Below, one piece after another: positions 1-47,384 of a stretch of 47,384 bases of DNA. Location of the stretch: the NCBI GenBank assembly GCA_030426785.1, contig JAUHXY010000002.1, forward strand, positions 1 through 47,384, read 5' to 3'. This DNA comes from a bacterium. Lineage in GTDB: Bacteria > Planctomycetota > UBA1135 > GCA-002686595. The notes under the pieces were generated by a model that saw only the letters and a program-made list of their open reading frames with translations, was not told where the DNA came from and made no database searches. Every line of letters starts with the position of its first letter. The stretch's first letter is position 1. Position numbers and translations under genes: made by a program.

Positions 1-1116
1 GCCTCGTCGATCGGAGTTGGCCTCTCCGGCCGCTAGTCCGAAGGCCAGGGGGCCCGTCCCGGCCATGCCCACCCCGAGCACAAGCCGCCCGAGCAGCAAC
101 ACGAGGTACACGGCCGCCAACCCCTGTGCCAGCAGGGAAAAGATGCACAGCAGCGCGCACTGCACCAAGGCTTTGCGATGCCCGATGCGGTCCCCGACGA
201 TGCCCCAAGCGGTCAGGCTGAACAGGTTGGCCACCGCCATGACTCCGAACAAAAGGGACGTGGCCAAGGTCTGCACGCGCTCTTCGAGGGTCATGCTGCC
301 TTCCTGGCTGGCGCCCCAGTCCGCAAAGTCGGCCAACCAGGACTGCTGCGCCACTTCCCCGGACAACAGATCTCGCACGTACAGGTCGAGCTGGGGGTTG
401 ATCGCCCCTAGGCTGAACTGCAGCGCGAACACGAGGAAGACCGTCGAGCGCATGACCGGGTTGCGCAACACTTCGGCCAAGTCCGCGCGGGTCGTCGACC
501 ACAACCCCTTGAGCCCGCGTTGCCCCTGGGAAGGACGCCGCTGGCTCTTGTCCTCCTCAGCGCCGAACCACACCAGCAAGGCCGCCAAACCCGCCAGTGC
601 GCCGACCGCCAAAAACACCCGCTGGTGGGACCCCAACCAAGCGGCCGCAAGCCCCCCGAGCATCGGCCCAAACAGCCCCCCGATCGCCAAAGAGGTGGTC
701 AGGTTGCCCGCGATGCGCCCTTGCCGATCCGCGGGGGCGGCGATGCTCACGAGGGTGATGCTGGGCGGAATGAAGCCCGAGAAACAGCCCTGCAAACAGC
801 GCAACAGCAGCAGCTGAGCAGGGGAGCCGGCGAAGGCCATGCCGCCCACGAACAGACAGATCGCGAGCATGGCGCGGCACACCATGATCTTGCGCCCGAT
901 ACGGTCCCCGAGGGCTCCCCAAAGGGGCGCCGACACGGTCGCGGTCAAAGGCGCAGCTGCGAAACAGATGCCCGACCAACGCGCGAGGTTTTCCTCCCCC
1001 TGCACCCCCATCTCTTCGAGCAGACTCGGGAAGAAAGGCAAAAAGCTCATCATCCCGATCGAAGTGATCAGGTTCGCGAGCCAAACCACCCAATACGTGC
1101 GCTTCCAGGAGGGCAT
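1..1116 (-). CDS. MFS transporter, C-terminus cut by window edge
   Basis: Major facilitator superfamily permease of the inner membrane, probably a drug or sugar transporter. The frame stays open for 372 codons from an ATG at 1116 to the window edge, so the 3' end is missing. An in-frame TAG shortly upstream of the ATG supports this start. It begins MPSWKRTYWVVWLANLITS and continues with alternating hydrophobic segments. The MFS motif A is visible after helix 2 (GALGDRIGRKI, about residues 68-77), and a second copy (VGDRIGHRKA) sits in the second half, the expected two-fold pattern. A central charged loop (EEDKSQRR) separates the halves. It lies downstream of, and on the same strand as, two exported sugar-metabolism genes, so uptake of a sugar or its oxidation product is a reasonable inference. 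The substrate cannot be read from the sequence. Confidence 0.85.
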   Translation of the reverse strand, partial: MPSWKRTYWVVWLANLITSIGMMSFLPFFPSLLEEMGVQGEENLARWSGICFAAAPLTATVSAPLWGALGDRIGRKIMVCRAMLAICLFVGGMAFAGSPAQLLLLRCLQGCFSGFIPPSITLVSIAAPADRQGRIAGNLTTSLAIGGLFGPMLGGLAAAWLGSHQRVFLAVGALAGLAALLVWFGAEEDKSQRRPSQGQRGLKGLWSTTRADLAEVLRNPVMRSTVFLVFALQFSLGAINPQLDLYVRDLLSGEVAQQSWLADFADWGASQEGSMTLEERVQTLATSLLFGVMAVANLFSLTAWGIVGDRIGHRKALVQCALLCIFSLLAQGLAAVYLVLLLGRLVLGVGMAGTGPLAFGLAAGEANSDRRG

Positions 1117-1316
1117 GAACGCGCAGTGTCGATGGGCTGACCGCTACAAACAACCCCGTGGAGCTAAGAATCGCTTCGACAGGAATCGCCCGGGGCGCTT
1201 CGATCCAAGAGCAGCGCTTGGCTTCCCGTGCCCGGTGCGCCCAGACCCCTCCAGAAACCCTGCCTTCGGCGTGCACCGCTGGTGCCAGCCGCCGAGTTCA
1301 GAGGTATGGAAACGAT

Positions 1317-2657
1317 CTAGAGACCGGCGACCTCCCAGCCAGCGCGGTACTCCTTGTGCAACCACTTCGAGGCTTCGGGGTGATCGTCGAAGCGCATGCG
1401 GCCCGGATTCCACCGCAGGGTCTCTCCCGGGAACTCCAGGGCCACGTTGCCCAACAGGGCCACCTCGGTGAGCAGCCCCGAATAATCGAAGGGAGCGCTC
1501 GCCACGCCACGGCCCAAACAGGCATCCACCCACTGGTGCCAGTGGTCCACCGCTTCAGCGTTGACCAACTGCAGGTCGATCTCCTCGCCATCCGCCGACC
1601 AGAAACGGCACGGCTCGTACGGGCTGACCAGCAAAGCACCGCGCTCGCCTACGAACAGGCAAGCGTTGGCGTAGGCGTCGGTGATGCCGTAGCGCGCCAG
1701 CAGGGCGTCGGGCTTCTTGGCCCCATCGTGCCAGGTGACGGGGATCGGCCCTTCCACCGTGCGGTCGGTCCCCGGGAAGCGACATTCGATGCGCGACCAG
1801 AGCGGAAAAGAATCTGCCTTGGGCTTGGGCCCGTCCGAACGAACCGTCAGCGGGTCGCCCAGCCCCAAGAACCACAGGGCCGGATCCATCAGGTGGCAGG
1901 CCATGTCGCCTTGCGCCCCGGTGCCAAAATCCTTGCGGCCCCGCCAAACAAAGCTGTGGTAGGCCCCTTCTTTGTAAGGCCGTTCGAGAGCCACGCCGAG
2001 CCACCCGTCCCAATCCAGGTGCGCGGGCACCGGATCCTCCCCTTCAGGCCGTTCCACATCCTGCGGCCACCAGCCCGCGGGCCGGTCGGTCCAGACGTGC
2101 ACCTCGCTCACCGGGCCGGTCACGTCGCGATCGAAGACCCCTTTCGCGGTACGGAAGGGCACGTTCGAGCGGTTCTGGATGCCCATTTGCGTGGCCACGC
2201 CAGCTCGCCGTGCCGCGGCGCGCAGCGTGCGGGCTTCCACCACCGTGTGGGTCAAGGGTTTCTGGCCGTAGACGTGCAAGCCCATCGCCAGCGCCGTCAT
2301 GGCGATCGGAGCGTGCATGTGGTCGGGCGTCGAGCAACTGATCCCGTCGAGCTGGCCCTGTTCGGCCCGCAGCAACTCACGCCAGTCCTGATACAGGCGC
2401 GCCTCCGGATGCAGGGCCCCAGCCGCATCCAAGCGCTTGCGGTCCACGTCGCACAAAGCCACTACCTGCACATCGGGGTGCGAGGCGATGTTCTTCAGGT
2501 CCCATTCCCCCATGCCACCCGTGCCGATCGCGGCGTAGCGCAGGGGGCCCGCCGTGACTTTGCGGCGCACTGGGCTTTGACAAGCCGCGGTCCAAGCGGC
2601 GGCGGCCGAAGCCGCGGAGAGGTGCAGGAAGGAACGACGGGAGAGATCGTGGAACAT
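1317..2657 (-). CDS. Gfo/Idh/MocA family oxidoreductase with Tat lipoprotein signal
   Basis: NAD(P)-dependent oxidoreductase of the Gfo/Idh/MocA family, which oxidises or isomerises sugars and inositols. The start MFHDLSRRSFLHLS was chosen because it opens a twin-arginine signal (SRRSFL, residues 6-11), followed by an Ala-rich segment and a lipobox-like TAAC ending at Cys26. The Rossmann motif IGTGGMG follows near residue 40. The family EKP motif is present as QKP (VYGQKPLTH), a variant I associate with planctomycete members. The C-terminal substrate domain carries a GDMACHLMDPALWFL segment typical of the family. About 446 residues, normal length. It lies 82 bases downstream of the exported sugar isomerase gene on the same strand, and the MFS gene follows. 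The exported location is unusual for a dinucleotide enzyme; a tightly bound cofactor, as in glucose-fructose oxidoreductase, would explain it (inference). Confidence 0.9.
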   Translation of the reverse strand: MFHDLSRRSFLHLSAASAAAAWTAACQSPVRRKVTAGPLRYAAIGTGGMGEWDLKNIASHPDVQVVALCDVDRKRLDAAGALHPEARLYQDWRELLRAEQGQLDGISCSTPDHMHAPIAMTALAMGLHVYGQKPLTHTVVEARTLRAAARRAGVATQMGIQNRSNVPFRTAKGVFDRDVTGPVSEVHVWTDRPAGWWPQDVERPEGEDPVPAHLDWDGWLGVALERPYKEGAYHSFVWRGRKDFGTGAQGDMACHLMDPALWFLGLGDPLTVRSDGPKPKADSFPLWSRIECRFPGTDRTVEGPIPVTWHDGAKKPDALLARYGITDAYANACLFVGERGALLVSPYEPCRFWSADGEEIDLQLVNAEAVDHWHQWVDACLGRGVASAPFDYSGLLTEVALLGNVALEFPGETLRWNPGRMRFDDHPEASKWLHKEYRAGWEVAGL

Positions 2658-2739
2658 CGGCGCAGGGGCAAGGGATTGGGAAGGGCCCCCTTTATACCGC
2701 AAAGGACGCGGATGCGCTCGTCATCGACGGAGCTAGGGC

Positions 2740-3660
2740 TCAGCCCACCCCGAGCGACCGCAGGAGACGGCCCGTTTTGTGCACACCTTCGAACTCGCTC
2801 AGGGAGCTGCCTTCGTACTCGATACCGATGTAGCCCTGGTAGCCCGATGCGCGCACGATCTCGAGCATGCGAGCGTAGTCGGTGTGGCGCTCCTGGCCTT
2901 GTTCGTCGAAGTCGTGGGATTTGGCGCTGACCGCTTTGGCGTACGGCATGAGCTCGCGCACGCCGCGATAACGATCGTACTCCTCCTCGGCCGAGATGCG
3001 GAAGTTGCCAAAGTCCGGCAGGGTCCCCACGCCTGGATGGTTTGCCAGCTCCATCACGCCGGCGAGCCAAGCCCCATTGGAACTGTAGCCGCCGTGGTTT
3101 TCGACGATCACGGAGATCCCCATGGGGGCCCCCATTTCCGCGAGCTGGTGCAAGGAATCCGCGGCGATGCGCGCGACTTCGGCCTTCGAGCCCTGTCCGC
3201 CCGCGTTCACGCGGATCGAGTGGCAGCCTAGGGCAGCCGCGGCGTGGATCCACTTGCGGTGGTTTTCGACGGCTCGGGCTGCTTCGACACCGCCCAGCGC
3301 GCCTTCGCCATCCACCATGATGAGCAAGCTGCGAACGCCTTCGTCCTTCGCACGCCTCCGCATGGTGCCCAGATACGCATCGTCCTGCGCCTTGTCCTTG
3401 AAGAAGGTGTTGACGTATTCGACGGCGTAAAGGCCGAATTCGCGGCGCGCCACGCGAGGGAAGTCCAAGTGGTCCAACTCGCCTCCGAAGAAGGCGCGAT
3501 GCAACGACCATTGGGCCAGGGAGATCTGCAGCTCCGGCTCGACGACCGCCCGGTCGAGGCTTTGGCAGGCCAGGCCGGGTAAAGCGGCCGCCACGGTCAG
3601 GCCGCCGGCGCCGCGCAGGAATTGACGTCGAGAGATCGAGGGCAAGCTGGGTCGAGTCAT
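2740..3660 (-). CDS. Tat-exported sugar phosphate isomerase/epimerase (TIM-barrel, AP endonuclease 2 family)
   Basis: Xylose-isomerase-like TIM-barrel protein of the sugar phosphate isomerase/epimerase family. The ATG at 3660 gives MTRPSLPSISRRQFLRG, a twin-arginine signal (SRRQFLRG), followed by a hydrophobic stretch and lipobox-like GLAC ending at Cys32. An in-frame extension upstream is antisense to the divergent gene and is not protein-like. Barrel features include VENHGGYSSNG (metal-binding Glu and His near the middle), LPDFGNF (Asp and Phe of a late strand) and a terminal GYQGYIGIEYEG carrying the last metal-ligand Glu. 306 residues. It is first in a minus-strand group with the Gfo/Idh/MocA oxidoreductase and the MFS transporter, a pairing common in planctomycete sugar-catabolic loci. 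Both enzymes appear to be exported by Tat and lipid-anchored, so isomerisation and oxidation of a sugar may occur outside the cytoplasmic membrane. Confidence 0.88.
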   Translation of the reverse strand: MTRPSLPSISRRQFLRGAGGLTVAAALPGLACQSLDRAVVEPELQISLAQWSLHRAFFGGELDHLDFPRVARREFGLYAVEYVNTFFKDKAQDDAYLGTMRRRAKDEGVRSLLIMVDGEGALGGVEAARAVENHRKWIHAAAALGCHSIRVNAGGQGSKAEVARIAADSLHQLAEMGAPMGISVIVENHGGYSSNGAWLAGVMELANHPGVGTLPDFGNFRISAEEEYDRYRGVRELMPYAKAVSAKSHDFDEQGQERHTDYARMLEIVRASGYQGYIGIEYEGSSLSEFEGVHKTGRLLRSLGVG

Positions 3661-3771
3661 GGGGCCCATGGTGCGTAGCGACGCCCAGCAGGTCTTGAAT
3701 TTTCCCCGTTCCGTCCCGACCTTGGGCACGGGGCGGTAGGATCTCCGCCCAATCGTCTTTGTTTGCGACCC

Positions 3772-5385
3772 ATGCCGTCCCCCTCCCCCGATCGCGACCC
3801 CCGCGAACCGCATTCCCCGTCCGATTCTGCTCGGGGAGTCCCGCAAGACGACGGGGTGGACCCGGAGCAGGCCTTGGCCTGGCTCGAGCGCTTTGCGAAG
3901 GATCCGGAACAGCTCGCGCACTTAGAGGAACCGCTGCGCATCCGCTTGCGGCGGGCCGCCGGCGCTCTGACGCACATGGACGTGGAACGCAAACGACAGT
4001 TCGTCAAGGAGCGCCGCCGGCTCAAAAAGCGCCAGGCCCAGCAGCAAACCCGCACAGCCCTCGAAACCACCAGCAATCGGGCCAAGAAGCGGGCCTTGCG
4101 CTTTCCGACGGCACCCCCGGATTTGGACATGGACGCGCACCATCGGGCCTTGCTGGAGGAACAAGCCCAAGTCCCTGAAGACCTCGGTAGCACGCCCGAG
4201 CAGCCGCGCCTCGCCAAGCCAAAAGGCTGCTACGCCTGCAAAGAGCCCTTTGTCGAAGTGCATCATCACTACGACTCGATGTGCCCGGCCTGCGCGGAAC
4301 TGAACTGGCTCAAGCGCCACCAAACCGCGGACTTGCGCGGACGCGTGGCCTTGGTGACGGGCAGCCGGGTCAAGATCGGCTACGAGATCTGCTTGATGCT
4401 CCTGCGCGCTGGCTGCCGGGTCATCGCCACGACGCGCTTCCCCGTGGATGCCGCGGAGCGCTTTGCGGAGGAAAAGGACTACGCCGATTGGCGCGAGCGC
4501 CTAGAGCTGCACGGCCTCGACCTGCGCCACACGCCCAGCGTCGAGTGGTTCGCCGATCGGCTCGTCCAGACCGAGAGCCGCCTAGATTTCCTGATCCACA
4601 ACGCGTGCCAAACCGTGCGCCGACCGCCGGAGTTCTATCAGCATCTGATCGAGAAGGAGGCGCGCGGCGCATCGCCGGGACAGGGTGCGCGCTTGCTGGC
4701 TGCCCGCGAAGCCTTGCTGAACGAACTCGAAGGCGAATCGGCGGGCACTGACCTGCAAGCCAAGGGCGCGCCGCACCTGCCGGGCGTCCGTCAGGCTTCC
4801 CACCTGAGCCAACTGGACCTGCTCGGCGAAGGCGATCAGTTTCGCCTGTTCCCCCAAGGCATGATCGACGGCGAAGGCCAACAACTCGATCTGCGTGCGG
4901 CGAACTCGTGGCGCATGGAGCTCCACCAAGTACCCACCGTCGAGCTGCTCGAGGTGCAACTGGTCAACTCCGTGGCCCCTTTCGTGCTCAACGCGCGCCT
5001 CAAACCCCTACTGCTCGCCGTCGAGACGCCGGACAAGCACATCGTCAACGTCTCCGCCATGGAGGGCCAGTTCAACCGGCATCTCAAAACCACGCGCCAT
5101 CCCCACACCAACATGGCGAAAGCCGCGCTGAACATGATGACCCGCACCTCCGCCAAGGACTACGTGCGCGACGGCATCCACATGAACAGCGTCGACACGG
5201 GCTGGGTCACCGACGAGGACCCCTTCGAGCTGACCGTACGCAAAGCCAGCGACCAAAACTTCACTCCACCCCTCGACTCCATCGACGGCGCCGCCCGCGT
5301 GCTCGACCCAATCTTCACCGGCTTCCTCACCGGCGTGCATTGCTGGGGTCAGTTCCTAAAGGACTACAAGCCGGCGCCTTGGTAG
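3772..5385 (+). CDS. SDR-fold oxidoreductase with N-terminal zinc ribbon; catalytic Tyr replaced by Thr
   Basis: A short-chain dehydrogenase/reductase domain behind a long N-terminal extension, 537 residues in all. Residues 30-110 are charged and helical (Arg/Lys/Gln-rich, including KERRRLKKRQAQQQ). Residues 153-174 hold two CxxC pairs (CYAC and CPAC) around a HHH triplet, a probable zinc ribbon. The Rossmann motif reads TGSRVKIG (196-203), NAG appears as NAC (277-279), and the catalytic Ser is present (Ser428). The YxxxK position reads TNMAK (446-450): the active-site Tyr is Thr, although Lys450 and the following AALNMM helix are conserved. A roughly 100-residue insertion lies between the NAC and Ser elements. 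The ATG at 3772 was preferred over a TTG nine bases earlier. It is transcribed divergently from the sugar isomerase and converges on the GNAT gene. Substrate unknown; catalysis may differ from classical SDRs. Confidence 0.8.
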   Translation: MPSPSPDRDPREPHSPSDSARGVPQDDGVDPEQALAWLERFAKDPEQLAHLEEPLRIRLRRAAGALTHMDVERKRQFVKERRRLKKRQAQQQTRTALETTSNRAKKRALRFPTAPPDLDMDAHHRALLEEQAQVPEDLGSTPEQPRLAKPKGCYACKEPFVEVHHHYDSMCPACAELNWLKRHQTADLRGRVALVTGSRVKIGYEICLMLLRAGCRVIATTRFPVDAAERFAEEKDYADWRERLELHGLDLRHTPSVEWFADRLVQTESRLDFLIHNACQTVRRPPEFYQHLIEKEARGASPGQGARLLAAREALLNELEGESAGTDLQAKGAPHLPGVRQASHLSQLDLLGEGDQFRLFPQGMIDGEGQQLDLRAANSWRMELHQVPTVELLEVQLVNSVAPFVLNARLKPLLLAVETPDKHIVNVSAMEGQFNRHLKTTRHPHTNMAKAALNMMTRTSAKDYVRDGIHMNSVDTGWVTDEDPFELTVRKASDQNFTPPLDSIDGAARVLDPIFTGFLTGVHCWGQFLKDYKPAPW

Positions 5386-5393
5386 GTGCAGAA

Positions 5394-5912
5394 CTACACC
5401 ACCGTTGGTTCGACCTTCAACTCCCAAAAGATCACGTCCCAATACCGATCGAACTTGTAGCCGACCTCGGTGTAGATTCCGACTTTCTGGAAGCCCATCG
5501 ACTCGTGCAAAGCGACCGAACCGGGGTTGGGCAAGGTGGCACCGGCAATGATGCGGTGCACGCCTTGGTCGCGGACGGCGTCGAAGAGGCGCGCGTAGAG
5601 GGCGCGGCCCATGCCTTGGCGCTCCTGGCCGGGGGCTAGGTACACGGTGCATTCGACGGTGCCGTCGTAGGCCGCCCGGTCGCGGAAGGTGCCGGTGTAG
5701 GCGTAGCCGAGGATTTGCCCATCGCGTTCGGCCACGAAGAATTGATGGCGACCGCTGGTGGCGAAGCTCTCGAACCAAGGACGCTTTTGCGCTTCGGTCT
5801 GCGGCACCAAATCAAAGGTGATCGGCGTGTGCTCGACGTAGTGGTTGTAGATCGTGAGCACGCCGGTCAAGTCCCCCGGCTGGGCGTGGCGAATCTCGTA
5901 GGGGGCGTTCAT
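5394..5912 (-). CDS. GNAT family N-acetyltransferase (phosphinothricin-acetyltransferase-like)
   Basis: Acetyl-CoA-dependent N-acetyltransferase of 172 residues. The start [15 protein letters not shown] is set by an ATG that overlaps the uvrB stop codon in an ATGA arrangement, indicating translational coupling. The acetyl-CoA loop appears as [14 protein letters not shown], with a preceding ECTVYLAP strand. The N-terminal [14 protein letters not shown] and the late [15 protein letters not shown] motif match the Pat/Bar subgroup that acetylates phosphinothricin, methionine sulfoximine or related amino acids. Which small molecule it modifies cannot be read here. It is the last gene of the uvrB transcript and its stop is 8 bases from the convergent SDR gene. 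Operonic linkage to DNA repair is probably incidental. Confidence 0.9.
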
Positions 5913-7924
5913 CGGGCCAGTTCCAGTTCTTCCAACTCCTTCAGGCGGTCGCGCAACTTGGCGGCTTCTTCGAAGCGTAGCTCTTGCGCGGCCATATGCA
6001 TGTCTGCGCGCACCTTCTCGACCTCGCCGCGCAGGCGCGACAAGGACCAGCCCAGCTCTTCCCGTTCGGCCACCTTGCCGGCCTTGTCGGGGACCTCGGG
6101 CACGGGCCCGTAGTCCATGTCGTACAGAGCTTCGATCGACGCGCGCACGGGTTTGATGATCGTTTTGGGCTCGATACCGCGCTCGGCGTTGTAGGCGATC
6201 TGCAAGGTGCGCCGGCGGGACACTTCGTCCATGCAACGCTGCATGGAATCCGTCACTTTGTCGGCGTAAAAGATCACGCGGCCATCCGCGTTGCGCGCCG
6301 CCCGGCCGCAGGTCTGCACCAGGCTGGTCTCGGCACGCAAAAAGCCCTCTTTGTCGGCGTCGAGCACCGCCACCAAAGCGACTTCGGGCAAGTCCAAACC
6401 TTCGCGCAACAGGTTGATGCCCACCAACACGTCGAACTCGCCCAGGCGCAAATCCCGCAAAATCGCCGTGCGCTCGATCGCGTCGATTTCGGAGTGCAGA
6501 TAGCGCACGCGCACCTTGAGGTCCTCGAAGTAGTTGGTCAGTTCCTCCGCGCTGCGCTTCGTCAGCGTCGTTACCAAGGTGCGCCAACCAGCTTTCGTGG
6601 TTTTGCGGATCTCATGCAGTAGGTCGTCGACCTGCGTGGCCGCCGGGCGCACCTCGATTTCGGGGTCGAGCAACCCTGTCGGGCGCACGACTTGCTCGAC
6701 GATGCGGCCCTCGCTGTGCTCGATTTCGTACTTCGACGGCGTGGCGGAGACGTAAACCACCTGGCGCAGCATGGTTTCGAACTCTTCGAACTGCAGGGGG
6801 CGGTTGTCCAAAGCGCTCGGCAGCCGGAATCCATGCTCTACCAACGTGGTCTTGCGAGACCGATCGCCCTTGAACATCGCGCCCACTTGCGGCACCGAAA
6901 CGTGACTCTCGTCCACCATCAGCACCCAGTTCTCTGGAAAGTAGTGCAGCAGGGTGAACGGCGGCTCGCCAGCGTTACGCCCGTCCATGTAGCGGGAGTA
7001 ATTCTCGATGCCGTTGCACACACCCGTCGTACGCAGAAGCTCCATATCGTAGCGTGTGCGCTGTTCGAGGCGCTGCGCCTCGAGGGCCTTGCCCTGGGTG
7101 TGCAGCTCGGTCAAACGTTCTTCCAATTCCTCGCCGATCAAGGGCACCGCCCGATCCAACCGCTCCTGCGGCGTCACGTAGTGGTTGGCGGGGTAGACCA
7201 CCATCGACTTCGCTTCCCCGAGGATCTCCCCCACCAAGGGATTGACCTCCACCAGGTTTTCGATCTCGTCCCCGAAGAACTCAACCCGCAGCATGCGGTC
7301 CTCTTCGTAAGCGGGGAAGATCTCCACCACGTCGCCGCGCACCCGAAACGTTCCGCGCCGGAAGTCCAGATTGTTGCGCGCGTACTGCATCTGCGTCAGT
7401 CGCCGCAGCAGGTCATCGCGCTCGATCTCCTGGCCCACGGAGATCTCCATGGACATGCGAGAGTAGTTAGACGGCGATCCCAGGCCGTAGATGCACGAGA
7501 CCGAAGCGACGATGATCACGTCCTGTCGATCCAAGAGGGACCGGGTCGCACTGTTGCGCAGACGCTCGATGTTCTCGTTGCGGCTGGCGTCCTTCTCGAT
7601 GAAGGTGTCCGTCGAGGGCACGTAGGCCTCGGGCTGGTAGTAGTCGTAGTAGCTGACGAAGTACTCGACCGCGTTGTCGGGGAAGAGCTCCTTGAACTCG
7701 CTGTAGAGCTGAGCCGCCAGGGTCTTGTTGGGCGACAGGATCAGGGTTGGCCGCTGCACCGCTTCGATGACCGAGGCCATGGTGAAGGTTTTGCCTGAAC
7801 CCGTGATGCCCAGCAACGTTTGGTGCTTGGCCCCGGCCTGCAGGCCTTCGACCAGTTTTTCGATCGCCTGAGGCTGGTGCCCGGTCGGCTCGAAGGGGCA
7901 TTGCAAACGAAACGGGCGATCCAT
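5909..7924 (-). CDS. uvrB: Excinuclease ABC subunit B
   Basis: UvrB, the damage-verifying helicase-like subunit of nucleotide excision repair. It receives lesions from UvrA and recruits UvrC. The start [15 protein letters not shown] at 7924 begins exactly at the conserved N-terminus; the open frame extends 39 codons upstream without family similarity. Walker A is TGSGKT (residues 41-46). The beta-hairpin region [12 protein letters not shown] that clamps DNA follows, and helicase motifs include [16 protein letters not shown] and the [10 protein letters not shown] segment. The C-terminal UVR motif ([19 protein letters not shown]) for UvrC contact is intact. 671 residues, normal size. Its stop overlaps the GNAT start. 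UvrA and UvrC are not in the window. Confidence 0.99.
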
Positions 7925-8076
7925 GGGCGGGTACGGGTAGCGGGCCGGGCGCCCGAGCGCGGCCCATTGTGTGCATCCCCGCGCGGATTGCCAGCCCGTC
8001 GAGGGGCCTTCCAGGGCTCCGGCGTGGGGCATCCCGTGCACCCTACTCGTGGCCCGCCGCGAAGCCGCCCGTCCGC

Positions 8077-8105
8077 TTTACCTCCTGGCGGCGGTTTCGT
8101 ACCTT
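8077..8105 (+). promoter_or_regulatory. Possible sigma70-type promoter before the zinc-ribbon gene
   Basis: TTTACC at 8077-8082 and TACCTT at 8100-8105 are separated by 17 bases, ending 26 bases before the start codon at 8132. Each hexamer matches the consensus only partly, so this is a weak call made from position and spacing in an otherwise GC-rich divergent region between uvrB and this gene. Confidence 0.3.
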
Positions 8106-8131
8106 CCTTCCCTACCCCTTCCCCCCTTTTC

Positions 8132-9307
8132 ATGATCATCACCTGTCCCGCGTGTGGCGCCCAAGCCCAACTGCCCGACAGCAAAGAGGGCGCCAAGGTC
8201 CGGTGCGGCGAATGCGGCCGCGTCTACAAGGCCACCGGCGCCAGCCGACGCGCCAGCACCGGTCAGAAGACCGACCCCACGAAGTACTTCATCATCGGCG
8301 GCGCGGTCCTGCTGCTGTTTTTGATCTGGATGCTGACGCGTGGCGTGGAGAAGGATCCGCCGCCGGCGGCCCCGGACACGGAGCAGGTCGCAGAAGAGGT
8401 CGAGCGGGAACCCTACGACTGGAACGCCCCGTCCGTGCAACAGGCCGTCAAGCTGCACCAGTTCGCCAACAGCCAAAACAAGGCCATGCTCAAAGGGCAA
8501 CTGGACGGCCAAGCGCTTCTCGAGCGCTTGCCGGAGGAGGAGCGCGGCACCGATTCGAACTTCAAGATTTTGGCGCCCGCCCGCCAGAACGAGATCCTCG
8601 AAGCGGCCGCGAACGACTTGGTCGAAGGCGACCTCGTCGCTGGCTGGGAGCCGTTCGACGGTTGGGTCGTGCCCCCGCAAGAGTGGGCCACCGCCATGCC
8701 GGACAACGCCTACGTCGTGCGCCTCAAGGTTTCTCCGCTGGAGCCCGCGGAAGGCCTCTTGAACCGCCACGTGGAATGGCACTTCCTCAAGGTTTCCGGC
8801 GGCTACAAGGCCTTCGCTTGGCAGCGCTGGATCAGCCCGGAGGAAATCGAGAACGAAAAGAAGGCGCGCGCCAAGCGCATCGAGCAAAAAACCCTTTCCG
8901 ATGGCTCGCAAGTCGTCGAAGGCAAGGTGCGCGAAATCCCCTACATGGACGAAACGCCCCAAGAGGTGCGCGACCGTGTGGAAGAGCTGATCACCGAGAT
9001 GCTGGACCCCGAAAGCCGGCCTTTCAAGATCATCGAAGAGCTCAAAGCCATCGGCAAGCCGGCCATCCCCGGGCTGCTGACCCGCATGGCGCAGATCCCT
9101 ATTGAGACGGAGGAGCAGATCGAGCAGCTCAACCTGATCCACCGCACCCTCACCGAGATCACCGGGCACCAGACGACCTTTAGAGTGAGTCTGCTCGGCG
9201 CCACGGAAGAACGTCAGGAATCGGGCGTCAAGCAGTGGTTCGGTTGGTACGAGCGCAAGTTCAAGCGCTTCACCAAGCGACCCGAGCCCGAGGAAGAAAC
9301 CGAATAA
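8132..9307 (+). CDS. Membrane-anchored protein with MJ0042-type zinc ribbon and HEAT-like C-terminus
   Basis: Unrecognised 391-residue protein. The N-terminus MIITCPACGAQAQLPD is an MJ0042/GYF-type zinc ribbon with Cys5, Cys8, Cys25 and Cys28 (CPAC...CGEC). A single transmembrane segment (YFIIGGAVLLLFLIWML, about 52-68) follows, then an acidic linker and a soluble region. The C-terminal 110 residues start near an EMLDP motif (289-293), then AIGKPAIPGL (307-316) and a helix pair ending in ITGHQTTF and QWFGWYE. This looks like a HEAT-like helical repeat of the type seen in planctomycete proteins (inference). The next gene carries a related C-terminal module. The ribbon probably faces the cytoplasm and the C-terminal module the periplasm. 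Function unknown. Confidence 0.8.
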   Translation: MIITCPACGAQAQLPDSKEGAKVRCGECGRVYKATGASRRASTGQKTDPTKYFIIGGAVLLLFLIWMLTRGVEKDPPPAAPDTEQVAEEVEREPYDWNAPSVQQAVKLHQFANSQNKAMLKGQLDGQALLERLPEEERGTDSNFKILAPARQNEILEAAANDLVEGDLVAGWEPFDGWVVPPQEWATAMPDNAYVVRLKVSPLEPAEGLLNRHVEWHFLKVSGGYKAFAWQRWISPEEIENEKKARAKRIEQKTLSDGSQVVEGKVREIPYMDETPQEVRDRVEELITEMLDPESRPFKIIEELKAIGKPAIPGLLTRMAQIPIETEEQIEQLNLIHRTLTEITGHQTTFRVSLLGATEERQESGVKQWFGWYERKFKRFTKRPEPEEETE

Positions 9308-9363
9308 CCCGCGCGGTCTCCCACGCGATCCCCCAACCGCTCCCCTATCCCCACCTCTCTCCC

Positions 9364-10701
9364 ATGAGTCAAGACAACCAAAACCCCGAAGGCTTCGAAG
9401 AACACAAGCCCTCCGGCAAGCAAGGCAAAGGCCCTTCCATGAAGGAGCGGCTGATCGCCCAGCGCCGGGCGGAAGCCGAAGCGGCCTCCAAGGGCAGCGA
9501 GCCGAAGCCGGCCGCCCAAAAGCCGGCCCCCAAAGCCGCGCCCAAGCCGGCCGCGAAACGACCCGCCGCAGCCCCCAAGAAGGCCGCTCCGAAGAAAACC
9601 GCCCCGAAAGCGGCTGCCCAAGACGAGAGCGAGGAGTCTTCCAGCCGCCCCGCCCGCGCCCAACGGGCCGGCCGCAGTGGCGGAGCCTCTCGCCGCTCGG
9701 GAGGACGCGCGGCCGCCTCGCGCCGCCGTGGTGGCGACGAGGGTGACGACGGAGAGGAAAGCGAAGGGCGCGCACGAGGCGGTCGCCGCCGCCCCGCGAA
9801 GAAGGAAAAGAACATGCTCGCCCCGGCGCTCGGCACCCTCGCCGTGGTCGCCATCGCTGGCATCGGCGCCTGGCAGTTTATGGGTGGCGACGACACCGAA
9901 GCCGCTTCCAAGCCCGAAACGCCAGCTGAAACCAGCGTGTCCGGCACCGGCGGGAACGAGGCGCAAGCGCAGGCCGACCAAGACGCTGCGGACAAGGCCG
10001 CCAAAGAGCAGGCCGCGGCCGACAAAGCCGCTGCGGAGAAAGCTGCAGCGGAAAAGGAGGCTTCCAAGCCCGAAACCGTCAAGCCCGAGGACATGACTGA
10101 AGCCCCGCGCAACCGCAAAGGGCGTCAACTCGTGGCGGATGTCTATCCGGACCACCTCTACAATCCGGACGATCCCGAAGAGCCGAACCTCAAGGAATTC
10201 GAGAAGTTTGCTAAACCCGATTCCTTGTCCGATGAGGAATGGGCCAACGTCAACGAGAAGGTGGCGACCATGCTGGATCCCGACGCCGGTGCCGCTGGAA
10301 CGCGCGCCGCGACCTACCTCGAAGAGCTCGGTCGCGACGCCTTCCCGGCCATGGTCAACGGTCTGCTCGACCTGGACTACGGCACGGCGGAAGGCAACCT
10401 GAACGGCGACTTCGTGCAGCGCACGATGATGAACATCGCCAACGGCCGCAACTTCAGTTGGGGCTATGGCTTCGCCGACAGCCCTAACAAGACGGAAATC
10501 ACCAACAAGCGCGCCGTGGCTTTGGCCTATGGCGTGTGGCAAAAAGTAGTCGAAGACCCTTCCTACTGGGAGCGCTACAGCAACACCGAAGCCGCCAAGC
10601 GTGAAGGTGCCGGTGGCGGCGATAGCGCCCCCGCCGACGAGCCCGATGCGGCCGACGACGCTGCGGACAACCTGCTGGACGACCTCGGCATCGACGACTA
10701 G
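9364..10701 (+). CDS. Membrane-anchored protein with Lys/Pro/Ala-rich N-terminal tail and HEAT-like C-terminus
   Basis: Unrecognised 445-residue protein, start MSQDNQNPEGFEE, 56 bases after the previous gene and probably co-transcribed. Residues 45-150 are low-complexity: a KPAAQKPAPKAAPKPAAK segment, then Arg/Gly/Ser-rich and acidic stretches. One transmembrane helix follows (about 152-172, ending IAGIGAWQFM). Residues 180-240 are a charged Ala/Lys/Glu helix with repeated DKAAAEKAAAEK. The C-terminal module has TMLDP (302-306), ELGRDAFPAM (321-330) and a Trp-rich helix ending VEDPSYWERY, paralleling the TMLDP-like, AIGKPAIPGL and QWFGWYE elements of the gene before it. The last 30 residues are acidic and end DDLGIDD. 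The two genes look like a diverged pair built on the same anchor-plus-module plan. Confidence 0.75.
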   Translation: MSQDNQNPEGFEEHKPSGKQGKGPSMKERLIAQRRAEAEAASKGSEPKPAAQKPAPKAAPKPAAKRPAAAPKKAAPKKTAPKAAAQDESEESSSRPARAQRAGRSGGASRRSGGRAAASRRRGGDEGDDGEESEGRARGGRRRPAKKEKNMLAPALGTLAVVAIAGIGAWQFMGGDDTEAASKPETPAETSVSGTGGNEAQAQADQDAADKAAKEQAAADKAAAEKAAAEKEASKPETVKPEDMTEAPRNRKGRQLVADVYPDHLYNPDDPEEPNLKEFEKFAKPDSLSDEEWANVNEKVATMLDPDAGAAGTRAATYLEELGRDAFPAMVNGLLDLDYGTAEGNLNGDFVQRTMMNIANGRNFSWGYGFADSPNKTEITNKRAVALAYGVWQKVVEDPSYWERYSNTEAAKREGAGGGDSAPADEPDAADDAADNLLDDLGIDD

Positions 10702-10725
10702 TCCAAGTCCAAACGCGATCGAATG

Positions 10726-10758
10726 CAGCGCCCCCGGCTCATTAGGCTGGGGGCGCTG
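10726..10758 (+). terminator. Hairpin after the 9364-10701 gene
   Basis: CAGCGCCCCC (10726-10735) pairs perfectly with GGGGGCGCTG (10749-10758) across a 13-base loop, 25 bases after the stop codon, followed by TCCCTTTT. A 10-bp GC stem between two convergent genes is a good intrinsic terminator candidate, although the T-tract is weak. Confidence 0.65.
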
Positions 10759-10778
10759 TCCCTTTTGGGCCCTGCCTT

Positions 10779-10804
10779 ATGGGACACAAGGGCCCCCGTC
10801 CCAT
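10779..10804. terminator. Second hairpin in the convergent spacer
   Basis: ATGGGAC (10779-10785) and GTCCCAT (10798-10804) form a 7-bp inverted repeat with a C-rich 12-base loop. It lies between two convergent genes and could act on either strand, more likely for the minus-strand gene ending at 10879. No T-tract is present. Confidence 0.35.
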
Positions 10805-10878
10805 GTTCCGCCTAGGCGCTCTCCCAGAACAGTAAGATTCCCGCCCAAGGGGCTATCCGATCGCAGGCGTGTCGCCCC

Positions 10879-12558
10879 TTAGAAAGTCACTACGAGCGCG
10901 TTGGAGAAGTTCGACTCGCCTACTCCAGCGCCACCATCCCGGTGCCAAGCCTGGAACGTCCAAAGTTCGCCCACTTGAATGACGGGCTGGGATACGTACG
11001 GAATGGTCGCAGGTACATCGAATCCGGTACCACTGCTGGACGTGCCAACCAAGTTGACCAATTGCCCGGAGCCGTTGAACACTCCAATCGAATTGGCTTC
11101 TGTGCCCGATTGGTTGTAGCGCACAAAAAACTGGTTCGCGAGGGTCGACAAACACAAGCGACCATGAGAGACCACGATCCCCGGGTCATCCCAAGAACTA
11201 CCCACCAGCAAATACCCAAACTCTCCGGGAGGCCCTTGTAGGACCTCCAAGTGCAGCCCTGACGTGGCCGCAGGAGCGTAGGACCCTACTAAAGTCGTCG
11301 ACATCCCGGTCGAGTTTGGATCCATCGGGTCGCAGATCCGCGCCCCCGAAAGTTCGCAATCGTTCGCACCCGTCAACTGCAGCTGGTACGAGTTGCAGAG
11401 GGTGGTGGAAAACGGCCAAACCGACACCTCCAAAACACACCGCATCACTGTGGGTCCAGGATTCGTCCATTGCACTTGTTCCGAATCGGTGCCGAATTGC
11501 GTACTCGCGTCGAGCAAGAATCCGCATCCCGCCACGGGCTCGAACCGATGGAGCCGCAGGTTCAGATCGCTTGCCAGCCCCACGAATGCAATGTCGGCTG
11601 TCACCGTGTCACCGGGCTGCACGCAGAAAGTGAAGTAGTCCGGATCCCCATCCGAAACTTCCAAGTCCTGATAGAGACCAGCTGCTATCGCGCTCGGTTG
11701 CCAACATGTGTCGTTGTCCTCCCATGCGTCCGGAGTCAAGCAAGGGGTAGGCTCAATCTGCACGTCCAGGTCATAAAACGTGTAGGGCACAGAGTAGGCC
11801 TCGGTAGTAGCGCGCACGGTGACCGTCGCGGTTGTGGCGCCCTGGTTGACAAACACCGCACCCTCCGGATTCGCTCCTCCTAGGCCAGTTCCGGTCCAGC
11901 CCGCCAGGGCGTACTGCGCGTCCGCGCTGTCCGCCGATTCCAGAAGGACCATTCGGTGGCCCACCGGGACATCGATGGCGTAGTGGTCTCGATCCCCCAC
12001 AGAAACCCACAAGCCGTTGTAGACCCCCGGTCCCATCGGACTGGCGGTCGCGACCGAATCGTTGTCCTCGAAGGGATCGGCCGGTGCCCCAAAGATGTTC
12101 AACTGGCCCGGCGCGCCGGGCCCAAAGACATCAAAACCGACCTGCAGCATGATCACATCGCCTGCGGCCAACCCCGACACCGAGATCGCCGCCGGATCCC
12201 CGTTGAAGTAGTGGTTGTAGGCCAGGCACGCAGCGGCACACCCACTCCCATCGAACGCAGCGATCTCGGTTTGCCCCACGCTGCCGACCGTGTCGAAGAC
12301 AAAGTCCCCCGCAAAAGGCGCGGTCCAGGCAAAAAACTTGTCCGCGTTCGCGAAAATGTTGCTGACGCCGACGGCGCAAGGTTGCGCTCCGAAGAATCCG
12401 GAATGTGTCAGTGTCGTAGTGGCAAAGGAAAAAGTTCCCATACCGGTGAGGACTTCAGGACTTGAGCAATCATCCCCTTGGGCGCTTGCGGGCGCCGCTA
12501 GAGCACTAAGGAGGATAGAAGAAGGGAGAACCCAGGGGTTGCGTACAACGTGCTTCAT
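10879..12558 (-). CDS. Secreted protein with two PPC-like domains and a shared C-terminal module
   Basis: Exported protein of 559 residues. The start at 12558 gives MKHVVRNPWVLPSSILLSAL with a cleavage site after ASA (residue 26 or so). Two pre-peptidase-C-terminal (PPC) like modules are recognised by the signature DPFEDNDS (161-168) with GDRDHYAIDVPVGH (188-201), and by DAWEDNDT (277-284) with GDPDYFTFCVQPGD (304-317). These beta-sandwich domains usually mediate stability or matrix binding in secreted proteins. The last 150 residues (409-559) contain PNSTG, FGYLLVG, GRLCL and WTFQAWHRD followed by SNFSNALVVTF. The same pattern ends the beta-helix protein at 32950-35229. No catalytic domain is evident. 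It is a single gene, convergent with the plus-strand pair upstream. Confidence 0.8.
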   Translation of the reverse strand: MKHVVRNPWVLPSSILLSALAAPASAQGDDCSSPEVLTGMGTFSFATTTLTHSGFFGAQPCAVGVSNIFANADKFFAWTAPFAGDFVFDTVGSVGQTEIAAFDGSGCAAACLAYNHYFNGDPAAISVSGLAAGDVIMLQVGFDVFGPGAPGQLNIFGAPADPFEDNDSVATASPMGPGVYNGLWVSVGDRDHYAIDVPVGHRMVLLESADSADAQYALAGWTGTGLGGANPEGAVFVNQGATTATVTVRATTEAYSVPYTFYDLDVQIEPTPCLTPDAWEDNDTCWQPSAIAAGLYQDLEVSDGDPDYFTFCVQPGDTVTADIAFVGLASDLNLRLHRFEPVAGCGFLLDASTQFGTDSEQVQWTNPGPTVMRCVLEVSVWPFSTTLCNSYQLQLTGANDCELSGARICDPMDPNSTGMSTTLVGSYAPAATSGLHLEVLQGPPGEFGYLLVGSSWDDPGIVVSHGRLCLSTLANQFFVRYNQSGTEANSIGVFNGSGQLVNLVGTSSSGTGFDVPATIPYVSQPVIQVGELWTFQAWHRDGGAGVGESNFSNALVVTF

Positions 12559-12764
12559 GAAAATCGGCAGGTCGTGTGGCTCGAGCGGCACCACAGGAAC
12601 GGAATGTGAAGGGACCGCAAGAACGGCCCGAGCCCGGGCCTCTACGATAGCGCTTCAGGCAAGGACCGGCGCAAGTCGTCCCAGCCAGACCACCGGAAAC
12701 CTCGCGATTCGAGAACCTTCCAAGTCACGATCAACGCAGAAATCCGCGGACCGTCGGCCCACGT

Positions 12765-14606
12765 TCAGTCTTCGATGCGCTGGACTGCCCCCGTGCCGCC
12801 GCGGCGGGGATCGCTGACGGCCACGGGGCGTCCCGACTCGGGGATGTGGATGGCCTGCACGGAACCGAATTTGGTTTCCAGCTCGACCGCCACTTCTTGG
12901 GCGTGCTGGTTTTCCAAAGCCTCCAAGAGCGGACTGTTCCAGTCGCCTTCAAACCGCGTCCACTGGGGCTTCCACTGCTGGTGCAAGCGCGGCGCCTGCA
13001 CGGCACTCTCCAGGTCCTGTTCGTACACCAAGTGCCGCAGCATGACCTGCAACACGGAGGTGATGATGCGCGGCCCTCCGGGCGACCCGATCACGAGGGA
13101 AACGCGCCCACCCCCTTCGCGCACCACCGTCGGGGTCATCGAGGACAACGGCCGCTTGGTAGGCCGCAGACGATTCGCCTCGCTGCCCACCAGCCCGTAC
13201 AGGTTGGGAACTCCGGGAGCGAGAGCGAAGTCGTCCAACTCGTTGTTGAGCAAGAAGCCCGCTTCCCCCACCAAGATGCCGGACCCGAAGGTCGCGTTGA
13301 GGGTCGTGGTCATGCTGACCGCGTTCCCCTTGCGGTCGATGACCGACAGGTGGGTGGTCTCGCCGCTTTCGGCGGGCACCGGCGCCACCCATGCTTTTAC
13401 GTTGGGGTTGGCACGCTCCCCGATAGAGATGCGCCGCGTCGCGACCCACTCCGGGGCCAGCAACTCTTGCAAGGGCACCCACACGTGATCGGGATCTCCC
13501 AAGTGTTCCGCACGGTCGGCAAAAGCTCGCCGCATCGCCTCGATCCACCAATGCACGGCACGGGAGGAAAGGCCACAGGATTCTGCCGCGACGAACACGC
13601 CCAAGTCCTGTTTCTCCAAACAGGCCTCGCGCTCGGCGTCCAAAGGGAAGCCCTCCAGGATGGCGAGCACTTGCAGCAACACCATGCCGCCGGAACTCGG
13701 GGGCCCCATGGAGATGATCTGATCTCCGCGGAACCAACCGACCAAGGGCTTGCGCACTTTGGCGGTGTAGCTGCCGAGGTCTTCGAGACTCATGTGCCGA
13801 TCCCCAACGATGGAACCCGTGCGCCGATCCGCAGCGCGCAAGGTTTCGACAATCGCTTGCGCGGTCGGGCCCGAGTAAAACGCCGCAGGACCTCCCCGCG
13901 CGTACCGCTCGAGGGTAGCCGCAAGGGCCGGTTGCACGAGCAACTCGCCTTCCTGCAACGCTTCCCCCCCCGGATAAAACAATCGGCGTGCGGCGGGATC
14001 GGCGACCAACCGAGCCCGCAGGCTCTCCCGGCGCAAGTCCCGGGCGAGGAAGTCATCCACTTCGAATCCATGGCGCGCCAAGGCGATCGCGGGGGCGCAC
14101 AGGCGAGCGAACGTGATTTGCCCCGAACCGTGGCTGCGGTACAGCTCGAACAGTCCTAGGGGGCTGCCCGGCACCCCCACCGCTAATGGGGTTTGCAGCG
14201 AGCGCTCGGGCACCACCTCGCCCGCGTCGTTCAGGTATAGATCGGTGCGGTACCCGGCCGGGGTCGTCTCGCGGAAGTCCAAGGACCACGCCTCTCCTTC
14301 GTGCGGCACCCACAGAGCGAATCCTCCGCCCCCAAGATTGCCCGCCTGGGGATACACCACGGCCAGGGCTAGAGCGGTCGCCACCGCGGCGTCGGCTGCG
14401 TTCCCGCCTTGGTTGAGCACTTCGAGGCCAACCTGCACCGCCAGTGGGTGCTCGGCCACCACGGCTCCCGCTAGAGGCGTCGGGAAGGGATCGCTGTCGC
14501 CAAACGGATCGTTCGCACGGCATCCGCTTCCTAGCGAGAGCAGCAGCCCGATCGCGATCAGCCCGGCCGCTCGGCGCGGGGATCTAGATCGGCGGCTCTT
14601 GGTCAT
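12765..14606 (-). CDS. ggt: Gamma-glutamyltranspeptidase, lipoprotein
   Basis: Gamma-glutamyltransferase (glutathione hydrolase), an Ntn-hydrolase that splits glutathione and gamma-glutamyl compounds outside the cytoplasm. The start MTKSRRSRSPRRAAG precedes a hydrophobic segment and lipobox (LGSGC, Cys29). The autoprocessing and nucleophile site is ETTHLSVID, with the catalytic Thr at residue 417 of 613. Family motifs GNAADAAVA, NLGGGGFAL, GPPSSGG and PLSSM with IGSPGG are all present, so both subunits should form. The upstream frame extends 17 codons, but the ATG at 14606 leads directly into the signal. It overlaps the end of the NIL-domain gene by 23 bases, so the two are translated from one message. 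Recycling of extracellular glutathione or gamma-glutamyl peptides is the expected role. Confidence 0.96.
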   Translation of the reverse strand: MTKSRRSRSPRRAAGLIAIGLLLSLGSGCRANDPFGDSDPFPTPLAGAVVAEHPLAVQVGLEVLNQGGNAADAAVATALALAVVYPQAGNLGGGGFALWVPHEGEAWSLDFRETTPAGYRTDLYLNDAGEVVPERSLQTPLAVGVPGSPLGLFELYRSHGSGQITFARLCAPAIALARHGFEVDDFLARDLRRESLRARLVADPAARRLFYPGGEALQEGELLVQPALAATLERYARGGPAAFYSGPTAQAIVETLRAADRRTGSIVGDRHMSLEDLGSYTAKVRKPLVGWFRGDQIISMGPPSSGGMVLLQVLAILEGFPLDAEREACLEKQDLGVFVAAESCGLSSRAVHWWIEAMRRAFADRAEHLGDPDHVWVPLQELLAPEWVATRRISIGERANPNVKAWVAPVPAESGETTHLSVIDRKGNAVSMTTTLNATFGSGILVGEAGFLLNNELDDFALAPGVPNLYGLVGSEANRLRPTKRPLSSMTPTVVREGGGRVSLVIGSPGGPRIITSVLQVMLRHLVYEQDLESAVQAPRLHQQWKPQWTRFEGDWNSPLLEALENQHAQEVAVELETKFGSVQAIHIPESGRPVAVSDPRRGGTGAVQRIED

Positions 14607-14832
14607 CCTCGATAGCGGCCACCGAAACACCTCGACCGCGCAGGTAGTCCACGGCACGCTCGATGTCGGCCGGCTCCCCTTCGATCTCCACCACGACCTT
14701 GGCCTCGGTGGCTCGAATGCTGGCCGCTCGGATGTTCGGCACCACCGGAAACTTCTCGCCTAGCGTGTGACTGATGATCGGCTCGGAGATCAGCTCTTGG
14801 GGGAAGATGCAGAAGTACTTGGCGGTGGCCAT
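14584..14832 (-). CDS. Stand-alone NIL-domain protein
   Basis: Small 82-residue ferredoxin-like-fold protein resembling the NIL domain, which normally regulates the methionine ABC transporter ATPase MetN by binding methionine, or is fused to ferredoxins. Here it stands alone: MATAKYFCIFPQELISEP, then PVVPNIRAASIRATEAKVV and an EIEGEPADIERAVDYLRGRGV segment typical of the domain's strand-helix end. No ABC ATPase lies nearby. It starts 6 bases after the membrane-protein gene ends and overlaps the ggt start, so the three form one operon. A role in sensing a sulfur amino acid would fit the link to glutathione breakdown (inference). Confidence 0.8.
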   Translation of the reverse strand: MATAKYFCIFPQELISEPIISHTLGEKFPVVPNIRAASIRATEAKVVVEIEGEPADIERAVDYLRGRGVSVAAIEDDQEPPI

Positions 14833-14838
14833 CGCGGA

Positions 14839-15519
14839 TCAGGAGGGAGGAGTAGAGCGTCGCAGGCGGATCTGCCCCCCTGCGGCTAAGAAGCATCCCA
14901 CCACAAGCGCCCCCCATCCCGCAAGGCTTCCCCACCCGATCCGCAGGTCTGGGCCGATCCGATCGGCCCCGGCAGGCTCGTAAATCGCCGGCATGCGCAT
15001 CCAGTCCCAGCCCGCACACTCGAGGGCGAGGCCAGCAGGGCTGCAGGATAGGGCTAGCGCCGTGGTCGCAGGACTCCAGTGCGGAGCCCCCGACAATCCG
15101 AAGCCGATGGGCCATGCGAATAGCACCGCCGTCGCCGCGGCGACCCACAAGGCGGCGCGCCCGACGCTCCAACCGACCAGCCGACTCCCGATCAAAGCCA
15201 CCCCCCAGCCCAAGGCCGCCAAACCCATCACAGCCCCCAAACCACCCCACCAAGCTTCCCGCGAAAACTCGACCGGGTACCACCAAGTCACCCAAAGCCA
15301 AGCCTCGCCCCATGCAGCCACTACCAGCGCACCGGGCCAAAGGCGTAGCCAGGATCCTTGGCCTGCCGGCTCTACTCCCGCTCGCCAGCCCAAAGCACCG
15401 GCTACGGGTGCGGCCAATGCCGCCCACCACAGCCAAGCCTCTTCGCTGTTCATCCACAACAGCGGCACGTAGGCCAAGCCGATCGCTGCAAGCAACCGCC
15501 AGAGGGTGGGTCCGAACAT
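14839..15519 (-). CDS. Hypothetical polytopic membrane protein
   Basis: Unrecognised 226-residue integral membrane protein with about six hydrophobic segments, very rich in Trp, Ala and Gly (for example AWLWWAALAAP, WLWVTWWYP and WGALVVGCFLAAG). It starts MFGPTLWRLLAAIGLAYVP and ends in a short basic tail (RLRRSTPPS). The region between the last two helices (CSPAGLALECAGWDWMRMPAIYEP) is probably extracytoplasmic. First gene of the NIL-domain/ggt operon. No family is recognised. Confidence 0.75.
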   Translation of the reverse strand: MFGPTLWRLLAAIGLAYVPLLWMNSEEAWLWWAALAAPVAGALGWRAGVEPAGQGSWLRLWPGALVVAAWGEAWLWVTWWYPVEFSREAWWGGLGAVMGLAALGWGVALIGSRLVGWSVGRAALWVAAATAVLFAWPIGFGLSGAPHWSPATTALALSCSPAGLALECAGWDWMRMPAIYEPAGADRIGPDLRIGWGSLAGWGALVVGCFLAAGGQIRLRRSTPPS

Positions 15520-15628
15520 CGTTCCATGGTAGCGCGTACTTCCCGACCCGGTGCCTGCGGAAGTAGCGGGGCGAAGAAGGCCGAACCCGCCGCGGGGAAT
15601 CGCGGTACCAGCTGGTTAAGCTGCGCCC

Positions 15629-16729
15629 ATGGCTTCTCCTTCCTACCACCGCAAGAACGCCCGCGAAGTCCAGTGGGGAAGCCAGACGGCGTTGGCGTTC
15701 GCGGGCACCGATTACCTGGGGCTGAGCGCCGATGCGCGGGTTGCCGAAGCGATGCGGAGCGGACTAGAGCGCTTCGGCGCTAGCGCCTCCGCCTCGCGCT
15801 GGACATCGGGCACGAGCGAAGTGCACGAGCACCTCGAAGAAGGTCTCGCCGAGTTTCTCGGCCTCGAGAGCGCTTTGGTTTTGCCCTCCGGCGGCCAGGC
15901 GAACCTAGCCCTGCTGGAAACCTGGCAGGACGAGGTCGAGCCGCTGTTGCTCGACGCCGATGCGCACTCGACCCTCGTGCTGGCCGCGCGCTCCCACGGG
16001 GGCGCCCGCTACGAGTTCGGAGCGGGTGATCCGACGCGCTTGCTCGCCCTGTGCGACCGTTTTCGTGAGCGCTCCCCCGCCATCCTCACCGATGGAGTGT
16101 TTCCAGCCAAGGGTCGCATGGCGCCTGTCGCACACATCCTGCGCTACCTACCTCCCTCGGGTTGGTTGCTGCTCGACGACAGCCACGGGATCGGGGTGGT
16201 GGGGCCGGAGGGGCGTGGCACCTTGCAAGCCTTCGGAACGCCTTCGCAACGCACGGTCGTCTCCTTTTCCTTGGCAAAAGCCCTGGGCACGGCCGGGGGT
16301 GCGCTGGTCGGCCCCGCGGACGCGATCGAAGCGGTCCGGCGCCGATCGGAGTGGTTTGGCGGCAGCAGCGCACTGCCGCCCGCGATGGCGAGCGCTGCCC
16401 TCGAAGCCTTGCGCATCCTCGAACGGGAACCCGAGCGGGTTCAGCGCCTCCACAAAAACATCAACGCGTTGCACCGGCTGGCTGCTCGCTTCGGCAGCGC
16501 ACGCCAGGGGACGTTTTTGCCGGTTTGGAACATTCCATTCGCAGACCAAGAACAAGGGCGGAAAGCCTACGCTGCGCTGTTGCGGGAAGGGGTCTTCGCG
16601 CCCCTCACCCGTTATGGCTCCGGCCAAGATGGCGCCTACCTGCGCATCGCCGTCAACAGCGAGCACACGTCGGAGGACTTGGCGCGATTGCGCGCCGCCC
16701 TCGAAGTGGCGCTGGCTTTCGGAGAGTAG
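15629..16729 (+). CDS. PLP-dependent alpha-oxoamine synthase-like protein (BioF/KBL family)
   Basis: Fold-type I PLP enzyme of 366 residues resembling 8-amino-7-oxononanoate synthase and 2-amino-3-ketobutyrate CoA ligase. It shows DYLGLSADARV (28-38), the SASRWTSGTSEVHEHLE segment (53-70) matching the family's SRLxxG..xxHxxLE motif, DDSHGIGVVG (183-192) for the PLP-ring Asp and His, and SFSLAKALGTAGG with Lys217 as the Schiff-base lysine. It is slightly short at the N-terminus relative to BioF. No other biotin, threonine or sphingolipid gene is adjacent, so the exact condensation reaction (pimeloyl-, acetyl- or longer acyl-CoA with an amino acid) is undecided. It converges on the polysaccharide-export gene. 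Confidence 0.85.
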   Translation: MASPSYHRKNAREVQWGSQTALAFAGTDYLGLSADARVAEAMRSGLERFGASASASRWTSGTSEVHEHLEEGLAEFLGLESALVLPSGGQANLALLETWQDEVEPLLLDADAHSTLVLAARSHGGARYEFGAGDPTRLLALCDRFRERSPAILTDGVFPAKGRMAPVAHILRYLPPSGWLLLDDSHGIGVVGPEGRGTLQAFGTPSQRTVVSFSLAKALGTAGGALVGPADAIEAVRRRSEWFGGSSALPPAMASAALEALRILEREPERVQRLHKNINALHRLAARFGSARQGTFLPVWNIPFADQEQGRKAYAALLREGVFAPLTRYGSGQDGAYLRIAVNSEHTSEDLARLRAALEVALAFGE

Positions 16730-16745
16730 AGCCTACTCCAAGAGC

Positions 16746-17363
16746 CTATTGGATCGGTGCAACGACCTTGCCGAACATGGTCGGCGGCACGTACAGGATG
16801 TCGCCATCCTCCAGCGCAACGTTGAAGCTGGTATTGCCCCGACCGATCGCCCGGATGTTCAGGTTGGTGGTGTGTTCTTTGGTGCCGGTGCCGCGAATCA
16901 AGCGCACGCGGGATAGGTCGGCGTAGCTCTCATCCGGGCCGGCGTTGATCGTGCCTTCCAAAACGGTGAGCCCCCGTTCCAGGGGATAGCGACCTGGGCG
17001 TGCAACCTCGCCATACACGTAGAAACGCTCCTGCGGTTTCGCGATGGAGACGTTCAGCTCGCTGCGCCCGTACACGTCGTTGTAGCGCTCGCGCAACTCT
17101 TCGTGCAGTTGCATGGAGCTTTGCCCGCTCACCGGCAGCTTGCCCAGCCCGGGGAACTCCATCTTGCCGTCCGCCCCAATCTTGGCCGATGCCATCACCA
17201 CGTCCGGGCGCATGCGGTCGACGATCGAAACGGTGTCCCCCGCCGCGATCACATCGTCGTCCGCGCGAGCCTGCAAGTGCAGGTGCGAGTTGGAAGCGGT
17301 ACGACAAGCGCCCAGGAAAAGGGAGGACAGGATGAGCAGTGCGGCGAGGAGAGCGAATCGCAT
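16746..17363 (-). CDS. Polysaccharide export (Wza-type) lipoprotein
   Basis: Outer-membrane polysaccharide export protein of 205 residues. The start MRFALLAALLILSSLFLGAC at 17363 opens a lipoprotein signal (lipobox LGAC). The Poly_export domain follows with IAAGDTVSIVDR and the ADGKMEFPGLGKLPVSG segment. The SLBB-like part then contains RFYVYGEVARPGRYPLERGLTVLEG. It ends with a GDILYVPPTMF motif common to this family. The size corresponds to a minimal Wza homologue with one SLBB domain. No glycosyltransferase or chain-length gene lies next to it, so it may serve a remote exopolysaccharide locus. The frame extends 49 codons further upstream but without protein-like sequence. Confidence 0.9.
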   Translation of the reverse strand: MRFALLAALLILSSLFLGACRTASNSHLHLQARADDDVIAAGDTVSIVDRMRPDVVMASAKIGADGKMEFPGLGKLPVSGQSSMQLHEELRERYNDVYGRSELNVSIAKPQERFYVYGEVARPGRYPLERGLTVLEGTINAGPDESYADLSRVRLIRGTGTKEHTTNLNIRAIGRGNTSFNVALEDGDILYVPPTMFGKVVAPIQ

Positions 17364-17758
17364 GGCTTGCAAGGTCTTGAGGATCGGCGCGCGCGAAGCC
17401 CTGAGGCCACTACGGGCGCCGTTCGGATCGGAAGGCAGAGGGAAGCCCTTGCGCCTCTCGGCGGCCCCCTCCGCTCCCATGGTGTACCCAAACCTCAGGC
17501 CTGCTCTCAACGTTCCGTGAGCGTTATTCCCGCCTGGGGTGCGCGAAAGGCGCGTTGGCAGCCGAAACAGCGCAAAGGTTCACCCGCGGCAGTAGAAAGC
17601 AGGGTGGTTGGCAAACGTGGCCGTCTGAAGAGAGGTAGCGGTTTCGCTCCCTAGAAAGCGCTTTGCAGCGCCCCCCCGCAAGCCAACGCCTTTGGCAGTT
17701 GCGAGGCCGAGCCCCTTCACTCGTTGCATCCGAAAGGCACCTTCGATCGCACTCGAGG
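17364..17758. other. Intergenic region without recognised gene
   Basis: 395 bases between the polysaccharide-export start and the 3' end of tRNA-Cys. It presumably holds the promoter and leader of the export gene and the tRNA-Cys terminator. Short open frames here do not read like proteins. I see no clear hairpin with a T-tract, no RNA gene and no repeat. Confidence 0.5.
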
Positions 17759-17834
17759 TGGAGGCGGCACCCGGACTCGAACCGGGGAATGATGGATTTG
17801 CAATCCATTGCCTTAGCCACTTGGCCATGCCGCC
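17759..17834 (-). tRNA. tRNA-Cys (GCA), CCA encoded
   Basis: Read on minus, the 76-base cloverleaf starts GGCGGCATGGCCAAGTGG and ends TGCCGCC plus TCCA, so the 3' CCA is encoded. The acceptor stem GGCGGCA/TGCCGCC is fully paired, the anticodon loop is TTGCAAA with anticodon GCA, and the T-arm contains GGTTCGAGTCC. It is transcribed away from tRNA-Leu. A promoter lies at 17848-17875. Confidence 0.97.
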
Positions 17835-17847
17835 TTAGGGGTAAAGA

Positions 17848-17875
17848 AAGATACACCCCCCCGGCAGCGGGTCAA
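17848..17875 (-). promoter_or_regulatory. Sigma70-type promoter of tRNA-Cys
   Basis: On minus, TTGACC (17875-17870) and TATCTT (17853-17848) are separated by 16 bases. The -10 hexamer ends 13 bases before the tRNA 5' end at 17834, leaving a leader of about 6-7 bases. The position and near-consensus -35 make this the best promoter candidate in the window. Confidence 0.6.
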
Positions 17876-18085
17876 CCCTACTTCCCTGGCAAGGTCGCTA
17901 GAACGCCCAAAACGATGCGCCCGGCACGAAACTTCGAAGGGCCCACCGACAGGCTCCGGCGGTGCCCCCGTGCTTCCTATAGGCCCCAGCCTTGTCGACG
18001 TCCTGGCTTCGACAGCGCGAAACAATGTCGGGGGATCACAAGCCTTCCGCGCTCGCCCAGCCTAAGATGACGCCATGCACCTCAC

Positions 18086-18170
18086 GGGGATGTGGCGGAA
18101 TTGGTAGACGCATCGGACTTAAAATCCGAAGGTCATTGCGACCGTCCGGGTTCGAGTCCCGGCATCCTCA
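18086..18170 (+). tRNA. tRNA-Leu (UAA)
   Basis: 85-base class II tRNA. GGGGATG (18086-18092) pairs with CATCCTC (18163-18169, one G-T pair), with discriminator A at 18170. The anticodon loop CTTAAAA has anticodon TAA at 18120-18122, there is a variable arm, and the T-arm is CCGGGTTCGAGTCCCGG. CCA is not encoded, unlike the neighbouring tRNA-Cys. A TAAGAT at 18063-18068 could be its -10 element, without a convincing -35. CTCCGG/CCGGAG at 18179-18193 forms a small hairpin just downstream. Confidence 0.97.
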
Positions 18171-18207
18171 CTCTCCCGCTCCGGTGACCGGAGGGGACTC
18201 CGACCAC

Positions 18208-18230
18208 GCGCCCCCCAATCAGGGGAGCGC
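18208..18230 (-). terminator. Hairpin after citrate synthase
   Basis: GCGC-CCCC pairs with GGGG-GCGC around a short loop with one internal mismatch, 11 bases after the citrate synthase stop. It is likely a terminator or 3' end structure for the minus transcript, although no T-tract follows. Confidence 0.35.
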
Positions 18231-18241
18231 CGCAAAGCGCC

Positions 18242-19378
18242 TTAGCGCTGAGCCATGGGGACGTAGTGAACGTCCTTGCGACCGGTGTAGATTTGCCCGG
18301 GGCGGAACAACTTGTTGTCCTCCATTTGCTCCATCCAGTGCGCCAACCAACCGGCGGTGCGGGACAGGGCGAAGATGGGCGTAAACACGTCCGTGGGGAT
18401 GCCCAGCTTCTGGTAGACGATGCCGCTGAAGAAGTCGACGTTCGGGTAGATCCCGCGGTCGCCCAGGCGATCGGTCACGATGCGCTCCAGCTCGAGCGCC
18501 GTGTCGTACAAGGGCGTCGATCCGTGAGTTTCGAAGAGTTGGCCAGCGAGCTTTTGCAGGTCGTGGGCGCGGGGATCTTTGGTTTTGTAGACCCGGTGAC
18601 CGAAGCCCATGATCTTTTCCTTGGCCGCCATCTTCTTGTCGACCCAGGCTTCCACGTTTTCCTTGCCGCCGATGCTTTCCAGTTGGCGCAGCACCCGTTC
18701 GTTGGCGCCGCCGTGCAGCGGTCCGAAGAGGGAGCCCACCGCAGCGCTAACCGCGGTGTAGGGGCTGGTCTCGGTGGACGCGACCACGCGGCACGCGAAG
18801 GTCGAGGCGTTCATGGTGTGCTCGGCGTGCAGCACCAACGCGCAATCGAGCACGCGCGTCTTGATCTCGTCCGGCCGTTCACCGTTCAAGCAGTACAAGA
18901 AGTTCGCGGCAACGGAGAGTTCCGGGTCCGGCTCGACGAGGTCCAAACCTTGACGGTGGCGTTCGCAGGAAGCGATCAACGTTCCCATAGCGCCCAGCAC
19001 CCGCTCGCAAGCGTCCAGGCGCGAGTCGGCGCTCTTCAAGTCCACGCCCGGCGACACCATGCCCAGAGTCGCCATGCTGGCCTGCAGGGCCTCCATGGGG
19101 TGGCCGCTCTGGGGCAGTCCTCGCACGAACTTCTTGAGGTCCGCGTTCAACTCCCGATGCGGCCGCAGCCGGAGCTTGAATTGATCCAGCTGAGCCTGGG
19201 TGGGCAGCTCGCCGTTCCACAGAAGCCAACAGACCTCTTCGTAGTGACTCTGGGCGCTCAGCTCCTCGATGCGAATCCCGCGGTACGAGAGCAGCCCCTC
19301 CAAACCGTTGATGAAGGAGATCGACGACTCGGCGGCAGGGATACCGGCCAAGCCGGGGATGAGTTCAGGATGGGTCAC
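18242..19378 (-). CDS. gltA: Citrate synthase
   Basis: Condenses acetyl-CoA and oxaloacetate to citrate, the entry step of the TCA cycle, in the cytoplasm. 378 residues, the length of the short dimeric bacterial/archaeal-like citrate synthases. Catalytic residues are visible: His222 in GPLHGGANE, His261 in MGFGHRVYK and Asp315 in PNVDFFSG. The HAEHTMNAS segment (184-192) and the C-terminal FTPIFALSRTAGWLAHW are family hallmarks. A 2-methylcitrate synthase cannot be excluded from sequence alone, but no prp gene accompanies it. It lies 130 bases downstream of pepA on the same strand and is followed by a hairpin near tRNA-Leu. Confidence 0.96.
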   Translation of the reverse strand: MTHPELIPGLAGIPAAESSISFINGLEGLLSYRGIRIEELSAQSHYEEVCWLLWNGELPTQAQLDQFKLRLRPHRELNADLKKFVRGLPQSGHPMEALQASMATLGMVSPGVDLKSADSRLDACERVLGAMGTLIASCERHRQGLDLVEPDPELSVAANFLYCLNGERPDEIKTRVLDCALVLHAEHTMNASTFACRVVASTETSPYTAVSAAVGSLFGPLHGGANERVLRQLESIGGKENVEAWVDKKMAAKEKIMGFGHRVYKTKDPRAHDLQKLAGQLFETHGSTPLYDTALELERIVTDRLGDRGIYPNVDFFSGIVYQKLGIPTDVFTPIFALSRTAGWLAHWMEQMEDNKLFRPGQIYTGRKDVHYVPMAQR

Positions 19379-19492
19379 AGGATGTCTTCCCGATTGCGGA
19401 GGCCCCTAGCTCAGGCCTCTCGGACAGAGGCGCGAACCCGGCCCAAGTGGGCCCGGGGCGAAGAGTTTCGACGGACTGGATGGTCTCTCAAT

Positions 19493-19507
19493 CGCCCATT
19501 TCGGGCG
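19493..19507 (-). terminator. Short hairpin after pepA
   Basis: CGCCC (19503-19507 read on minus) and GGGCG (19493-19497) flank a GAAAT loop starting two bases after the pepA stop codon. The stem is only 5 bp with no strong T-tract, so it may be an attenuator or 3' structure rather than a full terminator. Confidence 0.3.
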
Positions 19508-19508
19508 T

Positions 19509-20978
19509 TTATCGGCGCTCAAGATACTCCATTAGGAGCCGAGTTCCAATCCCGGTACCGAGGGGGCCGCCCACCCAATCGCGGTTGCCGGCGTTCCACG
19601 CCGCGCCCGCGATGTCGAAGTGGCACCACTCCTGGCCCGGCTCGACAAAGTAGGACAGGAAGGCGGCTCCCTGGGAGGATCCCGCTCCCAAGCTGGGCGG
19701 GCCAATGTTCTTCAGATCGGCCACAGAGCCCTTCATGGCCTCCTTGAATTCCTCGATGAGGGGCAGGGGCCAGCACTTTTCCCCCACCCGCTGGCCGGCC
19801 TCCACCAGGGTGTCCCGCAGGCCCTCGTTGGTGGGGTAAATGCCCGTCAGCTCGTGGCCCACGGCCACAATGACGGCCCCGGTCAGGGTGGCCAGGTTGA
19901 GCAGGGTGTCCGGCTTGGTCTTCTTTTGGGCGTAGGTCAGGCAGTCCGCCAACACCAGGCGCCCCTCGGCGTCCGTGTTCTGGATTTCGACGGTGGTGCC
20001 GTTCATGCCGGTGTGCACGTCCCCGGGCAGGGTGGCCTTGCCGTTGATGGTGTTCTCCGTGGCCCCCACGATGCCGTGCACCTCGTAGGGCACCGCTACG
20101 TCCGCGAGCGCGTGGAACAGGCCGAGCACGGCCGCCCCACCGGACATGTCGTAGCGCATCTCCTCCATCTTGGCGCTGGGTTTGATGGACACGCCGCCCG
20201 CGTCGAAGGTCAGGCCCTTGCCCACCACCGAGATCTTGCCCTTGGACTTGCCCTTGGGCTTGTAGGTTAGATGGATGAGCTTGGCCGGATAATCGGAGCC
20301 CTGGGAAACGGATAGGAAGAGGCCCATGCCCATCTTCTTCATGGCCGCCTCGTCGAAGATCTTGCAAGAGATCTGAGGGCTACGGGTCGCAAGCTTGCGA
20401 GCGTGGCTCGCCATGTCGGCGGGTCGCAGCAGGTTGCCCGACTTGTTTTGTAGTTCGCGGGTGAAGTTGCACGCTTCGGCGAGCGCCAAGCCCTTCTTCG
20501 CGCCGCGCGACGCTGGCGTTCCGTTGGCCCACAGGGTCAGCTTTTTCAAAGCCTTCGGATTTTTCTTCTGCGCCTTGGCGCCTTGGTACTCGTAAGCACC
20601 GAGCACCAGCCCTTCCGCTACGTCCCGCAGGGTTTGCTCTTCCCCGCCCGCCAATTCCGCGATCGCGTCGGAAACGTACACCCCTGCCGCGGTGCAACCG
20701 GATCCTTTGGCTGCCTTGGCGGCGACCGCCGCGGCGCGGCGCAATCCTTCGGAATCCACGGCATCCGCTTCGCCCAGCCCGACCAGCAGAACCCGCGGGA
20801 ACTCCTTATCCCCGGTGTAGGTCTCGCGCGTACTGCGCGGCTTGGCTTCAAAGTCCTCCAGGAATCCTTTGGGCAGGCTCATGCCACGCGGCATCTCCGG
20901 CTTTTTGCCGGCGACCACGAAGAGGGCAACCCAGGGACTGGATTTGGCGAGGGAGGACTTTTGGAAGGAGACGTTCAT
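19509..20978 (-). CDS. pepA: Leucyl aminopeptidase (M17)
   Basis: Cytosolic two-metal aminopeptidase that removes N-terminal leucine and other residues from peptides. 489 residues. The M17 catalytic region is clear: VGKGLTFDAGGVSIKP (first metal-ligand Lys and Asp), MRYDMSGGAAV, and NTDAEGRLVLADCL with the metal-binding Asp, Glu and catalytic Arg. The C-terminal FVEPGQEWCHFDIAGAAW segment is also typical. The divergent N-terminal domain starts MNVSFQKSSLAKSSPWVAL. In some bacteria PepA also binds DNA as an architectural factor; nothing here tests that. It lies 63 bases downstream of the ETF-QO gene. Confidence 0.97.
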   Translation of the reverse strand: MNVSFQKSSLAKSSPWVALFVVAGKKPEMPRGMSLPKGFLEDFEAKPRSTRETYTGDKEFPRVLLVGLGEADAVDSEGLRRAAAVAAKAAKGSGCTAAGVYVSDAIAELAGGEEQTLRDVAEGLVLGAYEYQGAKAQKKNPKALKKLTLWANGTPASRGAKKGLALAEACNFTRELQNKSGNLLRPADMASHARKLATRSPQISCKIFDEAAMKKMGMGLFLSVSQGSDYPAKLIHLTYKPKGKSKGKISVVGKGLTFDAGGVSIKPSAKMEEMRYDMSGGAAVLGLFHALADVAVPYEVHGIVGATENTINGKATLPGDVHTGMNGTTVEIQNTDAEGRLVLADCLTYAQKKTKPDTLLNLATLTGAVIVAVGHELTGIYPTNEGLRDTLVEAGQRVGEKCWPLPLIEEFKEAMKGSVADLKNIGPPSLGAGSSQGAAFLSYFVEPGQEWCHFDIAGAAWNAGNRDWVGGPLGTGIGTRLLMEYLERR

Positions 20979-21041
20979 GAGGTGCGGAGGAGCAGGGAAT
21001 GGAGGGGTGCAGGAAGGAGAAGAGGGGGACAGGGGCCAGCC

Positions 21042-22724
21042 CTACATGTCGATGTACTTCGGACCACCGCCGCCTTCCGGCACGACCCACTCGATGTTTT
21101 CGTAGGGATCGGCGATGTCGCAGGTTTTGCAGTGCACGCAGTTCGACGCGTTGATGGTGACTTCGGTCGAGCCCTCGGGCCATTCGTACACGGCGGCCGG
21201 GCAGAAGTGCTGGCAGGGGTTGCCATACTCCTGCGTGCACTTGTCCGCGCAGATCGAGGGGTCGTTGACCAACAGGTGCGCGGGTTGATCCTCTTCGTGG
21301 ACCGCGCCGGAGTGGTACACGTCGGTGAGTTTGTCCAAGCTGTCGGTGTCGTTGAAGCTCGGCAAGGTGAAGGACGATTGCGCCACCGGCTGCATGGTCT
21401 CGTGGTCGGCATGCATGTCGCGCTTGGCCACCAGGCCGCGTCCCCCCGTGACCATGGCCACGCCGAAGTCGAGCATGCCCCGGAACATGCCTTTGGCGAA
21501 CGCTTGGCGGTAGTTGCGCACCTTCCAGAGCTCGTCTTTGGCCCAGGACTGCTCGAAGAGCTCCCCGTAGCGCGCCATACCCGCTTCCGAGGTGTCCCCC
21601 TTCTCCAAGGCCTCGGCGATGGCTTCGGCCGCCAACATGCCGGACTTGATCGCTAGGTGGATGCCCTTGAGGGTAGCGATGTTCAGGAACCCAGCGCTGT
21701 CCCCCACCATGCAGAACCCGTCGCCGTAGAGCTTGGGCATGGAGAAGTAGCCGCCTTCGGGGACCGTTTTGGCGCCGTAGCGCAGGATCTTGCCGCCTTC
21801 GAGCAGCGGCCGGATGCGCGGGTGCTGCTTCCACTGCACGAACAATCCGTGTGGGTCGAGCTTGGCGTCTTTGTGGTCGAGCCCGACCACGAAGCCGAGC
21901 GCCAGCTTGTCTTCCGCGATGCCGTAGACAAACGAACCGCCGTAGGCGTCACGCTGCAGCGGGTAGCTGCCGGTGTGCATCACTTGCCCGTACCACTCTT
22001 TGCCGATCTTGGGGTCGACCTGCCAAATCTCCTTGATGCCCGTGCCGTACGCCTGCGGGTTCTTGCCGCGGCTGAGGCCCAAACGGCGATCCAAGTTTTT
22101 GGCGAGGTTGCCGCGCGTTCCTTCGGCGAACACCGTCACGTCGGCGGTGATGCGCATGCCGGGTTCAAAGGTGCTCTTCGGCGTGCCGTCTTTGGCGATG
22201 CCGCTGTCGCGGGTGATGATGCCCAGCACCCGATCCGAGTCCTCGGCGTGGATCGTTTCGGCGGCCGGGAAACCGGCATACAGTTCGATGCCCGCGGCCT
22301 CGGCCTGCTCGGCCATCCAGCGCACCACCTGGTTCAAGCTCACGATGACGTTGCCGTGGTTGCGCAACTGCGGCGGGCACAACATGCCCTTCAGCTTGAT
22401 CGAGCCACCGCTCGCCTTGAGCATTTCAGCCCAGTCTTCCTTCACGTCGCTGAGGACCGGGAAGCCCTTTTCGCGCCAGTCGGGGAACAACTCGGCGATG
22501 CCCTTGGGATCCATGACCGCGCCGGAAAGGGTGTGGTGACCCACCTCCTCCGCCTTGTCGATCACCAGGATCGTCTTGTCGTCCAGACCCTTCTTCTCCA
22601 GCAAACGCTGCAGGTGAATGGCGCAAGCCAAGCTCGCCGGACCAGCACCCACCAAAAGAACGTCGACGGGCAATTCCTCCCGTTCGACATCGGCAACGTT
22701 GAGGGAGGTTAGGCGGGGCTTCAT
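21042..22724 (-). CDS. Electron transfer flavoprotein-ubiquinone oxidoreductase
   Basis: ETF-QO passes electrons from reduced electron-transfer flavoprotein, fed by acyl-CoA and amino-acid dehydrogenases, to the membrane quinone pool. 560 residues from the ATG at 22724 (MKPRLTSLNVADVEREE). The FAD-binding motif is VLLVGAGPASLACAIHL, and a flavin-site motif GDSAGFLN with the IKSGMLAAEAIAEAL helix follows. The C-terminal 4Fe-4S domain is visible as CADKCTQ...CQHFCPAAVY and NCVHCKTCDIADP. Full length. ETF subunits are not in the window. It sits between moaDE and pepA on the same strand. Quinone specificity (ubiquinone or menaquinone) is not readable. Confidence 0.97.
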   Translation of the reverse strand: MKPRLTSLNVADVEREELPVDVLLVGAGPASLACAIHLQRLLEKKGLDDKTILVIDKAEEVGHHTLSGAVMDPKGIAELFPDWREKGFPVLSDVKEDWAEMLKASGGSIKLKGMLCPPQLRNHGNVIVSLNQVVRWMAEQAEAAGIELYAGFPAAETIHAEDSDRVLGIITRDSGIAKDGTPKSTFEPGMRITADVTVFAEGTRGNLAKNLDRRLGLSRGKNPQAYGTGIKEIWQVDPKIGKEWYGQVMHTGSYPLQRDAYGGSFVYGIAEDKLALGFVVGLDHKDAKLDPHGLFVQWKQHPRIRPLLEGGKILRYGAKTVPEGGYFSMPKLYGDGFCMVGDSAGFLNIATLKGIHLAIKSGMLAAEAIAEALEKGDTSEAGMARYGELFEQSWAKDELWKVRNYRQAFAKGMFRGMLDFGVAMVTGGRGLVAKRDMHADHETMQPVAQSSFTLPSFNDTDSLDKLTDVYHSGAVHEEDQPAHLLVNDPSICADKCTQEYGNPCQHFCPAAVYEWPEGSTEVTINASNCVHCKTCDIADPYENIEWVVPEGGGGPKYIDM

Positions 22725-22910
22725 GGCGCGCGGGGCTGGGGTCGAGGGACGGCCGGAGGCCCGCAATCCGGGCCCTAGGTGCGTCGAAACGGGCCGAGGA
22801 TGGTAGCTAGGCGGGCGCACCCAAGCAAATCCACGCAGCTCCCAAAGACGACTTCCGGGCGATCCGATGGGCTTCGGCAGCCCTGCTTCTGCCCCGCCGG
22901 ATGCCCGTTT

Positions 22911-23630
22911 TCAGGCGCCGTGCGCGTGGTGATGGGAACAGCCCTCGACCCACGATTCTCCGTCGGCGCAGACCTCTTTTTTCCAGATCGGCAAGCGCTC
23001 TTTGAGGGTGTCGATCAAAAACCGGCAGGCTGCAAAAGCGGTATCGCGGTGCGGCGTCGCCACCGCGATCAGCACCGAGGTTTCCCCCACGAGCACGCGC
23101 CCTTGGCTGTGCCAACACAGCATGCGCAGGGGGCCGCGCGCTGGCTCCCCGAAGCGTTCCCGAGCCTCCGCGAAGATGCGCCCCATCTCCGGAGCCGCCA
23201 TGGTCTCGAAGACCTCGTATTCGAGGTACTGCACGTCGGTGCGACCACGACTCGTACGGCGGGTCAGACCGCGAAACACGACCAAACCGCCGCACTCGTC
23301 GTGCACCAACTCGTTTTCGATGCCCGCATCGTCGATACCACCGCCGATCAGTCGAAACTCGCCGCGCTCATAATCAGGGCCCGAGTCACCACCTGAAACC
23401 GGGGGCAAAAACGCTACCGCATCACCGGGCTCCAGGACTCGAGCGTCATCCACGTACTCCGTCCCGACCACGCCGGAAACCGAATCCATGTCGCCGAGAG
23501 CGGGCCAACGATCGACCGCGATGCGCTTGAGCTCCCCCATCGTAACGCCCGCAGGCAATTCGTCGAGGGTCACTTCGGAGGCACCGGCCCGTTCGCGCAA
23601 GACCGCGAACAGCTGAATCGTAAGTTTCAT
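22911..23630 (-). CDS. MoaD-MoaE fusion, molybdopterin synthase
   Basis: Both subunits of molybdopterin synthase, which inserts two sulfurs into cyclic pyranopterin monophosphate, in one 239-residue chain. Residues 1-81 are a MoaD ubiquitin-like domain (MKLTIQLFAVLRERAG to FLPPVSGG) with the Gly80-Gly81 pair that normally forms the free thiocarboxylated C-terminus. Residues 85-239 are MoaE (GDVLV-type core with MLCWHSQGRVLVGETSV, ATPHRDTAF and LPIWKKE). Because Gly81 is followed directly by DSG and MoaE, sulfuration would require cleavage after Gly-Gly, as reported for mycobacterial MoaX. An ATG nine bases upstream is an alternative start. It lies 31 bases after ssb; no other moa gene is in the window. 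Confidence 0.95.
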   Translation of the reverse strand: MKLTIQLFAVLRERAGASEVTLDELPAGVTMGELKRIAVDRWPALGDMDSVSGVVGTEYVDDARVLEPGDAVAFLPPVSGGDSGPDYERGEFRLIGGGIDDAGIENELVHDECGGLVVFRGLTRRTSRGRTDVQYLEYEVFETMAAPEMGRIFAEARERFGEPARGPLRMLCWHSQGRVLVGETSVLIAVATPHRDTAFAACRFLIDTLKERLPIWKKEVCADGESWVEGCSHHHAHGA

Positions 23631-23661
23631 ACGCTGCATCGCTCCGCGGAGAGCGGCACCA

Positions 23662-24138
23662 CTAGAACGGGGTGTCGTCCACGCCGAGGAAGTCCCCAGC
23701 GCCCCCACCGTAATCGCCGTAGCCACCCGAGTCCTGCGAGGCCGACTGCGGGGCACCGCCCATGTTGCTCTGCTGCATGCCGCCGCCGGAGCGCGCGCCA
23801 CCGCCCTGACCGACGAACTCCCAGTTGTCGGCCACGACGTAGAGCTTGCTGCGCTTTTGGCCGGTGTTCTTGTCTTCCCAGGTGTCCAGCTCGAGGCGCC
23901 CCTCGAAGAACGCGGACGCGCCGCGCTTGTGGAACTTCTCGAAGGCTTCCGCACGCTTGCCGAAGATGGTCACATCGACGAACGTCGGCTTGTCGACCCA
24001 TTCGCCGGTCTGCGCGTCCTTGTAGCGCCGGTTGACCGCGATGCCGACCTTGCAGATCGCCATGTTGCTCTGGGTGTACTTGAGTTCGGGGTCACGGGTC
24101 AGGTTGCCCATGAGGATCACTTTGTTGAACGATGCCAT
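23662..24138 (-). CDS. ssb: Single-stranded DNA-binding protein
   Basis: SSB, which coats single-stranded DNA during replication and repair. 158 residues from the ATG at 24138 (MASFNKVILMGNLTRDPEL). The OB fold spans residues 1-110 with the GNLTRDPE motif and NTGQKRSKLYVVADNWEFVG. A Gly/Ser/Gln-rich linker follows, and the chain ends GVDDTPF, the acidic partner-binding tip (usually DDIPF). First gene of the minus run towards moaDE. The unusually extended upstream frame belongs to the leader. Confidence 0.98.
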   Translation of the reverse strand: MASFNKVILMGNLTRDPELKYTQSNMAICKVGIAVNRRYKDAQTGEWVDKPTFVDVTIFGKRAEAFEKFHKRGASAFFEGRLELDTWEDKNTGQKRSKLYVVADNWEFVGQGGGARSGGGMQQSNMGGAPQSASQDSGGYGDYGGGAGDFLGVDDTPF

Positions 24139-24471
24139 GGTCGTGGGTTCGGGGCTCTGCGCCCAGGCGCTGCTTAGCGGGTTGAGGGTTCCGGCACGGG
24201 TTAGAAGGACCCCGCGCTGGGCGCGGGCCTTCCGGGAATGCGTCGTCGGGGCCTGTGCCCGGGCCCCGTCCGCGACCAGCAGTATAGCTCCCCCGACCGA
24301 GGAACCATCCCTTCCGGCGGCCAAAGCCGCGCGGACGGCCGGTTTCGCACGAGTCCCCCTTTCGGCCCCCCCAGGCTACCGTAGGGGCGCTCCCATGGGC
24401 CTGCGGTTGCGCACGCTTCCCCCCGATCCGTAGCATGCGTTTCTCGATAGCGCCCGCGTCCCCCCCCAACC
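24139..24471. other. Divergent intergenic region between ssb and the PilZ gene
   Basis: 333 bases expected to carry both promoters. A 7-bp perfect inverted repeat (CCCGCGC 24211-24217, GCGCGGG 24221-24227) lies about 75 bases upstream of ssb in its leader direction. Before the PilZ gene, TTGCGC (24407-24412) and TAGCAT (24431-24436) are spaced 18 bases apart, a weak promoter candidate. No RNA gene or small protein is recognised. Confidence 0.4.
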
Positions 24472-24855
24472 ATGGCCGTCCCCACTCCTCCCGAACCTGC
24501 CCCTGATTCCTCCGGTCGCGAACGGCGGCGCCACGAACGGGCGCAAGGCGATTGGCCGATCCGCTTGCGGCTCCCCGATGGGGAGTACGAAGCCAAGATC
24601 CGCGACGTCAGCCGCGGGGGCCTGTGTTTTTTCCTCGATCGCCCGATCGAGGAGATGACCCTGCTCGAGGTGGCGTTCGAACTGCCGCGCTCCGGTGGCC
24701 AGCGCTTGTTGCGCGGGCAGGGCGCGGTCGTGCGCTGCGAACGCATCAGCGCTCGGCTCGAACACTTCGAGATCGCGGTCTTTCTGACCGAGATGGCGGA
24801 GCCCGATCGCGCCGCGATCGCCAGCTACGTGGACTCCTGGAAGTCGAACGGCTAG
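24472..24855 (+). CDS. PilZ-domain protein, probable c-di-GMP receptor
   Basis: 127-residue single PilZ domain. The two c-di-GMP-contacting motifs are present: RRRHER near residues 18-23 (RxxxR type) and the DVSRGG element near residues 46-51 (D/NxSxxG), followed by a beta-barrel with the CFFLDRPIEE segment. PilZ proteins relay cyclic di-GMP to motility, polysaccharide or secretion machinery. No effector domain is fused. The stop codon overlaps the end of the convergent prmC gene by four bases. A polysaccharide-export lipoprotein elsewhere in the window is a possible but unproven functional relative. Confidence 0.9.
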   Translation: MAVPTPPEPAPDSSGRERRRHERAQGDWPIRLRLPDGEYEAKIRDVSRGGLCFFLDRPIEEMTLLEVAFELPRSGGQRLLRGQGAVVRCERISARLEHFEIAVFLTEMAEPDRAAIASYVDSWKSNG

Positions 24856-25694
24856 ACCCCGGGCACGCGCGCGCTCAAACAGCGCCCGATGCCCGCTAGA
24901 TCGCGCAAGAGTTGCGCTTCGAGCCCTCGCTCCTGGGCGTACTGCAGGGCCGCCCCACCCTGGTCGAACCCCAACTCGAGCACCAAGTGCCCACCCGGCC
25001 GCAGCGCTTCGGGAGCCAAGTCGATCAGTGTGCGCACAAAGTGGTCCGCGGCGCCAGCGGGCCCAAAGAGCGCTCCATGCGGCTCAAACTCCCGCACCTC
25101 CGGCGCCAAGCTTTCGCTCACGACGGGATCCACGTAGGGCGGATTCGCGACCAGCACATCCACGCGCGGCACATCCCAAGGGCGTTGGGCTCCGTCCCGC
25201 TGGATCCAGGTGACACCGGCACCCAAACGTTCGGCATTGCGGCGTGCAAAAGCCAAAGCCTCTGCACTGATGTCCAGCGCGCTCACCTGCGCTTGGGGGC
25301 ACTCCAAGGCCAAGGTGATCGCGAGGCACCCGCTGCCCGTCCCCCAATCCAGCAGGCTCGCGTTCTGGGGCACGTCTTCGTCGCGCAGGAGCGACAACAC
25401 GCGATCCACCAGGCCTTCGGTCTCGGGACGAGGGATCAACACGCCGGGGCCGACTTCAAACGAGCGGCCGTAGAACTCGCGCCGCCCGGTGATGTAAGCC
25501 ACCGGTTCCCGCCGCCCCCGCCGCACCAAAACATCCCGGGCTCGGTCGACCTCTTGCGGTTCGAGCGGACGCTCGAGCTGCAGCAACATGCCGAGTCGAT
25601 CGAGGCCCAAGGCGTACGCCACCAGGAGATCCGCCTCCAAGCGCGCTTCTTGCACCCCCTTGCGCTGCAAAAAGGCGCGCGCCATCGCCTGCAT
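24852..25694 (-). CDS. prmC: Peptide chain release factor N5-glutamine methyltransferase
   Basis: PrmC (HemK) methylates the Gln of the GGQ motif in release factors RF1/RF2. The helical N-terminal domain (residues 1-75) is followed by YITGRREFYG and PGVLIPRPETE, then the SAM-binding LDWGTGSGCLAITLAL and the catalytic NPPY motif (LVANPPYVDP). Start: ATG at 25694 gives 280 residues. However, similarity to family N-termini (PRTVAEMQAMARAF) seems to begin six or so codons upstream, and the in-frame stretch back to 25888 has no ATG, GTG or TTG. The real start may be unconventional. Cognate prfA is two genes upstream on the same strand. The stop overlaps the PilZ stop by four bases. Confidence 0.93.
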   Translation of the reverse strand: MQAMARAFLQRKGVQEARLEADLLVAYALGLDRLGMLLQLERPLEPQEVDRARDVLVRRGRREPVAYITGRREFYGRSFEVGPGVLIPRPETEGLVDRVLSLLRDEDVPQNASLLDWGTGSGCLAITLALECPQAQVSALDISAEALAFARRNAERLGAGVTWIQRDGAQRPWDVPRVDVLVANPPYVDPVVSESLAPEVREFEPHGALFGPAGAADHFVRTLIDLAPEALRPGGHLVLELGFDQGGAALQYAQERGLEAQLLRDLAGIGRCLSARVPGV

Positions 25695-25888
25695 CTCGGC
25701 GACCGTGCGCGGGGTGCTCGGCCCGCCGGTAGGCGTTGGCGCTGCGGGCGAAGGGCGGCCGGAACGAGCGGAGCCCGGCCCCGCCGCGCCTTGCGGGCGA
25801 GCGGCTGGGCTGGGCTCCTGGTGACTTTCCGACGGCCGGTCCGGGCGGGACGGCTCGCCGGGCGGGGCCGGTTGGTCCTCGGCGGGTC

Positions 25889-26686
25889 CTATTGCTGGGC
25901 TTCCCGCTTGCGCGCGCGCTCGGCCTTGCGGGCTTCGCGCATGGCGGCCTTCTTGAGCTCTCCTTGCACCTTGGCCTCTTGGATCGAGGCGTACATGGTG
26001 TAGATCGCGAGGCCACCGCCAGCGGCGACGATGATGCTGCCGATCAGGCCGAGGGCACCCAGTCCGCTGTGCGGGTTGCTGAAGGCCGAACCGATGGCCA
26101 GCAGGTTCATGATGCCCGCTAGGCCGGGGCCGATCATGAGCAGCGGGATGATCGGATTGAACTTGCCGCCGTGCTCGTAGTCGTAGATGTGCGTGAAGGT
26201 GTACATGGCCAGCATCAGGGTCATGACTTCCGCTACCGCGCCGAGCTTGAACGTCTCTACGACCGTGTCGGCCGCGTTCTGCACGTTGACCCCGGCGGAC
26301 ATGAACACGTACACCAAAGCGCCGATCCACAGCAGAGCCGCGACGGCGAAGCCGGCCATGGCGTGCGCGTTCGCGAGGCCGGCCAAGGGGCTTTTCGGCT
26401 TTTCACCCGAGCGCACTTTGTGGCACTCGTACAGCACCCAACCGCCCGCGATGACTAGCACCTTGGCAATGATCAAGGTCATCCAGTCAAACTTCTGGGT
26501 GCTGGTACCGTTGACCTTGTAGGCCGCGGTGGCCGCGTACTTGAGTCCACTGAAGAACGGGAAGAGGGACCCGATCAGCAGGATGGTCGAAGCCTTACGC
26601 AGCATCAGGGGGGCTTGCTCGAGCTCGCGCTTCGCGACCTCCTTCTTGGCGCGCCGTCCGGAGGATTGAGTCTCTTCTTCGCTCAT
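25889..26686 (-). CDS. Hypothetical six-helix membrane protein between prfA and prmC
   Basis: Unrecognised 265-residue protein with a charged N-terminus (MSEEETQSSGRRAKKEVAKRE), about six hydrophobic segments (roughly 32-48, 68-86, 108-130, 147-165, 177-200, 210-232) and a basic helical C-terminal tail (AAMREARKAERARKREAQQ). Loops contain GKFNPIIPLLMIGPG and LYECHKVRSGEKPKSP. No catalytic motif is visible. Its location inside the rpmE-prfA-prmC group, on the same strand, suggests co-expression with release-factor genes, but membrane location and sequence give no functional clue. Confidence 0.75.
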   Translation of the reverse strand: MSEEETQSSGRRAKKEVAKRELEQAPLMLRKASTILLIGSLFPFFSGLKYAATAAYKVNGTSTQKFDWMTLIIAKVLVIAGGWVLYECHKVRSGEKPKSPLAGLANAHAMAGFAVAALLWIGALVYVFMSAGVNVQNAADTVVETFKLGAVAEVMTLMLAMYTFTHIYDYEHGGKFNPIIPLLMIGPGLAGIMNLLAIGSAFSNPHSGLGALGLIGSIIVAAGGGLAIYTMYASIQEAKVQGELKKAAMREARKAERARKREAQQ

Positions 26687-26918
26687 AGATTGGGGTGGGG
26701 TTGGCCCATCGATGGGGCGTGGCTGGGCGGGGGTCGTGGGCTAGTCGGGTTCGAGGGGCGCTGCGACCCCGGCCGGAAGGATGGGCCTTCAGGCCCGACC
26801 CGGGGGCCGCAAGTCTAGCAAAGCGAGGGGTGGATCGTAGCGGGAGAGAAGGTCGTGCGAGGGTTGGGCAGCAGGATCAACGCAGTGCGATGGTGCCGGT
26901 TCAACGCGCGGGGGCGGT

Positions 26919-28010
26919 TTAGAGCGCTTTGAGGCGGTTTTCGCGCTCTAGGGCCTCCAATTCGCTGATCAGATTCTCCAACCGTCCAGCCACGATCTGC
27001 TCGAGGTTGAAATTCTTGTGTTCCGTACCCTCGAGACGGTGGTCGGTCACCCGGTTTTGCGGCCAGTTGTAGGTGCGCACCTTGCCGGAACGATCTCCGG
27101 TACCGACCAAGGACTTGCGAGCGGCCGAGCGCTCTTCGTGGATGCGTGTCTGCTCTGCCTCGAAGAGGCGGGAGCGCAAGATCCGCATGGCCTTGGCTTT
27201 GTTTTTGTGCTGGGACTTCTCGTCCTGGCAGATCACGACCGTGTCCGTAGGAAGGTGCGTGATGCGCACCGCGGAGCTGGTCTTGTTGACCGATTGGCCG
27301 CCTGGACCGGACGAACGCATGGTGTCGATGCGCAAATCGTTGTCGTGGATCTCCACGTCGGCCTCTTCCGCTTCCGGCAACACGGCCACCGTCGCTGCCG
27401 AGGTGTGTACGCGGCCTTTGGTCTCCGTGGAAGGCACTCGCTGCACCCGGTGCACGCCCGACTCAAAACGCAAGGCAGCCCAGGAGCCCTCGCCTTCCAC
27501 CGCGAAGGAAATTTCCTTGTACCCGCCCACCTCCGACTCGGACTCCGACAGGAGTTCCACCTTGAACTTGCGGGCCTCGAAGTAGCGCATGTACATGCGG
27601 AACAGATCGGCGACGAACAAGGTGGCTTCGTCCCCGCCGGTGCCGGCGCGCATTTCGAAGATCACCTTGGTGCGGTCATCTTCCGAGTCGCGGATCAAAG
27701 CGAGTTTGATCTCTTCGTCGAGTTGGGTTTCCTCTTCCTCCGCTTCGGCGAGCTCCTCCCGCGCGAGTTCCGCCATTTCCTCATCGCCAGAGTCGAGCAG
27801 TTCTTGCGCTTCGGCGCGGCGAGAATCCAGGGCTTCGATGCGATCGAACAACATCTTGCTCGCCTCGAGGCTGCCTCGTTCGCGCAAAAGAGGCGGGAAG
27901 CGTTTGCTGTCACCGGCGATTTCCGGGTCAGCCAATTGTTCGGTCAACTCCGCGAAACGTTCAGCGCGCTCGCGCAGCTTTTCCACCAGAGCCGGATGCA
28001 GGTTCGACAC
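26919..28010 (-). CDS. prfA: Peptide chain release factor 1
   Basis: RF1 reads UAA and UAG stop codons and triggers peptidyl-tRNA hydrolysis. 363 residues from a GTG at 28010 ([19 protein letters not shown]), aligning with the RF1 N-terminus. The frame can be extended 23 codons to a TTG without family similarity. The codon-recognition tripeptide appears as PST in [14 protein letters not shown], the form of RF1's PxT rather than RF2's SPF. The catalytic GGQ is in [12 protein letters not shown]. The [14 protein letters not shown] and RVTDHR segments are also conserved. No shared SD-like sequence is obvious before the GTG. It lies between rpmE and a membrane-protein gene. Confidence 0.98.
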
Positions 28011-28127
28011 GGTTGCCCAGGGAGAGGAGAGGGGTACGACCGGGTTCGCCCCGCCGTTGCGAAGCGTGCCGCCCGGCAAGAAACCACGCCCCCGCGCCGT
28101 GCCAACACGACCGAGGGCGGAGCACGA

Positions 28128-28337
28128 CTAGTTGTCCTTCTTCTTGCCGTACTTCTTCAGGAAGCGGTCCACGCGGCCCGCCGCGTCAACAAACTTTTGC
28201 TTGCCCGTGAAGAAGGGGTGGCAGTCGTTGCAGATTTCGATTTTCAACTCGGAGACCGTGGCCTTCGTGGTGAATTGATTGCCGCAACCGCAGGAGACCT
28301 GGCAGTCGATGTATTTGGGGTGGATGTCCGTTTTCAT
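28128..28337 (-). CDS. rpmE: 50S ribosomal protein L31
   Basis: L31 bridges the two ribosomal subunits at the central protuberance. 69 residues starting [19 protein letters not shown]. Zinc-binding cysteines are present (Cys16, Cys18, Cys36, Cys39), so this is the zinc-containing C+ type. The chain ends in a basic KKYGKKKDN. The rpmE-prfA order is common in bacteria. The upstream extension of the frame by 15 codons lacks homology. Confidence 0.98.
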
Positions 28338-28493
28338 AATTCGCCTTGATTGGGGGCCGTTTCTAAAGGCCTGTCCCGGCATTTGGGCCGAGCAGTGTAG
28401 GGGGATCCCGGGGGGGTTACAAGGGGTAGAGGGACCTGGAATCCCGGCGAAAGGGCGGCCAAGCGTGCCCTGGGGCCCGGTTGGGCTCGGCGC

Positions 28494-29093
28494 CTAAGCG
28501 CTTTCGGGGCGCCAGCCAGCCTTTTGGAGCAAGCGCAGCGCCAAGTCCACGGGCAGGCCCACCACGTTGTCGAATCCACCCCCCTCGAGCCGTTCCACAA
28601 AGGCTCCTGCGTTTTCCTGGATGGCGTACCCGCCCGCCTTATCCTGCCATTCGCCGCTGGCCACGTAGGCTTCCACCTCGTGGGGCTCGATCGGTCGCAT
28701 GTGCACCCAGGTGCACTCCGAAGCGGTCCAGAGGCGTCCGGCATGCCCGACGCTGACCCCGGTGATGACCCGGTGGCGGGTGTCGCTCAAAGCCTGCAGC
28801 ATGCGCGCCGCCTGAGCCGCATCTGCGGGCTTGCCCAGCAGCTCCGGGGCCTCGTCCGATCCGAGGGCGACGACGGTGTCCGCACCGAGCACAAACCGCT
28901 CCCTCGAAACGCGCTTCGCGACGGCTTCCACCTTGCGCTGCGCGAGCTGCTCCGCAGCGGGTCCGGGCCCGATCGGGCCTTCTAAATCTTCGTCCACCGC
29001 GCTGACGATCACCTCGAAAGCGATGCCGCGCTCGGCCAAAAGGGCGGAACGGCGCGGAGAGGCCGATGCCAGCACGAGGGAAGGTTGCGCCAT
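28494..29093 (-). CDS. maf: Maf family nucleoside triphosphate pyrophosphatase
   Basis: Maf-type hydrolase that cleaves non-canonical or modified nucleoside triphosphates (dTTP/UTP or m7GTP classes) to monophosphates. 199 residues. The SASPRR signature near the N-terminus (LVLASASPRRSALL), the GADTVVALG motif, LGKPADAAQA and the DKAGGYAIQ segment are all visible. Which substrate class applies is not determined here. Its ATG overlaps the stop of the EndoIII-like gene (TGATG), so the two are translationally coupled. Confidence 0.95.
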   Translation of the reverse strand: MAQPSLVLASASPRRSALLAERGIAFEVIVSAVDEDLEGPIGPGPAAEQLAQRKVEAVAKRVSRERFVLGADTVVALGSDEAPELLGKPADAAQAARMLQALSDTRHRVITGVSVGHAGRLWTASECTWVHMRPIEPHEVEAYVASGEWQDKAGGYAIQENAGAFVERLEGGGFDNVVGLPVDLALRLLQKAGWRPESA

Positions 29094-30391
29094 CAGCGCG
29101 AGCGCTTCGAAGACTTCTTCTTGGTGGCCTTCTTCTTCGTGGACTTGGTGGACTTTTTCTTGGTGGTCTTCTTGGTCGCCTTTTTGGAAGCGCTTTTTTT
29201 GGTCGTGCTCTTCTTGCTGGCGGACTTTTTGGAGGAAGCCTTCTTGGTGGTCGCCTTCTTCTTCGAAGCCTTCTTCGCGGCGGGCTTTTTCTTCGCGGTG
29301 GGCTTCTTCTTGGTGGCTTTCTTTTTGTTCGCGGCCTTCTTGGCCGCTGCTTTTTTGGCGGCCTCCTTCTTCGCGGCAGCCTTCTTCGCGGCCTCGGCCT
29401 TCTTCTTCGCTTCCGCTTTGGCTTTCGCGTCGGCGACCCGCTTGTCTTCGCGGGCTTTCTTAGCCGCCTCCGCTTTCGCAGCGGCTTCCTTCTTCTTGGC
29501 CTCTTGCGCGGCCTTGCGGGCCGCGATGCGCTCCTGCTTTTCGCGTTCGCGCTGCTCGCGCGCGGCGATCTGCTCCTGGCGCTTGCGTTCCTTTTCCTGC
29601 TCTTTGGCGAGGCGTTCGGCCTCGCGCTTGGCGGCTAAGGCTTCGCGTGCCTCTTCCTTCTTGCGAGCGGCCGCTTCGCGCTTCAGAGCGGCTTCGCGGT
29701 CCTCAAACGCCTTCTTGCCATAAGGCAAGCTGCGCAGAACCTCGTACGTCACGTAGGAAGGTTCGTGCTCGTCGTTCCAATGGGCCAGCACTTCGTGAAT
29801 GGCCAGATTGAAGGCATAGCGATCTTTTTCGGGCACCAAAGACTCGATCGAAGCCCGCCCTTTCACCAACGAAGTGGTGCGCGGGATCAATCCCAAGCGG
29901 TCGAGCAGCTTCAAGAGCGACGAGTGCACGGTCAATTGCCCGTCGCTCGCCAACCAGAACAGATAGGCGGTGCTGGGCATGTCGAGCACCTTGAAGGACT
30001 CGATGACCTCCCCCACTTCCGTCGATTCTTCGCGGAAGAACTCCAAGTCCAGACTGTGGGTCTCTTGGAAGACGTCCTGCAAGTAGTCCTTCAGTTCCCG
30101 GGCGGCGGGGGCGCGGGAGTTGAGCAGCTCCATGCCTTTCTTGCGGGAGCTGGTCTTGATGTACTGGGCCAACTCTTGGGCTTGGCAGACGCGCGCCTCG
30201 TTCCAGTCGCCGATTCCGGCGCGTAGCGAAGCCACCGAGGCCTCCGCTTGGGTTTGGGTCAGGTGCCGCATGAGCACCATGACGGCCCCCTGCTCCAGCA
30301 GGGAGAACCCCTCTTTGGGGCCGGTGGGGATCGGATGGCGAGGCTGGACCTCTTGGATCAACCGAGCGACAAAGTCGGACTTCTTAGCCAA
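29093..30391 (-). CDS. EndoIII-like helical domain without catalytic residues, fused to a histone H1-like tail
   Basis: 432 residues from a TTG at 30391 (MAKKSDFVARLIQEV), chosen for its GGAG at 30401-30404 with 9-base spacing and because upstream codons read like leader. Residues 30-208 resemble endonuclease III in outline: GAVMVLMRHLTQTQAE matches the LLSAQT helix, LDMPSTAYLFW the hairpin region (normally GVGRKTA), and VHSSLLKLLDRLGL the VDTHVxRxxxRLGL segment. The hairpin Lys and catalytic Asp are missing and there is no C-terminal Cys4 iron-sulfur loop, so glycosylase activity is unlikely. Residues 230-330 form a charged helix. Residues 296-432 are Lys/Ala/Ser/Thr-rich with repeated KKA, KKS and TKK, like bacterial histone H1 tails. 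A DNA- or rRNA-compacting role is inferred. It lies between rpsP and maf, coupled to maf. Confidence 0.8.
   Translation of the reverse strand: MAKKSDFVARLIQEVQPRHPIPTGPKEGFSLLEQGAVMVLMRHLTQTQAEASVASLRAGIGDWNEARVCQAQELAQYIKTSSRKKGMELLNSRAPAARELKDYLQDVFQETHSLDLEFFREESTEVGEVIESFKVLDMPSTAYLFWLASDGQLTVHSSLLKLLDRLGLIPRTTSLVKGRASIESLVPEKDRYAFNLAIHEVLAHWNDEHEPSYVTYEVLRSLPYGKKAFEDREAALKREAAARKKEEAREALAAKREAERLAKEQEKERKRQEQIAAREQREREKQERIAARKAAQEAKKKEAAAKAEAAKKAREDKRVADAKAKAEAKKKAEAAKKAAAKKEAAKKAAAKKAANKKKATKKKPTAKKKPAAKKASKKKATTKKASSKKSASKKSTTKKSASKKATKKTTKKKSTKSTKKKATKKKSSKRSR
29096..29506 (-). repeat. Low-complexity lysine-rich H1-like coding repeat
   Basis: The last 137 codons of the EndoIII-like gene repeat short Lys/Ala/Ser/Thr units such as KKAAAKK, KKASKKK and SKKSTTKK. 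On the plus strand this appears as long runs of cttctt and ttcttg motifs. The region is repetitive at protein and DNA level and may vary in length among strains. It is coding, not a CRISPR or tandem satellite. Confidence 0.85.
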
Positions 30392-30400
30392 AGCTTCTCT

Positions 30401-30404
30401 CTCC
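30401..30404 (-). promoter_or_regulatory. Shine-Dalgarno supporting a TTG start
   Basis: On minus, GGAG (within GGAGAGAGAAGC) lies 9 bases before the TTG at 30391. No comparable site precedes the longer in-frame starts, so it decides the start of the EndoIII-like/H1-like gene. Confidence 0.6.
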
Positions 30405-30586
30405 AGGCGCGGGAAAGGGGGTGGATGGTGGCCCACAACGAAGGGACTCGGCGGACGTGGACCGATCCGTACCAAGCCGACCGCCCCCAGCTTCCGATCG
30501 CGAGGTGCGCAGCACCTGGGGAGTTCGCGCCCCCATCAGGGGCACGGCTCCGCTCGCATTCCGGAGGTGGAGGCGGGTTGGGGCGA

Positions 30587-31018
30587 TTACTCGTCGCCTT
30601 CTTGCGAGGCAGCGGCTTTGGCGGCCGCGCGCTTCGCGTTCAAACGGGCGTCTTGGCGCGTCTTCTTGCGCTCAGCGCGAGCGGATTTTTCCGCGTTGCG
30701 ACGCGTGCCCGTCTTGGTGGTTTTCTTGCGGCCGGAGCGATCGCGCTTGGCCTTGGGCTTGCCGAAACCCTCGTACACGCCAGCGCGCTTGAAGATCGAG
30801 TGCACCGTCGGCGAGGGCAACGCACCGTGCTCCAGCCAGTGGCGTGCTCGCTCCACCTCAACGCGGGTTTGCTGCTCGCGGTTCGGGGAAACGGGGTCGT
30901 ACAGACCGATCGTCTCGAGCGTGCGGCCGTCCCGGGGAGAGCGGGAATCGGCGACGGAGATGCGGTAGCAGGGCCGGTTGCGGCGGCCCGTCCTCTTCAT
31001 GCGGATGACTACGGCCAT
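30587..31018 (-). CDS. rpsP: 30S ribosomal protein S16 with basic C-terminal extension
   Basis: S16, a primary-assembly protein of the small subunit. The conserved core occupies residues 1-85 (MAVVIRMKRTGRRNRPCYRIS, DSRSPRDGR, LYDPVSP and VHSIFKRAGVYE). A further 55 residues form a highly basic tail (KKTTKTGTRRNAEKSARAERKKTRQDARLNAKRAAAK interrupted by acidic ends), so the chain is 143 residues against about 80-90 in most bacteria. Usually followed by rimM-trmD-rplS; here the next gene downstream is the EndoIII/H1-like protein. It lies 244 bases after ffh. Confidence 0.97.
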   Translation of the reverse strand: MAVVIRMKRTGRRNRPCYRISVADSRSPRDGRTLETIGLYDPVSPNREQQTRVEVERARHWLEHGALPSPTVHSIFKRAGVYEGFGKPKAKRDRSGRKKTTKTGTRRNAEKSARAERKKTRQDARLNAKRAAAKAAASQEGDE

Positions 31019-31262
31019 GGAGGATGAAAGGTTCGTCGGAAAGAAGGGGATTAGCGGGGCTCGATCCCGCTTTCAGGCGGTCGGATCGAGCGATTCGAAG
31101 TTGGTTTGGGCCGTCGAATCCGCAGGCGATCGCTCGCGCTACGGGCGTCCATCGAGGGCGAGCTGGGGCTCGTTCGACGGCCGGAAGCCCTGGTGGAGGC
31201 CCTCTCCAGGGTTCGCTGGGCTGAACCCAGCCCGGAATCAGACACCAGCAGGGGCTGGGAGT

Positions 31263-32846
31263 CTACTTCCTTTTTCGGTTTTTGCGCCGGGCCTTGGCCT
31301 TGGCTTTCTCCTTTTTGCGGTCGGTGGCCGACTTGCCGCCCTTGCGGGTAGAGGACGACCCCATGGGCCGCGGCGAGGTCGGATCGAAGCCCGGAGGAAG
31401 TTCCGGCATACCGGCAGCGCCTCCGCCGCCCCCACCGAAGAGGCCCCCCAGCCCCCCCAGCATGCCGCGTTTGCCGGCTTTGGGGTCCAGCATCTCGCCC
31501 GACGGGGAGAGGCCAGCCAGGGCTTCGCGCTTGCCCTTGGCCCCAAGCCCCGACCCCAGGCCCATCTTGCCGAGCTGCTTCATCATCTTCTTCATGTCCT
31601 TGAAACGTTTGAGCAGTTCGTTGACCGCGGAGAGCTCCTGACCGGCTCCCCTGGCGATGCGCCGGCGGCGGCTCACGTCGATGATCTCCGGGCGGATGCG
31701 CTCCATGGGGGTCATGGAGGTGAACAGGGCGGTCAGCCGATTCATGTGGCGCTCGTCGAGGTCCATGTCCCCGAGCTGGCCCATGCCGGGCATCATGCCG
31801 AGCACCTTTTTCATGGGGCCCATTTTGCGGACCATCTTGATCATGCCGAGCATGTCTTCGAGGGTGAAGGTGCCCATCACCATCTTCTCGAAGCCCGCTT
31901 GCGCCTCCTCTTCGTCGATCTTTTCGGCGGCGGTTTCGACCAGCCCGACCACGTCGCCCATGCCGAGGATGCGACCAGCCATGCGCTCGGCCTGGAAAGC
32001 GTCCAGGTCGTCGATCTTCTCGCCCGATCCGAGGAACAGGATCGGAGCGCCGGTGATCTCCTTGAGGCTGACCGCCGCGCCGCCGCGCGCATCCCCGTCC
32101 ATCTTGGTAAGGATCACGCCGGTCAAAGCAAGGCGCTCATGGAACGCTTTGGCGGACTGCACGGCATCCTGGCCGGTCATCGCATCGACCACCAGAACTT
32201 GGTTGTGGGGCTGGGTGACGGCGGCGATCTGGGCCACCTCGTCCATCAGCTCTTCGTCCACGTGCAAACGGCCGGCGGTGTCCAGGATGACCACATCCCG
32301 TCCGGTCCGCAGGGCGTGCTCGAGGCCCGCGCGGCAGACCTCCGGGGGCGTGGCGCCTTCCTGATGGAAGACCGGGACGCCGATGCGCTCGCCGAGGATC
32401 TGCAACTGTTGCACGGCGGCCGGGCGCTTGACGTCGGCGGCGACGAGTAGAGGCCGGCGGGCTTCTTTCTCCTGGAGGCGCTTGGCCAGCTTGGCGGTGG
32501 TGGTGGTCTTGCCCGCACCCTGCAAACCGGCCATGAGGATGACCGTGGGGCCGTTTTTGGCGAAGGTGAGGCGCGCGTCTTCGGGCCCCATCAACTCGAC
32601 CAGCTCGGTGTGCACCGCGTGTACGAATTGGTCGGAGGCCTCGACTCCCTTGAGGCGCCCTTCCCCCAGCGCACGCGCCTTGACCCGCTCGGTGAAGTCC
32701 CGAGCGAGCTGGAAGTGCACGTCCGCCTCCAACAAGGCCCGGCGGACCTGGGTCAGGCCTTCGCCGATGTTGTCCTCGGTCAGCTCCCGTTTGCCCTTAA
32801 AGAAGGAAAAGGAGCCGGTCAGCTTTTGGGTCAGAGTTTCGAACAT
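31263..32846 (-). CDS. ffh: Signal recognition particle protein Ffh
   Basis: SRP54 GTPase that binds signal peptides and 4.5S RNA and delivers nascent chains to FtsY at the membrane. 527 residues from MFETLTQKLTGSF at 32846. The NG domain shows the P-loop LQGAGKTTTTAKLA, ADVKRPAA, DTAGRLHVD and the TKMDGDARGG G4-type region. The methionine-rich M domain follows (MLGMIKMVRKMGPMKK and MTPMERIRP, then SRRRRIARGAG for RNA contact). A Gly/Pro-rich linker and a Lys/Arg-rich tail (KKEKAKAKARRKNRKRK) extend the usual C-terminus. It lies upstream of rpsP on the same strand, separated by 244 bases. Confidence 0.98.
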   Translation of the reverse strand: MFETLTQKLTGSFSFFKGKRELTEDNIGEGLTQVRRALLEADVHFQLARDFTERVKARALGEGRLKGVEASDQFVHAVHTELVELMGPEDARLTFAKNGPTVILMAGLQGAGKTTTTAKLAKRLQEKEARRPLLVAADVKRPAAVQQLQILGERIGVPVFHQEGATPPEVCRAGLEHALRTGRDVVILDTAGRLHVDEELMDEVAQIAAVTQPHNQVLVVDAMTGQDAVQSAKAFHERLALTGVILTKMDGDARGGAAVSLKEITGAPILFLGSGEKIDDLDAFQAERMAGRILGMGDVVGLVETAAEKIDEEEAQAGFEKMVMGTFTLEDMLGMIKMVRKMGPMKKVLGMMPGMGQLGDMDLDERHMNRLTALFTSMTPMERIRPEIIDVSRRRRIARGAGQELSAVNELLKRFKDMKKMMKQLGKMGLGSGLGAKGKREALAGLSPSGEMLDPKAGKRGMLGGLGGLFGGGGGGAAGMPELPPGFDPTSPRPMGSSSTRKGGKSATDRKKEKAKAKARRKNRKRK

Positions 32847-32949
32847 AGGGGGTCCTATCCAAAAGGATTGCCCCGCCCATGTCGAGCACCCCCGCGGCGA
32901 AAAACGCACCGCCCGGGCCGCCGTTCCGGCCGGACAGCACGAGCGGGTC

Positions 32950-35229
32950 CTATTGGAAGGTGATCGCTGCGGACTGTGTCGTGTTCGAGGTGCTGACCAC
33001 CCCGATGAAGTCGCGATGCCAAAACTGGAAGTGCCAGGTCTCACCCGGCAGGACCTGCGCTCCCAACGCGGGCAGTTCGGTCAGATCTAGGGTGCGGCTG
33101 ACCTCACCCGCCGCGTTGACCCGCTGCACGTTTTGGTTGAGCCGGTACAGCGCACCTCCCAAACACAGGGTGCCTTGGCTGCCTCCGAAAAAGGGGACGA
33201 AGCCAGGATCGGTAGCGATCAGGTAGTAGCCGGGCAGCCCCAGGGGCAACTGGTCGCTCAGCAGGATCACCAAGTTGCTGCCCACCGAGGAATTGCCCAG
33301 AGCTTTGAGAGTGCCCACCTGGCCGGAGGAGTTCGGCTGGCTCGTACAAACCGGAACGCTGATTTCTCCGGTGCATCCGGGGCCACAGTGCTGCGCGTCG
33401 AACAGGATGGCCCCCAGATCCAACGGCGTCCCGTCCGGATCGGTGGGCAGGTTGGGGTTGCCGGCATCGATCGCGATCGAACCGGGCAGGAGGTGCAGGT
33501 CGTTGGGCCCCCAGAATCGGGGGTCGCCATCGCGGTTCCCCGTTCCAACAAACCCGCCGGGCACCAAGCTGTAGGTCGCGGTCGCGTTGCCCGCCAGGTC
33601 GTCCGGTTGGTTCTCGAACACGATGCTGTGATCGAGCTGCACGTCGTACCCTGCCCCACCGGCTTGACTGGCTGCGTTGTGCACCAACGTGCCATGGGTC
33701 ACGCGCACGGGACCCCAAAAGGCGCCCCCTTGGCCTGGAGCGCCCGGCTGGCTCGCCTGCGCCAAATTGCGCTTCGCGATGCAACGCACCAGGTTGCCAC
33801 TGCCCTCGCTGGCGAGCGCTCCGCCCACAGCCGACTGCTCGGCCACCACCCGGTTGTCTTCGAACAAAGTATGCGAAACGTCCGCCGCTAGGGCCACGTA
33901 GAGCGCACCGCCCTTCGCGCCCGTGGCGGTACTCGTGGTGCTCGATCCCGCCACGTTGTCCGCAAACCAAGCTTGAGTGACCTGCAGCGAGTCCAGCGTC
34001 GCGATCGCACCGCCCAGCGAATCCTGGGCGTTGCTGGTCGGCACAGCCGCGTTGTGGGTGAAGGTACTGCCCTGCACGAAGAGCGGGCCAAGTGCAACAA
34101 AGATGGCCCCGCCCGCCTCCGCTTGGTTTTGTTGCAGGTGCGACTGCACGATGAAGAGGTTTTCAAAGCCCCACTTGTAGATGCTACCTCCGCGCTGGGA
34201 GGCTTGGTTGTCGATCAGCTGGCACTGCACAAACGAGGCGCGGCAGCCCACCAAGGCCACGGCTCCCCCGTAACCGTTCGCCACACGGCAACCCTGGAAG
34301 AGGCAATTCGTGAAAGCCACGTCTCCGTCAAACCCCAAGAAAGCCGCGCCCGATTGGTTTTGCGTGTGGTAGTTCTCGAATTGGCATGCCTCGATGGTGG
34401 CAAAGCAATAGTTCAGGTAGATCCCACGCCCACCGGCGGAACCGGGGGCATTACCCTCAAACGCACAGCCCGTGATTTCCACCGTCGCTTGGCGCGCCAA
34501 GAGGTGCATAGCAGCCTCGGGATGACCGGCGCCCGATCCATTCGGATTCATCTGCGTCTGGTTCATGACGAGCCGCCCGCGATCGATCACCAACCCGCCC
34601 CAGATGGGGGCGGCGGAGGACTCCCAAGTGCAGTTTTGCACGTCCAAATCGCTCGATACGGCATAAACGGCCCCATCGCCACCGTTGTCCCGGAACGTGC
34701 ATTGCACCAAGCGTGGCGCACCGCCATCGATGTGCACGGCCGATCCGGCCCCCCCCGCTAGGTTGTTTTCGAAGCGACAGTTTTCGATGCGCATGGAAGA
34801 TCCGCGCAGCACGACCGCCGCCGCTACGGTAGCGGAAACGCCCGGCGCGTCGCGCAGGGTGAAGCCCCGCAACACCGCCCCGCTCCCCTCGCCGGAAATC
34901 GCCTGCACCAGTGCATGGGGGGTCGTCCCCACTCCTAATCCGCGCACGACCGTCGAAGCCGGGCCGGCACTGCTTTGCAGGATGACTTGCTTGCCGAGAA
35001 AGTCGATCGACTCATCCACGTAGTCTCCCGGTGCGACCCAAATGCGATCGCCCGAAACGGTCGTGCTCGCCGCCAGCGCCGCGTCGATGCGCGCAAACGG
35101 TTGCGCGAGGGTTCCGTTGCCCGGAGCGGTTGCACTGGCGTCGACGTACCAATCGGTGGCATGAGCGTGGCTCGCGAAGAGCAAACCCATGACCAAGGAG
35201 ACGGCGCTGGTTTGGCAAGGCAGGTTCAT
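32950..35229 (-). CDS. Secreted right-handed beta-helix protein with choice-of-anchor and shared C-terminal module
   Basis: 759-residue exported protein. MNLPCQTSAVSLVMGLLFAS is a signal peptide with cleavage near AHA-T (about residue 24). Residues 40-560 form a parallel beta-helix: repeated turns of the type xxxNCxFxxN with GGAI/GGAL/GGAV (examples GGAVALV, GGSIYKW, GGAIFVA, GGALYVA) as in pectate-lyase-like and polymorphic outer membrane proteins. The segment SIAIDAGNP near residue 585-592 is the choice-of-anchor Q motif. Residues 628-759 contain PNSSG, GYYLIA, GTLCLGG and WHFQFWHRD with TSNTTQSAAITF, matching the C-terminus of the PPC protein at 10879-12558. No catalytic residues of polysaccharide lyases are evident. 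Likely a surface adhesin or matrix protein. Confidence 0.85.
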   Translation of the reverse strand: MNLPCQTSAVSLVMGLLFASHAHATDWYVDASATAPGNGTLAQPFARIDAALAASTTVSGDRIWVAPGDYVDESIDFLGKQVILQSSAGPASTVVRGLGVGTTPHALVQAISGEGSGAVLRGFTLRDAPGVSATVAAAVVLRGSSMRIENCRFENNLAGGAGSAVHIDGGAPRLVQCTFRDNGGDGAVYAVSSDLDVQNCTWESSAAPIWGGLVIDRGRLVMNQTQMNPNGSGAGHPEAAMHLLARQATVEITGCAFEGNAPGSAGGRGIYLNYCFATIEACQFENYHTQNQSGAAFLGFDGDVAFTNCLFQGCRVANGYGGAVALVGCRASFVQCQLIDNQASQRGGSIYKWGFENLFIVQSHLQQNQAEAGGAIFVALGPLFVQGSTFTHNAAVPTSNAQDSLGGAIATLDSLQVTQAWFADNVAGSSTTSTATGAKGGALYVALAADVSHTLFEDNRVVAEQSAVGGALASEGSGNLVRCIAKRNLAQASQPGAPGQGGAFWGPVRVTHGTLVHNAASQAGGAGYDVQLDHSIVFENQPDDLAGNATATYSLVPGGFVGTGNRDGDPRFWGPNDLHLLPGSIAIDAGNPNLPTDPDGTPLDLGAILFDAQHCGPGCTGEISVPVCTSQPNSSGQVGTLKALGNSSVGSNLVILLSDQLPLGLPGYYLIATDPGFVPFFGGSQGTLCLGGALYRLNQNVQRVNAAGEVSRTLDLTELPALGAQVLPGETWHFQFWHRDFIGVVSTSNTTQSAAITFQ

Positions 35230-35518
35230 CGTGTTGGTTCCGTACAAAGGGGGAGCCTAGAAATCATGAAAGCGGTCGGCGCACGGCTTCCCCCAAGGTG
35301 CGCCCCAGGATTCCAATCTACCTCCCGTGCGGCGAATTCGGCGAAAAGGGCCCCCTTCGTACCCTCCGCAGGCCCCCCATGAGGCATTTCCGGGGCTCCA
35401 GCCGTCCCCGCCCATCGCGAACGACCCTCCCCCGTGCCTTCCGCCTCGAAGGATCCGTACGATAGGACTCGCCCGAATGCCTCTCGGCTTCTCAGCCAAG
35501 CCCATCCCCTGCATCACC

Positions 35519-35755
35519 ATGAGCACCATCGATTGGATCACCGTCTACGTCGCTCCGAGCGAAGCCGAAGCCCAAATCCTCGCTGGCCTCTTGATCAGTG
35601 AAGGGCTGGAGGCCCGCGTGGCGGGTGACCAGCTCACCGATGAATTTGGGATGGCCATGCGCATGGGTCCCGTCGAAGTGGGAGTGCCGGAAGCGCAAAA
35701 GGAACGAGCCCTCGACATCGTCGCCGCTTGGCGCGCACGCGAGCAGGACGAGTAG
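35519..35755 (+). CDS. DUF2007-domain protein
   Basis: 78-residue protein matching the DUF2007 (putative signal-transducing) pattern: WITVYVAPSEAEAQILAGLLISEGLEARVAGD, then a VEVGVPEAQKERALDIVAAW segment. These small proteins have a ferredoxin-like fold of unknown role and are often found near regulatory or transport genes. The start MSTIDWITVYV at 35519 was chosen; the frame extends upstream with Pro-rich, non-homologous sequence. No SD-like sequence is obvious. The next gene is 117 bases away. Confidence 0.85.
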   Translation: MSTIDWITVYVAPSEAEAQILAGLLISEGLEARVAGDQLTDEFGMAMRMGPVEVGVPEAQKERALDIVAAWRAREQDE

Positions 35756-35859
35756 CGCAGCTGGCCGAGAAGGCCCTTCTCGAACCACCTGCGAAAGAGT
35801 CGCACCCGCGACACACCTTTCGAACCGAGTCGGCGACCACGCCGGCACCCTCGACCTCG

Positions 35860-35865
35860 TATACT
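35860..35865 (+). promoter_or_regulatory. Possible -10 element just before the cytochrome start
   Basis: TATACT lies at 35860-35865, with the start codon ATG beginning at 35872. A transcription start about seven bases after it would coincide with the ATG, suggesting a leaderless or nearly leaderless transcript. No good -35 is seen at the normal distance, so this is tentative. Confidence 0.3.
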
Positions 35866-35871
35866 CGCGCC

Positions 35872-37599
35872 ATGCATTTGCGCCGCGCCCTTTCGCACCT
35901 CTCGTCCCGTTCGCAGGTTTCCCTCAGCTTGGGTGGCTTGTGGATTCTGAGCTCGGCGCTCTTGAGCGCGCATGCGAGCTGGGCCACCGCCGGTGCGCCT
36001 CCGCAGCCGGCCCCGGCATTCGGCACTCATGCGATCCAAGACGATGCCGAGGAAGCCGCTCGCTTCTTCGTGTTGTCCGCCAGTTGTGCGCGCTGCCACA
36101 ACGCGGTCGAGACCAGCACGGCCCTGTGGACCGACACCGGAGAAGATGCTTCACCGATCGGCACGTGGCGCGCCTCGGTCATGGCCCAGTCGTTTTATGA
36201 CCCTTACTGGCGAGCCCAGATCGAACGGGAGTTGGCGCTCGCCCCCAACGAAGACGAACGAGCTGCCCGCAACGCGCTGTGCACCCGCTGCCACGCGCCC
36301 GCCGCGGTGCACGAAGCCCGTTTTGAAGGGCTCGCACCGCCGACCCTCGCTCAGTTGGACCAGGATCCGGCCGCAGCCGAGGGCGTGACCTGCACCATCT
36401 GCCACCGCATGACCGCGGAAGGCCTCGGCACTCCGGCCACCTTCGATGGTCACTTGCCGCTCGACTTCGCGAACAGGCTGTATGGTCCCTACCCGGATCC
36501 AGTACCTGGGCCGATGTTGGCCATGAGCGGCTACGAGATTCACTTCGGAGCCCACATGGTGGAATCCGCGCTGTGCGCCACCTGCCACACCTTGGAGACG
36601 AGTCACGGCAGCGGCGAGGCGGCGGGACATTTCCTCGAACAATCCCCGTACCTGGAGTGGCGCAACAGCGCCTTCACCCACGAGCGCGGCATCACCGACA
36701 CCTCTCGGTCCTGCCAGGACTGCCACATGCCGGTGATGGGCAACATGGCTCTCGCTCACAATCCCGCCGGAGGCAACTTCCCCTTCCTCTCGGAACGACC
36801 GAACGTGCGCTCGCACGCGATCGTGGGCGGCAACGCTTTGCTGCTCGATATGCTGGCGGCTGGCCGCGACGAATTGGGGGTGGCGGCGCCTGCCGATGAG
36901 CTGAAGGCTATGGCCACGGAAACGCGCCGCTACCTGCGCGAAGAAGCGGCGCACATCGAAATCGGCGAGGTCCAGTGGAGCACGGACCAACTGGAGTTCG
37001 TGGTCTTCGTCGAAAACCTGACCGGGCACAAACTGCCTACCGGGTATCCCTCCCGGCGGGTATGGCTGGAGGTGCAAGTGCAAACGGGCGAGCGAACGTG
37101 GTTCGCTTCCGGGGTCCCGGACGCCGAAGGGCGCATCGTGCCCCGCGGAGAGGGCTTGCGCCTTCCCCACCGGGATCGCATCACGAGCTCCGACCAGGTG
37201 CAGGTCTACGAAATGATCGCCCTGGACGAGGAAGGCCAACCCACCACCCAACTGAGCTCCATGCGGAAACGGCTCAAGGACAACCGCTTGTTGCCGCTCG
37301 GCTGGATTCCGGAGGGCCCCCACGGTGAAGAGACCGCCCCGGTCGGTCTGGGCGACGATGCAAACTTCGTGGGCAGCCTCGACCAGGTCACCTTCGCCCT
37401 CGAGATCCCCGCATCCGTACGCAACGCAGGTCGCCCCCAGGTGCAAGCGCGTCTGCTGTACCAATCGATCCCACCGGCCTGGGCGGATGACCATCGCGAT
37501 GTGGAGGATAGCCCCGCCTCGGTCCGCTTCCTGCGCTTGTACGACGCGGCCAAGACGCGCTACGAAGTGCTCGCGGAAGCCCGCAAGCTGGTGCGCTGA
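35872..37599 (+). CDS. Pentahaem cytochrome c, secreted
   Basis: Exported multihaem cytochrome of 575 residues. The N-terminus has a long hydrophobic signal (VSLSLGGLWILSSALLSAHA, about 16-35). Five CxxCH haem sites occur at residues 72-76 (CARCH), 137-141 (CTRCH), 174-178 (CTICH), 235-239 (CATCH) and 281-285 (CQDCH). The spacing and the motif IGTWRASVMAQSFYDPYW resemble the cytochrome c-554/HAO-type and large planctomycete multihaem families. Residues 300-575 lack further haem motifs and form a beta-rich domain (VENLTGHKLPTGYPSRRVWLEV and similar). Probably periplasmic electron transfer, possibly oxidising a small substrate; no partner gene is adjacent. The start MHLRRALSHLSSR at 35872 is preceded by TATACT. 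Confidence 0.9.
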   Translation: MHLRRALSHLSSRSQVSLSLGGLWILSSALLSAHASWATAGAPPQPAPAFGTHAIQDDAEEAARFFVLSASCARCHNAVETSTALWTDTGEDASPIGTWRASVMAQSFYDPYWRAQIERELALAPNEDERAARNALCTRCHAPAAVHEARFEGLAPPTLAQLDQDPAAAEGVTCTICHRMTAEGLGTPATFDGHLPLDFANRLYGPYPDPVPGPMLAMSGYEIHFGAHMVESALCATCHTLETSHGSGEAAGHFLEQSPYLEWRNSAFTHERGITDTSRSCQDCHMPVMGNMALAHNPAGGNFPFLSERPNVRSHAIVGGNALLLDMLAAGRDELGVAAPADELKAMATETRRYLREEAAHIEIGEVQWSTDQLEFVVFVENLTGHKLPTGYPSRRVWLEVQVQTGERTWFASGVPDAEGRIVPRGEGLRLPHRDRITSSDQVQVYEMIALDEEGQPTTQLSSMRKRLKDNRLLPLGWIPEGPHGEETAPVGLGDDANFVGSLDQVTFALEIPASVRNAGRPQVQARLLYQSIPPAWADDHRDVEDSPASVRFLRLYDAAKTRYEVLAEARKLVR

Positions 37600-37734
37600 C
37601 CCTTGCCCAGCCCCCGCTAGCGCCCGCTTCGGGAACGGACCGCTTTCCCGGGTGCATTCCCATCGGCCCCGGTCTATCTTGCGGGTTCACCCGGGGCGCA
37701 TGCGGCGCGCTGGAGTTCCTTCCAGGACGATTCC

Positions 37735-38685
37735 GTGAGCGCGCTATTCCTGTACTACCACCGTGACTTTGACGGGATGGTCTCCGCGGCCATCCTCGCC
37801 AAGGTCTTGCGCGGTCGAGGCGAGAAGGACATCGTCTTCCGCCACATCAACTACGACCAAAGCCGCGACTGGGAGAACTTCGCGACGGACCAACGCTTTG
37901 GCATCGTGGATTTCCACTTCCACGACCGGGCGGTGTACTGGTTCGATCACCACCCGACGACGTTTCTGACCGAAGCCTTGCGGGCCGCTTACCAGCCGTC
38001 GGAGTTTTGGCAGTGGGATGAGACCTCCCCTTCTTGCCCGCCGTTGATCCTGCGCCACGCTCAGGAGCACTGGGGGTATCGGGTGCCGGAACGCTTCGAA
38101 GAGATGGCTTATTGGTCGGACATCATCGACGCGGCCAACTTTCGGGACGTGGACCAAGCCCTGTTCGCGGACGATCCAGCCTTGCGCATCATGCGCTGCC
38201 TAACCGTCGCGCCGCACCCCAACTGGACCGACGAAATCACCGGGGCCCTCAGCAACCAGAGCCTCGATCAGGTCGCGAGCCGTGCGGACATGGAAAAGGC
38301 CTATTCCCGGGCCACCCGCAACCGCGACAAGGCCTTGGACCAATTCCCCGAAACGGTGGTGTGGCACAAGGGCAGCGTGCTGTTCTACGACGCGGCCACG
38401 ATCAAGGTGCGCCGGGAGCGCTTCGCGCCCTTTTATCACTACCCGGACCTGTCCTACGCGGTGGGCGTGATCCCGACCCGCGCGGGCTTTCACATCACCT
38501 GCGGCGAAAACCCCTGGAATCAACCCACCCAAGGCATGCACGTGGGCGAGTTGCTCGGCCGCTACGGCGGTGGAGGCCACCGGGCCGTAGGCGGTGCAAA
38601 CCCGCCCAGCCAAGCAGAGGCTTTGCGCCTCGGCGAAGAGGTCGCGGACATCCTCTACGCGCACATGTCGCAGCAGGAGGCGTAG
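37735..38685 (+). CDS. DHH-family phosphoesterase
   Basis: 316-residue protein with a DHH domain: YYHRDFDGMVSAAILA (Asp-containing metal motif), IVDFHFHDRAVYWFDHHP (the DHH motif itself) and, near the C-terminus, LLGRYGGGGHRAVGGANPP (DHHA1-type nucleic acid or nucleotide binding). Family members hydrolyse oligoribonucleotides, cyclic dinucleotides or inorganic phosphates; the specific substrate is not readable. Start: GTG at 37735, supported by AGGA seven bases upstream. It ends 6 bases before rlmN, so they are co-transcribed. Confidence 0.85.
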   Translation: MSALFLYYHRDFDGMVSAAILAKVLRGRGEKDIVFRHINYDQSRDWENFATDQRFGIVDFHFHDRAVYWFDHHPTTFLTEALRAAYQPSEFWQWDETSPSCPPLILRHAQEHWGYRVPERFEEMAYWSDIIDAANFRDVDQALFADDPALRIMRCLTVAPHPNWTDEITGALSNQSLDQVASRADMEKAYSRATRNRDKALDQFPETVVWHKGSVLFYDAATIKVRRERFAPFYHYPDLSYAVGVIPTRAGFHITCGENPWNQPTQGMHVGELLGRYGGGGHRAVGGANPPSQAEALRLGEEVADILYAHMSQQEA

Positions 38686-38691
38686 CAGGCG

Positions 38692-39756
38692 ATGCAAACG
38701 GAACCCTCAGCACGCCCCCGCGGATTGTTCGAATACGACCCGGAGGAGTTGGCGGACAAGTTGGTCGAGATGGGCGGGCGCCCCTTCCACGCGAAAGTGC
38801 TGCGGCGCGATGTGGTGGCCAAGGGGCTCTTGACCCCCGACTCGCTGACTTCGTTGCCGGCCGCTTTGCGGGCCAAACTGCCCGAAGAGTTGCCCCTTTT
38901 GGTGGGTCGCGAGCTCGACCGCACCGAGAGTCGCGACGGCACCATCAAACTGCTGACCGGCTTCGACCGCGACGGCCGCCGCGACAACGCCATCGAAACG
39001 GTGTACATGCCCTCGCGCAAAGCGGATCAAGGCAAAGGCGCCACCATCTGCGTTTCCACCCAGGCGGGATGCCCCGTGGGTTGCCCCTTCTGCGCCTCCG
39101 GTTTGAACGGGTTGCTGCGCAATCTCCAGGCCCACGAGATCGTCGAACAGTTCGTGCGCGCCCGGGCCTTGGGTCCCATCTCGCGCTGCGTCGTGATGGG
39201 GATCGGCGAGCCGTTGCTCAACTTCGACGCTTTGCAGCGCGCTCTCGAAATCGTGCGCGGCGGCCTCGAATTGGGCGCCCGTAAGATCACGGTGTCCACC
39301 GTCGGCTTTCCCGAGCGCGTGCGGCGAGCCGCCCAAGCCGATCCCCGCTTTGACCTCGCCATCTCGCTGCACACGCCCTTCCAAGAGCAACGGGACGAGC
39401 TCGTCCCGGCCATGCGCGGTGTGCCGATCGAAGAGGTGTTGCTGGCGGGGGACTATTGGTTCGAGTCCACCGGTCGCGAAGTCACCTACGAATACGTGCT
39501 GCTCGGTGGCGACAACGACACTCCAGAGCACGCGGGGAACCTGATCGACCGGCTGCAAGGCCGCCGAGCCACGGTGAACCTGATCCCCTACAACCCGAGC
39601 CCCGAGTTGCCCTACCGGCGGCCGAACCCCCAAGCGGTAGAAGCCTTTCGAGCGCACCTCGAAAGCGCCGGCCTCGTCGCGACCGTGCGCTGGTCGCGCG
39701 GGTTAGAGGACTCGGCCGCCTGCGGGCAGTTGCGCGCCCAAGGTGCGGGCGCCTAG
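38692..39756 (+). CDS. rlmN: 23S rRNA (adenine2503-C2)/tRNA methyltransferase RlmN
   Basis: Radical SAM enzyme that methylates A2503 of 23S rRNA and A37 of some tRNAs. 354 residues. The radical SAM cluster motif is CPVGCPFC; CVSTQAGC just before it supplies a conserved Cys. SAM-site GIGEPLLNFDAL and ISLHTPFQEQRD follow. The second catalytic Cys is in EDSAACGQLR at the C-terminus (normally GDDIDAACGQL). N-terminal helical domain KLVEMGGRPFHAKVL. Cfr is a close relative, but the sequence fits housekeeping RlmN. Six bases separate it from the DHH gene. Confidence 0.95.
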   Translation: MQTEPSARPRGLFEYDPEELADKLVEMGGRPFHAKVLRRDVVAKGLLTPDSLTSLPAALRAKLPEELPLLVGRELDRTESRDGTIKLLTGFDRDGRRDNAIETVYMPSRKADQGKGATICVSTQAGCPVGCPFCASGLNGLLRNLQAHEIVEQFVRARALGPISRCVVMGIGEPLLNFDALQRALEIVRGGLELGARKITVSTVGFPERVRRAAQADPRFDLAISLHTPFQEQRDELVPAMRGVPIEEVLLAGDYWFESTGREVTYEYVLLGGDNDTPEHAGNLIDRLQGRRATVNLIPYNPSPELPYRRPNPQAVEAFRAHLESAGLVATVRWSRGLEDSAACGQLRAQGAGA

Positions 39757-39800
39757 GGCACCAAAATCATCGGCCGCTGACGCCTGCGCGCCATCATCCC

Positions 39801-40805
39801 TTAGCGGGAGGCGAGCCACGCATCGAGGCGCAGGCCCAACCCGCGAAACTGCGCCACGGCCCCGGGTACGGTGCGGTCGTCGTCCATGCGGCGCGGATCG
39901 GTGTCGACCTGGCTCAGCAGCTCGCGGCCGTCGCCGAAACGGATCAAACGCCAACGCGCACTTCGCACCCAGGCGGATCCGTCCGAAACCAAAGCCAACC
40001 CAAAGCCCCGCCATGCGATCGGTTCTTTGATCAGAACCCGCGCGAAGCTCTCTCCCTCCAAGTCGCCGCGCTGCTGGCCTTCCGGCCAAACCCCGCACAG
40101 GTCGAGCAGGGTGGGCCCTACGTCCGCCAAAGTCACCACGATGGGCCGGCGCTCTCCCCCATCGATGCCCTCGGTCGCAGCGAACCAAAGCGGAACGCGC
40201 AAGGCCGCTTCGGACATCGGTTCGGCTTCGGCTTCCCCTTGAAGGGCATAAAAGACCACCAAGCGTGGACGCTCGCCCGCATTCGCCCACAGCGCCTGCG
40301 CCGCCACCAGGACGGCTTCGATGTCGCTCCACTCGCTGGTGCCCAGCTCGACGAAACGCGCTCGGGGACCGTCCGCTTCCTGCGCGAACTCTTCGAGTTC
40401 CTGCTCCGCGCTGCGCCAAGGTCCCGTATCGACGCGATAGGAACCCGCCTGCAACGCCTCAACCCAGTGGGACTCGGGGTCGCCCAACGCTTCGACCGGA
40501 CGGGCGCCCCCCGCTCCCATCGAAAGGGCATCCGCATGGTTGAGCTGGGGTTGGTCAAAGCGTGCGTAGGCCGCATCAAAAGCAACCCCCTGCGCCAACC
40601 AGAACCCAAGCCCGCGCTCCGCATCCCCAACCAACGCTGGTTGGTCGAGGATGCTGGCGGAGAGCTGCGGCACCTCGATGACCAAGACGTCGGGAGCGGT
40701 CTTCGCGAGGGCCCCCGAAGGGCTCGGCGGCCGTGCATCCGGCACGGAATCGCCGCACGCGCTCAGGCTGAGGAGCCCGAGCGCCCAAGCGCCGATCCAC
40801 CGCAT
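39801..40805 (-). CDS. Degenerate sulfatase/alkaline-phosphatase-fold lipoprotein
   Basis: 334-residue lipoprotein. The start MRWIGAWALGLLSLSAC at 40805 carries lipobox LSAC. After a linker, APDVLVIEVPQLSAS resembles the first strand of sulfatases (PNVLLIxxDxL). Near the C-terminus ALRVPLWFA and IVVTLADVGPTLLDLCGV match the RVPLI..P and V.DIxPTLLDLAGV signatures of that fold. The core formylglycine motif CxPSR and most metal ligands cannot be found, and the protein is short for a sulfatase, so I consider it non-catalytic. It follows lysine 6-transaminase by 22 bases on the same strand. It converges on rlmN. Confidence 0.7.
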   Translation of the reverse strand: MRWIGAWALGLLSLSACGDSVPDARPPSPSGALAKTAPDVLVIEVPQLSASILDQPALVGDAERGLGFWLAQGVAFDAAYARFDQPQLNHADALSMGAGGARPVEALGDPESHWVEALQAGSYRVDTGPWRSAEQELEEFAQEADGPRARFVELGTSEWSDIEAVLVAAQALWANAGERPRLVVFYALQGEAEAEPMSEAALRVPLWFAATEGIDGGERRPIVVTLADVGPTLLDLCGVWPEGQQRGDLEGESFARVLIKEPIAWRGFGLALVSDGSAWVRSARWRLIRFGDGRELLSQVDTDPRRMDDDRTVPGAVAQFRGLGLRLDAWLASR

Positions 40806-40827
40806 GCGCCGCGCTGCGCCCACCGAC

Positions 40828-42147
40828 TTAGGCACCGACCAGGGTGCTCAAGGCTTCGCTGGTGCGCTCCAGCGCCGTGTCGACCTCGTCCGCGGTCACC
40901 ACGAGCGGCAGGCGGAAACGAATCGCTTTGGGCCCGGAAGCGAGCACCAGAAGCTCCCTCTCCATCATCGCTTGGATCATCGCGTCGCGGGTCTCGGCGC
41001 TGTCGAGAGTGAAGGCCACCAACGACCCCACTCCGCGCACGTTTTCCATGCCGCCTTTCTCGCGGGCAATGGCGCGCAGTCCTTGCACCATTTGCTCGCC
41101 GCGCGCAGCGATGTTTTGGTCCAGCTTCTCTTCCAGGATGATGTCGATGAACTTGTGGCAACGCACCATGTCCACCAGGTTGCCGCCCCACGTGGAGTTG
41201 ATGCGGCTCGAGCGATGGAACACGTTGTTCGGGACTTCGTCCACGCGCTTGCCGGCGTAGAGCCCGCAAACCTGGGTCTTTTTGCCAAAAGCCACCACGT
41301 CGGGCTCGACCCCTTTGGTTTGCCACAACCAGGGTTTGCCCGAGCCAAAGAAGCCCGTTTGGACCTCGTCGTAGATCAACAGCGCCTCGTGCTGGTCGGC
41401 GTATTGGCGCAGCTTCTGGAAGAATTCGGGCCGGAAGTGCACGTCTCCCCCCTCGCCCTGCATGGGCTCGAGGATGATCGCGGCGATGCGGCCAGCGTAG
41501 CATTCAAACGCCGCTTCGATGTCCTGGCACGCGCGCGCTTCCTCCGCTTCGATGTCGTTGGCGATGTTGCCGTCCAGGTCGAAGACGATGCCCGGGTTGT
41601 GCACCCGCGGCCATTGGAACTTCGGGAAGAGGGCGACCTTGTCCGCCACGGTGTTGGTCAGACTCATGGTGTAGCCCGAGCGACCGTGGAAGGCGGCTTT
41701 GAAGTGCAGGATGACCAGGTCGTTGCCATCGTTGCAGTTTTGCGGCCCCACCTTTTGCGCCTTCCAGTCAAAGGCCACCTTGAGGGCGTTTTCCACGGCC
41801 AACGCGCCGCCGGACACCCAGAAGTGGTACGGGAACTGCGAAGGGGTGACCTTTGTGGCGAACGCGTGCACGAACTCCGCCATGTGCGTGGTGTACAGGT
41901 CGGAGTTGGCCGGCTTGTTGCGACCGGTCAATTCGATGTCGCGGCGGAACTTCTCCTCCAGGGTGCCCGGATGGTTGTAACCGATGGGCCACGAAGCGAA
42001 GCAGGTGAAGAAGTCCAGGTAGCGCTTGCCGCTGCGAGCGTCGTAGATCCAGGACCCCTGCGACTTCTCCAAGTCCATGACGAAGGGAAAGCCGTCGGTG
42101 AGTTGGTGTTGGCGGAGCGTATCGTGTACTTGACGGGGATCGATCAT
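40828..42147 (-). CDS. lat: L-lysine 6-transaminase (PLP)
   Basis: Class III aminotransferase of 439 residues that transfers the epsilon amino group of L-lysine to 2-oxoglutarate, giving alpha-aminoadipate semialdehyde. The start MIDPRQVHDTLRQHQL at 42147 matches the family N-terminus. LYDEVQT-type motif is IYDEVQTGFFGSG (Asp260), and the Schiff-base lysine is in FGKKTQVCG (Lys290). FTCFASWPIGYNHPG near residue 47-61 and STWGGNLVDMVR are diagnostic of L-lysine 6-transaminases rather than ornithine or GABA enzymes. Lysine breakdown or allysine-derived metabolites are expected. No lysine-semialdehyde dehydrogenase is identified, though the next upstream gene may be a candidate partner. 22 bases separate it from the lipoprotein gene. 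Confidence 0.93.
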   Translation of the reverse strand: MIDPRQVHDTLRQHQLTDGFPFVMDLEKSQGSWIYDARSGKRYLDFFTCFASWPIGYNHPGTLEEKFRRDIELTGRNKPANSDLYTTHMAEFVHAFATKVTPSQFPYHFWVSGGALAVENALKVAFDWKAQKVGPQNCNDGNDLVILHFKAAFHGRSGYTMSLTNTVADKVALFPKFQWPRVHNPGIVFDLDGNIANDIEAEEARACQDIEAAFECYAGRIAAIILEPMQGEGGDVHFRPEFFQKLRQYADQHEALLIYDEVQTGFFGSGKPWLWQTKGVEPDVVAFGKKTQVCGLYAGKRVDEVPNNVFHRSSRINSTWGGNLVDMVRCHKFIDIILEEKLDQNIAARGEQMVQGLRAIAREKGGMENVRGVGSLVAFTLDSAETRDAMIQAMMERELLVLASGPKAIRFRLPLVVTADEVDTALERTSEALSTLVGA

Positions 42148-42337
42148 GGTCGTGTGGGGCGGGGCCGAGTGGTACGGAAGGGGTTGGAAGGGGCAGCCCC
42201 GACCGAAATCGAGGCTGGTGTGCGGTGGGGTTCGAGCCTCCATGACTGGGCTTAGCTCGATCGAAGGGTTCGCACCGTTCGAGGCCTCGCGACCACGATG
42301 AGCGGCCGCGGGATGGGGCGCTCAGACCCCACTCACC

Positions 42338-43654
42338 CTAGGCGCGCAGGGCGCGGCAGAGGGCCAAACTGGGGGTCCCCCAGGCGGCCAGCGCCTGGGC
42401 GGTTCGAGGCTTCACGTTGGTAAAAACCTGACGGACGATCATAGCATTTTGCCCCCAGCGCTTCGACCCGTAGCCCGTATGCAAAAGGGTGGCTCCTTTT
42501 CCCAAAGCGAGGCGCTGAACGGCCTCTACATCCGCCTGTAAGCCCGCCCCTAGCACGGGGAACGGGGTCGGTCCGCCAAGCTCCTCGGTGCCCTCGGGCG
42601 CCGGTCCCGGCGCCGCAGGGTTGCGGCCTTCCAATCCCTCCAGCAGCGCTTCGGTGGCTTCGGAAAAGTGCTGCGCCGGAATCTGCCACAGGCCCGCTGC
42701 GCCGGCGGCCCATCCGGCCCAAGCCGGGGCCTCCCAAAACGTCGCTTGCAACGCTGCTCGAACCCAACGGGCCACCGAAGAAGCGCCCATGGGCGTAGCG
42801 CGAGCAGCGGCTTTGGATATCTCGGCACAGTCCTTTTCTCGCTGCGTTGCGTCGGCGGGCATGACCAGCATTGGCTTGGCGAACGCTCGATACTGAAGGG
42901 GAACGGTCTCTCCTTGCGTAGCGAGGCCGAACCCGAACGGCAGCGTTCCCACTTGCACGTTTTCGCGCGGCGGCGCGGCGGCGCGCAAGCGCTCGACCCA
43001 ACGGTCGCGTCGGTGGATCGAGCCCATGGCGACGACCCGCTGGATGCGGCCCGCTGCCAACCACTCGGAGAGGATTTCCTCCCGGCCGCGCAACCAGGCG
43101 CAAACCCCGCTGAGATCCGCTCCGACCCGCTCCAAAGCCTCCCACAAATCCGCGAAGAGTTCGGGCATCGCTCCGTCGACCTGCACGGCCAAAGGTTCGC
43201 CCCTTCGCAAAGAACCCAGAACCTGGGGCCAAAGCCCTTCGATCCCAAAGCGCCAATCGTGGGCGAGCAAGGGCACCGCTTGGGGCATGCGCTCTCGACG
43301 TGGCTGGGCGGGCAGCTCCTGCGCGAGCGCGGCCGATGCCCAGGCCTGCGCGCCCTGCCAGCCTTTGGGCCCCCACGGCAACCCCGGGGAAACGCGCAGT
43401 TCCTCGAGCACTCCAGCGAGTTGCCTATCGCTCAGAGGCGTAGGGCTCCGCTCTGGCCACCAACGTTCGTTCTCCCGCAATCCGGCCGTGGTCACCACAC
43501 GCCAGCGATCTCGGTCGAGGCCGCCGCGACCCGGCGAGGAGGGGGACCAGGTTTCGCTGGGCCACTCCGATGCGCCGAAAGGCGGCCAAGGGCTGCGCAA
43601 ACCACGGGCAAGCGGGTCTTTCTCGGGGATTCGTGCTTCGGCGTGGCCGGTCAT
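42338..43654 (-). CDS. Protein of unknown function, weak aldehyde-dehydrogenase-fold resemblance
   Basis: 438-residue cytoplasmic protein with no confident family. The start MTGHAEARIPEKDPLAR at 43654 was chosen; the longer frame reads as non-protein. Residues 152-212 (RRGEPLAVQVDGAMPELFADLW through RIQRVVAMGSIHRRD) recall the GNxVVxKPSExTP...FTGS region of aldehyde dehydrogenases in helix and strand pattern, and VVAMGSI matches KVSFTGS in position. The EGCG-type catalytic Cys and Glu are not seen, and the ending (HTGYGSKRWGQNAMIVRQVF) is unlike them. Being directly upstream of lysine 6-transaminase (190-base gap) suggests a role in handling its aldehyde product, but this is an inference from position only. 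Divergent from rnpA. Confidence 0.7.
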   Translation of the reverse strand: MTGHAEARIPEKDPLARGLRSPWPPFGASEWPSETWSPSSPGRGGLDRDRWRVVTTAGLRENERWWPERSPTPLSDRQLAGVLEELRVSPGLPWGPKGWQGAQAWASAALAQELPAQPRRERMPQAVPLLAHDWRFGIEGLWPQVLGSLRRGEPLAVQVDGAMPELFADLWEALERVGADLSGVCAWLRGREEILSEWLAAGRIQRVVAMGSIHRRDRWVERLRAAAPPRENVQVGTLPFGFGLATQGETVPLQYRAFAKPMLVMPADATQREKDCAEISKAAARATPMGASSVARWVRAALQATFWEAPAWAGWAAGAAGLWQIPAQHFSEATEALLEGLEGRNPAAPGPAPEGTEELGGPTPFPVLGAGLQADVEAVQRLALGKGATLLHTGYGSKRWGQNAMIVRQVFTNVKPRTAQALAAWGTPSLALCRALRA

Positions 43655-43732
43655 GGGGCCTATCCTACGGGTTGCTGCCCGGGAAGCTCTAGCCGCCCCC
43701 TCCGGGAGCCGCCCCCGCGCCCCACCATTCCC

Positions 43733-44122
43733 GTGAACCTCACCTGTCCGCGACCCGCCCGAAGGATGCGGCTCCTGCGCCCGCCGGAGTTTCAGCGCAC
43801 GTTTCGTGAGGGGAGCCGCGCAAAGTCCAAGTACCTGCTCGTCGTGGCGGTGCCCGGGCCGGGGCCCACGCGGCTGGGGCTTTCGGTTGGCAAGCGCATC
43901 TTTCGCCATGCGAATCGGCGCAACCGGCTCAAGCGCGTCTTGCGGGAGGCGTTTCGACTCGAGTACGCCGCGCTCCCGGTCGGCTTTGACCTGGTCATCG
44001 TTCCAGCGGTGCCCGGCTGCGCACCGACCTTGGCGGAGGCCCGCAAAGAGCTCGTGATCTTGGCCCAGAAGGCGGCCCGGCGCTATGCGGAGAAACAGGC
44101 GCGGGAGGCACCCCGCTCGTGA
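43733..44122 (+). CDS. rnpA: Ribonuclease P protein component
   Basis: Protein subunit that helps RNase P RNA bind pre-tRNA leaders. 129 residues from GTG at 43733, giving VNLTCPRPARRMRLLRPPEFQRTFREG, which aligns with the usual LPxxxRLRRxxEFQRVxxxG N-terminus; an ATG at 43766 would make a 118-residue variant. The signature RNR is in HANRRNRLKRVLREAFR. The frame continues upstream for hundreds of codons but is antisense to the preceding gene. rpmH, which usually precedes rnpA, is not in the 78-base spacer. It overlaps yidD by four bases. Confidence 0.95.
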   Translation: MNLTCPRPARRMRLLRPPEFQRTFREGSRAKSKYLLVVAVPGPGPTRLGLSVGKRIFRHANRRNRLKRVLREAFRLEYAALPVGFDLVIVPAVPGCAPTLAEARKELVILAQKAARRYAEKQAREAPRS

Positions 44123-44472
44123 GTCTCTTCACCAGCCCCACGTGGGTGCGGCGCCTCGTTACCCTCCCCGTGCGCTTTTATCGGAAGTACCTAACCCGAT
44201 GGACGCCCGCAACCTGTCGATTCCACCCCACCTGCAGCGCTTATTGCGTGCAAGCCGTGCATCAACGCGGCATCCTGTGGGGCTTCGGTTTGACCGTTTG
44301 GCGCTTGTTGCGCTGTCAGCCCTTCAGCCAGGGGGGCTACGATCCCGTGCCTCCGGGCCGCGACGCGTCTCCCTCTGGGTCGAATGAGCCCTCTCATGGG
44401 CTCGACCTTTCCACCGTACCCGAACCGCCCCTTGACCCTTCTGCCCATGCAGACCCGTCTCCCCGTCCTTAG
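44119..44472 (+). CDS. yidD: Membrane protein insertion efficiency factor YidD
   Basis: Small membrane-associated protein aiding YidC-dependent insertion. 117 residues from GTG at 44119, overlapping the rnpA stop (GTGA). The conserved core is RLVTLPVRFYRKYLTRW, CRFHPTCSAYCVQAVHQRGILWG and RLLRCQPFSQGGYDPVP. After the family core (about residue 85), a Pro/Ser-rich tail of about 30 residues runs into the next gene and overlaps it by 26 bases. The yidC gene usually associated is not in the window. Confidence 0.94.
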   Translation: MSLFTSPTWVRRLVTLPVRFYRKYLTRWTPATCRFHPTCSAYCVQAVHQRGILWGFGLTVWRLLRCQPFSQGGYDPVPPGRDASPSGSNEPSHGLDLSTVPEPPLDPSAHADPSPRP

Positions 44473-45580
44473 CCTCTCCCTGTTCGCCCTCGCTTCCTGC
44501 AGCTCCCTCGGTTCCGATCGCGAAGGGCAGGCGCCCCAGCACGAAGCCGCTCAGGCTCCCCTGCCGGGCCTCGTCAACGTCGACCACCTCATCCTGCCCG
44601 GAGAGACCCACTTCAAGCACCTGTGGCAGGTCACCGACGGCGGTGAAAACGCGGAGGCCTATTGGAGCTTTGACGGCCGCGCGCTTTCGTTCCAAGCGAA
44701 GATCGGCGACGCCGAGTGCGACCGCATCTACTTCACCCGCGGTCACGGAAACATCGAGCAGGTTTCCAGTGGGAAAGGCACCACGACCTGCGCCTACTAC
44801 CTGCCCGATGGCCAATCGATCCTGTACGCCTCCACCCACAGCGGGCACGAAACCTGCCCGCCGGCACCGGACCGCTCGAAGGGCTACGTGTGGGCCTTGT
44901 ATCCCGAGTACGACATCTACGCCCGCAATCTGGAAACCGGGGAAGTCACGACCCTGGTCACCGGCCCCGGATACGACGCCGAAGCCACCGTTTCCCCCCA
45001 AGGCGACCGGATGGTGTTCACCTCGACCCGCAGCGGGGACGTAGAGCTTTGGACCTGCAATCTGGACGGTAGCGACTTGTTGCAGGTGACCGACGAGCCC
45101 GGTTACGACGGCGGCGCCTTCTACAGCCCCGACGGGCAATGGCTGGTGTTCCGCTCGACGGCTTTCTCCGAGGACAAGCGCGACGAAGAAATCGCCGAGT
45201 ACCGCCGTTTGCTCGCGCAGGACTTGGTCAAGCCCAGCGACATGGAGTTGGTGGTCATTCGCACCGACGGCACGGACCGTCGCGTTTTGACCCGCCTGGG
45301 CAAGGCCAACTTCGCCCCGTCCTTTTTCCCGAACGGCAAGCGCATCATCTTCTCGAGCAACCACCACGATGATCGCCGCCCGGCCATGAACTTCGATCTG
45401 TTCGCCATCGACCTCGACGGCGGCAACCTGGAGCGCATCACCTACTTCGACGGGCAATTCGGCAAGCAATTCGACAGCTTCCCGCTGTTCAGCCCCGACG
45501 GCCGCTTCCTGGCGTTCTCCAGCAACCGCGGTGCCGGTCCGCCCCACGACACCAACGTGTTCATCGCGGAGTGGAAGTAA
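44447..45580 (+). CDS. TolB-like PD40 beta-propeller lipoprotein
   Basis: 377-residue lipoprotein. The start MQTRLPVLSLSLFALASC carries lipobox LASC. The mature part contains repeated PD40/WD40-like units with the form SPDGQWLVFRSTAF, SPQGDRMVFTSTRSGD, FPNGKRIIFSSNHHDD and SPDGRFLAFSSNRG, a beta-propeller as in TolB and dipeptidyl-peptidase N-domains. No peptidase domain follows, so it is a propeller-only protein. Start chosen at 44447 over the frame's earlier in-frame ATGs, which give no signal. It overlaps the end of yidD by 26 bases. Probably an envelope binding protein. Confidence 0.88.
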   Translation: MQTRLPVLSLSLFALASCSSLGSDREGQAPQHEAAQAPLPGLVNVDHLILPGETHFKHLWQVTDGGENAEAYWSFDGRALSFQAKIGDAECDRIYFTRGHGNIEQVSSGKGTTTCAYYLPDGQSILYASTHSGHETCPPAPDRSKGYVWALYPEYDIYARNLETGEVTTLVTGPGYDAEATVSPQGDRMVFTSTRSGDVELWTCNLDGSDLLQVTDEPGYDGGAFYSPDGQWLVFRSTAFSEDKRDEEIAEYRRLLAQDLVKPSDMELVVIRTDGTDRRVLTRLGKANFAPSFFPNGKRIIFSSNHHDDRRPAMNFDLFAIDLDGGNLERITYFDGQFGKQFDSFPLFSPDGRFLAFSSNRGAGPPHDTNVFIAEWK

Positions 45581-45606
45581 GGCGCGCCCCGCGCCCAGCC
45601 CCCCCC

Positions 45607-46389
45607 ATGCAGTGTCGCGTCCTCTCCAGTGGCAGCCGCGGCAACTGCACCTTGGTGCGGGCGGGCGACATGCGCCTGCTCGTGGACGCCGGCCTCACCC
45701 TGCGCGCGTTGACCCCGCGCTTGGAGGAGGCCGGCGTTCCCTATCGCGGGCTCGACCACATCCTGGTGACCCACGGGCACTTGGATCACGCGCGTAGCGC
45801 GGGAGCCCTCGCGAAACGCCATGACGCCGTCGTGCACTGCCCCGAAGCGATGATGAAAAACCGATCGGTGGCGCGTGCTCCGCGCTTGAGTGCGGCTTCT
45901 TCGGGGCGTACTTGGGAACTCGAGGGCCCCTACGGCGACACCGTGGCCGTTCATGCCCAAGCCTTGCCGCATGATTGCCATCCGACCTTGGGCTACCGCC
46001 TGCAACACGAGGAGCGCCGTCTGGTGGTGCTCACCGACCTCGGCAAAGTCGACGAACAAGTCGCGCGCAGCCTTTCGGACGCTCATGTCCTGGTGCTGGA
46101 GTTCAACCACTGCACGGAAATGCTAGCGGAAGGCCCTTACACGGATTCCCTCAAGCGCCGGGTGGGCGGCGACCACGGTCACCTCAACAATGACCAGGCC
46201 AGCGCCATGTTGGAGCGGCTGGCCGGACCGAACCTACACACCTTGGTGTTGGCGCACCTGTCCGAAAAGAACAACACCCCCGAACGGGCGATGGAAGCCG
46301 CCTTCGGCACCCTGCAACGCCTCGGACGCACCGACGTCGAAGTGATGATCGCCCGGCAAGACGAAAGCCTGCCCCCCATCGAGGTCTAA
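45607..46389 (+). CDS. WalJ/YycJ-like metallo-beta-lactamase-fold hydrolase
   Basis: 260-residue MBL-fold protein from MQCRVLSSGSRGNCTLVRAG, whose SxSxGN start is characteristic of the YycJ/WalJ group. Metal motif THGHLDHARS, then PHDCHPTLGYRL, VLVLEFNHCTEM and DHGHLNNDQAS supply further ligands, and VLAHLSEKNNTPE is typical. Such proteins are predicted 5' exonucleases or phosphodiesterases with a role in cell-wall or mutational control. It is 26 bases after the PD40 gene and 4 bases before the nitroreductase, so probably an operon member. Confidence 0.9.
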   Translation: MQCRVLSSGSRGNCTLVRAGDMRLLVDAGLTLRALTPRLEEAGVPYRGLDHILVTHGHLDHARSAGALAKRHDAVVHCPEAMMKNRSVARAPRLSAASSGRTWELEGPYGDTVAVHAQALPHDCHPTLGYRLQHEERRLVVLTDLGKVDEQVARSLSDAHVLVLEFNHCTEMLAEGPYTDSLKRRVGGDHGHLNNDQASAMLERLAGPNLHTLVLAHLSEKNNTPERAMEAAFGTLQRLGRTDVEVMIARQDESLPPIEV

Positions 46390-46393
46390 GCCC

Positions 46394-47143
46394 ATGACTT
46401 CCCACCCTTGGCAAGCACCGGTGCTGGCCTGCATGGCCGCCCACCGCACCGTGCGCTCGTTTCAACCCGCTCCCGTGCCCGACGAAGCCATCGCCCAGGC
46501 CGTCCGCGCCGCCCAACAAGCCGCCACCTCGAGTTGGATTCAAGCGTATCGGCTCGTGCAGGTCACGCGGCCGGAGGAACGGGATCGTTTGGCCCGCCTC
46601 GCTGGCAACCAAGCGCAGATCCGGGCCGCCGGCGCGTTTTTCGTGGTGTGCGCCGACCACTACCGGCACCGCTTGGTGCTGGAGGATGCGGAGACCCCTT
46701 ACGAGCACAACTTTGAAGCGTTTCTAACCGCGGCTCTCGACGGCACGCTCTTCGCTCAAAACCTGGTCTTAGCCTTCGAATCCATGGGCTACGGCACGTG
46801 CTACATCGGGGCGATGCGCAACGATGTGGCCGGAGTCGCCGAGGTCTTGGAGTTCCCCGAGGGCGTGTACCCTTTGTTTGGGCTGTGCGTTGGTGTGCCC
46901 GCCGAGGATCCTGGTCTGCGACCGCGCCTGCCCTTGGAAGCGATTTGGACCAAGGACCGAGTCCCAAGCCCAGAGTCCGAACGGCAACGGATCGCCGCAG
47001 GGGACGCGGTCGCGCAGCAGTACTACGCCCAGCGCGGACACCCCAAACGCAGTTGGACCGGCGGCATCGTGCGCCGGTTCAACCACCTCGAGCGCACTCC
47101 GCTCTTCGAAGCCTACCGTTCGCGCGGGGCGAACCTAGAGTAA
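46394..47143 (+). CDS. NfsA/FRP-type nitroreductase or NADPH-flavin oxidoreductase
   Basis: 249-residue FMN-dependent oxidoreductase of the oxygen-insensitive NADPH nitroreductase (NfsA/FRP) type. MAAHRTVRSFQPAPVPDEAI gives the FMN phosphate contact (HRTVR); SSWIQAYRLVQVT and DGTLFAQNLVLAFESMGYGTCYIGAMRN, then FPEGVYPLFGLCVGVPAED are characteristic. The C-terminal extension (WTGGIVRRFNHLE) matches the NADPH-binding end of the family. Reduces flavin, nitroaromatics or quinones in the cytoplasm. It follows the MBL gene by 4 bases and converges on the truncated glycosyltransferase. Confidence 0.92.
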   Translation: MTSHPWQAPVLACMAAHRTVRSFQPAPVPDEAIAQAVRAAQQAATSSWIQAYRLVQVTRPEERDRLARLAGNQAQIRAAGAFFVVCADHYRHRLVLEDAETPYEHNFEAFLTAALDGTLFAQNLVLAFESMGYGTCYIGAMRNDVAGVAEVLEFPEGVYPLFGLCVGVPAEDPGLRPRLPLEAIWTKDRVPSPESERQRIAAGDAVAQQYYAQRGHPKRSWTGGIVRRFNHLERTPLFEAYRSRGANLE

Positions 47144-47146
47144 TCG

Positions 47147-47384
47147 CTACTTGCCGTAACCACTAAAGCGCCAGCGCGCGATGGTCCACATGGCGATGAA
47201 AGCGTCCTTGATGCCGATCTTCTTGCCCTCGTGGTAGTCGCGGTTCTTGTAGCGGATCGGCACCTCTTTCACGCGCAGCCCAAGGCGCGCAAACTTGGCG
47301 GTCATTTCGGGTTCCACCGCGAAGGTGCGCGACTGGATGCGCAGTTTGCGGGCCACGTCCACGGAGAACACCTTGTAGCAGGTC
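47147..47384 (-). CDS. GT2 glycosyltransferase (dolichol-phosphate-mannosyltransferase-like), N-terminus cut
   Basis: Only the C-terminal 78 residues of a glycosyltransferase family 2 protein fall inside the window; the frame remains open to the edge at 47384. TCYKVFSVDVARKLRI, FAVEPEMTAKFARLG, EVPIRYKNRDYHEGKKIGIKDA and WTIARWRF match the end of the DPM1-like group that transfers sugars to polyprenyl phosphate. The DxD donor-binding site is outside the window. It ends in SGYGK without a membrane domain, as in soluble DPM1 types. Confidence 0.88.
   Translation of the reverse strand, partial: TCYKVFSVDVARKLRIQSRTFAVEPEMTAKFARLGLRVKEVPIRYKNRDYHEGKKIGIKDAFIAMWTIARWRFSGYGK

Follow-up and report, generated by a model that had tools for sequence, protein, structure and literature searches.

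The DNA considered here is a window of 47,384 nt from contig JAUHXY010000002.1 of assembly GCA_030426785.1 (Planctomycetota; UBA1135; GCA-002686595), and all coordinates are given relative to this window. Two of its genes, both on the minus strand, encode exported proteins that end in the same type of domain, referred to as the module, which is preceded in each case by a different passenger. In the first protein, a Sec signal peptide (MKHVVRNPWVLPSSILLSALAAPASA^QGDD; 12481-12558) was recognized from its h-region and AxA site by a heuristic that also served to pick the start codon at 12558. It is followed by a passenger without significant Pfam domain (11362-12480) and by a module of 160 aa (copy 1; 10882-11361), defined by alignment and modelled by AlphaFold2 with a pLDDT of 94.7, whose final residue is also that of the protein, the stop codon lying at 10881-10879. 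Within copy 1, two cysteines, Cys10 (11332-11334) and Cys70 in the GRLCL motif (11152-11154), are the candidate halves of a disulfide. Further downstream, alignment and model both delineate a strand carrying the GELWTFQAWHRD motif (10936-10971), with the near-invariant Gly131, Phe136, Gln137, Trp139 and Arg141, and a terminal strand, SNFSNALVVTF (10882-10914), that reaches the C-terminus. The second protein spans 35229-32950, its stop codon (32952-32950) included. It starts with a Sec signal peptide identified by the same kind of heuristic (MNLPCQTSAVSLVMGLLFASHAHA^TDW; 35158-35229), continues with a right-handed beta-helix passenger (PF13229, E=3.7e-17; 33376-35157) and ends in a module of 141 aa defined by alignment (copy 2; 32953-33375), with one extra terminal Gln. 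Beyond the 5' end of this gene, and transcribed away from it, lies a gene (35728-37599, plus strand) for an exported protein with several CxxCH motifs that resembles a multihaem c-type cytochrome.

The preliminary description of this DNA had proposed that the two proteins, otherwise dissimilar, share their C-terminal region, which proved to be an understatement. The two tails align by BLASTP with E=3e-9, and their Smith-Waterman score of 109 exceeds that of all shuffled sequences (mean 32, sd 5.7, max 69 over 2000 shuffles), while the passengers are indeed unrelated (best BLASTP E=1.4). The position assigned to copy 1 was also accurate, in that the codon of the conserved Cys begins at 11334, the aligned module extending to 11361. 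Calling the first protein a 'PPC protein' was loose, as a Pfam search at E<=1 does not detect PPC in it; more generally, PPC reaches E<=0.001 in just 2 of 95 passengers.

Searches of the genome from which the window derives (4.02 Mb in 366 contigs, 85% complete) returned many further copies. With either tail as query, 110 and 114 matching segments were obtained at E<=1, and an iterated profile search over six-frame ORFs of the matching stretches gave 112 ORFs; a superfamily profile, described below, gave 113 matches at E<=0.01. Since a few ORFs represent fragments of genes that are frame-shifted or cut by a contig end, the number of genes is best put at about 110. The module is about 140-160 aa in size and exists in two length types, a long one of 151-163 aa (52 copies, to which copy 1 belongs) and a short one of 136-148 aa (46 copies, among them copy 2). 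All 98 full-length copies end 0-5 residues short of the stop codon, 87 of them within 0-1 residue; 46 terminate in Phe and many carry one residue more. None of the 98 is internal or repeated in tandem within a protein. Module genes often occur in small clusters, with at least two, and up to four, in 23 of the stretches examined, which suggests local duplication.

Almost all of the encoded proteins are predicted to be exported. A signal-peptide-like start was found, by a loose heuristic, in 80 of the 82 ORFs whose 5' end is complete. A stricter rule was satisfied by 56 of 77 module ORFs versus 71 of 398 other gene-like ORFs in the same stretches, and a lipobox-like start, as in lipoproteins, was seen in only 1/82 module ORFs. 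The passengers are diverse: Pfam recognized 53 families among 95 of them, including FG-GAP propellers, proteases (reprolysin, M43, M10 and S8), beta-helices and C-type lectins, and BLAST sorted them into 44 clusters, the largest of which comprises 22 proteins of this genome, including that of copy 1. A passenger-type protein related to this 22-member cluster is also encoded next to a module gene (L136:1-979, minus strand), its end being cut by the contig. Of the 123 pairs of modules that are at least 60% identical, 103 have passengers without detectable similarity, which points either to transfer of the module from one passenger to another or to its homogenisation.

Structure prediction with AlphaFold2 from the alignment of the 98 copies yielded an all-beta model with a mean pLDDT of 94.7, and a distant member of the superfamily, 19-35% identical to the rows of its alignment, is predicted to have the identical strand order (pLDDT 90.3). 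Foldseek comparison of the first model with the PDB returned no close relative (best E=0.03, TM 0.37), and the distant member gave weak matches to beta-sandwiches of the Ig/FN3 type (best E=7e-4, TM 0.44), all structural matches remaining below TM 0.5 by query length. These matches include LPMO-type and chitin-binding sandwiches and one glycopeptidase and are, as judged from the match list rather than from coordinates, Ig/FN3-like rather than of the membrane barrel type; the module is thus probably an Ig/FN3-like beta-sandwich, an assignment at the level of fold class. In this general respect it resembles Ig/FN3-like modules involved in adhesion or accessory to enzymes, such as FN3 and LPMO/X325-like sandwiches, but is unrelated to them in sequence and has extra strands as well as a long irregular loop. 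A viral structure library gave no significant match. Cys70 is kept in 98/98 copies of this genome and Cys10, always with it, in 97/98, and the 34 rows of the superfamily alignment have either both cysteines (17) or neither (17), with no mixed case. As the two residues are kept or lost together, they are likely bonded to each other, which in turn argues that folding takes place outside the cytoplasm. Near-invariant positions among the copies of this genome also include Asn16, Ser17, Gly67, Arg81, Gly131, Gln137, Trp139 and Arg141. The Gln137/Trp139/Arg141 motif is common to essentially all close copies, and the alternation of residues along the strand would place these three side chains on the same face.

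No Pfam or NCBIfam model recognizes the module in the 98 copies of this genome or in 34 distant members, a Caf1 match in 1/98 copies (E=0.005) being at chance level. Likewise, a wide profile run against PDB sequences hit antibody light chains (E>=0.004) only locally and weakly, which was taken to reflect a shared Ig-like strand composition and not homology. A plasmid collection contained no match to copy 1, and no description of the module was found within the open-access literature. It is an unnamed, new domain superfamily, of an already known functional kind. In related genomes, searches with a narrow profile reach saturation for most genera of the family and give 0-2 matches for others. This apparent dichotomy between high- and low-copy genomes is partly an artefact of the narrow profile: when a wider profile was built from the relatives, followed by a superfamily profile (34-row alignment), the module was found in all of the 20 genomes that were analysed in depth, with 15 to at least 150 copies each, and 'low-copy' genomes proved to hold 15-116 divergent copies. 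In a sample spread over the phylum, 84 of 392 Planctomycetota genomes were positive, including 41/41 of the listed members of the same order. All carriers that have a name are metagenome-assembled genomes, most of which bear the label Planctomycetota bacterium. The module had been thought to be a lineage-expanded domain. Expansion is borne out, with about 110 copies here and from tens to more than 100 in relatives, but its confinement to a single lineage is not, since a divergent form occurs across the whole order and in several other Planctomycetota families. One relative with a genome of 9.0 Mb stands out with 723 first-look candidates, far above any other genome; 64 of these were scored.

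What might such a tail do? Sorting, anchoring and adhesion had been suggested initially, and this short list still stands, except that no known sorting enzyme tracks the module. The analogy with other many-to-one C-terminal tags could make it a processing signal for sortase, exosortase or a C25 (PorU-type) peptidase. Sortase was found in 0/26 genomes, with three control genomes positive; the C25 peptidase is patchy (9/26 genomes) and, like exosortase, absent from the 85% complete assembly of this genome. Within the family, exosortase is commoner in low-copy (10/13) than in high-copy (4/17) genomes, as counted with the narrow type of module, and it is possible that exosortase and the module represent alternative strategies for surface proteins. 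The module also lacks a transmembrane helix followed by a basic tail, and a hydrophobic C-terminal anchor is absent, a 19-aa stretch with a mean hydropathy of 1.6 occurring in 1/98 modules. The three enzymes, absent or not tracking the module, were rejected as partners, and a role as processing signal for any of them is very improbable.

Comparison with the corresponding tags leads in the same direction. PEP-CTERM is a C-terminal homology region shared, many to one, by signal-peptide proteins of diderm bacteria (PMC1569441). The module has neither its PEP motif nor its transmembrane helix and basic tail, being instead a whole folded domain that ends in a beta-strand. GlyGly-CTERM with rhombosortase and LPXTG with sortase are further many-to-one C-terminal tags (PMC3237569), in which a short motif precedes a transmembrane segment, whereas a folded domain is found here. 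The tail of an autotransporter or other outer-membrane protein would be a membrane-spanning beta-barrel with an aromatic last residue; of the 98 full-length copies, 46 end in Phe, and the structural matches are of the Ig/FN3 rather than the barrel kind. The closest of the tags compared is the CTD of the type IX secretion system (T9SS), itself an Ig-like beta-sandwich (PMC4804311) that terminates otherwise unrelated cargo proteins exported by Sec. The module differs from it in having no sequence match, in its larger size (140-160 aa and about 10 strands versus 7 for the CTD), in its cysteine pair, in its ability to be N-terminal in relatives and in belonging to another phylum. As it lacks the tested hallmarks of PEP-CTERM, GlyGly-CTERM and the T9SS CTD, it was filed under none of these families.

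The likeness to the T9SS CTD nonetheless bears on function. The module could be a C-terminal signal for translocation across the outer membrane, recognized in the periplasm by an undiscovered, clade-specific translocon and then perhaps cleaved or kept. The strongest argument for this is the strict terminal position, as expected of a C-terminal sorting signal; the single copy per protein, the Sec signal peptides, the shared Ig-like fold and the mix-and-match passengers, which resemble T9SS cargo and in four cases contain GBD_T9SS_assoc, are also in keeping with it. Against it, no Pfam T9SS-tail model matched any of the 98 + 34 copies, the C25 peptidase is distributed as described above, and SprA (SprA_N) was found in 0/30 genomes, although the control genomes were equally silent. 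Placement in relatives is also relevant. While the stop follows within 0-5 residues in 124 of their modules and after 15-29 residues in three, which look like sequence errors, 12 further modules lie far from the C-terminus, directly behind the signal peptide. In three genomes, the N-terminal module precedes an FGE-sulfatase-like domain of about 246 residues (8 complete ORFs and 2 truncated), and in two cases (L172, L182) it precedes a PKD-like and a CxxCH-containing, haem-type domain. Retention of the module at the N-terminus disfavours a strictly C-terminal sorting signal, while a folded domain for anchoring or binding could well persist in that position; these cases could also be secondary re-use. 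Overall, a T9SS-like translocation signal is a real possibility, with the chances leaning against it.

Our tentative preference, held with slightly less than even confidence, is for the tail being an independently folding extracytoplasmic Ig/FN3-like sandwich that serves as a putative common surface-anchoring or adhesion tag. It leads narrowly over the T9SS-like signal on account of the N-terminal placements and of the lack of a known sorting enzyme that tracks the module. Such a tag likely holds exported proteins at the cell surface, or routes them to it; the surface location, the common partner and the anchoring itself are all inferred from computation. In this scheme, the protein would be exported by its Sec signal peptide, the putative disulfide would form in the periplasm, and the folded protein would take a general route through the outer membrane, e.g., by secretins as in type II secretion. 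Secretins are present in 17/17 genomes examined and may provide such a type II-like exit, which says nothing specific to the module. Once outside, the module would bind one common partner, such as a surface polysaccharide, lipopolysaccharide or a protein of the envelope or matrix, with the result that the cell or its matrix would display proteases, lectins, beta-propellers and beta-helices. Against anchoring, the C-terminal location, kept almost without exception in over 200 copies, is stricter than is usual for adhesion modules, and the best PDB matches of the predicted structures are weak (TM <0.5 by query length).

The partner could also lie outside the producing cell, the module then acting as a substrate-binding, carbohydrate-binding-like domain that keeps enzymes and adhesins on environmental polymers. 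A beta-sandwich with a conserved Trp/Gln/Arg strand, the weak structural matches to LPMO-type and chitin-binding sandwiches and to a glycopeptidase, and the proteases and lectins among the passengers would fit such a role. However, the motifs are unusually uniform over about 110 paralogues, as expected for a single shared partner, and most passengers are not glycan-active by Pfam, which makes substrate binding improbable compared with surface anchoring.

The preliminary description had also envisaged a conserved processing or secretion gene co-occurring with the module; none was identified among the families chosen in advance. Clustering of the ORFs around module genes likewise revealed no dedicated neighbour, no shared family being larger than about 9; ORFs that appear to be in the wrong frame lead the top two clusters, and one cluster consists of a passenger-type protein. 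It is conceivable, if rather unlikely, that the module marks the cargo of an as yet undescribed system for outer-membrane secretion or surface attachment in this Planctomycetota clade, functionally parallel to T9SS with non-homologous machinery and carrying a sizeable share of the secretome of each genome. If so, more than 100 proteins would be concerned in this genome, and the 9 Mb relative offers 723 first-look candidates; should the partner be a translocon, it would define a new bacterial secretion system. In any event, the module is an overlooked element common to the secretome of an almost uncultured group of Planctomycetota, with about 100 exported proteins per genome sharing one tail. 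A profile of it would allow thousands of proteins to be annotated and provide a clean input to phylogenetic profiling for the partner, for which PEP-CTERM and exosortase set a precedent (PMC1569441).

The fusions of an N-terminal module to an FGE-like domain show a peculiarity of their own. Several paralogues are present per genome (L174, L159, L165, L163, L176, L149, L179, L166 and L210, from metagenome-assembled genomes of relatives), and their last ~40 residues are highly variable around RGGxW...CRSAxR...GFRVVL. A diversity-generating retroelement was considered and rejected, as a motif scan of the flanks revealed no reverse transcriptase; variable C-termini are normal for FGE domains.
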